Assembly (NCBI GenBank): GCA_947500385.1
Contig: CANMSA010000022.1
Location: 1 to 64,000 of the forward strand
Length of the DNA: 64,000 bases
Source: an uncultured Flavobacteriaceae bacterium
GTDB lineage: Bacteria; Bacteroidota; Bacteroidia; Flavobacteriales; Flavobacteriaceae
Direction: 5' to 3'
In this document: in pieces, positions 1-64,000 of the stretch
Numbering within the stretch: position 1 is the stretch's first letter
Layout of the letters: each line of letters starts with the position of its first letter
Notes under the pieces: model-generated
Told to the model about the DNA's origin: nothing
Database searches by the model: none
What the model saw: only the letters and a program-made list of their open reading frames with translations
Program-made: the position numbers and the translations under genes

Positions 1-77
1 TGGTTTGATCGTCACTTTGAAATAAAAAAGCCCTGACGATACTGTCAGGGCCCTTATTTACTTGGTGGAGAATACCG
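1..77. repeat. Direct repeat copy 1 (tRNA-Ala 3' end plus terminator)
   Basis: Bases 1-77 are repeated exactly at 123-199. The unit holds an intrinsic-terminator hairpin (stem 30-37 with 44-51, GCCCTGAC/GTCAGGGC) and, at 63-77, the complement of the CCA end and acceptor strand of tRNA-Ala. The second copy belongs to the intact tRNA gene; in this copy the tRNA part is only a remnant. The repeat starts at base 1, so it may extend beyond the window. Confidence 0.9.
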
Positions 78-106
78 CCCCGACGCTTCGGGGGAACCGG
101 TGACCT
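63..106 (-). pseudogene. Remnant of tRNA-Ala 3' end with inserted palindrome
   Basis: Read on the minus strand this matches the 3' part of the neighbouring tRNA-Ala: CCA end, acceptor strand, and the block at 94-106 (gaaccggtgacct), which equals 205-217 of the intact gene. Where the intact gene has its T-loop bases, this copy carries CCCCGACGCTTCGGGG (78-93), a 6-bp stem with a 4-base loop. The D-arm, anticodon arm and 5' acceptor are absent. It cannot form a tRNA. Confidence 0.75.
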
Positions 107-122
107 TTAGCAGTATTATTCA

Positions 123-264
<142 letters not shown>

Positions 265-397
265 ATTTTAGACCTCAAAGAAAACACTTTTGGCACACAT
301 GGCAAAATGTACCCTTCTTTTTCTTTTACCAAAACAATAACGGCCTGCCCTTTTACAACAATGCTCAACAACTTATCTTTATCAAAAAACCAAGCAG

Positions 398-1108
398 ATG
401 GATTTAAACAACAAAGTAGCCTACATCACAGGAGGTTCCAAAGGTATCGGTTTTGGAGTTGCCCAGAAGTTAATAGCGGCCGGAATGCGGGTCGCCATTA
501 GTGGCCGTACCTTTAAAAGTGTGCAAAAAGCTGCGGAATACTTGGGCGACGAAAATCAAGTACTGGCGCTTGAATCGGACGTGACCACCTTGGCCGAGGA
601 GCAAAAGGCCGTGGCCGCAATCATCGCCAGATGGGGGCAGCTCGATGTAGTACTTGCCAATGCGGGGGTAGGCCATTTCGCCCCGGTGGACGAAATGGGA
701 GAGGAGCAGTGGTTGCAAATGATCCATACCAATCTAAACGGGGTGTTTTATACCCTTAAAGCCGCTGTGGAGGCCCTAAAAAAATCAAAGGGGTACTACA
801 TGACCTTGGCGAGTTTGGCGGGAACCAACTTCTTTGCTGCGGGAGCAGGCTACAATGCTACTAAATTTGGGGTGGTCGGCTTTACCCAAGCGGCCATGCT
901 CGATTTGCGCAAGTATGATATCAAAGTATCTACCATTATGCCCGGCTCGGTCGCTACCCACTTTAACGGGAACGAACCCGCAGAAAAGGATGCATGGAAG
1001 ATACAACCCGAAGATATTGGGGAATTGGTGCTCGACTTGCTTAAGATGCACCCCCGTACCTTACCGAGTAAAATAGAGGTACGCCCCTCGCGACCCGATT
1101 TAAAGTAA
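398..1108 (+). CDS. Short-chain dehydrogenase/reductase (SDR)
   Basis: This is a 236-residue classical SDR, probably an NAD(P)-dependent oxidoreductase of unknown substrate. The cofactor-binding motif TGGSKGIG is at residues 11-18, NAG at 88-90, the catalytic serine near 139, and the YxxxK pair at Tyr152/Lys156. Length and motif order are normal for the family. The ATG at 398 is chosen because MDLNNKVAYITGG is a standard SDR start; an ATG at 307 opens a different frame. The gene stands alone, diverging from the tRNA and converging on the AddB-like gene. The substrate cannot be read from sequence. Confidence 0.9.
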   Translation: MDLNNKVAYITGGSKGIGFGVAQKLIAAGMRVAISGRTFKSVQKAAEYLGDENQVLALESDVTTLAEEQKAVAAIIARWGQLDVVLANAGVGHFAPVDEMGEEQWLQMIHTNLNGVFYTLKAAVEALKKSKGYYMTLASLAGTNFFAAGAGYNATKFGVVGFTQAAMLDLRKYDIKVSTIMPGSVATHFNGNEPAEKDAWKIQPEDIGELVLDLLKMHPRTLPSKIEVRPSRPDLK

Positions 1109-1184
1109 GTTGAGGAATGTATGGAAGGGGTATTAGACAGGCGATTAGTGCACAGAAGTCTTTGTTCTTTCCTATTTTTCCTCC

Positions 1185-3929
1185 CTACACTTCCTTTTCG
1201 AGAATCGGCAACGCGGGATTACAAATTTCCATAATCAACGCTATGAGCTGTTCTTTGAAGTGCTCAATGGTTTCCTGATCAATGGTCTTCGTTTTATTCC
1301 TACTCGTGCGTTTCTCCTTGGTGGCAAAAGCCAAGAGCCCCGCTTTGAGGTTTTTAAAAGAAAAGATGCCCGCTTCAATAGTGCTAACCGTATGTTCTTG
1401 ATCGTACATAAAGGCATAACAAAGCAGTTGAAAGGCCTTGCTATACTCATAGGAGGTTACCAACTCGTCCCAAGCAACGATTTCTACTTGGGAAGAAAGT
1501 ACTTTTCCCGTCTTATAATCAATGATGCGGGTAGTGCCATCATAGGTGTCAATGCGGTCTAAGGTGCCTTTTAGGTACACTGGAAAGGCCAACTGGGGAA
1601 TGGAAATAGTGCGTTTTAGCTTTTGTTCAAGCGCTATAATTTTTATTTCATGCTGAGCTACTTCACGGATCTCTAAATCGAGGAAGTTTGCTACATACCG
1701 AAGTACGACCTTGAAAGCGATCAGGTTTTTACCCCGGCTAATGTCACCCTCTAAATAACTTTTTGCAAAGTGCTTTTGTACGATGGGTTGGAGGTTTTTC
1801 TTGGCTTCGACAAGCATTTCTTTTTGGAGCACCAGCCCAATAAACGGGGTGTAGATTTCCTCTAGGGTATCATGTACGATAGTGCCAAACGTGTTGGCCG
1901 CCACGGTTTCTTCGACCTCCAATAAATCATCTATTTTCAGGAGGTTTCTAGTGTAAAAATCCAAAGGATTACGAATATAATTACTCAAGGAAGTGGGGGA
2001 GAAACCGCTGGCTGCATGCGCCTGTATCAACTGCATCATCCCTTCGTCCTTCGAAATTTTTTCCAGCGTTTTTACGGTTGGGGTGATCAGGGGTGCCGCG
2101 ATTCGTTCTGTGATAAAAGGCTGTACTTGTTCATCGGTCAGCAACTGCCGGATCAGTCTACTTTTTTCGCCACCTTCGAGCACATCTGGTTCGGTATTGT
2201 ACAGGAGGTACACCTTTTTCGCTCGCTGCAGCAATCGATAAAAGTGATAAGTATATACGGCATCTTTCTCTTTGTAAGTGGGTAGGTTGAAGTACTTTTT
2301 TAAATCGAAGGGAATAAACGAATTGTTCGATTTTCCTGCCGGGAGAATGCCTTCGTTTACCGAACTAAGGATAACGGTTTCAAAGTCGAGATTACGACTT
2401 TCCAGCATCCCCATAATCTGAAGTCCTTGTAAGGGTTCCCCTTGAAAATCAAGGGTTTGCGAGGAAAGTAGTTCTTTGTACAGACTTAGGAGCGATTTTA
2501 GGTCACTGATAAAATGGTGTTGTCCTATGAGCTCCTGCAGTTGGTTGAACAGGGTATAAAAGCGGTACACATATTCCATTGAAAGGGCGTCCTCTTTTGC
2601 TGATAAGGTATCGCGTAGTGCCAACAAAAGCTCCAGGCATTTTTCTACAAATTGGTCGGGGGTCGGTTGCGTTTCAAAGAACAGGGAGGCTATCATAGGG
2701 TGCCCTGCCACTGCTTGAAGCTGAAAGGGCGTTACATAGGCCCAGTTATTATTTTTAATGGTTTCTGAAAGTGTAGCGGCGTGGTTCGTTTCCGAGTCGG
2801 TCAACAAAGTGTTGAGGTAAGGGTGTGTCAACAACGCCAGAATAGGCTGGTAGAACCACCCTTTTGGGTCCCGATTGATGTAGAGGGAAATGTATTGTAC
2901 AAACAATTCTGCCAAAGGGGTTTTTCCCAACGGGTATCCCATGGTTATATTCACATCGGGAATTTCGGCGGGAACAGCATGCAATAACGGGTTTAGTAAG
3001 GTCTCATCGCCAAGAACCACCGCTGTATTTTTTAAGCCGGCCGGATGGGTTTGATACATTTTTTTTAGGAGGCCACCGATGTATTTGGCCTGCGAAATGT
3101 TCTTGGGAACCCCGATTACCTCAATTTCCTTTTCGGTGTTGTAGTGATTGCTCAAACCCTTTAGATCATGCTCTTTGATGTAGGGCCAACTTCTTCGGTG
3201 CTGGCGAATAAAGAGACCGGCATCATGCACAGGATCTTCTAAAAAAGACCGGTCAATATCCCAATAAATTTCTGCCTTGCCGGTGTTGAGAATTCGTTGG
3301 ATTATTTTTGATTCGGCGGTGTTAAGCGCATTGAAACCAATAAATATATGGGTCGTTTCCGTTTGATCTTCCAAATACTGTTCCAACACTTGGCATGCCA
3401 TTCGATACACTAGGCCCTGATGGCCAATGCCTTGTTGTAACAGCTTTTTGTTGAAAGCATGATAAAGCGGATCTAACTTGTTCCAAAAGTCTAGATAGTC
3501 CTCCATCATTTGCGTTTTTTCCGCTTCGGGCGACCAGATACTTACTTCTTGGATGGCAGAGAGATTCGAGAACAATTGATCGGTATCGATAAGGTAGCGA
3601 TCGATCTCATTAAAGTCCTGTAGCAAGGTTTGGCCCCATTTTGAAAAGACATAGAAGCTATCTTTCTCTCCCTTATTAAGGTCGGAATAGGTATTGTAAA
3701 GCTCAAAAAGCTGTTCGGTATTGGTTGCGTAAGATACGCCGGAAAGGTGCTCTACAAAGCCCTCGATGCTAAAAATGTCCGGTGCAAAAGAAGGGGTTGT
3801 TGTTTTTTGGGCGAGTGCGTTGCGCACGAAAGTACCGGCTCGCTTACTTGGGAGTACGAAGACCAAGTGCTCCATAGAAGTATACTTCTTGGACAGGGCA
3901 TCGACAACTTCCTCTAAAAAACTTTGCAT
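1185..3929 (-). CDS. PD-(D/E)XK nuclease family protein, AddB-like
   Basis: This 914-residue protein resembles the AddB/RexB subunit of the AddAB (RecBCD-type) double-strand-break resection complex. The C-terminal nuclease core is clear: GTLDRID at about 788-794, IIDYKTGK at about 802-809, then the QLLCYA segment typical of RecB-family nucleases. The N-terminal part resembles an inactivated helicase (VFVLPSKRAG near residue 25) without a good Walker A motif. I see no cysteine cluster like the Fe-S site of Gram-positive AddB. An upstream TTG (3935) is in frame; the ATG at 3929 is preferred. Its likely partner is the AddA-like gene at 6649-9762, separated from it by kbl and an OmpA gene. Confidence 0.85.
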   Translation of the reverse strand: MQSFLEEVVDALSKKYTSMEHLVFVLPSKRAGTFVRNALAQKTTTPSFAPDIFSIEGFVEHLSGVSYATNTEQLFELYNTYSDLNKGEKDSFYVFSKWGQTLLQDFNEIDRYLIDTDQLFSNLSAIQEVSIWSPEAEKTQMMEDYLDFWNKLDPLYHAFNKKLLQQGIGHQGLVYRMACQVLEQYLEDQTETTHIFIGFNALNTAESKIIQRILNTGKAEIYWDIDRSFLEDPVHDAGLFIRQHRRSWPYIKEHDLKGLSNHYNTEKEIEVIGVPKNISQAKYIGGLLKKMYQTHPAGLKNTAVVLGDETLLNPLLHAVPAEIPDVNITMGYPLGKTPLAELFVQYISLYINRDPKGWFYQPILALLTHPYLNTLLTDSETNHAATLSETIKNNNWAYVTPFQLQAVAGHPMIASLFFETQPTPDQFVEKCLELLLALRDTLSAKEDALSMEYVYRFYTLFNQLQELIGQHHFISDLKSLLSLYKELLSSQTLDFQGEPLQGLQIMGMLESRNLDFETVILSSVNEGILPAGKSNNSFIPFDLKKYFNLPTYKEKDAVYTYHFYRLLQRAKKVYLLYNTEPDVLEGGEKSRLIRQLLTDEQVQPFITERIAAPLITPTVKTLEKISKDEGMMQLIQAHAASGFSPTSLSNYIRNPLDFYTRNLLKIDDLLEVEETVAANTFGTIVHDTLEEIYTPFIGLVLQKEMLVEAKKNLQPIVQKHFAKSYLEGDISRGKNLIAFKVVLRYVANFLDLEIREVAQHEIKIIALEQKLKRTISIPQLAFPVYLKGTLDRIDTYDGTTRIIDYKTGKVLSSQVEIVAWDELVTSYEYSKAFQLLCYAFMYDQEHTVSTIEAGIFSFKNLKAGLLAFATKEKRTSRNKTKTIDQETIEHFKEQLIALIMEICNPALPILEKEV

Positions 3930-3943
3930 GGCCAAAAATAAAA

Positions 3944-3976
3944 AAAGCCCTGGCGTTTATCGCCAGGGCTTTTCAA
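3944..3976 (-). terminator. Intrinsic terminator below OmpA porin gene
   Basis: A perfect 10-bp stem AGCCCTGGCG (3946-3955) with CGCCAGGGCT (3961-3970), loop TTTAT, followed by a T-run on the minus strand and a shorter one on the plus strand. It ends the OmpA transcript just before the AddB-like start codon, so the AddB-like gene probably needs its own promoter or read-through. Confidence 0.88.
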
Positions 3977-3996
3977 TTTATTTAAAGTTTAGAAAC

Positions 3997-5337
3997 TTAC
4001 TTGATCAAGTTGATTTCTACCCTTCTATTTTCTCTTCTTCCTTTAGAAGTCTTGTTGTTCGCGATTGGTCTGTCTTCACCGTAACCAGTGGCAGTCAATC
4101 TGTCTGCTCCGATTCCTTCCGCGATCAAGAAGTCTCTTACAGCATTTGCTCTAGATTCGGAAAGCTTCTGGTTGGTAGCAGCACCACCTTGACTATCAGT
4201 GTGCCCTTCAACAGAGAACTTAGCGTTTGGATACTCACCAAGGATTCTGATGATGTCGACCATTACAGAAGTAGACTCCGCTTTGATAGAAGACTTACCA
4301 GTGTCAAACAAGATCGTCTTAGCGTAATCGTTCAATTGCTTCTGAACTTCTTCAGTTACTTCAGGACAACCGTTGTTGGCAACAGTACCGGCAACATCTG
4401 GACAGTTATCATCTTTGTCCAATACGCCGTCACTATCTTTATCTGGCCATGGGCATCCTTTGTTTTCGGCAGGACCTGCTTCGTTAGGACACTCATCATC
4501 CTTGTCGGCAACACCGTCACCGTCAGCATCAGGACAACCGGCAAGATTCGCCAAACCAGCTTCGCTAGGACAAGCATCATCCTTATCGGCAACACCGTCA
4601 CCGTCAGCATCAGGACAACCGTTCATTTCGGCAGAACCGGCTTCGTTTGGACAGCTATCTTTGCTATCTTCGATTCCATCGCCATCAGCATCAGGACAAC
4701 CGTTGAAAGCTTCTAATCCGGGAACTTCCGGACAAGCATCGTCTTTGTCATAGATTCCATCATCATCTGTATCAGTACCGCCAAATTTAACGGCAATACC
4801 TGCAAGATGTTGCCAGTGCTTTACACCGTAATCTTCGAAAGCGTGCTTGTAACCTGTTTGTAGTGTAAGACCTAGGTTTTCAGTAAACCAGAAGTTAGCA
4901 CCGATTCCCGCATTCACGGTACCAGCACCAATTTCATCTACCCAAGTATAACCCCCACCTACTTCGATGAAAGGATCCACTACTGTATTTTTAAGAAAAG
5001 CATATTTGATGGTACCATCTATAGCGTAGTGAGAAAGATCATCTACACGGGTATCGCCCAATTTAGTGATTCTATTCAAAGAACCTCTAGCACCAACAGA
5101 GAATCCATCGCCTACAGACCTAGACACCGCCAAGTACGAAATAGAAGGAAGAATGTTCCAGTGGTCATTCACATTGAATAACTCATTTCCAAAAGAACTT
5201 CCGTCACCTGTAGGATAGGTGTCTATGGCATTTGCTCCAAAACTAACCTGCCAAGGGTTATTCTCGTCTTGAGCTTGGATGCTGTTGAATCCTACAAAAA
5301 GCAGGACAGCCATCAATAATTTGCTAAGATGTTTCAT
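3997..5337 (-). CDS. OmpA-family outer membrane protein with TSP3 repeats
   Basis: A 446-residue outer-membrane protein. Residues 1-22 form a signal peptide ending ...SIQAQ. Residues ~25-190 look like an 8-strand beta-barrel. Residues ~193-320 hold five or six calcium-binding thrombospondin type-3 repeats (DxDGDGxxDxxDxCP). The C-terminal ~115 residues are a peptidoglycan-binding OmpA domain ([31 protein letters not shown]). It anchors the outer membrane to the cell wall. ATG 5337 is chosen; a TTG two codons upstream is the alternative. A consensus flavobacterial promoter lies upstream at 5372-5401 and a strong terminator downstream, so it is a single-gene transcript, probably abundant. Confidence 0.93.
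4489..4740. repeat. Near-identical coding repeats (TSP3 units) in OmpA gene
   Basis: The segment encodes successive Asp-rich 26-residue units. At DNA level 4489-4543 and 4567-4621 differ at only a few positions over 55 bases, with a 78-bp period. A more diverged unit follows toward 4740. The high nucleotide identity points to recent unit duplication or gene conversion. Confidence 0.8.
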
Positions 5338-5371
5338 GTTCAAATTTTTAAGTTTAAGTGTTTATTAGCAG

Positions 5372-5401
5372 CAAATGTAAGTTGTTAATTATTATTAACA
5401 A
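5372..5401 (-). promoter_or_regulatory. Flavobacterial promoter of OmpA gene
   Basis: On the minus strand: TTG (complement of 5399-5401), a 19-base spacer, then TACATTTG (complement of 5372-5379). This matches the Bacteroidota consensus TTG-N17-23-TAnnTTTG exactly. It sits about 35 bases before the ATG at 5337. Confidence 0.85.
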
Positions 5402-5450
5402 AATCAATTGTTTATTTTTTTTAGCGCGTTTCATGCCCTAAACTGTGCAT

Positions 5451-6644
5451 TTAAACGATCTTTAGAAGTTTCCCAACTTCGGTAAAGTCACGAATGGCCT
5501 TGTCTAAATGTTCACGTTCATGGGCCGCTGATAATTGTACGCGGATTCTTGCTTTTCCTTTGGGAACTACCGGATAAAAGAACCCGATGACATAAATTCC
5601 GCGATCTAAAAGCATGTTTGCCATTTCCTGTGAGAGCTTTGCGTCGTAGAGCATTACCGGTACAATGGCGGAGTCCCCGTCAATGATATCAAATCCGGCC
5701 GCTTTGATACCTTTTTTGAAGTAGGCCGTATTTTCTGCCAGTTTATCGCGTAAGCTGGTATCGTTCTTTAACATATCAAATACTTTGATAGAAGCGCCAA
5801 CAATAGCAGGGGCCAGGGAGTTCGAAAATAGGTAGGGCCGCGACCGTTGTCGCAGTATTTCGATAATTTCCTTTTTCCCGGTGGTATAACCGCCCATGGC
5901 GCCTCCCAAGGCCTTGCCGAGCGTACCGGTGATGATATCGATCCGGCCCATGGCTCCTTTTTCCTCTAACGTACCACGCCCGGTGGCACCTATGAAGCCC
6001 GTAGCATGGCATTCATCGATCATCACTAGGGCATCGTATTGGTCGGCAAGGTCACATATTTGGTCTAGGGGAGCCAAAAGGCCGTCCATAGAGAATACGC
6101 CATCGGTTACGATGATCTTAAAACGTGCTCCGTCAGCATTGGCCTGTATTAACTGTTCTTCCAAGGCGGTCATATCGCTGTTTGCATACCGATATCGTTT
6201 TGCCTTGCACAGGCGAACCCCATCAATAATGGAGGCATGGTTCAAAGAATCGGAAATAATGGCGTCCTCAGCACTCAATAGGGGTTCAAATACCCCACCG
6301 TTGGCATCAAAGGCGGCCGCATATAATATAGTATCCTCGGTGCCGTAAAAGTCGGCGATGGTTTGTTCCAAGGTTTTGTGAATGTCTTGGGTACCACAAA
6401 TAAAACGAACCGATGACATGCCGAAACCATGACTGTCGAGTGTATCTTTTGCCGCTTGTACCACTTCTGGATGGGAAGAAAGCCCTAAGTAATTGTTCGC
6501 GCAAAAGTTGATCACTTCTTCCCCGGTGGAAATACTGATGACCGCATCTTGCGGCGAGGTGATAATGCGTTCTTTTTTATAAAGACCATCGTCCTGTATT
6601 TGTTCCAATTCTTTTTGAAGGTGTTGTTGTATTTTTCCGTACAT
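5451..6644 (-). CDS. kbl: Glycine C-acetyltransferase (2-amino-3-ketobutyrate CoA ligase)
   Basis: A 397-residue PLP enzyme of the alpha-oxoamine synthase family. It cleaves 2-amino-3-oxobutyrate with CoA to glycine and acetyl-CoA in threonine breakdown. The PLP lysine is Lys244 in [17 protein letters not shown] (210-216) and NHAS (135-138) are the expected cofactor and catalytic motifs. The start at 6644 gives [10 protein letters not shown], as in Kbl proteins; a longer reading frame to 6740 overlaps the preceding gene. The start is 4 bases past the AddA-like stop, so the two are probably co-transcribed. No tdh (threonine dehydrogenase) is present in the window. Confidence 0.93.
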
Positions 6645-6648
6645 AATA

Positions 6649-9600
6649 TTAAGGTATAAATTCAGGTGTAATTCGTTCGTCAATATAGATAATGATCTTG
6701 TTTTCCACAACATAACCCATTTGTTCGAGTACCCGAGCATAGGTGGTTAATTGTTGATGGTATGATGCGTCCTTTTTTCCAGTTTTATAGTCTAGAATGG
6801 TGACACGCTTTTCTTTGATGACCAATCTGTCCGGGCGCAGCAATTGTCCGTTCTCCGTAATAATATCTTTTTCGTTCTTGATAGTATTTCCTTCTGAAAA
6901 ATAAGGTGCAAGTTGGGGGTGACCTACAATTTCTAACATCGTAGATCGAACGGCCTCGGCCTCCTCATTCTTTAAGTCGCCCTTGCGCACAAGCAACGAG
7001 AGTGCGTGCTCGATATCTTTGGGGGTTTCGATCAGGGCCATTGCAAGGTGGATCAAATTTCCCTTTGATAGGGCTGCGGCCCTTTCGGTATCCCAAAGGT
7101 TATCCGATTGGGTCAGGATTCTAAAACCGGGGCGCTCTTTCTGTGAATAGGAGAACGAGATGGTTGGCTGAACGGGCGGGGAAGGACGATCGGTTTCTTG
7201 TAAGTGCCCGAATTCGAATTGGGTCTTGGTTTCATCCCACTGCCCTATTCCTTGCAAATAATGAATGAACAAGCCCGAATAGTAATCGGTATTCGGATTC
7301 CCCTTTTTATCCAATTGTTTTCTTGTAATTATAAAGAGTGCCTTTTCGGCGCGGGTCAAAGCAACATAGAGCACGTTAAAAGCATCGAGCTCCATTTTTT
7401 CTTCTTCTTCTTGATAGCGTTGTTCGGCCTTGCCGCCGTATTGTACGACCTCTTTTTTTTCGTTAAAGAGCAAGGCCTCAAATCCTTCATACTTTTGAGG
7501 ATCTACCGGGAGCCATATCTTTTTATCCATTCGTTTGTAGAGATATTCGTTGGCATAGGGGAAAATAACCACCGGGAACTCAAGCCCCTTGGCTTTATGA
7601 ACGGTCATTATCTGAACGGCATTCAGATGATCGGGGGCGCTTAGGCCCAAGGAATCCTTTTTCTTTTCCCAATATGCCAAAAATAGGTGCAGTCCGGTAC
7701 CGTCTTTTTGTTCCACCTCTAAAACCACGTCCATCAAAAAGATTAGATAGGCCGCGGCCTCTTTTGCCAGGTCGAATTGTTTGATTGCCAGTTCTAAACC
7801 GTCGTACACCGATTTTTGCCTTACCGATCGCACATCAAAACCGTATTTCTCTTTAAGAAGCTTGTAGGGGTTTGCCAAATGGGACGCAATAAATGCATGC
7901 CGCGGTTCTTGCTCTTGAGATAAATAGGCGAGCACCTTGTAACGGGCGGCAAGATCATCCGGTTGATTCTGGTATTTTAGAAGGTCGATCAAAAAGCGCA
8001 CTTCCTCACTACTTTTCAATAAAAGGCTTTCCGAAGAAATGACCGGAATGTGACGCTCGGTAAGCTCTTGTGCCAATTGAACCCCATCTTTGTTATTACG
8101 TACTAGAATGCAAATGTCTGCATACGGATGTCCTTTGGCTAAAACGGTGTCGATCTTTTCAATGACGGCTCGGGCGTATAAGCTACCCTTTGAAGCAGGC
8201 TCACTGTCCTCGTCAATAAAGGTCATTTGCACGTAGCCTCCCGCGGTACTGTTCGACAACTGTTCATTACCATCGATAAAGAGTTGTTGATACAATTCGC
8301 TGTTCAAATAGGGCGCAGTGGCCTTGAAAAAAGAGTTGTTGAATGCTACAATTTCACGATGACTACGATAATTGGTAGGGAGGTTAAATACTTCTTGCGG
8401 AACCACAAAGGGGTAATCGCGTTCTAAGATAAGATCTAGAAATTGTTCGGCACGCCCCCCACGCCAGCGATAGATAGCTTGTTTGGCATCCCCGACCAAG
8501 AAAAGCGAACCGGTTTTCCCCTGCTCATCTTCACGCTCCAACCCATTCCCCAACAGGGGCTTTAGGTTTTCCCATTGCATAGCGGAAGTATCTTGAAACT
8601 CATCGATAAAATAATGCATGTATTTTTCTCCCAGCCGCTCGTATATAAAAGGGGCCGGTTGATCTTTGATCTGTTTGGATATAATCCCATTGAATTCTGA
8701 GATGGAAAGCTGATCGCGTTCCAACTGCAACTGTTTTATCTCTTGCTGCAGGCTGTTCAATACCGTTAGCGGAACAATATTGCCATAGGCATTTTTCAAG
8801 CGGGCCGTTTTGTAAAATGCTAGTTGTAGCGCTTCAAAGTGTTCGGTGAATCGCGGGTGCAGCGCATCAAGAATTGCTTTGGTTTCATCGGCACAACTTT
8901 TGTTGTACAACAGGGTCTCCGAGAAGTTTTTTTTCCATCCGGCATCGAAATCGACCTGAAGTGCACCGTTGGCTATCTTTTGTATGAAGTTGGGGAACGA
9001 GGCCCGGGTAAAATCTGTAAACTGTAGCCCGTTTTCCGCGATAAGCGTTAGACACTCCTTTGCATGGAACACCATTTTTTTTTCAAACTCGGTACGCTCT
9101 TGCGTTAGTTTTTTTTGGAGTGCTAAAAACTCCGGTATTTTTTTCTCTTGCAGTTTTTCAAGTTGAGAGGCATGGTTTTCGCTAAAAAGCAGTTTTCCAA
9201 TTTTGGCAAGGTCTATCGCAATATCCCAGCTTTTATCGTCATCGATTTTTTCAAAAGCAAACTCGACCAATACCCGGGTAAGTAATGGATCTTCCCCTGC
9301 TTTTAGAATTAGCCGTGACACTGCTTCGCCCAACAACAAATCATTGTCCAATACCACCTCAAAATTTTGTGGGAGCTTTAAATCTTTTGCAAAAGTGCGA
9401 ATAAGCCGATGGGTAAATTTATCGATAGTGGCGATATCGAAGAATGCATAGTTATGCAAAATCTCTTTAAGTGTATCGCCCGCTTTTGTTCGAAGTGTCT
9501 CCGCATCTAGCCGTAGGTCTTTCTGCACATCTGCGAACAACGGACTTGCACGACTCGCATCGTAGGTGCGCCCAAACTCGAAAAGGCTTTCCAAAATACG

Positions 9601-9762
9601 ATGTTTCATCTCGCCAACCGCTTTGTTGGTAAAGGTGAGGGCGAGTATTTTTCCAAAACGCTTGGGCGCGGAAAGTACAATTTTTAGATATTCCTTGGTT
9701 AAGGTATGTGTCTTACCAGAGCCGGCCGAGGCATTATATATTTTAAATGGACTAAGACTCAC
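6649..9762 (-). CDS. UvrD/Rep-type helicase-nuclease, AddA-like (RecB family)
   Basis: A protein of about 1037 residues with SF1 helicase motifs: Walker [10 protein letters not shown] (residues 10-18 from this start), Walker [26 protein letters not shown], and motif [15 protein letters not shown]-terminal RecB-family nuclease follows ([27 protein letters not shown]). It should unwind and degrade DNA ends together with the AddB-like protein. The start is uncertain. GTG 9762 places the Walker A near the N-terminus, as is usual for the family. ATG 9852 would add 30 residues rich in Cys and His that do not look like part of the family. kbl follows at once. Confidence 0.88.
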
Positions 9763-9989
9763 CTTCTCTTTGGTTAGGTATTGGACATTGCTGCAACGGA
9801 ATTCTTTTTTGAACTGGTGGCACCGATTTCTATGATTGCAAATATCAAACATTCATTCTTCAACCGATACTATTTTTTGGCTTTTACGCCTCAAATAGCA
9901 ACGAAAGTACTCGTAGTACCCTTGTTTGTTAGTGTTGTGTAATGAAGGTTCTTAACAAATTATTAAAGAAATATGTTTGTTAAAAAACG

Positions 9990-9997
9990 TAGTTTTG
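9990..9997 (+). promoter_or_regulatory. -7 element upstream of sodA
   Basis: TAGTTTTG matches TAnnTTTG exactly. It would give a leader of about 32-35 bases before the sodA ATG at 10035. I see no TTG at the expected -33 distance, so the promoter is only half-supported. Confidence 0.5.
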
Positions 9998-10034
9998 GGG
10001 AACAGGATAACTTTAACTTAAAAACAACAATATT

Positions 10035-10643
10035 ATGGCTTTTGATTTACCAAAACTACCGTATGCGTACGATGCATTAGAACCAAACATCGATGCACGT
10101 ACGATGGAAATACATCATACAAAACACCACAACGGGTATACTACAAAACTGAATGGTGCAATTGAAGGGACCGACCTTGCTTCACATTCTATAGAAGATA
10201 TTTTAAAGAATCTGGATATGACGAACGCTGCGGTTCGTAATAACGGCGGCGGATTTTACAATCACTCGCTGTTTTGGGAAATTATGGCACCCAATGCAGG
10301 CGGACAACCTTCAGGAGATTTGGCAGCGGCAATCGATGCTGCTTTTGGATCTTTTGATGCATTCAAGACGAAATTCAGTGCTGCGGCAGGGACGCGATTT
10401 GGCTCTGGATGGGCTTGGTTGTGTGTTCACGAAGGAGGTGCCTTGGAGGTTTGTTCAACGCCGAATCAAGACAACCCCTTAATGCCAGGAACAGGATGTG
10501 GAGGCTTTCCTATCATAGGGTTGGATGTATGGGAACACGCCTATTACCTAAACTATCAGAACAGAAGACCTGATTACGTGAGTGCGTTTTTTAATGTAAT
10601 CAATTGGGATAAAGTATCAGCTTTGTACGAGGCGAACAAGTAA
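10035..10643 (+). CDS. sodA: Superoxide dismutase (Fe/Mn family)
   Basis: A 202-residue enzyme that converts superoxide to hydrogen peroxide and oxygen. The metal ligands are all present: His27 (HHTKHHNGY), His77 (YNHSLFW), Asp164 and His168 ([10 protein letters not shown]). The GGG-x-x-x-NHSLFW context and the [18 protein letters not shown] block are more like Mn than Fe enzymes, but metal choice cannot be fixed from this alone. There is no signal peptide, so it is cytoplasmic. It diverges from the AddA-like gene and is followed by a strong palindromic terminator. Its leader contains AACTTAA (10015-10021), complementary to the small RNAs encoded just downstream. Confidence 0.96.
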
Positions 10644-10655
10644 CATTTGTTTGAA

Positions 10656-10697
10656 ATAAAAAGGCCGTTCCTAGAATTCTAGGAACGGCCTTTTTTT
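10656..10697 (+). terminator. Intrinsic terminator of sodA (bidirectional)
   Basis: A long perfect palindrome centred between 10676 and 10677: A-run, GGCCGTTCCTAGA, then its complement and a T-run. Stem about 16-18 bp. It would end sodA from the left and small-RNA read-through from the right. Confidence 0.92.
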
Positions 10698-10721
10698 ATG
10701 CTTGACGATTGGAAATAAAAT

Positions 10722-10794
10722 AGAAAAGGGCGGAGAAGTCTCCACCCTTTTCGTCCCAAATCTTACCATAAACTTAACCTACTTATGCTATGGC
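10722..10794 (-). ncRNA. Multicopy small RNA, copy 1 (subtype A)
   Basis: First of five related minus-strand units. From the 5' end they share: CCATAGC, a conserved AT-rich block with AAGTAGGTTAAGTT, ATGG able to pair with the 5' CCAT, a spacer AAGATTTGGG, then an intrinsic terminator. Here the terminator stem is GGGTGGAG/CTCCGCCC with loop ACTT and a T-run. Upstream on the minus strand lies TAATTTAG (10799-10806), 7 of 8 matches to TAnnTTTG, and a T-run near -33. There is no open reading frame. I do not recognise the family. Ends are estimates. Confidence 0.72.
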
Positions 10795-10927
10795 AATACT
10801 AAATTACTGGTATTGTGGGAAATAAAAAAGGAATTTTAAGAAATTTTAAGTGTTTTTTATTGCCCCAATTATGGAAGTACAAACAAAAAAGTGGGGTTAA
10901 CCTTGTTAAATACAGGGGATTGAGCAA

Positions 10928-11000
10928 TAAAAAAGGCGGAGCAGAACTCCACCTTTTTTCCCCAAATCTTACCATGAACTTAACCTACTTATGCTATGGT
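10928..11000 (-). ncRNA. Multicopy small RNA, copy 2 (subtype B)
   Basis: Same core as the other copies. The terminator stem is GGTGGAG/CTCCGCC with loop TTCTG, then six T. The -7 element TATTTTTG (11005-11012) is a perfect TAnnTTTG match, placing the start a few bases into GGACCATAGC. Subtype B (copies 2, 3, 4) has GGACC before the core; subtype A (copies 1, 5) has TTGCC or CTTGCC. Confidence 0.75.
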
Positions 11001-11257
11001 CCTCCAAAAATAGACCGAAATAAGCCCCTGAAAAAAGGTTTTAGACGAATGTACGTTTATTAGGATGAAATGCCTTCGACGATATAGTCCCTTACAAGGA
11101 GTGAAGAATTGGCAAAAGATTTTTCAGCAGTTGGATAGCCGCGGATCGTTGATCTGAGATAAAAGAGTACTGAAGGTATAACGGTCTAAAGAAATAAAGG
11201 TGGTCAAGAAGATCTTGAGTGTTTTTTTGGGTGTTGAAATCGAAGGAGATACTGCAA

Positions 11258-11329
11258 ATAAAAAGGTGGAGCAGAACTCCACCTTTTTCCCCAAATCTTA
11301 CCATGAACTTAACCTACTTATGCTATGGT
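11258..11329 (-). ncRNA. Multicopy small RNA, copy 3 (subtype B)
   Basis: Core and terminator are as in copy 2, with one change in the stem (GGTGGAG/CTCCACC, turning a G-U pair into A-U or G-C type pairing). A perfect -7 element TACTTTTG lies at 11334-11341. The similarity to copy 4 extends another ~45 bases upstream of the promoter (to about 11375), including AGGCTACCCTCTACC on the minus strand. Confidence 0.75.
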
Positions 11330-11524
11330 CCTCCAAAAGTATGGTAGAGGGTAGCCTTAAAAAAACATCTTTGTTAAAAGCCCATTATATGCGTTGAAGT
11401 GCATCCGCTCAGAAATTCGGGGATCGGTTTTAAACCGGGGTGATTCACAAGGTTGTAATGCGTTCGCCATAGGTACATAAATGACGAATACAACTGCAGG
11501 TTCCGTTTTTAGTGTATGGGCCAT

Positions 11525-11596
11525 AAAAAAGGCGGAGCAGAACTCCACCTTTTTTCCCCAAATCTTACCATGAACTTAACCTACTTATGCTATGGT
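11525..11596 (-). ncRNA. Multicopy small RNA, copy 4 (subtype B)
   Basis: Core identical to copy 2 apart from the ends; terminator GGTGGAG/CTCCGCC then a T-run. Perfect -7 element TACTTTTG at 11601-11608. Upstream flank shared with copy 3 to about 11645, which marks copies 3 and 4 as a recent duplication that carried the promoter along. Confidence 0.75.
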
Positions 11597-11787
11597 CCTC
11601 CAAAAGTATGGTAGAGGGAAGCCTTAAAAAAACATCTTGGTTCAACTCCCTAATAATAGGTTGAAAGGTATGTAGTTAATTTGGGGCGAAGGGAAATCTA
11701 CGGGAGGGGGTCATGGGTGTGGATCGGCAATAGAATCCAATCGGTTGAATCTAGAGGAGAAATTGCTCAAACCGTGAAGGTGCTAAA

Positions 11788-11860
11788 TAAAAAAGGCGGA
11801 GAAGTCTCCACCTTTTTTGCCCCAAATCTTACCATGAACTTAACCTACTTATGCTATGGC
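11788..11860 (-). ncRNA. Multicopy small RNA, copy 5 (subtype A)
   Basis: Core as in the others. The terminator has loop ACTT like copy 1 (GGTGGAG/CTCCGCC stem, T-run). The -7 element TATTTTAG (11865-11872) has 7 of 8 matches. It is the first unit after the purF stop codon (11966) and points the same way as purF, so purF read-through could also produce it. Confidence 0.72.
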
Positions 11861-11965
11861 AAGTCTAAAATAGGTGGGTAGCTTGCCTTTACGATGAAAA
11901 ACACGATGAAAGCCATCAATTAATCGACGAAATGCAATATGAGAGGTATTTCATCGATAAAGGTG

Positions 11966-13864
11966 CTAATATGCCCGTTCGTTTTTTCCTTCATAAAAGT
12001 TTATAAAAGCCCTGTTTACGACCCGATTCCCGCCGGGTGTCGGGTAGTTTCCCGTAAAGTACCAATCGCCCAGGTTTTTAGGGCAAGCTTTGTGCAAATT
12101 CTCAATGGTCTGGTATATAATATGCACTTCGGCCTTGATGTCTGAAGGGCTTAGAAGTTCCCCTGTTTTTTGAGATATTTCATCGGCCGTAAAGGGGATA
12201 TAAAACTCTTTGACGTAGTTTATGACTTCGCGATCTGCGGTATTTACCTGTGCTTTGCATTTTTTGTAAATTTCGTCTATCAGGTGCATGGTGCCTCGTT
12301 CTTTATGGAGTGCCAAAGCAGCGCGAAAAGCGATGAAATCTTCGAGCTTGGCCATATCAATTCCATAACAATCGGGATAACGAATCTGAGGGGCTGAGGA
12401 CACCACGATTATTTTTTTGGGAGATAAGCGATCTAGTATTTTTAAAATACTATTTTTTAGCGTAGTACCGCGTACAATACTGTCATCGATGATTACAAGG
12501 TTATCCCCTTTTTCAACAGACCCATATGAAATGTCGTAAACGTGGGCGACCAAATCATTTCTGCTACTATCCTGCGTAATGAATGTACGTAATTTTGCAT
12601 CTTTGATGGCCACCTTCTCTATGCGCGGCCGCACCTCCAAAATTGAGTGCAGTTGTTCGCTGGTGATTGTTGGTCCCAGCTCCAAAATTTGCGCTTCCTT
12701 TTTCTTATTAAGATAGTTTTGCGCTTCTTTTACCATTCCGAAAAAGGAAGTTTCCGCAGTGTTCGGGATATAGGAGAAAACCGTTTTCTTAATATTTTCT
12801 TCTATAGAGGAAAGAATTTTAGGAAAAATGAGTTTCCCCAGTTCTTTTCGTTCCTGATAGATTTCCTGATCGCTTCCTCTCGAAAAATAGATACGCTCAA
12901 ACGAACATGCTTTGCGTTCCGTGGGGGCGAGTACCTGCTTTAAAAAAGTATTCCCGCTTTTTTTGATAATGATGGCATTGCCTGGATCTAGCTCTTTTAC
13001 CGCATCATATGGGACATTAAAAACGGTTTGTATGGCAGGTCTTTCAGAAGCAACTACCACCACTTCATCGTCTTTGTAATAGTATGCAGGTCGAATTCCT
13101 GCAGGGTCCCGTAAAACAAAGGCATCCCCATGTCCCAATAAACCGGCCATTGTGTAACCACCGTCAAAGTTCTTGGCGGCACGTCGCAAGATCTTGTGTA
13201 CTTTTAATCGTTCCGCAATAAGGGGGGAGGCTTCTAACTTATTGTATCCTTCCTTCTTGATTTCTTTATACAACTTGGCAACTTCATCATCTAGGAAGTG
13301 ACCAATTTTTTCCATAACGGTTACCGTATCGGCCATCTCCTTCGGATGCTGCCCCAGCTGTACCAGATTATCGAAAAGTTCATGCACGTTGGTCATATTG
13401 AAATTTCCTGCGACAATCAAATTTCGGTGCATCCAGTTATTTTGACGGAGGAAAGGGTGTACGCTTTCGATACTGTTTTTCCCAAAAGTTCCATAACGAA
13501 CATGCCCTAAAAGCAACTCGCCAATATAGGGAATGTGTTTTTTCTGAAGGGCTACATCGTCTGCATATTCCTGATGTTCCTTTAAAGAAGTATTTATACG
13601 GTCATTGATTTGGGCAAAGATGTCCTGTATGGGTTGCTGTGCCACCGAACGCACGCGGCTCATATACCGTTCCCCGGCCTTCATGTCTATCTTAATGCTG
13701 GCAAAGCCTGCACCGTCTTGCCCACGATTGTGCTGCTTTTCCATCATGAGGTACATTTTGTTTACCCCATAAAATGCAGTGCCATACTTTTCCTTGTAAT
13801 ACTCTAAAGGCTTTAGTAATCGAATTATTGATATACCACACTCGTGCTTAATCGCGTCACTCAT
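11966..13864 (-). CDS. purF: Amidophosphoribosyltransferase (PurF family, long form)
   Basis: A 632-residue enzyme for the first step of purine synthesis: PRPP plus glutamine gives phosphoribosylamine. The Ntn glutaminase domain starts with Cys9 (HECGI), so an 8-residue propeptide must be removed; NRGQDGAG (46-53), HVRYGTFGKNS (121-131) and NFNMTN (154-159) follow. The PRPP loop VIIDDSIVRGTT is at 457-468. Both halves look intact. It is about 120-160 residues longer than the usual PurF (~470-510), mostly through insertions in the glutaminase half and a C-terminal tail. I believe this long form is typical of Flavobacteria, but that is from memory. The small-RNA array lies downstream. Confidence 0.88.
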   Translation of the reverse strand: MSDAIKHECGISIIRLLKPLEYYKEKYGTAFYGVNKMYLMMEKQHNRGQDGAGFASIKIDMKAGERYMSRVRSVAQQPIQDIFAQINDRINTSLKEHQEYADDVALQKKHIPYIGELLLGHVRYGTFGKNSIESVHPFLRQNNWMHRNLIVAGNFNMTNVHELFDNLVQLGQHPKEMADTVTVMEKIGHFLDDEVAKLYKEIKKEGYNKLEASPLIAERLKVHKILRRAAKNFDGGYTMAGLLGHGDAFVLRDPAGIRPAYYYKDDEVVVVASERPAIQTVFNVPYDAVKELDPGNAIIIKKSGNTFLKQVLAPTERKACSFERIYFSRGSDQEIYQERKELGKLIFPKILSSIEENIKKTVFSYIPNTAETSFFGMVKEAQNYLNKKKEAQILELGPTITSEQLHSILEVRPRIEKVAIKDAKLRTFITQDSSRNDLVAHVYDISYGSVEKGDNLVIIDDSIVRGTTLKNSILKILDRLSPKKIIVVSSAPQIRYPDCYGIDMAKLEDFIAFRAALALHKERGTMHLIDEIYKKCKAQVNTADREVINYVKEFYIPFTADEISQKTGELLSPSDIKAEVHIIYQTIENLHKACPKNLGDWYFTGNYPTPGGNRVVNRAFINFYEGKNERAY

Positions 13865-13918
13865 TAGTTGTAGGTCTCTTTGTTTCGTTAAAACTTATTT
13901 GTAAAATCATTCCATTAA

Positions 13919-13943
13919 AAACGCCCCAAAAAAGGGGCGTGTA
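13919..13943 (-). terminator. Intrinsic terminator of PfkB kinase gene
   Basis: Stem ACGCCCC (13921-13927) with GGGGCGT (13934-13940), loop of six A (six T on the transcript), followed by five T on the minus strand. It lies directly after the kinase stop codon and separates it from purF. Confidence 0.85.
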
Positions 13944-13944
13944 A

Positions 13945-14871
13945 TTAGTGTAACTCTATATCGAATTGTGTCAATGCCTTGAATTGATGCAGGCGCTTGT
14001 ACACTTCTTCTTTTTTCAGGTGTTGCATCCGCTCGGTTCCGAAGCGTTCTACACAAAACGACGCCAAGTTTGAACCATGGATAATGGCCCGTTTCATATT
14101 TTCAAAAGAAATATCGTTGGTAGCGGCTAAAAAACCGGTAAAGCCACCAGCGAACGTATCACCTGCCCCGGTGGGGTCAAAAACTTCTTCTAGGGGCAGT
14201 GCCGGTGCAAAGAAAACCTGTTCCTTGTGAAACAAAAGGGCCCCGTGCTCTCCTTTTTTGATTACGACATAGGTGGGTCCCATTTGCTGTATTTTGGCAG
14301 CTGCGGTAACCAAAGAGTATTCACCTGTTAGTTGTCGGGCCTCCTCATCGTTGATCGTAATGACATCGATATGCTTAATTACTTCGATCAATTCGGGTAG
14401 GGCATTGTCCATCCAGAAATTCATGGTATCCAAGACAACAAGCTTTGGGCGTACCGTCATTTGTTGGATAACACTCAACTGTACACCGGGGTGTAGGTTG
14501 CCCAACATGACAACATCCGAATGCTTATAATCCTCGGGGACGATCGGGTTAAAATCGGCCAAAGTATTCAGTTCGGTCGCCAAGGTATCCCGGGAGTTCA
14601 AATCGTTGTGGTATTTTCCTTTCCAATAGAAGGTTTTACCCCCTTGTACGATTTCAAGACCATCAAGATTGATATTCTTGTTGGCCAAGAGATCCAAATA
14701 GGTTTGTGGTAAGTCATCCCCGACAATGGAAACGATTACAGAATCAACTTCGAATTGCGATGCAGCCAATCCTATAAAAGTGGCGGCTCCACCTAAAATC
14801 TTATCTGTTTTACCAAACGGTGATTCAATTTCATCAAAGGCAACGGTGCCTACAATTACGAGTTTCCCCAT
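13945..14871 (-). CDS. PfkB-family carbohydrate/nucleoside kinase
   Basis: A 308-residue ribokinase-fold kinase. The N-terminus MGKLVIVGTVAFDEIESPFG and the GGAATFIGLAAS segment (~27-38) are the substrate-binding lid region. The C-terminal signature FDPTGAGDTFAGGF holds the anion hole and catalytic aspartate. In many Bacteroidota a PfkB gene sits near purine genes, which would fit an adenosine or nucleoside kinase, but the substrate is not shown by the sequence. It has its own -7 element (14892-14899) and terminator, so it is probably a single-gene transcript. Confidence 0.88.
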   Translation of the reverse strand: MGKLVIVGTVAFDEIESPFGKTDKILGGAATFIGLAASQFEVDSVIVSIVGDDLPQTYLDLLANKNINLDGLEIVQGGKTFYWKGKYHNDLNSRDTLATELNTLADFNPIVPEDYKHSDVVMLGNLHPGVQLSVIQQMTVRPKLVVLDTMNFWMDNALPELIEVIKHIDVITINDEEARQLTGEYSLVTAAAKIQQMGPTYVVIKKGEHGALLFHKEQVFFAPALPLEEVFDPTGAGDTFAGGFTGFLAATNDISFENMKRAIIHGSNLASFCVERFGTERMQHLKKEEVYKRLHQFKALTQFDIELH

Positions 14872-14891
14872 TTATTTTTAAAATTAAGCTG

Positions 14892-14899
14892 CAAATATA
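14892..14899 (-). promoter_or_regulatory. -7 element of PfkB kinase gene
   Basis: Minus-strand TATATTTG, a perfect TAnnTTTG match, about 20 bases before the ATG at 14871. No clear TTG is seen at the -33 position. Confidence 0.55.
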
Positions 14900-14992
14900 C
14901 AGCTTTGCTTTTCTTTTTACGAGCGGCGTGTACACCAAATATCAAAATCCGTGGCGGTACCTGAAGTAATAAGGCAATCGTGTCGGATTGCA

Positions 14993-15628
14993 TTACTTTC
15001 TTCCAAAATCTGCCGGGATTTCTCCCCAGGCCTTTGTTTCCCATTTAACTATCGGCGTTGCATAAGAATTGTTTTTCAACCACGTGATAGCTCTTCGAAT
15101 CAAATCAAAAAGTTGCTTGTTCTTGGCCGTTTCCGGAAGCTTCGTATTACAGGTCTTTTTTCGTACCCAGCTCATCGCCGTACGAGAATCGGTGTATATA
15201 ACACGATTACTTCCACGTTCTTTTAAATAGGCAAGGCCATGCACAATGGCCAAAAACTCCCCTATATTATTGGTGCCTTGTGAAAAAGGCCCTTGTTTGA
15301 ATAGTTTCTTGCCGGTCTTGGTATCGACACCTTGGTATTCCATAACCCCCGGATTTCCGCTAGAGGCCGCGTCAACCGATATGGAATGGTAGTCGGGAGT
15401 GCCAATGCGGAGCAGTTGTTCTTGGGTAAGCGATGCTTCCCCCTTTTTTTTGCCTTTGTATTCCTCGTAATTGCCATTATAGGCCTTCTTTGCCATGGCA
15501 AAGGTGGGAAACGATTTGTACTGCGCTCCTTTGGCCCCGCTAATGGCCGCCTTGCAATCTTCCCAATTGGTATAGATACCGGGACGTTTGCCTTTCCATA
15601 CCGTATAAAATTTTTCTTTTTTGGCCAT
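14993..15628 (-). CDS. rnhA: Ribonuclease HI with N-terminal RNA/DNA-hybrid binding domain
   Basis: A 211-residue RNase H type 1 that cleaves RNA in RNA/DNA hybrids. Residues 1-50 form a viroplasmin-type hybrid-binding domain (FYTVWKGKRPGIYTNWEDC, SFPTFAMAKKAY). The catalytic domain starts near residue 77 with SVDAASSGNPG; the first catalytic Asp is in VDAA, the Glu in NNIGEFLAIVHGL, the next Asp in YTDSRTAMSWV. Linker and length are usual for bacterial RNase H with this N-terminal domain. It starts 5 bases after the purN stop codon, so the two form an operon. Confidence 0.92.
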   Translation of the reverse strand: MAKKEKFYTVWKGKRPGIYTNWEDCKAAISGAKGAQYKSFPTFAMAKKAYNGNYEEYKGKKKGEASLTQEQLLRIGTPDYHSISVDAASSGNPGVMEYQGVDTKTGKKLFKQGPFSQGTNNIGEFLAIVHGLAYLKERGSNRVIYTDSRTAMSWVRKKTCNTKLPETAKNKQLFDLIRRAITWLKNNSYATPIVKWETKAWGEIPADFGRK

Positions 15629-15633
15629 CGGGG

Positions 15634-16212
15634 CTATTGTAAGAGTTGGTCAATGATCTTTGGAAAATGGGCAAACTCTAATTGATGCACCTTTTCAGCT
15701 ATGAGGTCGACACTATCGGTTTTCAATAGCGTAGTTTTTGCCTGATGAATGATCGCTCCTTCATCATACCGTTCATTTACATAATGAATCGTAATTCCGG
15801 TTTCTTTTTCCCCGTTCGCTTTTACGGCCGTATGCACATGGTGGCCATACATCCCCTTTCCCCCGTATTTTGGTAGCAGGGACGGATGAATATTAATGAT
15901 CTTATCAGGAAATTGAAGCAGCAGGTTCGCCGGTATTTTCAAAAGGAATCCGGCAAGGACGATCAGGTCGGGGTTTAGTCCTTTTAAGATATCCAACACA
16001 CCATCACTCTTCAAAAAAGCAGTCTTATTGAAGTATAAAGCACTAATATTCAATTTATTACACCTTTCCAGAACTTTGGCATCCCTTTTGTTGGTGAGCA
16101 CCATGGCAATCGTAACATCGCGCCTTCCTTGAAAGTAGTGTACTATGTTTTCAACATTTGAACCAGAACCAGAGGCAAAAAGTACCACACGTTTTGTGGA
16201 TGGTGCGACCAT
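15634..16212 (-). CDS. purN: Phosphoribosylglycinamide formyltransferase
   Basis: A 192-residue enzyme that transfers a formyl group from 10-formyl-THF to GAR in purine synthesis. ASGSGSNVENI near the N-terminus binds the phosphate. NIHPSLLPKYGGKGMYG carries the catalytic Asn and His, and ETGITIHYVNERYDEGAII carries the catalytic Asp. Length is normal for PurN. It shares a short operon with rnhA and diverges from acpP. A second purine gene, purF, lies 2 kb downstream on the same strand. Confidence 0.95.
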   Translation of the reverse strand: MVAPSTKRVVLFASGSGSNVENIVHYFQGRRDVTIAMVLTNKRDAKVLERCNKLNISALYFNKTAFLKSDGVLDILKGLNPDLIVLAGFLLKIPANLLLQFPDKIINIHPSLLPKYGGKGMYGHHVHTAVKANGEKETGITIHYVNERYDEGAIIHQAKTTLLKTDSVDLIAEKVHQLEFAHFPKIIDQLLQ

Positions 16213-16318
16213 TATCGAAGAATAAGGATTTCTAAGACGAAAATACTACTCCTGTGTTTAAATTTCTTAAATTACAGTACATTTTAACGACAAATAGTGT
16301 AATTAGTCCAAAGTTTTT

Positions 16319-16326
16319 TATTTTTG
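16319..16326 (+). promoter_or_regulatory. -7 element of acpP
   Basis: TATTTTTG is a perfect TAnnTTTG match 33 bases before the acpP ATG. The -33 TTG is not clear. Confidence 0.6.
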
Positions 16327-16359
16327 CCAACAATTTAAATTTTTAAAACCAAAATAATT

Positions 16360-16593
16360 ATGTCAGACATTGCATCAAGAGTAAAAGCTATCATCGTTGA
16401 TAAATTGGGTGTAGATGAGAATGAAGTAGTAACAGAGGCTAGCTTTACGAACGACCTAGGGGCAGATTCATTGGATACCGTTGAGTTGATAATGGAATTC
16501 GAAAAGGAATTCGATATTCAGATCCCTGATGATCAAGCTGAAAACATCGCAACAGTTGGCCAAGCCATTAGTTATATAGAAGAAGCGAAGTAA
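16360..16593 (+). CDS. acpP: Acyl carrier protein
   Basis: A 77-residue acidic protein that carries the growing acyl chain in fatty-acid synthesis. The phosphopantetheine attachment serine is Ser37 in [11 protein letters not shown]. Helix pattern and length are typical. It is followed by its own hairpin terminator and then by fabF and rnc on the same strand, the common bacterial acpP-fabF-rnc order. The terminator probably makes acpP transcripts more abundant than fabF. Confidence 0.98.
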
Positions 16594-16618
16594 TTTTATG
16601 TTTTCTTGAACAAGTTTC

Positions 16619-16664
16619 AAAATTATCCATGTGGCAACCTAGCTGCATGGATAATTTTTTTTAA
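16619..16664 (+). terminator. Intrinsic terminator after acpP
   Basis: Stem AATTATCCATG (16621-16631) with CATGGATAATT (16646-16656), then a run of eight T. The 14-base loop can fold further. It may act as an attenuator between acpP and fabF. Confidence 0.85.
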
Positions 16665-16750
16665 TTTCACTTGACTTAGACAGTCATTTTGATAGTGTTC
16701 CAAGAAATAGGTATTCTTCTGGGCACATCGAAAAAATAAAATTTGGTTCA

Positions 16751-18001
16751 ATGCAATTAAAGCGAGTTGTAGTTACCGGTCTTGGGGCTTTGACACCCAT
16801 TGGTAACAATATCGAGGAATATTGGAACGGTCTTGTTAGCGGAAAAAGCGGTTCAGCCCCCGTTACCTATTACGATACAGAAAAATTCAAGGTAAAATTT
16901 GCTTGTGAACTTAAGAACTACAATGCACTTGACCACTTTGACCGCAAAGAAGCGAGAAAACTGGATCCTTTTGCACAATTTGCACTGGTCTCTTCGGACG
17001 AGGCCATCAAAGATGCGGGACTAGACCTCGATGCAATAGACAAATTTCGTGTAGGCGTTATTTGGGGTGCAGGAATAGGTGGTTTGGAAACCTTTCAGAA
17101 TGAGGTAATGAATTTTGCCCAAGGAAATGGCACTCCAAGGTTCAATCCCTTTTTTATTCCCAAGATGATTGCCGATATCGCTCCTGGCCATATTTCTATA
17201 AAACATGGTTTTATGGGACCTAATTATACCACGGTCTCGGCTTGTGCCTCTTCGGCCAATGCCTTGATCGACGCGATGAACTATATTCGTTTAGGATATT
17301 GTGATGTGGTAGTTTCAGGAGGTAGTGAAGCTGCCGTGACCATTGCGGGGATGGGAGGTTTTGGAGCTATGCATGCCCTAAGTACAAGAAATGAGAGTCC
17401 AGAAACGGCTTCGAGGCCCTTCGATGCCACGCGCGATGGTTTTGTGCTAGGCGAAGGTGCCGGTGCGCTGATCCTTGAAGAGTATGAACATGCCGTGGCA
17501 AGAGGAGCCAAGATTTACGCAGAAGTTGCCGGTGGCGGTCTTTCCAGTGATGCGTACCATATGACGGCCCCCCACCCAGATGGGATCGGTGTAATTCAGG
17601 TAATGAAGAATTGTTTGCGGGATGCAAATTTACAACCGGAAGATATTGATCATATCAATACCCATGGTACTTCTACACCCTTGGGGGATGTTGCCGAGCT
17701 AAAGGCCATTACGGAAGTATTCGGAGACCATGCACCCAATATCAATATCAACTCGACCAAGTCGATGACCGGGCATTTGCTCGGAGCGGCCGGTGCCATT
17801 GAGGCCATTGCCTCGATTTTGGCAATGAAGAACGGGGTCGTTCCACCGACCATCAATCATACCACCGTTGATGACACGATCGATCCACGCTTGAACCTTA
17901 CCCTTAACAAGGCACAAAAAAGAGAAGTGAACGTTGCTATAAGCAACACCTTTGGTTTCGGCGGACATAACGCCTGTGTGGTTTTCAAAAAAATCAGTTA
18001 A
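16751..18001 (+). CDS. fabF: 3-oxoacyl-ACP synthase II (beta-ketoacyl-ACP synthase)
   Basis: A 416-residue condensing enzyme that extends acyl-ACP with malonyl-ACP. The catalytic triad is present: Cys165 in TVSACASSANA, His in NTHGTSTPLGD, and His in KSMTGHLLGAAG. FGFGGHNA at the C-terminus is also typical. Length is standard. It lies between acpP and rnc; the gap to rnc is only 8 bases, so fabF and rnc are co-transcribed. Confidence 0.97.
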   Translation: MQLKRVVVTGLGALTPIGNNIEEYWNGLVSGKSGSAPVTYYDTEKFKVKFACELKNYNALDHFDRKEARKLDPFAQFALVSSDEAIKDAGLDLDAIDKFRVGVIWGAGIGGLETFQNEVMNFAQGNGTPRFNPFFIPKMIADIAPGHISIKHGFMGPNYTTVSACASSANALIDAMNYIRLGYCDVVVSGGSEAAVTIAGMGGFGAMHALSTRNESPETASRPFDATRDGFVLGEGAGALILEEYEHAVARGAKIYAEVAGGGLSSDAYHMTAPHPDGIGVIQVMKNCLRDANLQPEDIDHINTHGTSTPLGDVAELKAITEVFGDHAPNININSTKSMTGHLLGAAGAIEAIASILAMKNGVVPPTINHTTVDDTIDPRLNLTLNKAQKREVNVAISNTFGFGGHNACVVFKKIS

Positions 18002-18009
18002 ACGAATCT

Positions 18010-18747
18010 ATGGGGTTTCCTAAGAATTTATTTAATTCCCATCCCAAAGAGGATGGGGATTTTTTTTTAGGGATGCAGCGCATATTGGGATTTAAACCCA
18101 AAAACCTTGATCTTTTTAAGAAAGCTTTTCTACACCGATCTGCCAATAAACGCGATGGCGATGGGAATCCTATGAACTATGAACGGCTCGAATTCTTGGG
18201 AGATGCCATGTTGGGAACCATTATTTCGCATTATTTGTATAAAGAAGTGCCTCAGGGAGATGAAGGCTACCTAACCAAAATGCGTTCTAAAATTGTAAGC
18301 CGGGAACATTTGAACGAATTGGGGAAGGATCTGGGACTCATAGATTTTGTGGAAAGCCGCATTCCCAAAACCCATTTCGGAGATAACATTCATGGTAATG
18401 TGTTTGAAGCATTGATCGGTGCTATTTACCTCGATCGTGGGTATGTGTATTGCGAGAAGTTTATCAATTCGAGCGTTATTGAGCCCTATGTAGATATTGA
18501 ACAGCTAGAAGGGAAGGTAATCAGTTATAAAAGCTTGGTGATCGAATGGTGCCAGAAACAGAAAAAACCGTTCAACTTTGATGTCTACGAAGATACCGGC
18601 AACGACTTGCTTAAGCATTTTGCCGTGAAACTCTCCATTGGGGAAAATGTGGTGGCCAAAGCAAGGGCTACCTCCAAAAAGAAGGCTGAAGAGCGCGCTT
18701 CGAAACGGGCCTATTTTGCATTACAGAATAAAATAGACCGCCCTTGA
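18010..18747 (+). CDS. rnc: Ribonuclease III
   Basis: A 245-residue double-strand-specific endoribonuclease for rRNA and sRNA processing. The signature ERLEFLGDAMLG (about residues 58-69) and NVFEALIGAIYLDRG hold the metal-binding Glu and Asp residues. A C-terminal dsRNA-binding domain follows (SYKSLVIEWCQ to KKKAEERASKRAYFAL). The N-terminus is slightly longer than in E. coli (226 aa). It is the last gene of the acpP-fabF-rnc group. A weak hairpin at 18767-18782 (CAAACG/CGTTTG) may end the transcript. Confidence 0.95.
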   Translation: MGFPKNLFNSHPKEDGDFFLGMQRILGFKPKNLDLFKKAFLHRSANKRDGDGNPMNYERLEFLGDAMLGTIISHYLYKEVPQGDEGYLTKMRSKIVSREHLNELGKDLGLIDFVESRIPKTHFGDNIHGNVFEALIGAIYLDRGYVYCEKFINSSVIEPYVDIEQLEGKVISYKSLVIEWCQKQKKPFNFDVYEDTGNDLLKHFAVKLSIGENVVAKARATSKKKAEERASKRAYFALQNKIDRP

Positions 18748-18866
18748 CCTTTAATAATTTGTAACGCAAACGTTGTCGTTTGTTTAATTAAAGCTTTCCG
18801 TGGCCTTCGCCTAGGCAGATTTCGTTATTAAGCGTATATTTACAGCTTACAAAATTTTCATCTGGC

Positions 18867-19334
18867 ATGGCTGCAGTGCATAAAATCTTAGACGATTTTT
18901 ATGAAGACCCCTATGAACTAGTGGCACTGCATAGCAGTCTCGAAGACTATGAGCTGGTCTACTTTATCAATTTACACCTAAAGTCGAAATTCAAAAGGTG
19001 TGTTGAGGACCTTCAATTATCGCCGGGGGTTTCTTTTCCAATTTTCGAATGGAAGGACGAACAAAATGACCGGTATTGGTCGTTGGTGACCAATAATAGT
19101 GTGCTGGAAACCAACGTTCAAGAAATAGGCCTTTTCGAAGGGGAACCTTCTTTTACTACCCACCATTTGGTGCCAGAACATAAAGAGGTAGATTACTTTT
19201 TGAAAGTAGAGGAAGACAACCTGGATATTGAAAAAGATTTGTTGAAACCGTTGCAACGAGTGCCAAAGGTTATTACGGCCTATGCGATAAACACCGATAA
19301 ACTAAAATCAAAGAACAACCTAATATTTTTATAA
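18867..19334 (+). CDS. IPExxxVDY family protein
   Basis: A 155-residue protein of a small Bacteroidota family named for its motif, seen here as VPEHKEVDYFLKVE near residue 103. No catalytic residues, signal peptide or membrane segment are visible. The middle is rich in aromatic and acidic residues (EWKDEQNDRYWSLVTN). The function is unknown. Its stop overlaps the pyk start by one base (TAATG), so it is translationally coupled to pyruvate kinase. Confidence 0.85.
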   Translation: MAAVHKILDDFYEDPYELVALHSSLEDYELVYFINLHLKSKFKRCVEDLQLSPGVSFPIFEWKDEQNDRYWSLVTNNSVLETNVQEIGLFEGEPSFTTHHLVPEHKEVDYFLKVEEDNLDIEKDLLKPLQRVPKVITAYAINTDKLKSKNNLIFL

Positions 19335-20776
19335 TGCCGACCAGAAAAAAGACAAAGATAGTAGCCACTTTAGGGCCCGCTACAAGCAAGAAGGAAGTGC
19401 TAAGAAAAATGATAGAGGCTGGAGTAAATGTCTTTAGAATCAACTTTTCACATGCTGATTACGAAGATGTTACCGAACGCATTGAAATGATACGGGCATT
19501 GAATACCGAAATGAATACCAATACCTCTATCCTTGCCGACCTGCAAGGCCCAAAATTACGTGTTGGGGTGATGGCAGGGGAGGTCGTAGTTTCTCCTGGA
19601 GATGAAATCGATTTTGTGACAGGTACGCCGTTTGAAGGGAATGCCGAAAGAGTATATATGAACTACACATCGTTTCCCAAAGATGTAAAACCGGGAGAGT
19701 ATATCTTATTGGATGATGGTAAATTGATGTTCGAAGTGCTTTCTACCAATGGCGAAGACCAAGTGCGTGCCAAGGTGGTGCAAGGTGGCCCATTGAAGTC
19801 AAAGAAGGGAGTAAATCTTCCGAACACGAATATTTCATTGCCTGCGCTGACAGAAAAAGACGTGAAGGACGCTATTTTTGCGATATCGAAAAAGGTAGAT
19901 TGGATCGCCCTTTCCTTTGTTCGGTTCAGTCAGGACCTTATTGATCTGCAAAATTTGATCAAAGAGCATACTGACGAGAAAATACCGATCATAGCCAAGA
20001 TCGAAAAACCGGAAGCCGTCGAAAATATTGATAAGATCGTTTCCTATTGTGACGGCCTTATGGTCGCTAGGGGCGATTTGGGTGTCGAAGTACCCGCCCA
20101 CGAAGTGCCCCTTATTCAAAAACAATTGGTGCTCCGTGCTAAAAAGGCCAGAATACCTGTAATTATCGCTACCCAGATGATGGAAACGATGATAACCAGC
20201 CTCACACCGACAAGGGCAGAGGTAAACGATGTGGCGAACTCCGTAATGGACGGCGCCGATGCCGTAATGCTTTCCGGGGAAACGTCCGTCGGGAACTATC
20301 CTGTGCAGGTCATTGAAAAAATGACGAGTATCCTTAAAAGTGTGGAAGGCTCGGAATTGATAAACGTACCGCATGACCCTCCGCATATCCGAACCAAAAG
20401 ATATATTACCAAATCGGTTTGTTACCATGCAGCCATTATGGCCAATGAAATCAAGGCAAAAGCCATTTCTACTTTAACGAACAGTGGATATACGGCTTTT
20501 CAAATTTCAGCATGGCGACCCGATGCGCATATTCTGGTATTTACTTCCAACAAACGAATTTTAACGCAATTAAGTTTGCTTTGGGGCGTGCATGCCTTTT
20601 ACTATGATCGGTATGTTTCTACCGATGAAACTATTGAAGATGTGAACAAGATTGCATGCCAGAAAGGGTTTTTGGAAACCGGCGATATGTTGATCAGTTT
20701 GGCTGCCATGCCGATTAAAGAGAAGGGGATGGTCAATACCTTAAGGGTTACCGAAATAGAGACCTGTAATTTTTAA
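19334..20776 (+). CDS. pyk: Pyruvate kinase
   Basis: A 480-residue glycolytic enzyme converting PEP and ADP to pyruvate and ATP. TKIVATLGPATS at the N-terminus, IIAKIEKPEAVENID (active site, K+ and Mg2+ region), ARGDLGVEVPAHEVP, and ATQMMETMITSLTPTRAEVNDVANSVMDG are all present. The C-terminal domain is complete; whether it has an allosteric site cannot be read here. It is coupled to the IPExxxVDY gene and followed by a shared terminator. Confidence 0.97.
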   Translation: MPTRKKTKIVATLGPATSKKEVLRKMIEAGVNVFRINFSHADYEDVTERIEMIRALNTEMNTNTSILADLQGPKLRVGVMAGEVVVSPGDEIDFVTGTPFEGNAERVYMNYTSFPKDVKPGEYILLDDGKLMFEVLSTNGEDQVRAKVVQGGPLKSKKGVNLPNTNISLPALTEKDVKDAIFAISKKVDWIALSFVRFSQDLIDLQNLIKEHTDEKIPIIAKIEKPEAVENIDKIVSYCDGLMVARGDLGVEVPAHEVPLIQKQLVLRAKKARIPVIIATQMMETMITSLTPTRAEVNDVANSVMDGADAVMLSGETSVGNYPVQVIEKMTSILKSVEGSELINVPHDPPHIRTKRYITKSVCYHAAIMANEIKAKAISTLTNSGYTAFQISAWRPDAHILVFTSNKRILTQLSLLWGVHAFYYDRYVSTDETIEDVNKIACQKGFLETGDMLISLAAMPIKEKGMVNTLRVTEIETCNF

Positions 20777-20797
20777 CACCCCGGAGGAAGTAATCAT

Positions 20798-20836
20798 AAA
20801 AAAGCCCCGAGTCTTTATGCGATTCGGGGCTTTTCA
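20798..20836 (+). terminator. Bidirectional terminator between pyk and PAS gene
   Basis: Stem AAAGCCCCGA (20801-20810) with TCGGGGCTTT (20824-20833), A-run before and T-run after. It serves pyk on the plus strand and the convergent PAS-domain gene on the minus strand. Confidence 0.88.
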
Positions 20837-20854
20837 TATGTAATAAACAAACAC

Positions 20855-21430
20855 TTAAGCTACTTCCTTTTCGTAGGCAATAAAATGCACTACCTTGCCT
20901 TTTTCATTGAACAGCGGTTCTCCCTTAATCCAACATTTATACGAACTACCATCTTTTCTATAGTTGGTCAATACCGCCTCAAAAGAACTGTTGTTCCTTA
21001 CCGCATCGGAAATGTATTTTCGGGTTTTAGAGCAGGTATTTTCTCCTTGGAACATCTTAGGGCTTTTGCCCACAATCTCCTCTGCCGTATACCCGTTCAT
21101 CTCGGAAATATTATGGGAAGCATGCACAATTTTCAAGTGTGCGTCGGTAACCACAATGACATGCTCTTTGTTGAATAGTTCCTGATGTATTTGGGGTTGT
21201 GATTGCCAACGATATTTGGCCGCCAGTTGATTCAGAATGAGGATGTCATTTCCTCCGCGGACCACCTTATCAAAATAAACTCCATACCAGTCCATAGAGT
21301 CGAGAGGAAAACTATTAATTTGTAAGGCCTCATAAAAATTTTGGGCCGCCACATCATAATGATTCAGTTCTTTCATAGCATTCGTATACTGCCAGCGGTT
21401 AAATATTTCTTCGAAATTTTTTCGAAACAA
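20855..21430 (-). CDS. PAS domain-containing protein
   Basis: A 191-residue protein. The C-terminal ~105 residues form a PAS/PAC sensor fold: HVIVVTDAHLKIVHASHNISEMNGYTAEEIVGKSPKMFQG, then the PAC part with KDGSSYKCWIKGEPLFNEKGKVVHFIAYEKEV. The ligand is unknown. The first ~85 residues are not recognised. There is no kinase, cyclase or HTH output domain, so it is either a single-domain sensor acting through a partner or a shortened remnant. An internal ATG (residue 18, MKELNHYD) is a possible alternative start. Confidence 0.8.
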   Translation of the reverse strand: MFRKNFEEIFNRWQYTNAMKELNHYDVAAQNFYEALQINSFPLDSMDWYGVYFDKVVRGGNDILILNQLAAKYRWQSQPQIHQELFNKEHVIVVTDAHLKIVHASHNISEMNGYTAEEIVGKSPKMFQGENTCSKTRKYISDAVRNNSSFEAVLTNYRKDGSSYKCWIKGEPLFNEKGKVVHFIAYEKEVA

Positions 21431-21535
21431 AGAAGGTAAAAATACCCGCTAAGAAATTTCGATTACATAGCAATTCAATAACAATACTACTAAAAGTGCC
21501 AGTAGCGTTAAAATTTATGGGAATGATTAACAGTT

Positions 21536-21565
21536 TTGTTTAATAATTAGCACCTATTATTTTTA
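21536..21565 (+). promoter_or_regulatory. Promoter of AraC-family gene
   Basis: TTG (21536-21538), a 19-base spacer, then TATTTTTA (21558-21565), 7 of 8 matches to TAnnTTTG. The leader would be about 70 bases, ending at the ATG at 21640. Confidence 0.6.
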
Positions 21566-21639
21566 TAAACTTCGGTAAGTATGAACAAAAAATTGAGACA
21601 AATACGGGGAAATTAGGACTTTTCAAAACCTACCACCCT

Positions 21640-22488
21640 ATGAAATTGGAGTATTTCGACCCCATGTTAGAGGCTGCTTTTGGGCTTACAAACGATATTG
21701 CGACGCACTGGGACCAATTTTCCATAACCGATGGGACCATAAAAATTCTCTGGAATCGGAACGATGAAGATGTACGATTTTGGGTAGATGATTTTGAAAT
21801 ATTACTACGTCCAAATCAGATGACGACGATTACTTATTTGCAGCATGTGCGTTTTCAAAAATCAACTGCATCGATTACCGCGTTTACATTTAATCGCGCC
21901 TTTTACTGTATCGTTGATCATGATGAGGAAATATCCTGTAATGGTATTCTTTTTTTCGGCACCCAAGATTTACCGATCATTACGATACCCGATGATCAGC
22001 TTCGAAAATTCAACACGCTTTTCGATGTTTTTGTAGATGAGTTTACAACTTCAGATACAATTCAGGGCGATATGCTTCAAATGCTCCTAAAGCGGTTGAT
22101 CATCATTACAACGCGTTTGGCGAAAGCGCAATTGATCGTTCAAAGATTGGATAACGAACAAATAGATATTATTCGAAAATTCAACGTTTTGGTCGATATA
22201 CATTTTAGGAGCAAGCGTAAAGTGAGCGAGTATGCGGCGCTGTTGTTCAAATCGCCAAAGACCCTTTCGAACCTATTTAGCATGTACAATCAAAAATCGC
22301 CACAACAGATTATTTTGGAGCGTGTAGCCTTGGAAGCAAAACGGCTAGTACGCTTTACAAGCAAGCAAAATCAGGAAATTGCTTTTGATCTGGGCTTTAA
22401 CGACCCTGCTCATTTTAGTCGTTTTTTTAAGAAAATGACCTTACAATCCCCTACCGAATATCGCGAAACAGCGATTGCACCCCATTAA
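21640..22488 (+). CDS. AraC-family transcriptional regulator
   Basis: A 282-residue regulator. The N-terminal ~170 residues resemble a cupin-type sensor (FSITDGTIKILWN, RPNQMTTITYLQH). The C-terminal ~100 residues are an AraC HTH domain: KVSEYAALLFKSPKTLSNLF is the first helix-turn-helix, and QEIAFDLGFNDPAHFSRFFKK with SPTEYR the second. It lies just upstream of, and on the same strand as, a carboxymuconolactone-decarboxylase-like gene, which it may regulate. The effector is unknown. Confidence 0.9.
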   Translation: MKLEYFDPMLEAAFGLTNDIATHWDQFSITDGTIKILWNRNDEDVRFWVDDFEILLRPNQMTTITYLQHVRFQKSTASITAFTFNRAFYCIVDHDEEISCNGILFFGTQDLPIITIPDDQLRKFNTLFDVFVDEFTTSDTIQGDMLQMLLKRLIIITTRLAKAQLIVQRLDNEQIDIIRKFNVLVDIHFRSKRKVSEYAALLFKSPKTLSNLFSMYNQKSPQQIILERVALEAKRLVRFTSKQNQEIAFDLGFNDPAHFSRFFKKMTLQSPTEYRETAIAPH

Positions 22489-22580
22489 AGGGAAATATGT
22501 ACAAGTCTTCGGGCAATTCTTCCTAACACCCTCCCTTGTTTCTGCCGCATCTTTGCCTTGTAATTAAAAAACAGTGCAAG

Positions 22581-22736
22581 ATGAACCTAAAAAAAGTTTC
22601 CATTTTTAATCTTATCGAGATTTTCGGACAGAACAGAAAGAAAGAAATACCAAGAATAGATGCAAGTGCCCATTGTGAGCAAAAACATCATCATGATTTT
22701 TATTGTGATACCGAGAAACCTTTTGTGGCAGTTTAG
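22581..22736 (+). CDS. Possible small protein with His/Cys cluster
   Basis: A 51-residue frame starting MNLKKVSIFNLIEIFG and containing CEQKHHHDFYC, which could bind a metal. I know no family for it. Support is weak: the length could arise by chance and the downstream overlap with other frames is unremarkable. Its position between the AraC regulator and a thiol-type peroxidase-like gene is the only contextual hint. Confidence 0.3.
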   Translation: MNLKKVSIFNLIEIFGQNRKKEIPRIDASAHCEQKHHHDFYCDTEKPFVAV

Positions 22737-22783
22737 GGCCTCGCTTTCGTTCAAAAAGACAATTAACATAAACGATAACAACG

Positions 22784-22803
22784 ATTCCTATGCCCATAGG
22801 AAT
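22784..22803. promoter_or_regulatory. Perfect inverted repeat before CMD-like gene
   Basis: ATTCCTATG-CC-CATAGGAAT, 9-bp arms with a 2-base centre, 19 bases before the ATG at 22823. The tight centre favours a dimeric regulator operator over an RNA hairpin. Its position would block translation or transcription if bound. Confidence 0.55.
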
Positions 22804-22822
22804 TCCATAAAACAATATAATT

Positions 22823-23371
22823 ATGAGTACGATCAATGTTCCAAAAAGGGAAGAAGTAAGTAGCACGAATCAAGCAATATTTGACAACCTGGAAAAAGCG
22901 GTCGGGTTTGTGCCGAACTTGTTTGCAACCTTTGCACATTCTGAAAATGCACTGAGCAACTATCTCGCCCTCCAGAACGCAAAAACTTCTTTGAAAGCAA
23001 AAGAGAAAGAGGTGGTAAACCTGGCAGTAAGCGAGGTAAATGCTTGCGTGTATTGCTTATCTGCACATACGGCCATAGGAAAAATGAATGGTTTTACAGA
23101 CGAACAAATCCTTGAGCTGAGACAAGGTCGGGCGTCGTTCGATACCAAATTGGATGCCTTGGCGCGATTGGCGCGAAATACGACCGAGAACCGAGGTGCC
23201 ACCGACCAAGCAGTATTGGAAAACTTCTTTAATGCCGGTTGGACCAAGGAGAGTTTAATCGATACCATCGTGTTGGTGGGAGATAAAACAGTTTCTAACT
23301 ACTTGCACAAAACAACACAAGTTCCTGTAGATTTTCCGGTGGTAGCCCCTCTGGAAGCAATAGAAGTGTAA
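22823..23371 (+). CDS. Carboxymuconolactone decarboxylase-family protein (AhpD-like)
   Basis: A 182-residue all-helical protein of the AhpD/CMD fold. The redox signature is present: Glu71, Cys75-x-x-Cys78 and His82 (EVNACVYCLSAH), which in AhpD-type proteins supports alkylhydroperoxidase-like activity. VPNLFATFAHS and the C-terminal TVSNYLHKTTQVPVDFP are typical of peroxidase-related members. It is probably cytoplasmic and controlled by the preceding AraC gene or by a repressor at the inverted repeat upstream. The cupredoxin-like gene follows. Confidence 0.88.
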   Translation: MSTINVPKREEVSSTNQAIFDNLEKAVGFVPNLFATFAHSENALSNYLALQNAKTSLKAKEKEVVNLAVSEVNACVYCLSAHTAIGKMNGFTDEQILELRQGRASFDTKLDALARLARNTTENRGATDQAVLENFFNAGWTKESLIDTIVLVGDKTVSNYLHKTTQVPVDFPVVAPLEAIEV

Positions 23372-23450
23372 TACAACGCAGGCTATCCGTTCGAGTATGG
23401 TCAAATTAAATAATCATTCCTGTATAGAAGGGAATAAAATAACAAGTAAC

Positions 23451-23855
23451 ATGAAAAAAGTAATCACAGTAGTAGCAGTATTTTTTGTAGCGGTATTTTC
23501 TTCAAACGCTCAAGACAAAATGATGAAGAAAGACAAAATGATGAAAGAAGCAAAAGTCATCAGTTTGGAGCAAACTCCGGGAGAATTTACCCAAAAGAGT
23601 TTGACCGTCCCCGCCGGCACCTATGTTTTTGAGGTTGCCAATAAGGGTGTAGGACACGATGTAGGCTTTGTGTTGGTCAAAAAAGGGGAAGATATCGGCA
23701 AGCCTGAAAATCATATCCAAACGGCCTATGTAACCGAAGTGGTAAAAACAGGCGAAAAGCAAAGTTCCAAACCCACCGTATTGGAAAAAGGGGAATACGT
23801 GTACTTTTGCCCGATGAACCCAACGGCCACCGACAATACCCTTACGGTAGAGTAA
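23451..23855 (+). CDS. Exported cupredoxin-like protein with incomplete copper site
   Basis: A 134-residue protein. Residues 1-20 are a signal peptide ending SSNAQ, followed by a short Met/Lys-rich stretch (KMMKKDKMMK). The rest has a cupredoxin beta-sandwich pattern (LTVPAGTYVFEVANKGVGHDVGFVL, EKGEYVYFCPMNP). His69 and Cys120 would be type-1 copper ligands. The second His and distal Met that follow the Cys in plastocyanin/azurin are not visible in CPMNPTATDN, so ordinary copper binding is doubtful. ATG 23451 is chosen since the longer frame adds 18 residues before the signal peptide. Confidence 0.8.
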   Translation: MKKVITVVAVFFVAVFSSNAQDKMMKKDKMMKEAKVISLEQTPGEFTQKSLTVPAGTYVFEVANKGVGHDVGFVLVKKGEDIGKPENHIQTAYVTEVVKTGEKQSSKPTVLEKGEYVYFCPMNPTATDNTLTVE

Positions 23856-23871
23856 AGGGGGATGCATAGTA

Positions 23872-23902
23872 ATAAAAAAGGAGCCCCATGGGCTCCTTTT
23901 TG
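23872..23902 (+). terminator. Bidirectional terminator after cupredoxin gene
   Basis: Stem GGAGCCC (23880-23886) with GGGCTCC (23890-23896), loop CAT, flanked by A-run and T-run. It also serves the small lipoprotein gene on the other strand. Confidence 0.88.
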
Positions 23903-23921
23903 TTTGAAACAATTCAAAAAA

Positions 23922-24077
23922 CTAATCTTGTTCTATAACAAGCTCCGTTTTTGCTTCTTGCTCATTCAAGTCTTTTTCGATCTCTTCCGCGGCATCTTCC
24001 AAGGCAGATTTTACACAAGATAAAGCGGTCATGGTTACAAAAGCCAATAAGAATAGTTTGGTTAAGGTAGATTTCAT
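23922..24077 (-). CDS. Small lipoprotein (51 aa)
   Basis: The minus strand encodes MKSTLTKLFLLAFVTMTALS followed by Cys21 (lipobox LS-C) and a short tail rich in Glu, Asp and Lys (KSALEDAAEEIEKDLNEQE). A classical lipoprotein signal, a stop codon, and the shared terminator just beyond support it as a real gene. The mature part is only about 30 residues and probably helical. The function is unknown; tiny entericidin-like lipoproteins look similar. Confidence 0.75.
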   Translation of the reverse strand: MKSTLTKLFLLAFVTMTALSCVKSALEDAAEEIEKDLNEQEAKTELVIEQD

Positions 24078-24165
24078 AGGTTTGGGTTTGGGTTAAAAAT
24101 GTTAAGTAGTAACTGCCAAACCTTGCCGCATATTGCTTTAGGCCCTTCTTACTCGTTGAAATACA

Positions 24166-25266
24166 TCAAAATTCGAATTTCAATTGCACCGAAAATACTT
24201 CTTCGTTGATATTTTCCTTTGGTTTTTCAGTGTTCAAGTTCGCCAGGGAAATGCCTAAGAGCCGCACGGAGTTTTCCATTTTTTCTTGATATAGTAATTC
24301 CTTGGCCGTTTCCAATATCAACGCTTTATCGGCTACGAAATAAGGAAGTGTCTTACTTCGGGTTTGCAATGTAAAGTCACTGTATTTTATTTTTAAAGTA
24401 ATGGTCTTGCCCGCGATATCAGACTTTTTTAAACGTCTTTCCAATTCATCGGCAATTTGTTCTAACCGTTCCAACATGAATATTTCACTGCTTAGGTTTT
24501 CACTAAAGGTACGTTCGGCTCCCACCGATTTTGGTATACGATGCGGTTTTACTTCGCTCAAATGGATGCCTCTAACAACATTGTAATAATGACGGCCACT
24601 TTTTCCGAAATGGGCCGCTAGGAACTCCAAAGACTTTTTTTTGAGGTCCGTTCCTGTGAAAATGCCCAGTTTGTACATCTTTTCGGCGGTTACCTTACCG
24701 ACCCCATAGAATTTGCGAATTTCAAGGGCTTCCAAAAAAGAAAGGACTTCCTCCGGATTCACGGTTTTTTGACCGTTGGGTTTGTTGTAGTCGCTGGCTA
24801 CTTTGGCGATAAACTTATTAATGGATATTCCAGCGGAGGCGGTGAGGCCTATCTCATCGAAAATACGTTTTCGAATTTCCTGCGCGATCAACGTAGCCGA
24901 AGGGTTTCCTTTTTTGTTAACGGTTACGTCTAGATAGGCTTCATCTAACGATAGGGGTTCTACCAGATCGGTATACTCGAAAAAAATGGCTTTTACCTGT
25001 TGGGAGATTTCCTTATAGCGGGCGTACCTGGGCTTTACAAAGGTGATGTGGGGGCAGTTTTTTTTTGCCAAATAGCCGCTCATGGCACTTCGCACACCAA
25101 ATTTACGTGCTTCATAATTCGCGGCTGAAACAACCCCTCTACGTTCACTACCGCCTACTGCCAGTGGTTTTCCCTTTAGTTCAGGATTGTCAAGTTCCTC
25201 TACCGACGCGTAAAACGCGTCCATATCAACATGGATAATTTTTCGCAAAGGAACATCATTGGGCAT
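24166..25266 (-). CDS. dinB: DNA polymerase IV (Y family)
   Basis: A 366-residue translesion polymerase. The catalytic carboxylates lie in HVDMDAFYASVEE (Asp14 and Asp16) and SLDEAYLDVT. The HhH region (KFYGVGKVTAEKMYKLGI) and little-finger domain (KSVGAERTFSENL, LLGISLANL) are complete. I see no clear beta-clamp motif at the C-terminus, which ends in VFSVQLKFEF (a QL-F motif may serve). ATG 25266 is preferred over TTG 25272. A -7 element lies only 4 bases before it, so the mRNA may be nearly leaderless. Confidence 0.95.
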   Translation of the reverse strand: MPNDVPLRKIIHVDMDAFYASVEELDNPELKGKPLAVGGSERRGVVSAANYEARKFGVRSAMSGYLAKKNCPHITFVKPRYARYKEISQQVKAIFFEYTDLVEPLSLDEAYLDVTVNKKGNPSATLIAQEIRKRIFDEIGLTASAGISINKFIAKVASDYNKPNGQKTVNPEEVLSFLEALEIRKFYGVGKVTAEKMYKLGIFTGTDLKKKSLEFLAAHFGKSGRHYYNVVRGIHLSEVKPHRIPKSVGAERTFSENLSSEIFMLERLEQIADELERRLKKSDIAGKTITLKIKYSDFTLQTRSKTLPYFVADKALILETAKELLYQEKMENSVRLLGISLANLNTEKPKENINEEVFSVQLKFEF

Positions 25267-25269
25267 AGA

Positions 25270-25277
25270 CAAATTTA
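25270..25277 (-). promoter_or_regulatory. -7 element abutting dinB start
   Basis: Minus-strand TAAATTTG, a perfect TAnnTTTG match ending 3 bases before the dinB ATG. If used, transcription would start at or inside the first codon. The TTG seen upstream is 26 bases away, outside the normal range. Confidence 0.4.
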
Positions 25278-25316
25278 AGGCTTATCTTAGATAGCCATTT
25301 AAGCAAACCTCCTTTT

Positions 25317-25790
25317 ATGATAGAAATTGAACGTAAGTTTCTGGTCAACTCAGATGCATATCGAACGGGTGCAAGTTCAAACCACCGAATAGAACAAGGT
25401 TTCCTGAATACAGACCCTGATAGAACGGTGCGCGTTCGAATCAAAGGGGACAAAGGCTATCTTACGATTAAAGGAAGGTCTAACGAGGCGGGTACTACGC
25501 GTTTTGAGTGGGAACAGGAAATAGCATTGGCCGAAGCTGAGGCACTCCTAAAAATCTGTGAGGAAGGGGTTATTGAAAAAGTACGGTATATGGTTCCCGT
25601 GGGTTCACATATTTTTGAAGTAGATGAGTTCGCCGGATCCAATAACGGCCTTACCGTTGCGGAGGTAGAACTTACAAACGAGGCGGAAACTTTTAAAAAA
25701 CCGATTTGGTTGGGAGAGGAGGTTACCGGAGATTCCCGTTATTACAATTCACAACTAAGCAAACGACCTTATAAAACATGGAAAAAATAA
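25317..25790 (+). CDS. CYTH domain protein (triphosphate tunnel metalloenzyme)
   Basis: A 157-residue protein starting MIEIERKFLV, the ExExK signature (Glu3, Glu5, Lys7) of CYTH enzymes. Further basic and acidic strand motifs fit (RTVRVRIKGDKGYLTIKGR, FEWEQEI, VEVDEFAG, VAEVELTNEAE). Small bacterial members are usually inorganic triphosphatases. It diverges from dinB and overlaps the next gene by 13 bases. Confidence 0.9.
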   Translation: MIEIERKFLVNSDAYRTGASSNHRIEQGFLNTDPDRTVRVRIKGDKGYLTIKGRSNEAGTTRFEWEQEIALAEAEALLKICEEGVIEKVRYMVPVGSHIFEVDEFAGSNNGLTVAEVELTNEAETFKKPIWLGEEVTGDSRYYNSQLSKRPYKTWKK

Positions 25791-26287
25791 ATCTTTTTGT
25801 TCTGGCAATAGTACTGGTGGTATTCGCTTCCTGTAAACAAGAAACCGGAAACACCCCTGGGCCAAAAGAAACGGTAGCCCCACCTGAAAAGTCCGAGAAA
25901 ACGGCAAAACAACTCAAAGAAGAGCGCATTGAACAGGGGTATCAGGTTTTCGACTATGTAGATGAGGGGACCAAGGATACCGTATTAATGCAGCAGTATT
26001 TTATCGCTTTTTTGAAATCGGGGCCGAATCGATCCCAGTCAAAAGCGGCAGCTGATAGCTTGCAGGCCCTTCATTTAGAACATTTAGGCCGTATGTATGC
26101 ACTGGGATATGCAGACATTTCCGGTCCGTTCGGGGATGATGGAACCATTCGGGGCATTACCATTTACAATACCCCGACCTTGGAAATGGCCGATAGTTTG
26201 GCGAATATGGATCCCATGGTACAAGCAGGTAGATTGGAAATTGAAATGCATTCTTGGTGGGCGGCAAGAGGCTTTGGTTTGCGCTAG
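25778..26287 (+). CDS. Lipoprotein with YciI-like domain
   Basis: A 169-residue protein. The lipoprotein signal MEKINLFVLAIVLVVFAS-C is clear (Cys19). A Lys/Glu-rich linker follows, then about 100 residues resembling YciI/YCII-related proteins: MQQYFIAFLKSGPNRSQ, HLEHLGRMYALGYADISGPFGDDG, SLANMDPMVQAGRLEIEMHSWWA. The family's His and Asp residues seem present. It overlaps the CYTH gene by 13 bases, so the two are co-translated. The function is unknown; the membrane-anchored form is less common than cytoplasmic YciI. Confidence 0.78.
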   Translation: MEKINLFVLAIVLVVFASCKQETGNTPGPKETVAPPEKSEKTAKQLKEERIEQGYQVFDYVDEGTKDTVLMQQYFIAFLKSGPNRSQSKAAADSLQALHLEHLGRMYALGYADISGPFGDDGTIRGITIYNTPTLEMADSLANMDPMVQAGRLEIEMHSWWAARGFGLR

Positions 26288-26396
26288 CAAGGCACTACGA
26301 ACAAGTAAATAACAGGCCATCTCTCAAGTTCTTAGAGAGCCGCCTCGCCCAATATTTCGGCGCTTGCGCCTTAACAAAACACGTGCGATTACGAAT

Positions 26397-26792
26397 TTAC
26401 TTTGCCCAAATACCCTCTTTGTCAATTAAAGGAATGGTTTGCAAGGTGTTTTCCGAGACACTGTTTTTTTCAAACAAGAATCTTTTTTCATACAATTTGT
26501 CATCCGCGTAGTAGGTGACGAAAAACTCATTGTTCAAAGAGAGCACATCTTCTTGAACAAGTTCTATTTTCTCGAATGATTTTGCGGCTACGATGCCAAT
26601 ACCATGTCGCATGGTAGAGGTTTTTCGATCGCCGTCAAAACCCTTGGATACGACCAGTACCATCTCTATTTGTGAGCTGCGATTATTAAGTACGTAGGCG
26701 TTCCAATCCTTTGCCAGAAAAGAATCGTTCCATTCTCGTACAATCGCAACGTACACATCTTTTGCGATGGGAATTTCGATGTCTTTTTTCAT
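26397..26792 (-). CDS. Conserved hypothetical protein downstream of pheS
   Basis: A 131-residue soluble protein with no signal peptide or membrane segment (MKKDIEIPIAKDVYVAIVREW...). Alternating hydrophobic strands suggest a beta-rich fold. No motif is recognised. It starts 6 bases after the pheS stop codon, so it is in the same transcript; homologues in other flavobacteria may be mislabelled as PheS-related for that reason. The strong sense of a real gene comes from its operon position and even codon use. Confidence 0.75.
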   Translation of the reverse strand: MKKDIEIPIAKDVYVAIVREWNDSFLAKDWNAYVLNNRSSQIEMVLVVSKGFDGDRKTSTMRHGIGIVAAKSFEKIELVQEDVLSLNNEFFVTYYADDKLYEKRFLFEKNSVSENTLQTIPLIDKEGIWAK

Positions 26793-26798
26793 TCCTGG

Positions 26799-27818
26799 TT
26801 ATAAGGCACTTTTGAATTGTTCCAAGAAGCGTATGTCGTTCTCACTTAACAGGCGTATGTCCGAAATTTGATGTAATAACAGGGCAATCCTGTCAATACC
26901 CATCCCAAAGGCAAAACCCGAATAGGTTTTGGAATCGATGCCGCAATTGTCGAGAACGTTCGGGTCTACCATGCCGCAACCCATAATTTCGAGCCAGCCG
27001 GTACCTTTGGTCATTCGGTAGTCGGTTTCGGTCTCTAGGCCCCAGTAGACATCTACTTCCGCGCTTGGTTCTGTAAACGGAAAATAGGAGGGGCGGAGGC
27101 GTATCTTTGACTTTCCGAAAAGCTCGGTGGTAAAGAACTGCAGGGTTTGTTTTAAATCGGCAAACGAAACATCCTTGTCAATGTACAAACCTTCTACTTG
27201 ATGAAAAAAACAATGTGAACGCGCTGAAATGGCCTCATTGCGATATACCCTTCCAGGAGATATCGTTCGAATGGGGGGGGTATTGTTCTCCATATAACGC
27301 ACTTGTACCGATGAGGTATGGGTACGCAGTAAGATATCGGGGTCTGTTTGCACAAAAAAAGTATCCTGCATATCTCTTGCCGGATGGTACTCTGGAAGGT
27401 TCAACGCGGTAAAATTGTGCCAATCGTCTTCGATTTCAGGTCCCTCGGAAACGTTGAAACCAATGCGGGAAAAGATATCGATGATTTGATTTTTTACGAT
27501 AGAGATAGGGTGTCTGGCCCCGAGTGCGATCGGTTCGCCGGGGCGCGTAAGGTCACCGTACACATTTTGCTCCTCCGTGGCATTTTCCAAACTGTTTTTA
27601 AGACTGTTGACCTTTTCCGTTGCAGCTTTTTGAAGTGCATTCACCGTTTGGCCAAACTCCTTTTTTTGGTCGTTTGCCACATTCTTGAATTCGGCAAAAA
27701 AGTCTTTCAAAAGCCCTTTTTTCCCCAAATACTTAATTCGAAAAGCTTCTAGGCTTTCTTTTGAATCGGCGGTGAATTTTTCTACCTCTGCAATATGTTC
27801 TTTAATGGTATCGATCAT
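26799..27818 (-). CDS. pheS: Phenylalanine-tRNA ligase, alpha subunit
   Basis: A 339-residue class II synthetase subunit that attaches Phe to tRNA-Phe with PheT. The N-terminal ~90 residues are a coiled coil. Class II motifs follow: RHPISIVKNQIIDIF, FNVSEGPEIEDDWHNF, LLRTHTSSVQ (motif 2 area), GRVYRNEAISARSHCFFHQVEGL, and the C-terminal FAFGMGIDRIALLLHQI (motif 3). Length is standard. pheT is not next to it, unlike in many bacteria. A -7 element lies at 27837-27844. Confidence 0.97.
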   Translation of the reverse strand: MIDTIKEHIAEVEKFTADSKESLEAFRIKYLGKKGLLKDFFAEFKNVANDQKKEFGQTVNALQKAATEKVNSLKNSLENATEEQNVYGDLTRPGEPIALGARHPISIVKNQIIDIFSRIGFNVSEGPEIEDDWHNFTALNLPEYHPARDMQDTFFVQTDPDILLRTHTSSVQVRYMENNTPPIRTISPGRVYRNEAISARSHCFFHQVEGLYIDKDVSFADLKQTLQFFTTELFGKSKIRLRPSYFPFTEPSAEVDVYWGLETETDYRMTKGTGWLEIMGCGMVDPNVLDNCGIDSKTYSGFAFGMGIDRIALLLHQISDIRLLSENDIRFLEQFKSAL

Positions 27819-27836
27819 GATGCTTCGCTAAGAAGG

Positions 27837-27844
27837 CAAATTTA
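27837..27844 (-). promoter_or_regulatory. -7 element of pheS
   Basis: Minus-strand TAAATTTG, a perfect TAnnTTTG match about 19 bases before the pheS ATG. No clear TTG upstream. Confidence 0.5.
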
Positions 27845-27904
27845 AAGCTTTTGAGCCAGTACAGCACACTTTTATAGAAATAGCCCTTTGGTTTCTTGTT
27901 CCTA

Positions 27905-29776
27905 TTAGGAAGCGTCTTGGTCCACTACATTGGCTTTGATCCAGGTAAGGCATTCCTCAAAATCCGAAAAAATATGCTCTGGCGGAATCAAATCGGGAAT
28001 AATGTCAACCCGTTCCATCAAATAGCGAGGTTGTTTTGAAAGTTTTACGAAGAGGATATCGATACCGGCATTTCGAAGATCTAGCAAAACATCTTCTAAT
28101 GCATACAGTCCTGACTGGTCTATATAGTGCATAAAATCCATTCGAATGATAACCTTGGAGGCCGTATCGGGAATTTGTTCTGCAAGGGCCAAAAAATCGC
28201 TGGTAAAACCAAAGAAAAGAGGGCCTTTCAGGTGCTTTATGAACACTTCTTCGCGAAGCGCTTTTGGAAAGCCCGATTCGTCGTCCCAGGCACGTTCTTT
28301 TTCCAAGGTGCGTACATCCGAGCGCTCAGCGGTCAGATCCCCGATTTTTTTCATGAACATCAAGGAGGCAAATACCATGCCTATACCCACTGCATAGATC
28401 AAGTCCCAAAAAGTGGAGAGTAACATCACCACGAGCATAATGATCACTTCAGAACTTAACTTTAAAGGGCCTAATTTGATGTCTTTTGCCATGCTTGGGA
28501 TAGCCCGAAGTCCTTTGTAATCAATTACGTTGATTCCCACAGTAATCAAAATACCGGCCAATACTGCTGCCGGAATCTGTGAGGCGACCGGTCCCAAGGC
28601 CAATAAAATGAATAAGAGCAGCACTCCGGCAATCATGCCCGAGAGCTTGGTTTTTCCACCCGATTTGATATTGATGACGGTGCGTATGGTAGCACCTGCC
28701 CCCGGGATTCCGGAAAAAATGGCAGCAATGCTGTTTCCGATACCCTGGCCTACCAATTCTTTATTGGGATTGTGTTTTGTCTTGGTCATATTATCGGCAA
28801 CTACCGAAGTGAGAAGGGAGTCAATAGAACCAAGCAGGGCCAAGGTGAGTGCGGTAAAAAGGTAGGGTCGTATGCTTTCTAACTCAAACTGCGTAAAAAT
28901 ATCCATACGGGGCATCGGAAGCCCTTCAGGGATTTTCGCAATGGATCTATAGGGCAAATCAAAGCCATAGGCTACTCCCGAGACAACCAATAACCCTACG
29001 AGCGTACTGGGAATCGCCGTGGTAATGCGTTTAAACCCGAATATAATGATAATGGTAGCAAGGGCCAACCCCAGTTCTAACCAGTTGATATTTTGGAAAG
29101 CTCTTGGCATGACCCGTACAACGCCCAAAACACCCGAGGCGGCGGCACCGGCCAAGGTCTTGGCCTCTTCGGAAACGGAAGTATCGTTCACTTCGTTCGA
29201 CCTTTCGATGGTTTCTTTAAAATTTTCGAGTACTAAGATACCCTCATCGGCCTCGTCTTTTAAGATATTCTCCAAGATCAATGCCTCGGCTTTGGGTTTG
29301 TATTGATCTACGAAAGAACCGTCTTCCTTAGGGTAATACCCTATTGCGGGGAGCACCTGTGTAATGATGATTATGAGCCCTATCGCGGTCATAAAACCCG
29401 ATACCACTGGGTACGGAATATAGCGAATGTATTTTCCCAGCCCTAAAAGTCCCAGCCCAATTTGTATGATCCCGGCAAGCAGAAACACGGTAAGTATGGC
29501 CGGTAATGCTTTCTCGACACTCCCGTCGTTCAAGGCAATGATACCGGCAATCACCAACATACTCACTGCGGTCATCGGGGCTGTGGGGCCAGATATTTGG
29601 GTGCTGGTACCACCGAAAATTGCTGCAAAAAAGCTAATAAAAATGGCGCCGTAAAGTCCGGCGCTTGGGCCAAGCCCCGAGCTTACACCGAAGGCAAGTG
29701 CTAGTGGCAGGGCGACGATTCCCGCCGTGATACCTCCGAAAAGGTCTCCTCTTAGGTTGGAAAACAGATTCTTCAC
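27905..29776 (-). CDS. SulP-family anion transporter with STAS domain
   Basis: A 623-residue inner-membrane transporter. About 10-12 hydrophobic segments fill residues ~15-460; GLVALPLALAFGVSSGLGPSAGLYGA-type motifs mark the SulP family. The C-terminal ~110 residues are a STAS domain (FKHLKGPLFFGFTSDF, VIIRMDFMHYIDQSGLYALEDVL). Between the segments before and after residues ~146-231 sits an insertion rich in Glu and Asp, absent from the neighbouring SulP2. Bicarbonate is the likely substrate given the carbonic anhydrase next to it; sulfate is the alternative. It starts about 100 bases downstream of the carbonic anhydrase stop, with a terminator between. Confidence 0.9.
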   Translation of the reverse strand: MKNLFSNLRGDLFGGITAGIVALPLALAFGVSSGLGPSAGLYGAIFISFFAAIFGGTSTQISGPTAPMTAVSMLVIAGIIALNDGSVEKALPAILTVFLLAGIIQIGLGLLGLGKYIRYIPYPVVSGFMTAIGLIIIITQVLPAIGYYPKEDGSFVDQYKPKAEALILENILKDEADEGILVLENFKETIERSNEVNDTSVSEEAKTLAGAAASGVLGVVRVMPRAFQNINWLELGLALATIIIIFGFKRITTAIPSTLVGLLVVSGVAYGFDLPYRSIAKIPEGLPMPRMDIFTQFELESIRPYLFTALTLALLGSIDSLLTSVVADNMTKTKHNPNKELVGQGIGNSIAAIFSGIPGAGATIRTVINIKSGGKTKLSGMIAGVLLLFILLALGPVASQIPAAVLAGILITVGINVIDYKGLRAIPSMAKDIKLGPLKLSSEVIIMLVVMLLSTFWDLIYAVGIGMVFASLMFMKKIGDLTAERSDVRTLEKERAWDDESGFPKALREEVFIKHLKGPLFFGFTSDFLALAEQIPDTASKVIIRMDFMHYIDQSGLYALEDVLLDLRNAGIDILFVKLSKQPRYLMERVDIIPDLIPPEHIFSDFEECLTWIKANVVDQDAS

Positions 29777-29826
29777 AATAAAAATGTTTTAAAAAATGGT
29801 AATTTAGGAAATGTTGACCGTATCAA

Positions 29827-29861
29827 ATAAAAAAGCCAATGCAAATCCATTGGCTTTTTTA
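29827..29861 (-). terminator. Terminator between carbonic anhydrase and SulP1 genes
   Basis: Stem AAAAGCCAATG (29831-29841) with CATTGGCTTTT (29848-29858), loop CAAATC, T-run on the minus strand. It ends the carbonic anhydrase transcript and so separates it from the SulP1 gene. Confidence 0.85.
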
Positions 29862-29881
29862 GTTGATTCGATCGCGCCCCT

Positions 29882-30508
29882 TTACAAAAAGGATACAGAA
29901 CCATCCTTGATGTCATACATGGCGCCTACGATTTTGATTGCTCCCTGATCTTCCATCTCCTTGAGCACCGGACTCATACGACGTGTATTATCAATGGTCA
30001 TTTGAACATTTTTGACGGCAACGGCGTTGACAAAATCAATGTTTTTCGAATTGCGCAGGCCAGCATCCACGGGTTCGGGGATAGCGTTTACAGCGGGTTT
30101 GATCTTATCCAGCAAAATGGTCAGGTTTCCTAGTTTGGCATCGTCACATGCCCCTTTTACGGCACCACAGGCCGTGTGCCCTAGAATAACAAGTACCTTG
30201 GTCCCTGCCAATTTGCAGGCGAACTCTATACTTCCCAGCAAATCTTCGTTCACGATATTGCCTGCAACACGGGCACTGAAAATATCTCCTACTCCTTGGT
30301 CAAAAATAAGCTCGGCGGAAACGCGCGAGTCTATACAGCTTAAAATAGTGGCAAAAGGATATTGCCCCGAAGCGGTATCGCCCACTTGTTCCAAAAGATC
30401 CCTATTGGCCTTTTTGTTGGCCACAAAACGTTGATTCCCTTCTTTTAAAAGTGCAATGGCTCCGTCTGGAGATATTGCCGCCTGTGTTTCTTTGGTATGT
30501 GCTTTCAT
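29882..30508 (-). CDS. Beta-carbonic anhydrase
   Basis: A 208-residue zinc enzyme interconverting CO2 and bicarbonate. The ligands and dyad are visible: Cys58-x-Asp60-Ser-Arg62 (ILSCIDSRVSAE) and His111-x-x-Cys114 (GHTACGAVKGA). No signal peptide, so cytoplasmic. It lies between two SulP transporters on the same strand, which fits a role in supplying or trapping bicarbonate. A terminator follows, so it is not in one transcript with SulP1. Confidence 0.95.
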   Translation of the reverse strand: MKAHTKETQAAISPDGAIALLKEGNQRFVANKKANRDLLEQVGDTASGQYPFATILSCIDSRVSAELIFDQGVGDIFSARVAGNIVNEDLLGSIEFACKLAGTKVLVILGHTACGAVKGACDDAKLGNLTILLDKIKPAVNAIPEPVDAGLRNSKNIDFVNAVAVKNVQMTIDNTRRMSPVLKEMEDQGAIKIVGAMYDIKDGSVSFL

Positions 30509-30676
30509 TATGAGTTTATTTTATCATTATAGATTTATTCGAGAATTAAATACAACTGCCTTGTGAACCGTTCTCAAAGGTTCACCATTATTACCCTGGG
30601 GAACTGTACGCGTCATATCGAACATCATTACATTCATTTAGGGTTCGTCATTTTTATCTACCCTTTATAGGAATAA

Positions 30677-30704
30677 AAAAAGCTACTATTTTGCGTAGAC
30701 TAAA
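30677..30704 (-). terminator. Possible terminator below SulP2 gene
   Basis: Minus-strand hairpin with CTAC/GTAG core extended by AG/CT across a one-base bulge, followed by seven T (30681-30701 for the stem-loop). The stem is short, so support is moderate. Confidence 0.45.
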
Positions 30705-30738
30705 GGTAACTTTAATAGTTTATCATACTGAAGTGTTT

Positions 30739-32310
30739 TTAATCTGTTTTTAATCTGAGCTTAAAAAAGTCAATAAAACTCTCCGGGTTTTCAACGGTAC
30801 CACGTTCGGAAATGAGCTTTATATTAATATTTCGATTTTGAGCCTTTTCCGAGAAGTCCTCTAAAATTTCGATAACATCATAATCCAAAAACCTGGTTTT
30901 GGTCACGTCTAATTCTAGGCGGGAGTTTTCGGGAAGGTTATCAAGTTCTCTTAAAATGGTCGCCTTGTTAAAGAAGGTAACTTCTTCTGCAAGTGTCATT
31001 TTAACTTTGCCATCATCTATATCTTCACCTTCTTTGTGCAAAAAGTGAGAGTTTTTGAAACTGTGATAAAGTGTTACCATGATCCCTATGGCCAAACCTA
31101 TTCCGATACCCCAAAGTAAATCTTTAAAGACGATGATGAGAACAGTTGCAATGAAGGGTACAAATTGTTTCCAACCTGCCGACCACATGGCTTTGAACGT
31201 TTGTGGTTTTGCTAATTTGTAGCCTACAATAAAGAGCACCGCTGCTAAAACCGACAACGGAATCATATTCAAAACAGTCGGGATAAGTAATACAGAAATC
31301 AACAAAAAGAAGCCATGTACTATGGCACTCGCTTTTGTTTTATTACCAGACTGTATATTCGCTGAACTGCGTACAATTACTTGGGTAATTGGAATACCCC
31401 CGATTAGACCGGAAAGAATGTTTCCAGAACCCTGGGCAAACAATTCACGATTGGTCGGAGTTACTCGTTTTTGAGGGTCTAACTTATCTGTTGCTTCAAC
31501 ACATAGCAAAGTTTCTAAACTCGCAACTAGGGCAATTGTAAAGGCAGTTACCCAAACCTCAGAAGATCCGATGACACTAAAATCAGGAAATGTAAATTGT
31601 CCTAGAAAACTATCTACGCTATCTGGCACCGGTACCTGAACTAGATGACTTTCGGCGATATTCATTCCCGTTTCTTTGGTAAATACATAAAATATAATAC
31701 CAGCTACAACCGCAACCAATGGGCCTTGGATAAGCGTGAAAATACTATGTTTTTTAACGAGCACATTCGACCATAAAATTAATATCCCAATAGCAATGAA
31801 TGCGATAATCGTGGAACCTACCCCTAAATTTTGAGGAATACCGATGATATCCATGAATACATTACTGCCCTTACCGAAAAGAACAAAATTGCCTTCCGGA
31901 TCTTTATCTATGCCAAAAAAATGAGGAATTTGTTTTAGAATAATTATGATTCCGATACCCGTAAGCATGCCTTTGATGACCGAAGACGGGAAATAGTACC
32001 CGATGATACCAAATTTTAATATTCCAAAAACGATTTGAATGGCACCCCCTAGTACAACAGCAACTAAAAACGCTTCGTACCCTAAAGATGCTATGGCAGC
32101 TAACACGATCGCTGCTAAACCTGCGGCAGGCCCACTCACACCTACATCCGAACCAGAAATAAGACCTACGACGATTCCACCGATAATACCGGCAATTAGC
32201 CCTGCGAATGGGGGCGCGTCACTAGCCACTGCTATTCCTAAACAAAGCGGCAGGGCCACAAAAAATACTACGATACTTGCTGGCAAGTCGTTCTTAAGAT
32301 GTTTAAACAT
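30739..32310 (-). CDS. SulP-family anion transporter (second copy)
   Basis: A 523-residue SulP transporter. Hydrophobic segments run from residue ~10 to ~420 (FVALPLCLGIAVASDAPPFAGLIAGIIGG, ILFGIIGYYFPSSVIKG-like region). The C-terminal ~95 residues form a short STAS domain (EEVTFFNKATILRELDNL, LELDVTKTRFLDYDVIEIL). It lacks the acidic insertion of SulP1 and differs clearly from it, so it is not a recent duplicate. This form, near carbonic anhydrase, resembles transporters proposed for bicarbonate uptake in marine bacteria. Confidence 0.9.
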   Translation of the reverse strand: MFKHLKNDLPASIVVFFVALPLCLGIAVASDAPPFAGLIAGIIGGIVVGLISGSDVGVSGPAAGLAAIVLAAIASLGYEAFLVAVVLGGAIQIVFGILKFGIIGYYFPSSVIKGMLTGIGIIIILKQIPHFFGIDKDPEGNFVLFGKGSNVFMDIIGIPQNLGVGSTIIAFIAIGILILWSNVLVKKHSIFTLIQGPLVAVVAGIIFYVFTKETGMNIAESHLVQVPVPDSVDSFLGQFTFPDFSVIGSSEVWVTAFTIALVASLETLLCVEATDKLDPQKRVTPTNRELFAQGSGNILSGLIGGIPITQVIVRSSANIQSGNKTKASAIVHGFFLLISVLLIPTVLNMIPLSVLAAVLFIVGYKLAKPQTFKAMWSAGWKQFVPFIATVLIIVFKDLLWGIGIGLAIGIMVTLYHSFKNSHFLHKEGEDIDDGKVKMTLAEEVTFFNKATILRELDNLPENSRLELDVTKTRFLDYDVIEILEDFSEKAQNRNINIKLISERGTVENPESFIDFFKLRLKTD

Positions 32311-32373
32311 ATACTATGTTTTTAATCCTCGACATATGCCGAAGACAGATTAATGAATTGAAAGAATAGAAAA

Positions 32374-32667
32374 CTACACCGAGCGTTCCGGTGGTGGCAA
32401 AAAGATATCGGTGGCATACGAATAATCGCCTTCCAAATAGAAATTGGAAACCATCGACTTTTTTGCAAGCCTTGATGAAAGTAACATAAAATCTAAAGAG
32501 AACAAGAAGTCTTTTTCCGAAATTTCCTTTTTTTCTTCTTTTTTTTCTTCTTCATTAAAATCCATTACCCAGGCAGTATCATTATCCCCAATAAGGATGA
32601 TAATCGAGGGGGCCAATAGGGCCGTAGTCAATAAAAAAGACAGCAATAAGAGCACTGTAGCTTTCAT
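32374..32667 (-). CDS. Hypothetical small membrane-anchored protein
   Basis: A 97-residue frame. Residues 1-27 are strongly hydrophobic (MKATVLLLLSFLLTTALLAPS), a signal peptide or anchor. An acidic/Lys segment follows (EEEKKEEKKEISEKD), then DFMLLSSRLAKKSMVSNFYLEGDYSYATDIFLPPPERSV. I recognise no family. It lies between the Bat operon and SulP2 on the same strand, about 60 bases from each, and may belong to the end of the Bat transcript. Confidence 0.6.
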   Translation of the reverse strand: MKATVLLLLSFLLTTALLAPSIIILIGDNDTAWVMDFNEEEKKEEKKEISEKDFLFSLDFMLLSSRLAKKSMVSNFYLEGDYSYATDIFLPPPERSV

Positions 32668-32727
32668 GAAGTATAGGAAATATTCACAAATATAATAGTA
32701 ATACTTTCAATATTTGTTAAGGAAGTT

Positions 32728-33486
32728 TTAAAAGTTTTTTAACAGTTTCAAACTTTCTTTGGGTACCCATCCGGTCTTTCCGTCCGCAATCTGAATCTTG
32801 TGAAAGTCATTGTATTCTTCAAGTACGGCTACTTTGGTGCCTTCATGCAGACGAAAAACTTTTTGACCTGTGCTGTTCGGGTCTGATTGTACGGTTACCT
32901 CAGTAGCGAATATGATAGCCGGTTTGTCTGATTCAAAATCAGCATACTGTACGAAAGCAAACGCCACGGATATCAGGGATAGGAACAAACAGACCAAACT
33001 GGTTATAAAAGCGATTCTTTTTCGGGTAGAATAACTGAAATAGGAGAAGGCAATATATAAGAAAACGAACAGAAGCATAAACCCTACGGCAGCATACGCC
33101 CATTGATCAAAGGACAGCCAGCTGGTAATATCTTTGTAGAATTTCGACAATCCGACCTCAGGGCTGGTATCGATAGCATCCAAGGTCATGTTCTGGGAAT
33201 AGGCGAGATTATTTTTTATTTCGGGATCATTTGGTTTCAGAAGCAAGGCTTTCTCATAATAGTATATACTGGGGGCGATTTGATTGAGTTTGTAACAGGC
33301 ATTGCCCATATTGAAGTACAGTGCCGCCGAATGTACCCCTGTCTCCAATATTTTTTCATAATCGGCCAAGGCTTCGGCGTACTTCCCATTGTTATAAGCG
33401 GTGTTCGCATGCTTAAAGAGGGCGTCGTTTTGTGCGGATGCAAAAAAGCCGATTAAAAGGGTCACTATGATAAATGCTCTATTCAC
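32728..33486 (-). CDS. batE: BatE-like TPR and SH3 domain protein
   Basis: A 252-residue protein. A signal peptide (MNRAFIIVTLLIGFFASAQ) is followed by TPR repeats (~20-115: HANTAYNNGKYAEALADYEKIL, ALYFNMGNACYKLNQ). Two membrane segments lie at ~138-160 and ~168-190. The C-terminus is a bacterial SH3 domain ending TGWVPKESLKLL. This layout matches BatE of the Bacteroidota aerotolerance operon. It is the last of the clear Bat genes, 17 bases after batD. Confidence 0.88.
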   Translation of the reverse strand: MNRAFIIVTLLIGFFASAQNDALFKHANTAYNNGKYAEALADYEKILETGVHSAALYFNMGNACYKLNQIAPSIYYYEKALLLKPNDPEIKNNLAYSQNMTLDAIDTSPEVGLSKFYKDITSWLSFDQWAYAAVGFMLLFVFLYIAFSYFSYSTRKRIAFITSLVCLFLSLISVAFAFVQYADFESDKPAIIFATEVTVQSDPNSTGQKVFRLHEGTKVAVLEEYNDFHKIQIADGKTGWVPKESLKLLKNF

Positions 33487-33503
33487 GATTCGTTGGTATT
33501 CTT

Positions 33504-35279
33504 TTATAACTGTTTATCCAAGGTTGAAATCACTTCGCTCGCCTTGTCATAGTCTTGTTGCATTTGCACATTGGAAAACGGACTGTACCGTGCCATTTCA
33601 CAATTTTTCAATAGGCCTATGAATCCGTCTTTTGTATCTACATCTACTTGCCGATCAGTGAGCAGGGTGGCGATTTTGTCCTTGCTGAATTCCGATGTTT
33701 CTATTTTTAATTTTGCTTTTAAATAATTATGAAGGGCCTTTTCCAAAGCGATGTAAAAAGACTCTTTGTTTCCGAGGGCCTTTTTAGCGGTTGAAAGGTA
33801 TTTGCGCGCCAAACGGTTGGCCTTCTTTATTCGATTACCAACTACATCACCGGCCATTGCCGCTCGCTTATTTCTCAGAATAATAGCAAATGGAATCAAC
33901 AGGAGGGGTAGCAGCCACCAAAGGTAAAAACAACTTGATCCGAAAAAATAAGTAGTTCCAACGGGCGAAAGGTTGGGGGTTAATTTGATAAAGGCGAACT
34001 GGTTTTCAGAGGCCGAAACGCGTTGTTTATTGTTGGCAATGGGGGTATTGGCATCGCTTCCAGCAGAAGGTCCCGACAATACATTGATAACAATTTCCTT
34101 CGAATTAATGGTGTTATACTGTTTTGTCTTTGGGTCAAAATAACTAAAAGATATCGGTGGGATCGGATACTTTCCCTTAAAGGACGGCACAATGGTGTAG
34201 TTGTTGCTTACCTTGCCTTGGGAGCCAGAGAGTGTTGTACGTACAGTTTCCTTGAATTCTGGTTCGTATACTTCCAAAGAACCGGGAAGGCTTGGTTCTG
34301 GCAATTGAAACAATTTTAGATTTCCTTTGCCGCTTACTTCTACTTTGGCCTGTAACGACTCTGAAGCATCCAAACTGGTTTTACTGGTGGTAACTTCAAA
34401 ATCAAAACTGCCTACTGCACCGCCAAAGTTGGCCGGTTTGCCCTGCTCTGGCAATGCTTTTACATTTAAAGTGCGTCGACCGGCAGAAACCGTTTTGTTG
34501 GTCGAGGTATAGATAGGCCTTCCGAAAAAGTCACGACGTGTGGTAGGAACATCTACGGTCACTTCTAACGATAAGGGTTCTATTTCTAGTTTGCCGGCCC
34601 GTTGCGGGTACAAAACCACTCTTTTGAGAATTACATAGCGGAAAGGTTTCCCATCATAGGTGCCATTTTGGGCGTTGAGCCGGGTAACGGGAATGTCTTG
34701 ACTCCAAAAATTGTTGTATTTGGGATTATCAAGGGGCCTGTAATTGGAAACGCTGATAGAGGGACTCACATATAATTTGTAAACCACGCTTACCGCTTCG
34801 TTCAGATAAGGGCTCGTTTTGGAGACTTCTGCCACCAAGTGCAGACTCTCATCGGCCACATCATCTACCGTCATCTGATCATTTGGCTTGTCAACAGCTG
34901 CCGTGACCGTCACTTTTTTTGGACTCGATTTATACGTTTTACCACTGATAACGATAGATGCCTGGCCAATGGTAAAGCTACCACGAGCCGTAGGGCTCAA
35001 GGTATAGGAATAGGTTTTGGAATAACTACGTACCCCATTGATCCAAGAGGAACTAATAGCTTGCGAAGGGCCCATTAAAACACGGAAACCTTTAAAATTG
35101 GGAGCTATAAAGTCGTCCCCGTCTCGATTCATGGTGAAATCTACCCGAAGTCGTTCATTGATACCCAACTTACTTTTGCTCAACTTCATTTCAAAGGTAA
35201 TGGCTTCGTTGTCTTGTGCATGGAGCACAAATACAAATGCCAAGAGCGGTAGTAAGGCTATGTATTTCTTAATACTCAT
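33504..35279 (-). CDS. batD: BatD family protein
   Basis: A 591-residue protein with signal peptide (MSIKKYIALLPLLAFVFVLHAQ), a long beta-rich periplasmic part with repeated Ig-like strands (FEMKLSKSKLGINERLRVDF, SLDASESLQAKVEVSGKGNLKLFQ), one membrane segment near residue 440 (CFYLWWLLPLLLIPFAIIL) and a cytoplasmic tail. This is the BatD/Oxygen-tolerance layout. It begins 5 bases after batC ends. In Bacteroides and Francisella, Bat proteins aid stress survival; the molecular job is not known. Confidence 0.9.
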   Translation of the reverse strand: MSIKKYIALLPLLAFVFVLHAQDNEAITFEMKLSKSKLGINERLRVDFTMNRDGDDFIAPNFKGFRVLMGPSQAISSSWINGVRSYSKTYSYTLSPTARGSFTIGQASIVISGKTYKSSPKKVTVTAAVDKPNDQMTVDDVADESLHLVAEVSKTSPYLNEAVSVVYKLYVSPSISVSNYRPLDNPKYNNFWSQDIPVTRLNAQNGTYDGKPFRYVILKRVVLYPQRAGKLEIEPLSLEVTVDVPTTRRDFFGRPIYTSTNKTVSAGRRTLNVKALPEQGKPANFGGAVGSFDFEVTTSKTSLDASESLQAKVEVSGKGNLKLFQLPEPSLPGSLEVYEPEFKETVRTTLSGSQGKVSNNYTIVPSFKGKYPIPPISFSYFDPKTKQYNTINSKEIVINVLSGPSAGSDANTPIANNKQRVSASENQFAFIKLTPNLSPVGTTYFFGSSCFYLWWLLPLLLIPFAIILRNKRAAMAGDVVGNRIKKANRLARKYLSTAKKALGNKESFYIALEKALHNYLKAKLKIETSEFSKDKIATLLTDRQVDVDTKDGFIGLLKNCEMARYSPFSNVQMQQDYDKASEVISTLDKQL

Positions 35280-35284
35280 TACGA

Positions 35285-36118
35285 TTACCAGTCTTTCTCG
35301 TTTTTTACCTTGACGCCTTTTACTTTCTTGGCATCAATTTTTTGTTGCACCTTTTTTTCTTCTTGTTGCATAGCCTCCAACAAATTTTTAATTTGTTGCT
35401 TGCTTAGTTGATTGGGGCGAGGCTTTTGTTGTTTTTCTTCTTTTTGATCACCCTCTTCCGGCTTTTTATTCTGTTCTTCCTTCTTATCTCCATCCCCTTC
35501 TTTGTTCTCTTCTTTTTGATCGCCTTTGTCTCCTTCCTTGTCTTTCTCTTTATTGTCGTCTTTGTTGTCCCCGTCTTTCTTATCCTTGTTTTTGTCTTTC
35601 TCGTCGTTTTTGTCCTTTTTATCCTTGTCGTCCTTATTTTGATCGTTTTTGTCCTGGTCTTTTTTGAGCATTTCCTTGGCCAAGGCTAGGTTGTAACGGG
35701 TTTCTTCGTCTTTTGGATTATTGCGCAGTGCCTGCTTATAGGCTTCTACGGCCTTTGCATACTCTTTTCGTTTCATGAAGACATTGCCCATATTATGATA
35801 GGCCTTGTGCTTATCTCCTTTATCGGTCGCCAATTCACCGGCTTCCTTAAAACGGCCAAATGCTTCGCTAAAGGTAGCATTGTTATAATAGGCATTCCCC
35901 AAATTGAAAGGTGCGGCGGCATTTTCGTTACTTTTTGCAATTGCCTTGCGATATTCTACTTCTGCTTCAACAAACCTATTTTCGGAGAGTTCCTTGTTCC
36001 CCTCCCAAGTCAGGTTTTTTGATTCTCTCAAGGCATTTAGCTTTTCTTTCTCTTCTGCTTCTTGTGCGAAGGAAAGCAAGCCGGCGAGCAATACAATTGT
36101 GGTAATACAAGTTTTCAT
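35285..36118 (-). CDS. batC: BatC-like TPR protein with long charged linker
   Basis: A ~277-residue protein. Signal peptide (MKTCITTIVLLAGLLSFAQ), then three TPR repeats (~45-150: EAEVEYRKAIAKSNENAAAPFN, KAYHNMGNVFMKRKEYAKAVEA). Residues ~155-240 are almost only Lys, Asp, Glu, Asn and Gln (low complexity), followed by a short conserved tail (QLSKQQIKNLLEAMQQEEKK). The tail and TPR pattern match BatC. The ATG at 36118 puts the signal peptide first; ATG 36130 adds four residues. Confidence 0.88.
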   Translation of the reverse strand: MKTCITTIVLLAGLLSFAQEAEEKEKLNALRESKNLTWEGNKELSENRFVEAEVEYRKAIAKSNENAAAPFNLGNAYYNNATFSEAFGRFKEAGELATDKGDKHKAYHNMGNVFMKRKEYAKAVEAYKQALRNNPKDEETRYNLALAKEMLKKDQDKNDQNKDDKDKKDKNDEKDKNKDKKDGDNKDDNKEKDKEGDKGDQKEENKEGDGDKKEEQNKKPEEGDQKEEKQQKPRPNQLSKQQIKNLLEAMQQEEKKVQQKIDAKKVKGVKVKNEKDW

Positions 36119-36227
36119 TGTTTGTGCCATTTTATGTTGAAAATTGATGCGAGCCCACGCATTTTTGAAATCTCAAAAAGGACCTTGTAGGTTCCTCGAA
36201 TCGTCTTAATTTCTTGGTCCTCTATTC

Positions 36228-37274
36228 CTATTCTTCAATTTTTTCGTTGAACAGATTCAGGCGTCTAAGCCATTTTGTTTTTTTATCAAGGACAAAGACA
36301 TCTAGAAACAAGAAGAACAGTCCTGCCCCCAAAAACCATTGAAACTGATCTTTAAATTCGGCGAACTGCTTGGCTTCAAATTCTTTTTTATCCATTTGCA
36401 ATAGCTGCTCCTTGATATAGTCCACGGCTTCATCAGTGTTGGTACCGTCTATATATTCCCCATTGCCTTCGGCTGCAATATCTACCAAGACCTCTTCATT
36501 TAGTTTGGTGATGACCACTTCCCCTTTTGAGTCCTTTTTTAAACGTTCTACAATTCCGTTTCTTTTAATGGGAATCGGGGCTCCCTTGCTTTTACCAACA
36601 CCTATTGTGTATATTTTGATACCCTCTTCGACGGCCTGTTCAACGGTGCCCAAGGTGGCGCCGGCCGAGTGATCTTCCCCATCTGAAATAATGAATAAAA
36701 CCCGGTTGGTCTGCTCCTCGTCGTCATAATAGGTGGTCGCCAATTTCAAGGCTTGATCTATAGCGGTGCCTTGAGAGGTAAGCATATCGGTGTTCATGCT
36801 CTGGAGGAACATCTTTGCAGCACCATAGTCGGTGGTAATGGGCAATTGCGGATAGGCCTGCCCGGCATACGCGATAATACCGATACGGTCGCTTGCCAAT
36901 TGATTGATGATTTCGGAGACCAACCGTTTCGCTTTTTCCAAGCGATTGGGTGCGATATCTTCCGCTAGCATGCTTTTCGAAACATCTACCGCAAAAACAA
37001 TATCAACGCCTTCTCGTTTTACCGTTTCGAGCTTGGTGCCCATTTTGGGATTTACAAGACCCATTGTCAAAAAAGCCAATCCGATCAAAAAGAACAACAG
37101 TTTTAAAGTGGCCTTAAAATTAGAGCGGTTCGGGGTCAATCTTTTAAAGAGATCTGTCTCGGCAAACTGTCTTTGGGTGCGTTTTTTCCATATCTGTAAA
37201 AAGACGAATAGCACGATGACCACCGGGATGATGCCAAGGAGATAGAGATATATTTTTTCGTCCAGTTGAATCAT
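36228..37274 (-). CDS. batB: BatB-like von Willebrand factor A protein
   Basis: A 348-residue membrane protein. A hydrophobic segment at the N-terminus (LYLLGIIPVVIVLFVFL), another at ~55-75, then a VWA domain with an intact MIDAS motif (DIVFAVDVSKSML, DxSxS) and later TDYGAAK and ISDGEDHS. A C-terminal membrane segment is near residue 320. It overlaps batA by four bases (ATGA), so the pair is translationally coupled. BatA and BatB are paralogues. Confidence 0.92.
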   Translation of the reverse strand: MIQLDEKIYLYLLGIIPVVIVLFVFLQIWKKRTQRQFAETDLFKRLTPNRSNFKATLKLLFFLIGLAFLTMGLVNPKMGTKLETVKREGVDIVFAVDVSKSMLAEDIAPNRLEKAKRLVSEIINQLASDRIGIIAYAGQAYPQLPITTDYGAAKMFLQSMNTDMLTSQGTAIDQALKLATTYYDDEEQTNRVLFIISDGEDHSAGATLGTVEQAVEEGIKIYTIGVGKSKGAPIPIKRNGIVERLKKDSKGEVVITKLNEEVLVDIAAEGNGEYIDGTNTDEAVDYIKEQLLQMDKKEFEAKQFAEFKDQFQWFLGAGLFFLFLDVFVLDKKTKWLRRLNLFNEKIEE

Positions 37275-38269
37275 ATAAAGCTTCTAAACAATGTATTCCT
37301 ACATACCCATTCAAACAAGAGCAAAGCGCCTGCCAAAAGTACCCAAGAACGAAATTTTTCTTCGTATTTGTAATATTTGAACTCTTCTATTTCGGTTTTT
37401 TCCAATTTATTGATTTCGTCGTAAATATCTTTAAGCTTCTCATTATTGGTAGCTCTAAAATATTTCCCTCCGGTAGAATTTGCAATATCCTTTAGTAGTT
37501 TTTCATCGATTTCTACCTGGCGCATTCCGTAGCGGAAAGAGCCATCGGCATTATAGGAAATGGGTGAAAGGGCATTGCCATTGGTGCCCAAACCTATGGT
37601 GTAGGTTTTAATATCGTACTCTACGGCCAAATCTGCTGCCGTCTGCGGTTCAATAAAACCGGAGTTGTTTACCCCATCGGTCAGCAAGATAATGACCTTG
37701 CTGATCGCCTTGCTCTCCTTTAATCGGTTTACAGAGGTTGCCAATCCCATTCCAATGGCGGTACCATCGTTTAACTGCCCATAGGTAATCTCCTTAAGTG
37801 CATTTAAGACAATCGATTTGTCACTGGTAATCGGGGTTTTGGTATATCCTTCACCCGCGTAGGCAACAAGTCCTATACGATCGTTGGGACGTTTTTTAAT
37901 AAAATCGGCGGCAACTTTTTTCAAGGCCGAAAGGCGGTTTGGTTTTAAATCGCGTGCGAGCATACTCGACGAAACATCGATCGCCATAACGATATCGATT
38001 CCCTTGGTAGTTTTGGTCCTAGTCGATATATCCTCGGTCTGTGGGCGGGCCATAGCTACTATGATCGAAGCGAGCGCCAATAAGCGAAACACAAATAGCA
38101 AGGGTTTTAACTTAGGAAGAACGCCCTCTTTCGTGAAACCTTGAATACTTGATATACGCAGCGATGCGGTCTGCTCTTTCCTTTTGAAAACATACCAAAG
38201 CATGGCCAGTGGTAGCAAGGCTAGCAACCAAAAAAACTCTGGGTTCGCAAATTCGATGTTCTCTAGCAT
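37271..38269 (-). CDS. batA: BatA-like von Willebrand factor A protein
   Basis: A 332-residue protein with N-terminal membrane segments (NPEFFWLLALLPLAMLWYVF, LLFVFRLLALASIIVAMA), a VWA domain with an intact MIDAS motif (DIVMAIDVSSSMLARDL) and LLTDGVNNSGFI, and a C-terminal membrane segment (SWVLLAGALLLFEWVCR). Metal-dependent protein binding by the VWA domain is likely. It starts at the base after the stop of the preceding gene. Confidence 0.92.
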   Translation of the reverse strand: MLENIEFANPEFFWLLALLPLAMLWYVFKRKEQTASLRISSIQGFTKEGVLPKLKPLLFVFRLLALASIIVAMARPQTEDISTRTKTTKGIDIVMAIDVSSSMLARDLKPNRLSALKKVAADFIKKRPNDRIGLVAYAGEGYTKTPITSDKSIVLNALKEITYGQLNDGTAIGMGLATSVNRLKESKAISKVIILLTDGVNNSGFIEPQTAADLAVEYDIKTYTIGLGTNGNALSPISYNADGSFRYGMRQVEIDEKLLKDIANSTGGKYFRATNNEKLKDIYDEINKLEKTEIEEFKYYKYEEKFRSWVLLAGALLLFEWVCRNTLFRSFI

Positions 38270-39928
38270 TTAAACAGTTAATTTTACTTCGAGGGTTTTT
38301 AAGATTCGATCTGCTATTTCTTTGGCATAAGTATCCTCTTCTAGCCATGACAGTACTACATATTGCTGCACACCGTTGGTTCCGAACATCACAATGGTAT
38401 AGTTGCCCTTGACCAATTCCTCAGATCCACCAGGTAGGGGAAATTTACCGCTTCCGAATACTTTTAACCCTTTGGTACCGCTAATGGTGGTAAATTCCTC
38501 TTTTTTGGTAATGATGTTTTTGGCACCCTGCCCTTCAAATTGCCCAATTATTTGATCAACAGTAGGGTTGGGGTCAAATGCTACCGGTTCTTTGAACGTT
38601 AGGGATACCGTTTCTATCGTAAACAATCCAATAGCGCTTCGATAACCAAAATTTTGAAACTCTCGGATCGCCTCCTTGGCCTCGTCGGGAAGTGTTGGCT
38701 GTTGTCGTACCAATACTCTGGGAGTCTCCAACTGTATTGGGGGATACCCATAAGAACTGGCGACCCATTCCCCTTCGAGCAATTCTTTGGTAGGATGCCC
38801 TAAAACCGAATCTTTCAAATACGAAAATCCGTAACGCACAATAGCGAAGGCCATGGCAAAGAAGAGCACCCCTACTACCGCTGCAACCCCAAGAACTACT
38901 TTTCTCTTTTGCTTTTTTTGCAATAATTCTTCTTGGTATTCCGCCTGTTGCATAAGTTCCTCCTCGGTGGGTTCGGGAAGCGCATCGTGTGTTTTAATAA
39001 CAATCTGCTCTATAGACTTTCGGTCTTGCTCTGCAACCGAGGTCGGGGGTTTTGATTTGGCAAATTTCACCAAATCGGCCGTCTGCAAGATGTTCTTAAA
39101 TTGACTTAAGGTTTCCGTATCGAGCTCCAATTCTCCGGCATCCTTTAGCAATTCGAGTTTTTCGATGAGTTCGTCGGTAGTGCTTTCGAGGGCCGATACA
39201 TGCACATCTTCCTCTAAATAGGAACGAACGATATCGGTTAGTTCGGAATAATACTGTTTGTATTCGTCCTGAATCAAATATTTCGAATTTTCTAGATTTT
39301 TCAACTCTAGCAATGCTCGGTCATAAGGCGGCAAAAGGGCCACTTTTTCTTCCTCGGTCAACGGTTTTTTGCGAAGTACGAGCCAGTAGAAAAGTCCGCC
39401 TACAATGGCCAGACCAAGTAGGATCCATAAGAGGGTCTTCCATAGGTCGGCGTTACTTTTTTCAACTTCTAACAGGGGTTTGATGTCGAACATTTGTTGT
39501 TTCAATGTATCGACCGGAACGGTAGCTACATTCACGATCAGGGAATCGGTAAAATAGCCGACTCCATCGATTTCGATGCGTTGCGCCGGGAGTTTATAGG
39601 CGCCAGAATCAAACTGCGTCAAAGCGTATGACTTCTGTAGTAGCATTCGGTTCTTCTTGCGAGTAGTGTCAGTGGCAAAGGCCTCCACGGTCTCTAAGGG
39701 TGAAAAGGTTTGGCCATCCGGAAAAATAACCTGTGCGGTAGTATCGGTTTCTACGGTAACAGACCAGTTGATCTGGTCTCCTATTTTAATGAAGGTCGTA
39801 TCTACGCTCGAAGCAATTTTTGGAGTTTGCGAAAAAACGGAAAGGGAGCAAAAGCATAAAAGCAACAATGCGCATTGTTGTAACAATGTGCCGGAATTTG
39901 TTCGTATGTTGAATTTTCTACTTTGCAT
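38270..39928 (-). CDS. Membrane protein of the Bat operon (552 aa)
   Basis: A 552-residue protein. Signal peptide (~1-33, CALLLLCFCSLSVFSQ), a short beta-rich domain, membrane segment at ~166-187 (LLWILLGLAIVGGLFYWLVL), a helical cytoplasmic part resembling DUF4381 (PYDRALLELKNLENS, YYSELTDIVRSYLEEDVHVSALESTTDELIE), a second membrane segment at ~352-375, and a C-terminal ~150-residue domain of unknown fold (VLVRQQPTLPDEAKEAIREF). It sits between the DUF58 and batA genes. I have no named function for it. It overlaps the DUF58 stop by one base. Confidence 0.82.
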   Translation of the reverse strand: MQSRKFNIRTNSGTLLQQCALLLLCFCSLSVFSQTPKIASSVDTTFIKIGDQINWSVTVETDTTAQVIFPDGQTFSPLETVEAFATDTTRKKNRMLLQKSYALTQFDSGAYKLPAQRIEIDGVGYFTDSLIVNVATVPVDTLKQQMFDIKPLLEVEKSNADLWKTLLWILLGLAIVGGLFYWLVLRKKPLTEEEKVALLPPYDRALLELKNLENSKYLIQDEYKQYYSELTDIVRSYLEEDVHVSALESTTDELIEKLELLKDAGELELDTETLSQFKNILQTADLVKFAKSKPPTSVAEQDRKSIEQIVIKTHDALPEPTEEELMQQAEYQEELLQKKQKRKVVLGVAAVVGVLFFAMAFAIVRYGFSYLKDSVLGHPTKELLEGEWVASSYGYPPIQLETPRVLVRQQPTLPDEAKEAIREFQNFGYRSAIGLFTIETVSLTFKEPVAFDPNPTVDQIIGQFEGQGAKNIITKKEEFTTISGTKGLKVFGSGKFPLPGGSEELVKGNYTIVMFGTNGVQQYVVLSWLEEDTYAKEIADRILKTLEVKLTV

Positions 39929-40794
39929 TACCCTCTTCTCTTAAAATAGCCCAACAACTTTTTAACATAGCTTTCATCTACCCTACAGCTAATGGTGCCG
40001 CAGCCCGATTTGCTAAAGGTAGTACTAAAATAATCCTGTCTTTCTCGATGGTAATCGCTATAGGCCTGACGCACCGTTTTCGATTGGGTATTCACCAACC
40101 GCACCGTTCCGGTCTCGGCATCCTCCATTTGAACCATGCCTAAATTTGGAATGGCCTCTTCCCTTGCATCATAAACCCGTATGCCCGTAACATCGTGCTT
40201 ATTCCCGGCAATTTTAAGCGTTTTTTCATAGTCTTCGGTTATAAAATCGGAAAGCACAAATACGATTGCCTTCTTTTTCATTACACTACTAAGGAACTTA
40301 AGGGCCTCGGCAAGGTCTGTCCTATTGCTTTTCGGCTTAAATTCTAAAAGCTCCCGTATGATACGGAGTACATGGCTCTTTCCCTTTTTAGGGGGAATAT
40401 AGAGCTCTACGGTATCAGAGAACAACAGTACCCCTGCCTTGTCATTGTTCTGAAGGGCGGAAAAGGCCAAGGTGGCCGAAATTTCGGTAATGATCTCCTT
40501 TTTGAATTGGTTCGTGGTGCCGAATAATTCAGAACCGCTGACATCTACCATCAACATCATCGTAAGTTCCCGCTCCTCTTCAAATACTTTTACATAGGGT
40601 TCATTGTATCGCGCCGTTACATTCCAATCGATACTTCGAACATCGTCCCCGAACTGATACTGCCGTACCTCACTAAAGGTCATTCCCCTTCCTTTGAAGG
40701 TAGAGTGGTATTCCCCACCAAATATATGGTCGGAAAGACGACGTGTCTTAATTTCGATTTTACGTACTTTCTTAAGTAGTTCCTTGGTATCCAT
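39928..40794 (-). CDS. DUF58 domain protein of the MoxR/Bat operon
   Basis: A 288-residue soluble protein. The DUF58 motif GRGMTFSEVRQYQFGDDVRSIDW is at ~33-56, followed by a VWA-like fold with MMLMVDVSGSELFG (DxSxS intact, unlike many DUF58 members). In known MoxR operons this protein is thought to work with the AAA ATPase. It is 89 bases downstream of moxR and one base overlaps the next gene. Confidence 0.9.
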   Translation of the reverse strand: MDTKELLKKVRKIEIKTRRLSDHIFGGEYHSTFKGRGMTFSEVRQYQFGDDVRSIDWNVTARYNEPYVKVFEEERELTMMLMVDVSGSELFGTTNQFKKEIITEISATLAFSALQNNDKAGVLLFSDTVELYIPPKKGKSHVLRIIRELLEFKPKSNRTDLAEALKFLSSVMKKKAIVFVLSDFITEDYEKTLKIAGNKHDVTGIRVYDAREEAIPNLGMVQMEDAETGTVRLVNTQSKTVRQAYSDYHRERQDYFSTTFSKSGCGTISCRVDESYVKKLLGYFKRRG

Positions 40795-40883
40795 CTTCTT
40801 GGTAAAGAGTACTCGGTACTCAGTAATTAGTAATGAAAGGTTGAAATGTTGGTCAACTGTTTACTGCTTACTGCCAGCTAGCT

Positions 40884-41885
40884 TTAAGGTACTTCGATCT
40901 CGTTTACAATCTTATTGATGATTTCTTCAGAAGTAATATTTTCTGCCTCCGCCTCATAGGTGATACCGATTCGATGTCTGAGGACATCATGCACTACGGC
41001 CCTTACGTCTTCGGGTACTACATACCCTCTTCTTTTGATAAAGGCGTAGCACTTGGCCGCGTTGCCCATATTGATACTTCCTCTTGGTGATGCTCCAAAA
41101 CTGATCAATGGTTTAAGGCTGGCCAAATTATATTTTTCAGGATAGCGGGTGGCAAAAACAATATCAAGAATGTACTTTTCTATTTTTTCGTCCATATAAA
41201 CCTCCTTCACGGCCTGCTGGGCACTGAGGATCTGTTTAATGGTAACGACCGGTTTTACGGTTTCATAATTGCCCAAAAGGTTTTGACGCATTACAAGTTG
41301 CTCTTCGTTCATCTTTGGGTAATCGATGACGGTCTTCAGCATAAAACGGTCTACCTGTGCTTCAGGTAGGGGGTAGGTACCCTCTTGTTCTACCGGGTTT
41401 TGCGTTGCCATCACCAGAAAAGGCTTGTCAAGAATAAATGTTTCATCACCGATGGTCACTTGTTTTTCTTGCATGGCTTCCAGTAGCGCAGACTGTACCT
41501 TGGCGGGCGCTCTGTTAATCTCATCTGCCAGCACGAAATTGGCAAAGATGGGGCCTTTTTTGATAGAGAAGTCGTTCTCCTTCATGTTGTAGATCATGGT
41601 CCCGACCACATCGGCGGGTAACAAATCGGGAGTAAACTGAATTCTACTGAAACTTCCTTTTACGGCTTTTGAAAGGGTGTTGATCGCCAGGGTCTTTGCA
41701 AGGCCGGGAACCCCCTCCAATAGAATATGCCCTTGACCCAGCAAACCTATCAAAAGGCGCTCGACCATGTGCTTTTGACCAACGATTACCTTATTCATTT
41801 CCAAGATCAAAAGATCTATAAACGCACTCTCCTGGGCAATTTTTTCGTTTACAGCACTAATGTCTACCGTAGTATTTTCTTCCAT
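40884..41885 (-). CDS. MoxR-family AAA+ ATPase
   Basis: A 333-residue ATPase. Walker A GVPGLAKT, Walker B VLADEINRAP, sensor 1 MATQNPVEQEGTYPLPEAQVDRF, and the C-terminal lid (GASPRGSINMGNAAKCYAFIKRRGYV) are complete. MoxR ATPases act as chaperones that help assemble protein complexes, here presumably through the VWA proteins encoded downstream. It is the first gene of the 8-gene Bat operon. Confidence 0.94.
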   Translation of the reverse strand: MEENTTVDISAVNEKIAQESAFIDLLILEMNKVIVGQKHMVERLLIGLLGQGHILLEGVPGLAKTLAINTLSKAVKGSFSRIQFTPDLLPADVVGTMIYNMKENDFSIKKGPIFANFVLADEINRAPAKVQSALLEAMQEKQVTIGDETFILDKPFLVMATQNPVEQEGTYPLPEAQVDRFMLKTVIDYPKMNEEQLVMRQNLLGNYETVKPVVTIKQILSAQQAVKEVYMDEKIEKYILDIVFATRYPEKYNLASLKPLISFGASPRGSINMGNAAKCYAFIKRRGYVVPEDVRAVVHDVLRHRIGITYEAEAENITSEEIINKIVNEIEVP

Positions 41886-42134
41886 ATATTTTTATAAGAA
41901 TTTGGTTTTGATTGGTTTAGTCGTCATCAGGGGTGCAAATTGAAAATTAATTCATTGTTTTGCTGTTAACGATTGGTTAAAAATTAGCCGAAGGCCCTAT
42001 TTTTATGAAGTTTTTAAGGGATTTCTTTTTAATTTCACAAGCTTATTAATAGCGCAATAACAATTCGCTATATCTTTCGTTCCGTCATATTTCAAATTAC
42101 ATCCGGCCCCGAAGAAACAAATAAATATTCACAC

Positions 42135-43010
42135 ATGAAAAACAAAAGCGACTATTCAAAAATTATTGCAGGAACTATGACGTGGGGAAGTTGGGGAAAA
42201 GGGTTTAACACCCTCCAAATGACCCAGATGATTCAAGATTGCTTGGCGCTCGGAATTACGACCTTTGATCATGCCGATATTTATGGAGGATATACCAATG
42301 AAGCAGAATTCGGGAACGCTTTTTCGCAAGCGTCGGTGTCCCGGGATGAGGTGCAATTCATTACCAAGTGCGGCATTCAGTTTGATGCGCCGGCCCGATC
42401 GAATCGTGTAAAGCACTACAACTATTCCAAAGAATATATCACATGGTCGGTAGAGAGATCGCTAAAAAACCTACAGACCGATTATGTAGATGTATTATTG
42501 TTGCATAGGCCGAGTCCTTTGATGCGACCCCGAGAAATTGCGGCTGCAATCTCCCAACTAAAAAAAGAAGGAAAGATCATTGATTTTGGGGTCTCAAATT
42601 TCACTCCGTCCCAGATCGCCCTGCTGGAAACCGAAATCCCGGTTGCCGGAAACCAAGTTGAATTTTCACTCACGGCCAATGGGGCTATGTATGACGGGAG
42701 TTTGGATGACTGTATAATAGGGAAGCGAATGGCAATGTCATGGAGCCCCCTAGGATCTTTTTTTAGAGAGCGAACGGAGAAGACCCAACGTATTCAAAAG
42801 GCCTTGGGGCCTATGACGAAAAAGTATGGCGCTTCGGAAGATCAATTATTGTTGGCTTGGATACTGCAACACCCTGCAGAGGTGTTTCCGGTGGTAGGAA
42901 CGGCGACCAAATCGAGGCTCCAAGACTCCCTGGCCGCTGCGAATGTGAAGATGGAATTGGAAGATTGGTTTATTTTGCTGGAGGCCAGTGCGGGAAATGA
43001 AGTGCCTTAA
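42135..43010 (+). CDS. Aldo/keto reductase
   Basis: A 291-residue NADPH-dependent oxidoreductase of the YdhF-like branch. The catalytic set is visible: DHADIYGGYTNEAEFG (Asp and Tyr), ITKCGI (Lys), and LLLHRPSP (His). VGTATKSRLQ near the end binds the cofactor phosphate. Substrate unknown. It is followed 30 bases later by an SDR on the same strand, so both may act on related carbonyls. Confidence 0.9.
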   Translation: MKNKSDYSKIIAGTMTWGSWGKGFNTLQMTQMIQDCLALGITTFDHADIYGGYTNEAEFGNAFSQASVSRDEVQFITKCGIQFDAPARSNRVKHYNYSKEYITWSVERSLKNLQTDYVDVLLLHRPSPLMRPREIAAAISQLKKEGKIIDFGVSNFTPSQIALLETEIPVAGNQVEFSLTANGAMYDGSLDDCIIGKRMAMSWSPLGSFFRERTEKTQRIQKALGPMTKKYGASEDQLLLAWILQHPAEVFPVVGTATKSRLQDSLAAANVKMELEDWFILLEASAGNEVP

Positions 43011-43040
43011 ATGCGCCACGAATGTTAATTTGAATAGAAT

Positions 43041-43805
43041 ATGAGTACAAAAACAGCCTTGATTACGGGTGCCACCAGTGGCATAGGAAAAGCAACCGCA
43101 GAACGATTCGCCAAACAGGGCATCCAGTTGATTCTTTGTGGCAGGCGCCAAGAACGCTTGGATGCGTTGCAATTGGCATTGGGTGCTTTGACCAACGTAA
43201 GTACGTTAAATTTTGATGTTAGCGACCGGCAGGCGGTTTCTACAGCAATCGCGTCGATTCCGGAAGCATTTGCCAGGATTGATATTTTGGTCAATAATGC
43301 GGGCAATGCCCATGGGTTAGATCCAATTGAAACGGGCAGTTTAGACGATTGGGATGCCATGCTAGACATTAATGTAAAGGGACTGTTGTACGTTTCCAAG
43401 GAAATAATACCCCAAATGGTGGCTAGGAATGCGGGACATATTATCAATATCGGTTCTACCGCAGGGAAGGAGGTATACCCAAAGGGCAATGTATATTGCG
43501 CTAGCAAGCATGCCGTGGATGCGATTAACCAGGGCATGCGTATCGATTTAAACCAATATGGAATACGGGTGGGTGCCGTAAATCCTGGGTTGGTCGCAAC
43601 CGAGTTTAGCAACGTACGCTTTAAGGGTGATGAAGAAAGGGCAGAGACGGTTTACCAAGGTTTTCAGGCGTTGAAGCCCGAAGACATTGCCGATATTATA
43701 CATTTTGTGGTGACGCGCCCGTATCATGTAAATATAGCGGACCTTGTGGTGATGCCCACGGCCCAGGCAAGCAGCACCATTGTACGAAAAATTATGGGTT
43801 CCTGA
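43041..43805 (+). CDS. Short-chain dehydrogenase, YdfG-like
   Basis: A 254-residue SDR. TGATSGIG (residues 9-16), NNAGNAHG, serine in INIGSTAGKE, and YCASKHAV (Tyr-x-x-x-Lys) are intact. The overall sequence resembles NADP-dependent 3-hydroxy acid/serine dehydrogenases (YdfG). It follows the aldo/keto reductase. Its end overlaps the convergent lipoprotein gene by 14 bases. Confidence 0.9.
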   Translation: MSTKTALITGATSGIGKATAERFAKQGIQLILCGRRQERLDALQLALGALTNVSTLNFDVSDRQAVSTAIASIPEAFARIDILVNNAGNAHGLDPIETGSLDDWDAMLDINVKGLLYVSKEIIPQMVARNAGHIINIGSTAGKEVYPKGNVYCASKHAVDAINQGMRIDLNQYGIRVGAVNPGLVATEFSNVRFKGDEERAETVYQGFQALKPEDIADIIHFVVTRPYHVNIADLVVMPTAQASSTIVRKIMGS

Positions 43806-45027
43806 TCGTATAACGAACAATATGCTGATCAGGATATGGCCTATGAAGGATAAATAATTCATTCGTACTAGGCACAAATTCAAACTCTTTTATAGCGCCA
43901 ATAGTGTTTTTTAGTTGTCCCAAAAATGTCCATTCATCTGCTGTTTTATGATATATTCCAAGTTCGGCGGGAAACTCTCCGGCATATTCCGGAAGTGAAT
44001 TTGCCGTAAACAACACAGTGCCTTTTTTGTTTATCGCATACACTTTTCCAGTAAAAATTGCCGATTTAAAAGCATCTTTTTGTTCTTTCCAGCGACCTTC
44101 TTCGAATTTTAAAAGCTGTTTGTTCGCTTCAAATTTTCTTGAGTGGCTGCCTACGGTAAGCAATAGTTGTTTTTGATGCAAAGTCACTGTGGCACCGAAC
44201 TGATGATGTGGAAATTTTCCATAGATAGGATCTCCCAAAGGATTCCATTTTCCCTGCTTCCATTCATGTAGGCATACCATACCTGAACTAGGTCCGTTTA
44301 CCTCGGAAAAAGGATCACCAAACGCGATGACAGTGCCGTTTGCATTAAAATCTACAAAATCCCAATAGTTGCCAGTACCCCAAAACTTTGGGTTTAGAGG
44401 CAGCAAATTTCGTACTGGAATAGGGTCGCCCATGGTGACCCAAGTACCTGAGTTTCGTCGATAGGTTTGTATGAATGGTTTATTGTAGCCTGTTAATGGG
44501 GTAAACACTGCTAAGGTGGAACCATCTTCACTTATTTTTAGGTGGTGCGTTGATATATTTGTGAGGGGGCGTACTTTTAGGGTATCCGCAACAGTCCACA
44601 CTCCTTTTATCCATTCTCTGGTGAGCACGGTCGGCCCGCCTTCCTTTATATATAGCGTGGCAATGATCGTTGCTTTGCCATCGCTCGCAAAAATCCCGCC
44701 TTGCGCTATCCAGTCCGTCTCTGAAGTAGACGGGGTCTTTAAGTTCCAATTACCTTTTTTTTTCTTCGAAAAGAGTTTTACTTTTTTCGCCCCTAGCACA
44801 GTATCCCTAGGGATGGGATAATCGGCCATGCCCACTACCGCACCTTCGGAAAGTACCATCATTTCTGTTCGGGTAGCCTCATAAGTCATTCCAGAAAACG
44901 AAATGGAATCTCCGGTAGCTTCCCAAATGGGTGTCGTGGGATCTATTACAGGTTCTTTACAACCGCTTAAGAAAAGAAGCGCACTTAGGAAAGTCAGGAT
45001 GTAAGCAGACCTTGGCATGTTTTTCAT
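43792..45027 (-). CDS. Lipoprotein with repeated beta-propeller-like motifs
   Basis: A 411-residue protein with lipoprotein signal MKNMPRSAYILTFLSALLFLSG-C. The mature part has repeated short strands of the form ...STLAVFTPLTGYNKPFIQTY, ...GTVIAFGDPFSEVNG, like the upstream gene but more diverged. This suggests a surface or periplasmic propeller. No enzyme motif is seen. It overlaps the upstream gene by four bases (ATGA), so both come from one mRNA. Confidence 0.8.
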   Translation of the reverse strand: MKNMPRSAYILTFLSALLFLSGCKEPVIDPTTPIWEATGDSISFSGMTYEATRTEMMVLSEGAVVGMADYPIPRDTVLGAKKVKLFSKKKKGNWNLKTPSTSETDWIAQGGIFASDGKATIIATLYIKEGGPTVLTREWIKGVWTVADTLKVRPLTNISTHHLKISEDGSTLAVFTPLTGYNKPFIQTYRRNSGTWVTMGDPIPVRNLLPLNPKFWGTGNYWDFVDFNANGTVIAFGDPFSEVNGPSSGMVCLHEWKQGKWNPLGDPIYGKFPHHQFGATVTLHQKQLLLTVGSHSRKFEANKQLLKFEEGRWKEQKDAFKSAIFTGKVYAINKKGTVLFTANSLPEYAGEFPAELGIYHKTADEWTFLGQLKNTIGAIKEFEFVPSTNELFILHRPYPDQHIVRYTIRNP

Positions 45028-46394
45028 TTTGCTTCATATTTAAATACCAATACCTCCCCAAAAGTGAGACCATCTTCATTCATAGGGCTATTGCCAATAA
45101 CAATGGTATTCCCTTTTTCATCTAGTGCGATCGACATGTCGAAATCTTCAAATGCCTGCTCCATTTTTAGTTTATCTCCCAAGAGGATCCAGTCATTATC
45201 TTTCAGTCCGAAAAGGTAGACATAGTTCATATCGCCCGGCCCGTCATCAGGATCATACCCATCACCGGTAACCAACATTCTGTTTCCTTTGGCGTTCAGG
45301 GTAAAACGGCTTCCAAAACGATCGCTTTTTTGCCCCTGCAATCTGTTTCCTAGTGGTTTCCATTCTTGATTTTCGGTGAGTTGAAACGTATTTACTTCGC
45401 CAAAGAATACATCTTTACCATTTTCAGTGTATTTATACTCCGTGCCATCGGACGATCCTACGGCTATGATTGTACCGTCATAGTTGATACTGGTGGTTTT
45501 GGCAAAACCCATAGATGTTTTTTCATTTGGAAATAGAATGTCTCCTAAAGGACGCCATTCGTTGTTTTTGAGTCGAAAGGCGGTTACGCTCTCAGAAGAG
45601 CTTTGAATGGTATCTATATAGTCACTGTATTTTAAAATAACGGTACTTTCCGCGGATCCTACAGTCATAGTTTTTCCATCTCCGCTTAAGGACAATTGCG
45701 TTCCTATATGTTGTGTTTCTATTGAGGCTGAGCTAAAGTATTTTTTAGTGGGAAAGCTACGACCTCTTATAGTGCTTCCAAGCGGAATCCAATTTTGCTC
45801 CTTCAATGTAAAAACATAGACTTTCCCTTTGTCGTGAAGCTCCTTTGGGTTGGGGGGGGATCCAATGGCCAAAACAGTACCGTCATCACTTAGGTCCATT
45901 GAAGAGCCAAAACGCTCATAGGCTTGACTGCCATGCAAAGGCTTTCCTAAGGATTGCCATCGTTCGTTTTTCCATTGATACACATGTACAGCACCCGATT
46001 GAACTTTGCTGTGACTGCTGTTCGGAGCACTTACCGCCATAATGTTGCCGGCACTATTTAGCGCTATGACCTTTCCAAAATGCGCTCCTATAGAGTTGCC
46101 AAAAAGTGAACTGCCGATTGCCGTCCATGTATTGTTGTTGAGTTTATACACTTGCACCTTGCCACTGCCCAACAGCTTTCTCTCTCCAAAGGGTGCACCA
46201 ACCGCGATAATGGAACCATCGGCATTGATCGCTGTCGCGAAACCCATGAATTCTCCTAGCTGTTTATCGGACAACGACTGGCCAATTTTTTCAAAATTAC
46301 TACAAGCCGTACAAAGGGAAAGAAGACCTAAAACTAGGAGTGTAATTTTAGAGAATATGTGCGGTAGTTCCAAGAAACCATTGAATTGGTGCAT
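45024..46394 (-). CDS. FG-GAP/integrin-like beta-propeller lipoprotein
   Basis: A 456-residue protein with lipobox LSLCTA-C (about residue 30). The mature part repeats a ~50-60-residue unit of the form FGxSxxLSxDGxxLAIGxP...GKVYVFxLxxxxWxPLG: AINADGSIIAVGAPFGE, LNSAGNIMAVSAPN, LSDDGTVLAIGSPPN, LSGDGKTMTVGSAES. About seven units fit a seven-bladed propeller of FG-GAP type. ATG 46394 is chosen because it is 30 residues before the lipobox; a frame from 46526 adds a less plausible N-terminus. The ligand is unknown. Confidence 0.85.
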   Translation of the reverse strand: MHQFNGFLELPHIFSKITLLVLGLLSLCTACSNFEKIGQSLSDKQLGEFMGFATAINADGSIIAVGAPFGERKLLGSGKVQVYKLNNNTWTAIGSSLFGNSIGAHFGKVIALNSAGNIMAVSAPNSSHSKVQSGAVHVYQWKNERWQSLGKPLHGSQAYERFGSSMDLSDDGTVLAIGSPPNPKELHDKGKVYVFTLKEQNWIPLGSTIRGRSFPTKKYFSSASIETQHIGTQLSLSGDGKTMTVGSAESTVILKYSDYIDTIQSSSESVTAFRLKNNEWRPLGDILFPNEKTSMGFAKTTSINYDGTIIAVGSSDGTEYKYTENGKDVFFGEVNTFQLTENQEWKPLGNRLQGQKSDRFGSRFTLNAKGNRMLVTGDGYDPDDGPGDMNYVYLFGLKDNDWILLGDKLKMEQAFEDFDMSIALDEKGNTIVIGNSPMNEDGLTFGEVLVFKYEAK

Positions 46395-46588
46395 ATAGCT
46401 TTTTGTTTTTGACCACTCAAATGTACTCGTTCTCGAAAGGAAACGCATCCCCGAAAGCAGTGAATTGGTAGATTTATGCCCAAGTAAATTGAAGTTAAGA
46501 GCCAAGAGCAAGGCTAACTTGGGCATGTGATTCTTATTTTAAGGATTGTTTCCGATATTTAAGGAAAAATTGCTAGTTCCGCTGATTT

Positions 46589-47725
46589 ATGATCAACAAA
46601 CGCCTTTTAGTCAAAAACCTTCTCGCCCATAACGATGAGAATAGTTTTTATGACAAAAAACGTTTTTTGAATATTGGCCAGAAAGAGGGCAAGGGGAAGT
46701 TTCTAAAGCATGTATGTGCCCTGGCCAATAGTAATCCGGAGAACCACTCGTTTATTGTGGTGGGTGTCGAGGACGAGGATAATAAAATTGTCGGCGTCGA
46801 CTTTTTTGATGACAGTAAGATTCAAAATCTTGTGAATGCCTATTTGGACAACCCGCCCTTGATTTCCTATGAGAATATTCCGTTTCCCCATTTACCTGAA
46901 GGAAAGGTAGTAGGGTTGGTAACGATTCGTTCCAATGGAAAGGTATGTGCCCTTCGGAAGAACATTTGGAAGTATTATGGAGGGGCCGTTTTTTTTAGGG
47001 AGGGTAGTATCAGTATGCCCAAGGCGTTTGATATTAAACTAAAAAGTATCAATGCGGAGGTTGTTGCCACCATCGAACAACATGCCAAGAACAATATTGA
47101 ATTGACGCTGGATGGGGTCATTGATTTTATCAACCATCGGCATCGAGACCTGGAGAGCAACTACAAAGTTTTTAAAGAACAGTTTGTGGTCTGTTGGGCC
47201 GGAAACCGAAAAAAGGTCAAAGACCAAACATATTATTCACGGGTCGATATTGAGTTGATCAATGAGCAGGTAAAATTGTTTTATTCCACCTTGGATGAGG
47301 TGACGATTTCTTATGACGAGCATTCGTTTACAACCATAGAGTTTGTGCAACTTGGGTTGGGCAAGAAACAGAAGTACTACCCTTTGGAACAGGTGGCCAT
47401 TTCCTTTGAGGACAATGGTACTTATCAACTACAGAGCGAATTGTTGTTCGAACCCCCGCAGTACGATAAAAAAACACTGCATCATATTTTTAATGCGAAC
47501 AATGCCTTATTACAAAAGCTCGCCAAAACAGTAACCCTTACCACCCGTGAAGAAGCCGATTTAAAACATTTGCCCGATACCTATTTGATCTGCTATTTGA
47601 ACGGCTTTGAAGATGCCAAGGAACAGCTAGAGCTGGCGCGCCCCCTATTAAAGCAATACAACCCCAAGGCCTATGTAGGCCTTAAGGAAGCTTTGCGTAT
47701 TTTAAGGAAGGTGCGGTATAGTTAA
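46589..47725 (+). CDS. AlbA_2 (Schlafen-like) domain protein
   Basis: A 378-residue protein. The N-terminal ~150 residues look like an AlbA_2 / Schlafen AlbA domain: DKKRFLNIGQKEGKGKFLKHVCALANSN and IVVGVEDEDNKIVGVDFFDD. The rest (LTLDGVIDFINHRHRDLESNYKVFKE to DLKHLPDTYLICYLNGFEDAKEQLELARP) is unassigned. AlbA_2 proteins bind nucleic acid or ATP; some act in defence, others are regulators. The gene stands alone, and its end overlaps the convergent kinase gene by four bases. Confidence 0.75.
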   Translation: MINKRLLVKNLLAHNDENSFYDKKRFLNIGQKEGKGKFLKHVCALANSNPENHSFIVVGVEDEDNKIVGVDFFDDSKIQNLVNAYLDNPPLISYENIPFPHLPEGKVVGLVTIRSNGKVCALRKNIWKYYGGAVFFREGSISMPKAFDIKLKSINAEVVATIEQHAKNNIELTLDGVIDFINHRHRDLESNYKVFKEQFVVCWAGNRKKVKDQTYYSRVDIELINEQVKLFYSTLDEVTISYDEHSFTTIEFVQLGLGKKQKYYPLEQVAISFEDNGTYQLQSELLFEPPQYDKKTLHHIFNANNALLQKLAKTVTLTTREEADLKHLPDTYLICYLNGFEDAKEQLELARPLLKQYNPKAYVGLKEALRILRKVRYS

Positions 47726-48669
47726 TTGCTAAAAATAGCATCTGATTCCGGTAAAGAAGGAATCGCTCCATACCCCGTGGTAGTAATTGCTCCCGCTTTA
47801 TTGGCATTTTCGACCATTTGAAGCAAAAGGGCGGTATCCTCCAACACTTCGTTCGGGTCTTTTAGGGAGGCAATTTGGTAGAGCAAACAACCGATAAAGG
47901 CATCACCGGCACCCGTAGTATCAATGGGCTTTACCGCGATACTGGGAATTGTGTGTTTGCTATTGGCAGTGCTTACAAGCGTCCCATCCGCGCCCAAGGT
48001 AATGGTGATGATTTTGGTACCTACTTCGTGTAAAAAATCACAACATTCTTCTAAGTTGGTCTTGCCCGAAAGCAATTGGGCTTCTTCCAGACTAAATTTT
48101 CCCAGGTCGGCCTTTTCGATAAAAGGCATGCATTTTTTCACAAAACAATCTTCTTCCCCTTTCCAAAGATCTCCTCGAAAGTTGGGATCAAAGCTGATAA
48201 AAGCCCCTTGCGTAAGGGCATCAAAAAAATAACGGGCATAGGCCTTTTCCAGAGCTCCCCCTAACAAGGCCGTCGCTGCACCAAGATGTAGGATATTGCC
48301 TTTGATACTTTTTTTCAGCTCAGGGTCGTAGTTCAATTCCTTATCGGCCCCACGGCTAAAGACAAAGTCACGTTCCCCGTCTTCCGAAAGGGAAACGAAG
48401 GCCAATGTAGTAAAAGTCTTCGTTTTTTGAGCATGCGAAATGTCTACCTTATTTTGCCGTAATACAGCTAAAAGAAACTCACCGAAAGGGTCGTTCCCAA
48501 CGCTGCCCACAAATTTTCCGTTTCCACCAAGTTTGGCAATGGCACAGGCAACATTGGCCGGTGCACCTCCGGCTTTTTTTGTAAAAACGTCGGCTTTTGA
48601 AAGGTCGTTGCCCTGGTTTTCAGCGACAAAATCGATCAATAATTCGCCAATACAAAATACATCCTTCAT
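47722..48669 (-). CDS. PfkB-family sugar kinase (fructokinase-like)
   Basis: A 315-residue kinase. MKDVFCIGELLIDFVAE and KKAGGAPANVACAIAKLGG (~30-48) match fructokinase/ribokinase substrate-binding regions; DTTGAGDAFIGCLLYQIA is the catalytic and phosphate-binding signature. Closest in appearance to bacterial fructokinases; 2-keto-3-deoxygluconate kinase is the main alternative. It is monocistronic, divergent from the phosphatase gene. Confidence 0.88.
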   Translation of the reverse strand: MKDVFCIGELLIDFVAENQGNDLSKADVFTKKAGGAPANVACAIAKLGGNGKFVGSVGNDPFGEFLLAVLRQNKVDISHAQKTKTFTTLAFVSLSEDGERDFVFSRGADKELNYDPELKKSIKGNILHLGAATALLGGALEKAYARYFFDALTQGAFISFDPNFRGDLWKGEEDCFVKKCMPFIEKADLGKFSLEEAQLLSGKTNLEECCDFLHEVGTKIITITLGADGTLVSTANSKHTIPSIAVKPIDTTGAGDAFIGCLLYQIASLKDPNEVLEDTALLLQMVENANKAGAITTTGYGAIPSLPESDAIFSN

Positions 48670-48776
48670 AAAATTATCAACTTAAGCGGAGCAAGGTACT
48701 TACAAAATGGGGCTTAATCCAATATTTTATGTGAAATAATGGTGAAGTAACTTTTCTAGGCGGGAGTCAAAAAAGA

Positions 48777-48805
48777 TTGGTTTTACGTAAATAAGGATAT
48801 CTTTA
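48777..48805 (+). promoter_or_regulatory. Promoter of metallophosphoesterase gene
   Basis: TTG (48777-48779), an 18-base spacer and TATCTTTA (48798-48805), 7 of 8 matches to TAnnTTTG, about 29 bases before the ATG. Confidence 0.55.
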
Positions 48806-48833
48806 CCTCAAAATTTAAACTTCGTTTTACGAC

Positions 48834-49559
48834 ATGCGAACATTGGTCATTGGTGATATTCATTCAGGTCTTCGAGCCTTGCAACAGGTATTGGAAAAAG
48901 CGCAGGTGACCCCTTCGGACCGCCTGGTATTTTTAGGTGATTATGTAGATGGGTGGAGCGAAGCCGTTGAAACCGTTGCCTTTTTAATGCAGTTGCGCAC
49001 CACCCATAACTGTATTTTGCTCCGTGGGAACCATGACGAGCTGTGCTATGACTGGCTGGCCGGCGATAAAGACAATCCTATATGGCGGCAGCATGGGGGA
49101 AGGGCCACCATGCAATCGTATTCCAAGCTCGATGAACGGTCTACACGGGCCCATGTCGCCTTCTATGAGGGTCTGGAGAATTACTATATCGATAAAAAAA
49201 ATAGAATATTCCTACATGCGGGCTTTACCAATTTAAAAGGAGTTGATTTTGAATATTTCTCCAAAACTTTTTACTGGGACCGTACCTTATGGGAACTAGC
49301 GCTTTCCCTTGACCCCGGTTTAAGCCCCACGGATCCTTGGTATCCCAAAAGGCTCACCCACTATGCCGAAATTTATATAGGCCATACGCCGGTAACCCGT
49401 ATCGGGAAAACGACGCCTCAAAATGCAGCGAACGTATGGAATATTGATACGGGAGCGGCCTTTAAAGGACCTTTGTCCATTATGGATGTAGATACCAAAG
49501 AAGTGTGGCAAAGCGATCCCGTACATGAATTGTATCCGGGAGAAAAGGGGCGTAACTGA
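48834..49559 (+). CDS. Metallophosphoesterase (PPP-type serine/threonine phosphatase)
   Basis: A 241-residue enzyme with the full PPP metal-binding set: GDIH (7-10), GDYVDG (~43-48), GNHDE, and GHTPVT. HAGF supplies a further ligand. Small bacterial relatives act on phosphoproteins or diadenosine polyphosphates. The substrate is not known. A short hairpin after the stop (49562-49581) lacks a T-run and is a weak terminator at best. The desaturase gene follows 60 bases later. Confidence 0.92.
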   Translation: MRTLVIGDIHSGLRALQQVLEKAQVTPSDRLVFLGDYVDGWSEAVETVAFLMQLRTTHNCILLRGNHDELCYDWLAGDKDNPIWRQHGGRATMQSYSKLDERSTRAHVAFYEGLENYYIDKKNRIFLHAGFTNLKGVDFEYFSKTFYWDRTLWELALSLDPGLSPTDPWYPKRLTHYAEIYIGHTPVTRIGKTTPQNAANVWNIDTGAAFKGPLSIMDVDTKEVWQSDPVHELYPGEKGRN

Positions 49560-49619
49560 AAAAGCCCATAATTTCGGGCTTCTTACCATTATTATAACGA
49601 ACTTTGCAAAAAAGAAAGC

Positions 49620-50615
49620 ATGTCAGCCAAAAATATTCGATTAGAAGTAATGCGCGCAATAGAGCCAAAAGTAGCCGGCTTTATAGAGGATTTTTTGATT
49701 CCTCCCGAGGACATTTGGCAGCCCACCGATTTTCTCCCTGATTCCCAAAACGACAATTTCCTATCTGATGTAGAGACGTTGCGCGAAGAATCAAAAGAAT
49801 TGGGTTATGACTTTTGGGTAACCATGGTGGCCGACACCATTACAGAAGAGGCGCTGCCCACCTATGAATCGTGGTTGATGGATGTGGAAGGAATCGATCA
49901 ACACGCTGAAAACAAAAATGGCTGGTCTAAATGGGTGCGAGCCTGGACCGCTGAGGAAAATAGGCACGGCGATGTACTGAACAAATATCTTTACTTATCA
50001 GGTAGGGTGAACATGCGTGAGATAGAAATTACGACGCAACATCTCATTTCGGACGGCTTCGATATCGGAACCGATCGTGATCCATATAAAAACTTTGTAT
50101 ATACTACTTTTCAAGAACTGGCAACCAATATATCGCACAAACGCGTAGGCCAGTTGGCCAAGAAAAAAGGCAATGCCCTATTAGGGAAAATGTGTACGAT
50201 CATCGCGGGTGACGAAATGCGACATCATGTGGCATACCGCGAGTTTGTAAAAACGATTTTAGGGGAAGACCCGAACGGCATGCTATTGGCTTTCGCGGAC
50301 ATGATGAAAAAGAAAATCGTAATGCCCGCCCATTTTCTTAGAGAGTCGGGAGGAACCATCGGTATGGCGTTTGAAAATTTTTCGAACTGTGCACAGCGAC
50401 TTGGCGTTTATACTGCGATGGACTACATAGAGATATTGAAAAAATTAAACTCGTATTGGCAGCTTGATTCCCTAAGAACGTTGAATGATGAAGCCGAAAA
50501 GGCAAGAGATTATCTTTTAAAACTTCCGGGACGCTTGGAACGAATTGCAACACGTATGAAATTCCCCGAAGACCAATACCGTTTTAAATGGGTAGAGGCA
50601 AATGGAATGCTCTAA
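49620..50615 (+). CDS. Acyl-ACP desaturase (ferritin-like diiron enzyme)
   Basis: A 331-residue soluble desaturase that introduces a double bond into acyl-ACP. The diiron ligands are the two ExxH motifs EENRH (Glu113, His116) and DEMRH (Glu199, His202), with Glu in FQELATN (~166) and TEEALPTYES (~76-84). Length and fold pattern fit the plant-type stearoyl-ACP desaturase family found in bacteria. It probably tunes membrane fluidity. A strong terminator follows. Confidence 0.93.
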   Translation: MSAKNIRLEVMRAIEPKVAGFIEDFLIPPEDIWQPTDFLPDSQNDNFLSDVETLREESKELGYDFWVTMVADTITEEALPTYESWLMDVEGIDQHAENKNGWSKWVRAWTAEENRHGDVLNKYLYLSGRVNMREIEITTQHLISDGFDIGTDRDPYKNFVYTTFQELATNISHKRVGQLAKKKGNALLGKMCTIIAGDEMRHHVAYREFVKTILGEDPNGMLLAFADMMKKKIVMPAHFLRESGGTIGMAFENFSNCAQRLGVYTAMDYIEILKKLNSYWQLDSLRTLNDEAEKARDYLLKLPGRLERIATRMKFPEDQYRFKWVEANGML

Positions 50616-50648
50616 GCAGGGTTCGGAAAAGCACAAATTTTTAAAATA

Positions 50649-50685
50649 CAAACCCCGGTACACCTAAGTGCACCGGGGTTTTTAG
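50649..50685 (+). terminator. Intrinsic terminator of desaturase gene (bidirectional)
   Basis: Stem AACCCCGGT (50651-50659) with ACCGGGGTT (50672-50680), extended by CAC/GTG inside, then a T-run. It also lies downstream of the HhH gene on the minus strand. Confidence 0.88.
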
Positions 50686-50701
50686 TTGAGGGAAACTTTG
50701 A

Positions 50702-51259
50702 TTACAATTTTCCGTGATCATGCTCATCTTGCCATTTCGCAAGTTCTGCCCATTTGCCTTCGTATGCCATTTTAGCTTGCATTGGCCAAGAGGCGGGGTC
50801 ATGAACCCTATAGCGCTCACCTCCTCCGTCGAGTACTTCTTGACATCTGGCAACAGCTGTTTCGGAAAGTGCTTTCCAAGTTTTGATGCCTGCGTTTTGG
50901 AACATTTCGGAAATTTTGGGTCCGATACCTTCCACCACTTTTAAATCATCTTGCTTAATGGCCTTGCCCATGGCGAGCTTAGCGGCTGCGGCGTCAAAAG
51001 GAAGATCCTCTTCGACCGTTGGCGCCACGGCTGCTACCGTAGCGGCTGCTGCTGCGGCGGAAGCAGCGGTTAGTTTGCCATTACAAGCGTCTAAATCGGC
51101 TTGAAGCTTTGCATTTTTGTCTTTTAGCAATGTCAAATCTGCCGAATTATCAATTGTAGTGCTGCCACCTTTGCCTATTAAGTAGCCTAGTATTCCTGAG
51201 ATGATTCCTACCAGTGCGGGCAACAACCAACACCAAATATTCATATTTGCAAAATCCAT
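50702..51259 (-). CDS. Membrane-anchored protein with coiled coil and HhH-like domain
   Basis: A 185-residue protein. One membrane segment at ~9-28 (WCWLLPALVGIISGILGYLIG), a short coiled coil (~40-65), an Ala-rich linker (~66-80), and a helix-hairpin-helix-like domain at ~104-140 (DDLKVVEGIGPKISEMFQNAGIKTW). The C-terminus (RVHDPASWPMQAKMAYEGKW) resembles tails of similar Bacteroidota proteins. The HhH fold may bind DNA or another protein. It follows the OmpA gene by 22 bases, so the two form an operon. Confidence 0.8.
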   Translation of the reverse strand: MDFANMNIWCWLLPALVGIISGILGYLIGKGGSTTIDNSADLTLLKDKNAKLQADLDACNGKLTAASAAAAAATVAAVAPTVEEDLPFDAAAAKLAMGKAIKQDDLKVVEGIGPKISEMFQNAGIKTWKALSETAVARCQEVLDGGGERYRVHDPASWPMQAKMAYEGKWAELAKWQDEHDHGKL

Positions 51260-51281
51260 GTTTATTCTTTTTATACGTTAA

Positions 51282-52193
51282 TTAATTGTTTAGTGTAATG
51301 ACCGTTCTTCTATTTTTAGAACGCCCTTCTTCGGTCGCGTTGCTCTCGATAGGCTGATCGGGACCTTTTGAAGAGGCATTTATTTTTGCTTCTGGGATAC
51401 CGTTTTTGGCCAAATAGGCTTTTCCGAAGTCGGCCCTTCCCTGCCCCAGTTGAATATTTGGTCCGCGACGTCCAACATTGTCAGTATGGCCTACAACACT
51501 GCAAGTAGCACCCTCTACCTTATCAAGATATCTCGAAATATCGGCTACCTTTTGTCGTTGTTCCGGCGTCAGCGAAATCGCGGCTTGGTTGGTCTCGAAA
51601 TAGAGGACCAAAGGATTCGCTGTAATCTTATCATACAACGCTTTCAATTCATCTTCCGCATCGGCGGCCTTGTCATCCAAACCATACTCGACCGGCCCAA
51701 GGAATACACTGTCTTTTGGAACCATATCATCCACTAATTTGCCCAAAGTATTTACCTGGGCAGACGATATCCCGTTTGCGACTAAATGGTTTTTGACCGC
51801 ATTGGCACGCGCCAATCCTAGATTTGGAAAAGCGGTATCGTTCGTTTCACTATTGGTATAATAGCCGATTACGTTGATTACTTTGCCTGCGTTTTCCGAA
51901 AGGAAGGTCTTTAAACTCCCAATGCCTTCTGTCACCTTTTGCGATAACGGCATTAAAATTTCTGAAGACGAGACATTAAAATTATAATTGTCGTTTTCAT
52001 TGTACGCATAATCACCATCGCTGAAGGCAAAAGGATATGACGTTGCTGTGGGTGCCACCGGTACCACTTCCTCCTTCACAGGTTCTTCCTCTACCACGGG
52101 AGCAGCACAGGTGCTACACAGCTTTACATAGAGAAAGATACCCGCCAGGATGGTGATGAGAATACCGAGCAGATAAGTCGTTGTTTTTGTCAT
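51282..52193 (-). CDS. OmpA-family protein with two OmpA-like regions
   Basis: A 303-residue protein. An N-terminal membrane segment or lipoprotein-like start (YLLGILITILAGIFLYVKLCSTC) is followed by a Glu/Val/Pro linker. Residues ~85-150 look like a degenerate OmpA domain (VINVIGYYTNSETNDT, LGLARANAVKNHLVANGI). Residues ~195-303 are a full OmpA domain (CSVVGHTDNVGRRGPN, QLGQGRADFGKAYLAKNGI, SKNRRTVITLNN). It should bind peptidoglycan. It is the first gene of the pair with the HhH protein. The upstream region holds a direct repeat (52338-52371). Confidence 0.88.
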   Translation of the reverse strand: MTKTTTYLLGILITILAGIFLYVKLCSTCAAPVVEEEPVKEEVVPVAPTATSYPFAFSDGDYAYNENDNYNFNVSSSEILMPLSQKVTEGIGSLKTFLSENAGKVINVIGYYTNSETNDTAFPNLGLARANAVKNHLVANGISSAQVNTLGKLVDDMVPKDSVFLGPVEYGLDDKAADAEDELKALYDKITANPLVLYFETNQAAISLTPEQRQKVADISRYLDKVEGATCSVVGHTDNVGRRGPNIQLGQGRADFGKAYLAKNGIPEAKINASSKGPDQPIESNATEEGRSKNRRTVITLNN

Positions 52194-52307
52194 TGTTAAT
52201 AATTATTTAGTGTTTGATTAGCAATGTATTAAAAAAATCCTAAAAATGTTAAAAATCCCGTTTAAATATTATTAGTGAAATTCCCCCCAAAGTGGTTGTT
52301 TTTCTTA

Positions 52308-52315
52308 CAATTATA
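52308..52315 (-). promoter_or_regulatory. Possible -7 element of OmpA/HhH operon
   Basis: Minus-strand TATAATTG matches TAnnTTTG at 7 of 8 positions. It lies 115 bases before the ATG, so the leader would be long. It is noted because the direct repeat at 52338-52371 begins 23 bases upstream of it, where an activator would sit. Confidence 0.3.
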
Positions 52316-52337
52316 ATAGGATGACCAGACCTTGTTT

Positions 52338-52371
52338 TACCATTTATACAATATTATATACCATTTATACA
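52338..52371. promoter_or_regulatory. Exact 13-bp direct repeat with 21-bp period (possible operator)
   Basis: TACCATTTATACA occurs at 52338-52350 and 52359-52371, an exact repeat spaced by two helical turns. The 9-bp core ACCATTTAT with a 12-bp gap resembles LytTR-type response-regulator sites, which use two direct repeats at this spacing. No LytTR gene is in the window. Confidence 0.45.
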
Positions 52372-52425
52372 TCACTGGGCATTCCTTCGGCCGCTCATGC
52401 CGATATTGCATCAAAATAAAAATAC

Positions 52426-52470
52426 GGGCCCTATCCTCCCGACAACGATCCGGCATTGAGATAGGGCTTT
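52426..52470 (-). terminator. Hairpin, possible terminator
   Basis: Stem GCCCTATC (52428-52435) with GATAGGGC (52460-52467), 24-base loop. On the minus strand it is followed by CCGTATTTTTATTTT, a usable T-rich tail. No minus-strand gene is recognised just before it, so its purpose is unclear. Confidence 0.4.
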
Positions 52471-52558
52471 ACATATAAAGGAGGCCTTTTTTAAGAAACA
52501 ACTTTTAGCACAGAGGCGCTTTTAAAGTTTTTGAAATATCAGTTTAGAACACTTGATA

Positions 52559-52666
52559 ATGAAAAAGGAAATAACGAAACGATTGACTTTTATTTGTATG
52601 GTCGTAGTGCTCGGATTACAGGCACTTCTTCATGGAAGTTGGAGCGTACGCGAAACAAAGGCATAA
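52559..52666 (+). CDS. Possible small membrane peptide (35 aa)
   Basis: ATG at 52559 opens MKKEITKRLTFICMVVVLGL and continues to a stop at 52664-52666. The basic start and central hydrophobic stretch would fit a small membrane or export-signal peptide. Nothing else supports it, and it could be chance. Confidence 0.3.
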   Translation: MKKEITKRLTFICMVVVLGLQALLHGSWSVRETKA

Positions 52667-53030
52667 AGTCAACATCCTGAAATACGAAAGTAAAGTCGAT
52701 TTCAGGCAGTATTTGAGTTAGTTAAGTTGGTTAATCCCGCTATTTATTATAGCCATTCGATCGGGGGAACGGAGCGGTAAATGAGAAGTAGCGGGTTTTT
52801 TTATATAGTTGGGCATTTCTTTCATTCTCCACAGATTCTCTTTCGTATTTCACGACACTTACAAACCTTCATTATGGGCAGCATAACGAACCAAATGGTC
52901 CTAATCGTCGTTTGCATATTCTTTCGTTCCTTTTAATGCGCTCTCTTCTTGTAAAAGCCAAAAATTAAGTATTCAGATGTTAACCTTGTTCTCAGTTCTT
53001 CATTAAAGGAAGTAATTGAAATAAGATGTA
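52667..53030. other. Gene-poor intergenic stretch
   Basis: No convincing reading frame. A hairpin pairs CCCGCTA (near 52736) with TAGCGGG (near 52790) across a long loop and is followed by seven T, so it could be a terminator for whatever is transcribed from the left. The rest shows no structure I can name. Confidence 0.5.
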
Positions 53031-53537
53031 ATGAGAAATGTAAGAATGGTTTTGGGGATTTGTTTGTTGATCGTACATGCAAGTTGTATACCAGACACTT
53101 GCACTGCATTAGGGGATACCTTCCAGGAGATCGCGCTAGACGACGTGCAGGTAAATGGGACGGGGCAGTTGGTTGTTTCATTTTACATTGATGCGTTGAA
53201 TGCCTTGCCCGAACGTTATTTTGAAGATGGGACGATTGCTGGAACCTACATAAGCGAAGAGGTCGATGGTTTTGGAGATATTGAATCATATGTGCTTGGA
53301 AAGGAACGCTTTGTAATCACGTTTAAGACGGAGGCACTTCCACTTGAAGGTGAAAACAAACCCGTGGCACTAGCGTTCGATTTTCGGGACCGCAGATGGT
53401 ATGTAGATTGTAGGCATCCTGGAATGTCTGACAGCTACCATGTGCTTTTAAAAATGGAGATACTCAATAGGGGTGTTGAGGGATTCGATCTAAGTAGTTT
53501 TGAATGGTCTCAGTATACCGCAAAAGGGGCACTCTAA
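53031..53537 (+). CDS. Hypothetical lipoprotein
   Basis: A 168-residue protein. MRNVRMVLGICLLIVHAS-C is a lipoprotein signal (Cys19). Two more cysteines follow soon (CIPDTC), and one in DCRHPG; the rest is beta-rich with many acidic residues. I recognise no family. It is monocistronic and faces the convergent ALDH gene. ATG 53031 is one of two close ATGs (the second at residue 6 would shorten the n-region). Confidence 0.7.
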   Translation: MRNVRMVLGICLLIVHASCIPDTCTALGDTFQEIALDDVQVNGTGQLVVSFYIDALNALPERYFEDGTIAGTYISEEVDGFGDIESYVLGKERFVITFKTEALPLEGENKPVALAFDFRDRRWYVDCRHPGMSDSYHVLLKMEILNRGVEGFDLSSFEWSQYTAKGAL

Positions 53538-53575
53538 ACCATTCGGAAAACAATCCCATGCGGAGTACAATCAAA

Positions 53576-53626
53576 AAGACCATTTACATTAGTACCTTTC
53601 AAAAGTACCTATAGTAAATGGCCTTC
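53576..53626 (-). terminator. Hairpin terminator downstream of ALDH gene
   Basis: Outer stem with CCATTTAC (53580-53587) and GTAAATGG (53614-53621), inner GTAC pairing with GTAC, followed on the minus strand by a CTTTTT tail. It lies between the convergent lipoprotein and ALDH genes and may serve both. Confidence 0.6.
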
Positions 53627-53645
53627 ATTATTTTAACTCCCTGGT

Positions 53646-55199
53646 CTAAAGGTCGAACTTGATTCCTTGCGCCAAAGGCAATTCCGTGGTGTAGTTGATG
53701 GTGTTCGTTTGTCTTCGCATGTATACCTTCCATGCGTCCGAACCGCTTTCACGGCCACCGCCAGTTTCTTTTTCTCCCCCAAAAGCGCCGCCTATTTCTG
53801 CTCCCGAGGTTCCGATATTAACGTTCGCAATACCACAATCACTACCCGCCACCGATAGGAAACGCTCTGCCTCCCGTAAGTTATTGGTCATAATGGCCGA
53901 GGATAATCCTTGAACCACTCCGTTTTGCAATGCGATGGCATTTTCAACAGCCCCTGAATATTTTAAAAGATACAATACCGGTGCGAAGGTTTCATGCTGC
54001 ACAATTTCAAAAGAGTTTTCAGCTTCGGCAATTGCGGGTTTTACATAACAACCACTTTCATAACCTTCCCCTTCGAGTACGCCACCCTCCACAATTACGT
54101 TGCCACCTTCTGCGACCACCCGCTCCAAAGCTCGTTGATACATTGCTACGGCATCGGTGTCGATCAAAGGACCTACATGATTGTTTTCATCCAAAGGATT
54201 TCCGATACGCAATTGTTGATAAGCCCCGACCACGGCCTCTTTTACTTGATCGTATATTGATTCGTGAATTATGAGTCTTCTTGTGGAGGTACAGCGTTGC
54301 CCGGCCGTACCAACGGCACCGAATACGGCACCTATAACAGTCATTTTTATATCGGCGTCAGGGGTAACGATGATCGCATTGTTCCCGCCTAACTCTAAGA
54401 GCGATTTTCCCAATCTGGCCGCTACCGCTTGGGCTACAATTTTTCCCATTCGAATGGATCCGGTAGCGGAAACCAAGGGAATACGACCATCTTGAGTCAT
54501 CATTTCACCAACTTTGTAATCACCATTGATCAAGCAAGAAATACCTTCTGGCAAACCATTGGCTTTAAAAACCTCCGCTGCAATATTCTGACATGCGATA
54601 CCACAAAGTGGTGTCTTTTCGGAGGGTTTCCATACGCAGACGTCACCACAGATCCATGCCAAGGCGGTATTCCATGCCCAAACTGCCACCGGGAAATTAA
54701 AAGCGGAAATAATTCCGACCACGCCAAGTGCATGGTACTGCTCGTACATCCGATGACCCGGTCTCTCGGAATGCATGGTCAACCCGTGTAATTGTCTCGA
54801 AAGTCCAACCGCAAAATCGCAAATATCGATCATTTCCTGTACCTCGCCCAAACCTTCTTGGTAGCTTTTTCCCATTTCATATGAGACCAATTTTCCCAAT
54901 GGCTCTTTTAGTTCTCGCAACCGTTCTCCAAACTGCCGAACAACTTCCCCTCTTTGTGGTGCGGGTTTGGTGCGCCAAATTTTGAAGGCGGCCGTCGCCT
55001 TGGCCATTACTTTTTCATAATCTTCCTTGGTAGTGGTCTTTACCTTCCCGATCAAGGCTCCATCTGCCGGAGAATACGATGAGATGACATCTCCCGAGGA
55101 AAAATAATCCGAGCCGGTTGAAGTGCCATTGTTGATTTCTTGGATCCCTAGATCTTGTAAGGCCTGATCAATTCCAAACCCAGTTGCTATTTTTGACAT
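53646..55199 (-). CDS. ALDH7-type aldehyde dehydrogenase
   Basis: A 517-residue NAD-dependent dehydrogenase very similar in layout to human antiquitin (ALDH7A1): PQRGEVVRQFGERLRE, ICDFAVGLSRQL, GIISAFNFPVAVW, SLLELGGNNAIIV, GTAGQRCTSTRRL with the catalytic Cys, and INYTTELPLAQGIKF at the C-terminus. Such enzymes oxidise alpha-aminoadipate semialdehyde (piperidine-6-carboxylate) in lysine breakdown. It lies 59 bases after the NTF2-like gene with a possible -7 element (TAGATTTG, complement of 55237-55244), so it may also be transcribed alone. Confidence 0.93.
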   Translation of the reverse strand: MSKIATGFGIDQALQDLGIQEINNGTSTGSDYFSSGDVISSYSPADGALIGKVKTTTKEDYEKVMAKATAAFKIWRTKPAPQRGEVVRQFGERLRELKEPLGKLVSYEMGKSYQEGLGEVQEMIDICDFAVGLSRQLHGLTMHSERPGHRMYEQYHALGVVGIISAFNFPVAVWAWNTALAWICGDVCVWKPSEKTPLCGIACQNIAAEVFKANGLPEGISCLINGDYKVGEMMTQDGRIPLVSATGSIRMGKIVAQAVAARLGKSLLELGGNNAIIVTPDADIKMTVIGAVFGAVGTAGQRCTSTRRLIIHESIYDQVKEAVVGAYQQLRIGNPLDENNHVGPLIDTDAVAMYQRALERVVAEGGNVIVEGGVLEGEGYESGCYVKPAIAEAENSFEIVQHETFAPVLYLLKYSGAVENAIALQNGVVQGLSSAIMTNNLREAERFLSVAGSDCGIANVNIGTSGAEIGGAFGGEKETGGGRESGSDAWKVYMRRQTNTINYTTELPLAQGIKFDL

Positions 55200-55258
55200 T
55201 TTATAACTTTTTGAACGTGTATTGTTATATTTTTTACAAATCTACAAATAATAGGCGC

Positions 55259-55714
55259 TTATTCTTCCTTTCTTAATACGGTAATTTTTTTAATCTTTTC
55301 GGCTTCTACTTCAAAGATGAGCACCAATTCAATTACCTCATTATTCCCGTTGCGCCCGGTAATTTGTTCATGATCGATTACCTTATTGCCGAAAACTGTT
55401 CGGGTAAGAATGGTGGAGTGCAATTGGGGAGAGGCCTCAAAAAGGGCCGAATAGAATGCTTTGCAGGCCTGAGTTCCTTTCATGGTTACCTTTCCATCTG
55501 TATAATTATAAAAAGCAATGGTCGGGTCAATGACCTGCATAAACGCATCAATGTCGCGCTCATTATAGGCTTCCAGTTGTTTTTGCACCACTTCTTCAGG
55601 GCTCATTTTTTGTGTATAACAGGTTTGATAAAAAAACACAACCACCAACAAAAACAGCAAAGATCTTTTACGAGAATGGTAGTACTTTAAAAAAGTATGA
55701 ACGCCCCCGTTCAT
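55259..55714 (-). CDS. Exported SnoaL/NTF2-like protein
   Basis: A 151-residue protein. A hydrophobic segment near the N-terminus (SLLFLLVVVFFYQTCYTQ) is an export signal, possibly a lipoprotein signal with Cys in QTC-Y. The ~110-residue core is an NTF2-like cone fold (EEVVQKQLEAYNERDIDAFMQVIDP, FYNYTDGKVTMKGTQACKAFYSALF) of the SnoaL/DUF4440 type. No catalytic residues can be named. It overlaps the DUF1304 stop by one base. Confidence 0.82.
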   Translation of the reverse strand: MNGGVHTFLKYYHSRKRSLLFLLVVVFFYQTCYTQKMSPEEVVQKQLEAYNERDIDAFMQVIDPTIAFYNYTDGKVTMKGTQACKAFYSALFEASPQLHSTILTRTVFGNKVIDHEQITGRNGNNEVIELVLIFEVEAEKIKKITVLRKEE

Positions 55715-56076
55715 TAACCAATGAGTAAAAGGCCAATGCCAATAAGGGCCGGCAACGCCTGTATAAAGAAAATCTTTTTTTCAACGGAGAACGCGCCATA
55801 AACACCGGCAACGGCTACACATCCTAAAAAGAATAAGGCAATATTGGTGCGCCAAAGGGGATCATCTATAAAAAAAGTCCAGATCAGTCCGGCCGCTAAA
55901 AAACCATTATAGAGCCCTTGATTGGCCGCCATTGGTTTGGTAGGTTCAAAGAGTTCGGGCGGAAACCCTCGAAATACTTTCCTACCCTTTGTGGTCCAGG
56001 CAAACATTTCAAACCAAAGAAAATAGCAATGTAAAAAAGCTACAAGACCGATAATAATTTTGATGGTTATTTCCAT
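55714..56076 (-). CDS. DUF1304 membrane protein
   Basis: A 120-residue protein with four hydrophobic segments (IIIGLVAFLHCYFLWFEMFAW, NGFLAAGLIWTFF, IALFFLGCVAVAGVYGAF, ALPALIGIGLLLIG). The motif ANQGLYNGFLAAGL with TKGRKVF is typical of DUF1304. Function unknown. It begins 3 bases after the dioxygenase gene, in the same operon. Confidence 0.88.
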   Translation of the reverse strand: MEITIKIIIGLVAFLHCYFLWFEMFAWTTKGRKVFRGFPPELFEPTKPMAANQGLYNGFLAAGLIWTFFIDDPLWRTNIALFFLGCVAVAGVYGAFSVEKKIFFIQALPALIGIGLLLIG

Positions 56077-56079
56077 AAT

Positions 56080-56619
56080 TTAATCTTCTGAGATGAACCG
56101 CTGATCCACTGGCATCACGGTAGCACAATTATCACAGGTACGAAGGTTTTCCGAACTGTAAAAATGTTTAAAATGGGTTAGAAAGTCTTTTTCGATGTCG
56201 TGTAGTGTAAAATAGGCTTCGTATAATTTATGGTTGCAGTTATCACAGAACCAGAGAAGCCCGTCATCTACCAGCATATCCGACCTTTTTCGTTCAATAA
56301 CCAGTCCTATACTGCCTTCATGACGTACCGGGGAATGGGGAACCTTCGCAGGGTGCAAATACATATCCCCGGGCCCCAAGCGCATTGTTTTTTTTTGACC
56401 ATCTTCCTGAATATGTACTTCTATGGTACCCTCTAATTGATAAAAGAGTTCCTCGGTTTCATTATAATGATAGTCTTTTCTGGCGTTTGGGCCGGCCACG
56501 ATCATAACAATATAATCCCCCGCGTCTTTATAAAGATTTTTATTCCCAACGGGAGGTTTCAAAGAATCCCTATTCTCGGCAATCCACTTAGAAAGATTGA
56601 AAGGAGGTGCTATGCTCAT
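56080..56619 (-). CDS. nbaC: 3-hydroxyanthranilate 3,4-dioxygenase
   Basis: A 179-residue cupin enzyme that opens the ring of 3-hydroxyanthranilate in the kynurenine route from tryptophan to quinolinate (NAD precursor). The catalytic iron is bound by His51, Glu57 and His95 (DYHYNETEE, HPAKVPHSP). The C-terminal rubredoxin-like site, found in bacterial members, is complete: Cys125, Cys128, Cys162, Cys165 (two CxxC motifs). It leads the HAAO-DUF1304-NTF2-ALDH group. The symbol follows bacterial usage. No other kynurenine gene is in the window. Confidence 0.94.
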   Translation of the reverse strand: MSIAPPFNLSKWIAENRDSLKPPVGNKNLYKDAGDYIVMIVAGPNARKDYHYNETEELFYQLEGTIEVHIQEDGQKKTMRLGPGDMYLHPAKVPHSPVRHEGSIGLVIERKRSDMLVDDGLLWFCDNCNHKLYEAYFTLHDIEKDFLTHFKHFYSSENLRTCDNCATVMPVDQRFISED

Positions 56620-56756
56620 GTGCGTTTTGCGTATCGTTTTCTATCCGGGACATCGTTTTTGAAAATAACTGCCCGGATAATATGTGTTCTTTCAAATTTA
56701 TGAAAAGAAACGCACACACAAGGTATCAAAAAAAACCTTCGGTAACGGGGATGAAT

Positions 56757-57239
56757 TTATCGAAAGAAGAGCTGTGTAAAATACAGTTTTCCGTTGGAAG
56801 CTTTTTTAACACTGACCGCTGTATGCGTGAATTCGCCCTCCATTGTTTTCTTGTGGCTGGAACTTTCTAACCAACCCTGAAAAGCGCCCGACGCATCGGA
56901 GTAGTCTTTTGCAACGTTTTCCGCCACGTACTCTGCGTTCACTTCTGCAGAAACACCGGAGGCCCTTAGGCTAAAATTATCGTGGCTCAAGCTTCCTTTC
57001 GCAATCATGTAATCGGTGTGTTCGTCAGCGTATTCCTGAGCAACCGCGCTGTATTCAAGGGTGTTATATCCCAATGAGACACGATGGTCATTTACAATTT
57101 TCAGCAATGCCTGCTCAACCTCCACGGCGTTCTGAGCCTCGGGTATGGTTATCGCTTCCTCTTCATAGGGTTCCTTGGAGCAAGACGCCACAAGCAACAC
57201 CAAACATACCAAGATGGTAGTCTTCATTTTCATTTTCAT
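56757..57239 (-). CDS. CAP (SCP/PR1) domain lipoprotein
   Basis: A 160-residue protein. Lipoprotein signal MKMKMKTTILVCLVLLVAS-C (Cys20). The CAP domain follows: LLKIVNDHRVSLGYNTLEYSAVAQEYADEHTDYMI, SHDNF (His/Asp), AEYVAENVAKD, SSSHKKTMEGEFTHTAVSVKK. The family's two His and Glu residues seem present. Function of bacterial CAP lipoproteins is mostly unknown. Repeated MK at the start leaves the exact ATG open (57239, 57233 or 57227). It lies 137 bases upstream of the dioxygenase gene on the same strand. Confidence 0.88.
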   Translation of the reverse strand: MKMKMKTTILVCLVLLVASCSKEPYEEEAITIPEAQNAVEVEQALLKIVNDHRVSLGYNTLEYSAVAQEYADEHTDYMIAKGSLSHDNFSLRASGVSAEVNAEYVAENVAKDYSDASGAFQGWLESSSHKKTMEGEFTHTAVSVKKASNGKLYFTQLFFR

Positions 57240-57583
57240 ACAACGTTCTAAATTGTAAGTAGGTGTTCCAGAAAGTAGGTCGTGAAGAGTGGGGTACTCG
57301 TGTTCTCGATGTTGAAGGGGATTTTCAACACTGTAATGATAGGCAAAATATAGTAGTTGCCTATGAAAAATGGGGTTTTTTCGATGAAATGCATTGTTCT
57401 TGAAAGGTTTTGTAGGCGAAAAGAGACGACTTTAATAATACTTCTGGTTTCAGGGATTCTGAAATAATAAAATCGTACGGACCAGCGTTTCACTACTAAT
57501 AACGAGTTTTGGGCAAAATTTTCACGGTAATCCGGGGTGGGTTTTGTTTGTACCTACACTACTTTTGAAAAAAGCCACCGTTC
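57240..57583. other. Intergenic region with two inverted repeats and A2M promoter
   Basis: It holds two inverted repeats: GTTGAA/TTCAAC (57311-57329) and ATAGGCAA/TTGCCTAT (57339-57364, 10-base loop), plus the -7 element at 57560. One reading frame on the minus strand (57248-57493) lacks coding character and I do not accept it. Confidence 0.6.
57560..57567 (+). promoter_or_regulatory. -7 element of alpha-2-macroglobulin gene
   Basis: TACTTTTG, a perfect TAnnTTTG match 17 bases before the ATG at 57584. The nearest TTGs are 9 and 13 bases upstream, which is too close for the -33 element. Confidence 0.55.
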
Positions 57584-60500
57584 ATGAAAATTACATCATT
57601 TTTTCGCCTTTCAATTTTCTTCCTTTTTTTAGTTGGATGCGATTCCAAAAAGGAAACAATAGGGGAACAATTAGACAACCTTAATCGCTTCAAGGAATAT
57701 GTGCTTCAAGCATCTCATGGCATTGTCTCCGCCCAGAGCGATGTACGGGTGATTCTGACCAATCCTGTGGACACATGGAAGAATGGAGAAGAGCTGGATG
57801 CCGACCTTTTACTTGTGTCCCCAAAGCTGAGCGGCAAAGTGGTGGCGCTCGATAACAGGACCATCGCCTTTATTCCGGAAAAAGGCTTTGAGCAAGACAA
57901 GGAGTACGAATTCACCCTTTCCTTAGAGGATTTTATAGAGGACATTCCAAACGACCTGCAAACATTTTCTTTTAAGGTGAGAACCCTGAAGCAAGCGTTC
58001 AATGTTTATACGGATGCCCTACAGTCATATTCCAAAAATAGACAGTATCTAACCGGACAAATAAAGACTGCCGATGTACTTTCCCTGGAAACCGCAAAGC
58101 AATTGGTATCGGTAAAACAGAAAGGCAAAAGCATAGCCTTGAAATTTGAGGATGCTGTAATAAAGGGCACTCAATTCAGTTTTAAAATCGATAGTATTCA
58201 GCGCTATGAAGAAGATTCTGACTTGGAGATCTTGTGGGACGGTACCAAGTTCGACATTGACAGTAAGGGAAAGAATACTCTAAAGATTCCAGGGAAAAAT
58301 AATTTTACCGTTTTGAATACTTCGGTAGAAACGGGAGCGAACGCGTTGATTCGCATCAACTTCTCGGACCCGGTAAAAAAAGGACAGAATTTCAAAGGCT
58401 TAGTAACGCTTGAAAGTGATGACAATCCTAAATATGCGGTCGAAGGAAACACCCTAAAGGTGTACCCATCCAAAGAATTGTTAGGAACGGTACACTTAGA
58501 AGTATTCGAAGGTATTGAAAGCACCGACGGCTACAAGCTAAAAAACAAATATGCAGAGCGGGTTGCTTTTGAGCAATTGAAGCCACAAGTACGCTTGCTC
58601 TCAAACGGTACCATACTACCTTCTTCTAGCAATCTAAAAATCAACTTTGAGACCGTTAATCTTAAATCGGTCGAGGTTTCGGTTTTTAAGATTTATGAAA
58701 ATAACATCTTACAATTCTTACAGTCTAATAATATTGATGGTAGCAATAATCTGAGAGCGGTCGCAAGACCCATTGCCCGTAAAAGAATACCGTTGGAGAC
58801 AAGTCTTTCAAATGCGGTCAGCAAATGGTCAGCGAGCGCCCTTGATTTAAAAACAATGATTTCTCCCGAGGTGGGAGCGATTTACCGAGTGGAGTTTGAT
58901 TTCGGGCCTCAAGACAGTGCTTATAAATGCGATACCACCAATTTTAATGATGAGGAGGACCCCGAAACGAATTTTGATACCGTCGAAGAAAATAGTTCGT
59001 GGGACGGGGTCGAGGAATACTATTACAACGACTATTATGAGTACGATTGGAACGAACGCGAAAACCCTTGTGACAAATCATATTACTACAACAAAAAAGT
59101 AGGCATCAATGTCCTGGCCACCGATTTAGGGGTCACCGTCAAAAAAGGAATCAATAAGAGCTATTTTGTTGCCGTCAATGATTTGCTCAATACCAATCCT
59201 GTTGCCGGGGCGAAAGTAACGTTCTATAATTTTCAACAACAAGAAATGGCCACCGTGGTAACCGATTCGGAGGGGACCATTATCTATGATGCGGATAAGT
59301 TGGCTTATTTTGCCGTTGTTGAGAGCAATGGGCAAAAGACCTATGTAAAGCTGAACGATGGGAACGCACTTTCGGTGAGCAAGTTCAGGGTAAGTGGTGT
59401 ACAATTAAAGAAGGGCCTTAAGGGGTTCATTTTTGGTGAACGGGGCGTTTGGCGTCCTGGAGACAAGGTATTTCTATCCTTTATGCTGAACGATAATGCC
59501 AATGACCTCCCGGCAGATCATCCGGTAAAGCTCGAGTTGTTGGATCCTTACAACAAGGTGGTACATCGTGAAATCAAAACGACCGCTGTCAATAACTTCT
59601 ATCAATTCACCTTAAAGACCGATGAGAATGCCCCAACGGGCAATTGGCTCGCCAAAATCTCTGTTGGCGGAGCGTCTTTTACAAAAACGGTCAAAATAGA
59701 AACCATTAAACCCAATAGATTAAAGATCAAGACCAACTTTGATACCGAGGTATTAAAGGGTTCCCGGCCCATTTCAGGGTCGATGGAAGTGAAATGGCTG
59801 CACGGTGCCGTTGCCAAGAACTTAAAAGCGGATATTTCGGCCAAGTTCAACCCAACCACCACAGAATTCAAATCGTTTCCGGGATATATCTTCGATGACC
59901 CTACCCGTTCCTTTTCTGTAGAGGACCAAGTAGTATTCGACGGGAAAATCGATGAAGAAGGGAAGACTCGTTTTAAAATAAATCCGCAATTGAATAGCCA
60001 AGCCCCAGGAATGCTTACCGCTGCTTTTATTGCCAAAGTCTATGAAAACGGAGGAGATTTTAGTACCGATGTGTTTACAAAGCCCTATTCGCCTTATAAC
60101 ACCTACATAGGGCTCAATGTTCCAAAGGGAGATAAAACAAGGGGCATGTTGTTGACAGATAAGCAGCACAAATTCGAAGTGGTTACCGTAGATGAAGATG
60201 GGAAAGGCAAAAGCGTTCAAAACTTAAAAGTATCTGTTCATAAGGTCGAGTGGCGCTGGTGGTGGGACACTTCTAACAACAACTTATCTAACTACAGCAG
60301 CAGCCGTTACCACCGAGAGGTATTTGCGCAGACCATTAGTACGAACGGAAATGGGAAAGGAAGCTTCAATTTTGAGCTAAAATACCCCGAATGGGGGCGT
60401 TATTTGGTTCGGGTCGAAGATCCCAATGGAGGGCATGCCACCGGGAAAGCTGTGTATATAGACTGGCCGGGATGGGCCGGCAAATCTAGAAAAGCAGATC

Positions 60501-63103
60501 CAGAAGCTGCCACCATGCTGGTGTTTTCAACGGATAAGGAAACATATAATGTCGGGGAGACTGCCACCGTTACTTTTCCGAGTTCAGAAGGTTCAAGAGC
60601 CTTAGTGACCGTGGAGAACGGAACCGAGGTATTGGAATCGATATGGGTCACTACCGAAAAAGGCGAGACCAAGTTTCAGTTACCGATAGATGCATTGTAT
60701 ACCCCAAACGTATTCATACATATTTCGCTGTTGCAACCACATGCGACCACCTTGAACGATAATCCCATTCGTTTGTATGGGGTAATGCCTATTTCCGTTG
60801 AAAATCCTGCCACCAAAATAACTCCGGTGATTAAAATGCCGGATGTATTGCGGCCCGAAGAAACCATTACAGTAAAGGTGCATGAGAAAAATAAGAAGGC
60901 GATGACCTATAGCATTGCTATCGTAGATGAAGGCTTATTAGACCTTACCCGTTTCAAGACACCCGACCCTTGGAACACATTCTATGCCCATGAGGCGCTT
61001 GGGGTAAAAACCTGGGATGTTTATGACGATGTTATCGGGGCCTTCGGTGGGCGGATTGATCAAGTTTTTGCCATTGGAGGAGATGGGGAATTGGCAGGTG
61101 CCAAGAATAAAAAAGCGAATCGTTTTGAGCCTATGGTAGTGCATTTGGGCCCTTTTAGCCTTAAGGATGGGGAAACGAAATCACATAAGATAAAGATACC
61201 CAAATATGTAGGTTCTGTTCGTACGATGGTCGTGGCAGGTGATGCCGAAAAAGAGGCCTATGGGATGGCCGAAAAAACCACTCCTGTACGCAAACCATTG
61301 ATGATTTTGGCTTCTTTGCCGAGAAAGATAACACCAGGAGAAAAAGTCACCTTGCCGGTTACGGTCTTTGCCATGGAAAAGAAGGTAAAGAATGTCACCT
61401 TGCGGTTAAAGCAAGACAAGTCATTTAAAATCACGGGCGATGCCACGCAAACGCTCAGTTTTGCCCAACCCGATGAAAAAATGGCCTATTTTCAGTTAGA
61501 AGTAGCCGATTTCAAAGGAATTGGAAAAGTGGTGGTGGAGGCATCGGGTAACGGGGAAAAGGCTTCGTTTGAAATTCCGATAGACGTTGTGAATCCGAAT
61601 CCCATGACAACGGAAATACAGCAAATAGTTTTAGAACCGAACGCTGCTCAGACCATTAATTTGGAAACCTTTGGAATTACAGGAAGTAATTCGGCGGAAA
61701 TAGAGTTCTCTACTTTGCCCCCTATGAATTTTAATGGGCGTATGCAGTATTTGATCCGCTATCCGCATGGATGCGTTGAACAGACCACCTCCGGCGCTTT
61801 TCCGCAATTATATCTCGCTGACATTTTTGATTTCAATAAGAATCGAAAAAGTAGGATACAACAAAATATAGATCGCGCCATAAAACGTTTGGGCGGTTTC
61901 CAAAATGCTTCTGGTGGTTTTTCCTATTGGCCGGGACAAAATTACTCCAACGATTGGGGAACCACGTATGCCGGGCACTTTTTACTCGAGGCTGAAACGA
62001 AAGGGTATGTTTTGCCCATTGGGTTTAAAGCAAGCTGGGTAAAATACCAACAGAATATGGCCAAGCAATGGCGTGCGGGCACTAATCACAGTGATTTGGC
62101 ACAGGCCTATCGTTTGTATTCCTTGGCGCTTTCGGGAAATGCCGATGTGGCTAGTATGAACCGTATGCGTGAGACCAATGGCCTTAGCAATGAAGCAAAA
62201 TTTCGCTTGGCAGCTGCCTATGCGCAAATTGGTCAGGCTTCGGTTGCCAAGCAAATTTTGAGCACTTCGAGTATCGATTTTACGAATCAGCGTTCTTATT
62301 ACCATACCTACGGATCTGCGGATCGAAACCGCGCAATGGCTTTGGAAACCTATGTGTTGTTAAAAGACAAGGCAAAGGCGAGCGAGATGGCCAAAACCAT
62401 TGCCAAACGTCTTTCCGAACGGTCGTATATGAGCACGCAAAGTACCGCTTATAGCCTATTGGCCATGGCCAAATTTGCCCAAATGGTCGGAGGCAAAGGA
62501 ATTAAGGCAGCTGTTACGATAAATGGTAAGTCGACAAATGTTGGTACTGATAAAACCCTGGCATCGGCCGCTTTATCAATAAAAAAGGGTAGTAATTCTG
62601 TTCAATTGAAGAATTTGGAAGGAAATACGCTTTTTGCCAGTATTAGTAACAATGGTATTTTACCGGTGGGAGAAGAGAAAGTAATACAGAAAAACCTATC
62701 GGCCCAAATTGCTTTCAAAGGTAGAAATGGGGCTACCTTAAATGTGGCTCAATTGTCACAGGGTACCGATTTTGTAGCCGAGGTAACCGTGACGAATACC
62801 ACCGGAAAAGCAATAAAAGATATCGCCTTGACCGAAATATTCCCTAGTGGTTGGGAAATTGTAAATACCCGCTTTACCGATTTCGGGGAATTTGCACAGA
62901 ACGCGGTAACCCATACCGATATTCGGGATGATCGTAGCAATTTCTATTTTGATATGAAGAAGAACGAACGGAAAACGATCCGGGTGTTATTGAACGCGTC
63001 GTACCTTGGCCGTTATTATTTACCAGGTATTCAAGCAGAGGCGATGTATGACAATGAGTATGTTGTGCGAACCAAAGGACAATGGGTTGAGGTGGTGCAG
63101 TAA
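57584..63103 (+). CDS. Alpha-2-macroglobulin family lipoprotein
   Basis: A 1839-residue envelope protein. Lipoprotein signal (FFLFLVG-C, Cys19). Successive MG domains fill the first ~1100 residues, including RGVWRPGDKVFLSFML (~623-638). The thioester motif is intact: HGCVEQTTSG with Cys1397-Val-Glu-Gln, followed by the alpha-helical TED domain (GGFSYWPGQN, TYAGHFLLEAE) and a C-terminal beta domain. Such proteins trap proteases through the thioester and are thought to guard the periplasm. A Tyr/Asp/Glu-rich insertion lies at ~450-505. The usual partner pbpC is not beside it. It is a single-gene unit. Confidence 0.95.
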   Translation: MKITSFFRLSIFFLFLVGCDSKKETIGEQLDNLNRFKEYVLQASHGIVSAQSDVRVILTNPVDTWKNGEELDADLLLVSPKLSGKVVALDNRTIAFIPEKGFEQDKEYEFTLSLEDFIEDIPNDLQTFSFKVRTLKQAFNVYTDALQSYSKNRQYLTGQIKTADVLSLETAKQLVSVKQKGKSIALKFEDAVIKGTQFSFKIDSIQRYEEDSDLEILWDGTKFDIDSKGKNTLKIPGKNNFTVLNTSVETGANALIRINFSDPVKKGQNFKGLVTLESDDNPKYAVEGNTLKVYPSKELLGTVHLEVFEGIESTDGYKLKNKYAERVAFEQLKPQVRLLSNGTILPSSSNLKINFETVNLKSVEVSVFKIYENNILQFLQSNNIDGSNNLRAVARPIARKRIPLETSLSNAVSKWSASALDLKTMISPEVGAIYRVEFDFGPQDSAYKCDTTNFNDEEDPETNFDTVEENSSWDGVEEYYYNDYYEYDWNERENPCDKSYYYNKKVGINVLATDLGVTVKKGINKSYFVAVNDLLNTNPVAGAKVTFYNFQQQEMATVVTDSEGTIIYDADKLAYFAVVESNGQKTYVKLNDGNALSVSKFRVSGVQLKKGLKGFIFGERGVWRPGDKVFLSFMLNDNANDLPADHPVKLELLDPYNKVVHREIKTTAVNNFYQFTLKTDENAPTGNWLAKISVGGASFTKTVKIETIKPNRLKIKTNFDTEVLKGSRPISGSMEVKWLHGAVAKNLKADISAKFNPTTTEFKSFPGYIFDDPTRSFSVEDQVVFDGKIDEEGKTRFKINPQLNSQAPGMLTAAFIAKVYENGGDFSTDVFTKPYSPYNTYIGLNVPKGDKTRGMLLTDKQHKFEVVTVDEDGKGKSVQNLKVSVHKVEWRWWWDTSNNNLSNYSSSRYHREVFAQTISTNGNGKGSFNFELKYPEWGRYLVRVEDPNGGHATGKAVYIDWPGWAGKSRKADPEAATMLVFSTDKETYNVGETATVTFPSSEGSRALVTVENGTEVLESIWVTTEKGETKFQLPIDALYTPNVFIHISLLQPHATTLNDNPIRLYGVMPISVENPATKITPVIKMPDVLRPEETITVKVHEKNKKAMTYSIAIVDEGLLDLTRFKTPDPWNTFYAHEALGVKTWDVYDDVIGAFGGRIDQVFAIGGDGELAGAKNKKANRFEPMVVHLGPFSLKDGETKSHKIKIPKYVGSVRTMVVAGDAEKEAYGMAEKTTPVRKPLMILASLPRKITPGEKVTLPVTVFAMEKKVKNVTLRLKQDKSFKITGDATQTLSFAQPDEKMAYFQLEVADFKGIGKVVVEASGNGEKASFEIPIDVVNPNPMTTEIQQIVLEPNAAQTINLETFGITGSNSAEIEFSTLPPMNFNGRMQYLIRYPHGCVEQTTSGAFPQLYLADIFDFNKNRKSRIQQNIDRAIKRLGGFQNASGGFSYWPGQNYSNDWGTTYAGHFLLEAETKGYVLPIGFKASWVKYQQNMAKQWRAGTNHSDLAQAYRLYSLALSGNADVASMNRMRETNGLSNEAKFRLAAAYAQIGQASVAKQILSTSSIDFTNQRSYYHTYGSADRNRAMALETYVLLKDKAKASEMAKTIAKRLSERSYMSTQSTAYSLLAMAKFAQMVGGKGIKAAVTINGKSTNVGTDKTLASAALSIKKGSNSVQLKNLEGNTLFASISNNGILPVGEEKVIQKNLSAQIAFKGRNGATLNVAQLSQGTDFVAEVTVTNTTGKAIKDIALTEIFPSGWEIVNTRFTDFGEFAQNAVTHTDIRDDRSNFYFDMKKNERKTIRVLLNASYLGRYYLPGIQAEAMYDNEYVVRTKGQWVEVVQ

Positions 63104-63164
63104 GTAGGGTAGTTTGATCGTGGTATGAAAATGTCACACCGATACCGCAAACAATCGTTAGCCG

Positions 63165-64000
63165 CTATTTTTTCACTAACTCGACCCGGCGATTTGCGGC
63201 TTTTCCTTCTTCGGTGGCATTGGTAGCAATAGGTGCTAAGGGCCCAACACCTTCCGCGTACAGCCTATCGCTCGCAATTTTGAATTGTTGCACCAGATGG
63301 CGTTTTACGGCGATGGCCCTTTCCAAAGATAGTTCGCTATTCGTTTTGAAAGAACCGCTCGCATCCGTATGCCCCACTATCCAGCAATTTACGGTCGGGT
63401 TATCCTTTAAATAGGTGCTAATTTGAACCAATGCAGATTCTGATTCCTCTTTGACCTTGGCTTTTCCAAGATCGAAATAGATACCGTAGATAGCAATTTT
63501 GCCTTCAATGTCTATTTTAGTTTTGATTAGTTCGGCATCTATCACAATGTCTTGCCGCATGACGTCTTTTTCAATAATATTGATGACATAATTCTTTCCT
63601 GAGGCACTCGGTTTGATCTCTACCCAAATCTCTTTTTGCTCGCTATTTGTAAAGTTATACTGGCCATATTCAGCATTGTGTCGCTCAAAAATGACGCTCC
63701 CACCGGCCTTCTCAATCGCTTGCGAGTAGTTTCTTAGTATTTGAAGTCTGGTAGGAAACTCGAAACCATCCTCATTTGAACGGTTATGACGGTAGTATAT
63801 CCGAAATTTTCTACCTTCTTTTGATTGTTTTTTTCTGTCGATAAAAAATTCGTGTGAATCAAATTCGGATGTTGTGTATTTATTAATAAGATAATCGGGC
63901 ATTCTGGGAAGAAGGGGATAATCTTTGCTGTTTTCAACGTCCGATTGTGCATATATTCCCAAAATTGAGCACATAAAAGTAAGTAAGATGGGTAGCCTTT
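63165..64000 (-). CDS. OmpA-family protein, 5' end cut by window edge
   Basis: The minus-strand frame is open to the window end. An ATG at 63974 could be a start, but the bases beyond it continue a signal peptide in frame (RLPILLTF then MCSILGIYAQS), so the true start is probably past base 64000. The mature part has a ~130-residue domain with DRKKQSKEGRKFRIYY and ENYVINII-type strands, and a C-terminal OmpA domain (GIYFDLGKAKVKEESE, WIVGHTDASGSF, NRRVELVKK). This combination is like OmpA proteins of Bacteroidota with an N-terminal DUF4892-like part. It should bind the cell wall. Confidence 0.85.
   Translation of the reverse strand, partial: RLPILLTFMCSILGIYAQSDVENSKDYPLLPRMPDYLINKYTTSEFDSHEFFIDRKKQSKEGRKFRIYYRHNRSNEDGFEFPTRLQILRNYSQAIEKAGGSVIFERHNAEYGQYNFTNSEQKEIWVEIKPSASGKNYVINIIEKDVMRQDIVIDAELIKTKIDIEGKIAIYGIYFDLGKAKVKEESESALVQISTYLKDNPTVNCWIVGHTDASGSFKTNSELSLERAIAVKRHLVQQFKIASDRLYAEGVGPLAPIATNATEEGKAANRRVELVKK

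Follow-up and report, generated by a model that had tools for sequence, protein, structure and literature searches.

A tandem array of putative small RNA genes between purF and sodA in Flavobacteriaceae

In this work, an array of five short units between purF and sodA was analysed in an uncultured Flavobacteriaceae bacterium and its relatives, and the comparison of genomes showed a gene family with conserved promoters, terminators and synteny, together with a conserved complementary sequence. As judged from sequence, the units are a real gene family that is new to the Rfam copy searched. We consider it rather probable that they encode small RNAs (sRNAs) which base-pair with the translation-initiation regions of secreted proteins and lipoproteins, with a separate RNA as their sponge.

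The array and its units

The window, which is the whole stretch of 64,000 nucleotides that was analysed, carries the following features at the array.

10035 to 10643, plus strand: sodA (superoxide dismutase), conserved convergent neighbour, below the NCBIfam cut-offs
10658 to 10695, plus strand: strong hairpin terminator in the interval between sodA and the array
10717 to 10795, minus strand: putative sRNA unit, copy 1, final in the array and of type C (UUUAUGG, GGGACG linker), 5' end placed via the promoter position
10723 to 10752, minus strand: terminator stem of copy 1, from the terminator scan
10799 to 10806, minus strand: predicted -7 promoter element of copy 1, TAATTTAG, 7/8, from column frequencies in 361 distinct units
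10923 to 11001, minus strand: putative sRNA unit, copy 2, type B
11005 to 11012, minus strand: predicted -7 promoter element of copy 2, TATTTTTG
11253 to 11330, minus strand: putative sRNA unit, copy 3, type B
11334 to 11341, minus strand: predicted -7 promoter element of copy 3, TACTTTTG
11519 to 11597, minus strand: putative sRNA unit, copy 4, type B
11601 to 11608, minus strand: predicted -7 promoter element of copy 4, TACTTTTG
11782 to 11862, minus strand: putative sRNA unit, copy 5, first in the array (purF-proximal) and of type A (GGGGC linker)
11865 to 11872, minus strand: predicted -7 promoter element of copy 5, TATTTTAG, 7/8
11966 to 13864, minus strand: purF (amidophosphoribosyltransferase, 632 aa), conserved upstream neighbour, below the NCBIfam cut-off

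The preliminary description had placed five minus-strand units here, each with a conserved core, a TAnnTTTG-like -7 element and a G/C-rich terminator, and had called the spacers unconserved beyond copies 3 and 4; all of this was borne out. The units span 10717-11862 with start-to-start distances of 206, 329, 267 and 264 bp, and each of the five copies is 78-81 nt long. A 22-nt core is identical in 5/5 units, and with up to three mismatches it has no occurrence outside the array in the 6.03-Mb genome of the window. The full near-invariant core of about 40 nt reads CCATAGCATAAGTAGGTTAAGTTyATGGTAAGATTTGGG. Read by eye and aligned, the -7 element is perfect in copies 2-4 and matches 7/8 letters in copies 1 and 5, and a T-rich stretch lies at about -35 upstream of every unit's core. 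Every unit ends with a G+C stem between A and T runs, and the spacers differ except for those of copies 3 and 4 (90% over 115 nt). The unit folds were better than those of dinucleotide shuffles (z -2.76 to -4.24), and folding predicted a 5' hairpin in 5/5 units. A generic scan for sigma-70 promoters and terminators adds nothing: it called 0 promoters and two terminators, where shuffles gave 1.5, and one of the two terminators belongs to a unit of the array. A small ORF in the ATG GTA AGA frame was rejected, because a one-base deletion in the linker changes this frame in many relatives. The PurF neighbour (11966-13864, 632 aa) scored 130.7 bits against an NCBIfam purF cut-off of 350 and is thus a long divergent form.

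Conservation, locus order and subtypes

The covariance-model search of flavobacterial genomes that the preliminary description had proposed was run with model R1 against 395 Bacteroidota genomes, and strong matches were obtained in Flavobacteriaceae only. Among the 41 Flavobacteriaceae listed, 33 matched at E <1e-10, two weakly and six not at all, and 326 further genomes outside these 41 gave no match; the weak match in G521, inspected by eye, resembles a divergent unit together with its promoter. Weak R1 matches also appeared in 14 genomes outside the family (E 7e-4 to 0.01). Occurrence there was rejected after 12 of the 14 (all except G214 and G346) had been read by eye and found to hold only terminator-like stems. 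The 22-mer core with up to three mismatches was present in 158/199 Flavobacteriaceae genomes, representing 157/198 genera, against 13/199 for the reversed pattern, and its occurrence is therefore not due to chance. An exact core scan across named genomes gave at least 117 stretches; their titles mostly name genera that we take to be Flavobacteriaceae, some give only the family or a higher group, and one is Algicola.

The flanks were compared in 365 units with full flanks, 361 of them distinct, after units too close to a locus end had been left out. The invariance within the 22-mer is partly by construction, since the units were found by it. The columns on its 3' side, ATGGTA and GGG, are conserved at 98-100% in the 361 distinct units. 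Upstream, the same units have T(-14) at 87%, A(-13) at 91%, T(-10) at 99%, T(-9) at 90% and G(-7) at 79%, and T at -38 to -35 at 61-70%. TAnnTTTG is the type of the primary promoter of Bacteroidota. Its exact form within -20..-2 is limited to 137/354 typed units (A 44/162, B 92/116, C 1/76) because position -8 is free, and type C units have the conserved TAATTTAG in its place. The relaxed form TAnnTTT[GA] was found in 172/354 typed units, compared with 2 to 10/361 in four control windows further upstream.

The median folding energy of the terminator regions was -19.1 kcal/mol, compared with -6.3 when they were shuffled by mononucleotide, and in 37 aligned RNAs both sides were changed in 10/13 pairs of the terminator helix, i.e. 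the changes are compensatory. In the same alignment, the 5' helix (11 pairs) was paired in 99% of cells with 0 double changes, so covariation gives no proof of this helix. Divergent copies in genus g127 (probably Flavobacterium) keep AGTAGGTTAAGT and ATGGTA.ATTTGGGG, and the 5' strand of their hairpin is changed without full compensation, with pairs broken; the 3' strand of the hairpin and the linker thus seem to be constrained as sequence. Several copies, each with its own promoter and terminator, are what a multicopy base-pairing sRNA would have, and they were found here by sequence. Taken together, the promoter columns, the compensatory terminator pairs, the invariant core between variable flanks and the synteny support the earlier reading of the array as a putative multicopy sRNA family with its own promoters and terminators.

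At least one of eight window neighbours was kept in 140/145 loci and none in 5/145, where the loci are not all independent because at least one genome stands under two identifiers (L039, G001). These neighbours are purF, pfkB, RNase H, purN, fabF, sodA, a uvrD-like gene and the gene at 5451-6740, and the order of the window is kept; FabF has the opposite orientation in one of the 140 syntenic loci. Three subtypes were distinguished: A with a GGGGC linker, B with GGGG and then A or G, and C with UUUAUGG and GGGAyG. Arrays with several types follow the order A-B(n)-C (ABC 29, ABBC 20, ABBBC 6, ABBBBC 2), and the other loci are A 33, AA 21, AAA 6, AAAA 1, BC 6, BBC 2, BBBC 1, B 2, C 5 and AB 4. 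Seven loci hold an unclassified unit. The A-B(n)-C order is broken in none of all the loci. The array of the window is ABBBC, with copy 5 as A and copy 1 as C. The upstream conservation of type C extends past the promoter: in the window (10799-10830) and in relatives, a conserved block TTTATTTCCCACAATACCAGTAATTTAGT lies beyond the -7 element, which is possibly the site of a regulator.

Some loci depart from this arrangement. Single strongly scoring units lie away from purF and sodA in G155 and G024 (L432:1573-1651, L433:1497-1577), besides the other copies of these genomes. In G014, one unit stands beside a purF-like gene and one beside a sodA-like gene about 219 kb away (L430:1576-1654, L431:1515-1594), and this array looks as if it had been split by rearrangement. 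In genus g127, locus L288 (G391:C4:178900-180400) has five units at intervals of 240-243 bp, of which four score equally, and this looks like a recent tandem amplification in one g127 species.

Predicted pairing with start regions and the complementary sequence

We hypothesize that the array produces five sibling trans-acting sRNAs about 75-80 nt long, and that every sibling has a primary-sigma promoter of the TAnnTTTG type and an intrinsic terminator to itself. A hairpin with the loop GUAGG would form from the conserved 5' domain, with the single-stranded linker AAGAUUUGGGG after it. Loop and linker would serve as two seeds for pairing in the cell with mRNAs, chiefly those of secreted proteins and lipoproteins, at their translation-initiation regions, and this pairing would block translation. 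A separate RNA gene at another place in the chromosome, nearly the full complement of the core, would titrate the siblings as a sponge. The dose may depend on the number of copies, and promoters specific to the types A, B and C may let this dose respond to different conditions. The near-invariance of about 40 nt exceeds the need of two seeds, and this counts against the base-pairing reading, as do the 5' helix free of compensatory pairs, the limited share of units with the exact TAnnTTTG, and the failure to find RRM or Hfq proteins in the genomes tested.

The pairing tests used sampled genome stretches. The published targeting of SusC by FopS was recovered with the same duplex method and thus serves as a method control for the array core: when the 5' region of FopS was paired with the SusC start regions of 19 Bacteroides genes, the mean duplex z was -4.53, with 0/100 shuffles as low. 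In the window's genome, the array core gave z -3.15 against 350 start regions (0/60 shuffles as low), compared with z -0.70 against coding windows (16/60 as low). When 129-152 genes were sampled per genome in five genomes, start regions gave z -2.66 to -4.02, with 0 or 1/48 shuffles as low, compared with -0.08 to -1.26 for coding windows. Shuffles that kept the three CAT triplets gave the same picture of start regions against coding windows, and the pairing coverage rose above that of shuffles most at the start codon. The signal was also given by G290, in which R1 found nothing, and by G426, which is absent from the 49 genomes that R1 matched; in part at least, it therefore reflects how the core fits the start regions of Bacteroidota in general. 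With just the 30-nt 3' part of the core, z was no lower than -1.31.

Narrower comparisons gave a mixed picture. For SusC/TonB start regions (18 usable of 30 loci), the mean z was -2.49 with 1/100 shuffles as low, the extremes being not unusual; neither reading these regions by eye nor comparing the k-mers of 626 start regions with those of coding windows gave a lead. With a simple home-made signal-peptide rule for the secreted-protein class, the start regions of this class fitted better in G395 (p 0.016) and G032 (p 0.005), both uncorrected, and the bias was not significant in the window's genome (p 0.14) or in G290 (p 0.10). Against direct pairing, the counts of complementary sites were below those of the reversed-pattern controls (10 non-array against 33, 66 against 119, and 7 against 20). 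Long perfect complementary runs in start regions showed no significant excess over shuffled cores, with 16 against 9.4 for 9-mers (46/500 shuffles as high) and 3 against 2.5 for 10-mers.

Single target sites, picked from these searches, are candidates only. Among 374 start regions of the window's genome, a set that includes shorter genes than the 350, the best is CCCCGAATCTTAAATTAACCTACGTTATG, which lies before a 123-aa protein that is lipoprotein-like by eye and has no Pfam or NCBIfam match; the sequence of this start region is CCCCGAATCTTAAATTAACCTAC. The predicted two-seed site CCCCGAATCTTAAATTAACCTACGTTATG would pair with the linker over 12 bp, one of them G-U, and with the loop side over 9 bp, at -33.1 kcal/mol and z -6.7, compared with -5.4 for the 5th percentile of the best sites of shuffled cores. 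The best sites of G395 and G290 are not beyond the corresponding percentile of their own shuffles, and that of G032 is slightly beyond its own. The pattern AATCTT..TTAACCTAC occurred in 12 of 119 relatives against 26 for the reversed pattern, and within the window's genus in 6/10 genomes against 2/10, five of the six being the lipoprotein start. The lipoprotein site is thus present in 5/10 genomes of the genus, and its block is identical in 23/27 columns, compared with 31/60 just upstream and 48/60 at the coding start. TTAACCTAC followed by ATG occurs at six non-array places in the genome, two of which are gene starts with CCC(C).AATC as a second match upstream; the second of these genes encodes a secreted-type protein with a PKD domain. 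A sulfatase of the same genome, lipoprotein-like by eye, starts with ATGAACCTACTTATG. In G148, TTAACCTACTTATGTTATG, a 19-nt perfect complement of the G148 core, lies at the start codon of a type IX sorting domain protein. Start-region-like sites were also seen at a 486-aa secreted-type protein (L428, G175), and a 29-codon ORF (L434, G105) has both seed complements near an ATG.

On contig 9 of the window's genome, at about 1482-1550 (L191, region 1400-1560), the sequence TCCCAAATCTTACCAAACTAAACCTACTTACGCTAG is a near-full complement of the array core. It has a T-run before it and a terminator-like stem after it, the latter seen in the fold and unflagged by the terminator rule of the promoter/terminator scan, and by eye the opposite strand has no terminator. 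Its predicted duplexes with the five units reach -45 to -50 kcal/mol. Homologues with conserved upstream blocks and their own stems were found in G582 of the same genus and in G050 of another genus, so that the complementary sequence is present in three genomes of two genera (L191; L435, minus strand; L436, plus strand). By names assigned by eye, its neighbour is a fasciclin-type gene both in the window's genome and in G582, and viral contigs gave no match to the complementary sequence. The complementary sequence is likely to be a sponge RNA gene; an inverted, decayed copy of a unit is less likely, because the upstream elements and the stem are kept in the three genomes. Sponges of sRNAs are separate RNAs complementary to an sRNA, and the one proposed here would differ from these in having its own locus and in being almost fully complementary to the whole sibling family.

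Alternative readings, related systems and significance

CsrB/RsmZ-type RNAs act as protein decoys, and by analogy the array RNAs might sequester an RNA-binding protein, with the core as the protein site and the copies giving the stoichiometry. The near-invariance of the whole core and not just of the seeds, the several copies and the predicted hairpin with 99% of cells paired would suit such a role. Against it stand the two-seed match to mRNAs and the complementary sequence, and the proteins searched for were absent: RRM_1 (PF00076) was found in 0/25 Flavobacteriaceae genomes, as against 4/15 other genomes of the order, and Hfq (PF17209) in 0/40 genomes. We regard the decoy as unlikely.

It is considerably more doubtful that the units are the processed 3' region of the purF transcript, that is, terminators and 3'-UTR-derived RNAs tied to purine synthesis and without separate promoters. 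The first unit does begin about 105 nt past the purF stop on the same strand, the synteny is conserved, and the exact TAnnTTTG occurs in a minority of units. But promoter columns are conserved upstream of the units, the terminator stem after each unit would stop read-through, and G155 and G024 (L432, L433) have strongly scoring single units at places away from purF.

Equally improbable is a flavobacterial branch of the Bacteroides FopS RNAs, with an RRM protein as regulator and susC mRNAs as targets. According to the available extracts of PMC11697453, FopS is a paralogous sRNA family of Bacteroides (Rfam RF04319) that targets susC start regions and has the RRM protein RbpB as partner. As far as these extracts describe FopS, the two families are alike in multicopy siblings, primary-sigma promoter, intrinsic terminator, 5' pairing region and complementarity to the translation-initiation regions of envelope proteins; judged by folds and column frequencies, the array has promoter and terminator of the FopS type. 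Flavobacterial start regions are complementary to FopS as well, and both families contain the 15-letter string UUCAUGGUA(UU)AGAUUU. The local alignment score of array and FopS was, however, reached by 97/5000 shuffled cores and 132/5000 shuffled FopS sequences. The FopS model scored at best 18.2 bits (E 0.53), over a 96-nt stretch, against a gathering score of 56, a genome search with RF04319 at E 0.1 gave no match at the array, and R1 gave no score to FopS copies (six loci). On the same partial view of FopS, the array is tandem whereas FopS is dispersed, its 5' end is predicted to be a hairpin with two seeds instead of single-stranded, and RRM proteins were found in none of 25 genomes tested in its family. 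As side observations, the 5' region of FopS looks like the reverse complement of a start region, and weak FopS matches at L155, L157, L176 and L177 are by eye the antisense of gene starts (TTTTTCAT...).

Finally, non-transcribed terminator-like or mobile repeats are scarcely credible: the terminator stems are repeated, but the core and the promoter columns are conserved, and a mobile repeat is unlikely because the units lie mostly at one fixed locus and neither plasmid and phage collections (array units) nor viral contigs (exact 21-letter core pattern) gave a match.

Other known families were compared with the array. In the window, the only Rfam match above the cut-off was a tRNA, and the array region gave 45 matches at E up to 10, all below it. 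The link to Flavo-1 suggested in the preliminary description did not hold up, as Flavo-1 is absent among these matches, and it was rejected. The Flavo-1 motif is reported from Flavobacteriaceae in the extracts of PMC9723704, and it shares with the array this occurrence but no Rfam match. STnc40 was rejected at 31.3 of 45 bits, reached via the terminator and a short 5' part. Qrr, OmrA/B and LhrC are sibling sRNAs with several near-identical copies that have their own promoters and terminators. The array is like them in these respects, without a sequence relation in the Rfam scans; it differs in forming one tandem array with ordered subtypes, and Hfq is found in 0/40 genomes. All three are also named in the extracts of PMC11697453. 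Extracts of two further papers report sRNA candidates from two Flavobacterium species, for one of which the candidates had no Rfam match (PMC9723704, PMC5395568), including Rfp RNAs detected experimentally in Flavobacterium psychrophilum, among which a third stem-loop is mentioned for Rfp18 (PMC9723704), and candidates of F. columnare (PMC5395568). Single members of the array may be among these candidates, with no function assigned. In open-licence PMC full text, no paper was recognised as describing the purF-sodA array.

For base-pairing sRNAs as the preferred reading, the wider meaning is proposed tentatively. The array may act throughout the family as a post-transcriptional switch for the surface and secreted proteome of flavobacteria, in which vertically kept tandem two-seed sRNAs with position-specific subtypes would work without Hfq or RRM proteins and be opposed by a dedicated RNA gene of near-perfect complementarity. 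Post-transcriptional control is little known in Flavobacteriaceae, a major marine and soil family, and the putative sRNA family described here, unmatched in the Rfam copy searched, was found in 157 of the 198 genera searched, mostly at one fixed locus. If true, this would offer a system for studying multicopy sRNAs and a complementary RNA without Hfq. Moreover, if secreted proteins and lipoproteins are controlled by these RNAs, there would be a single handle on the tuning of polymer degradation, surface proteins and type IX secretion cargo.
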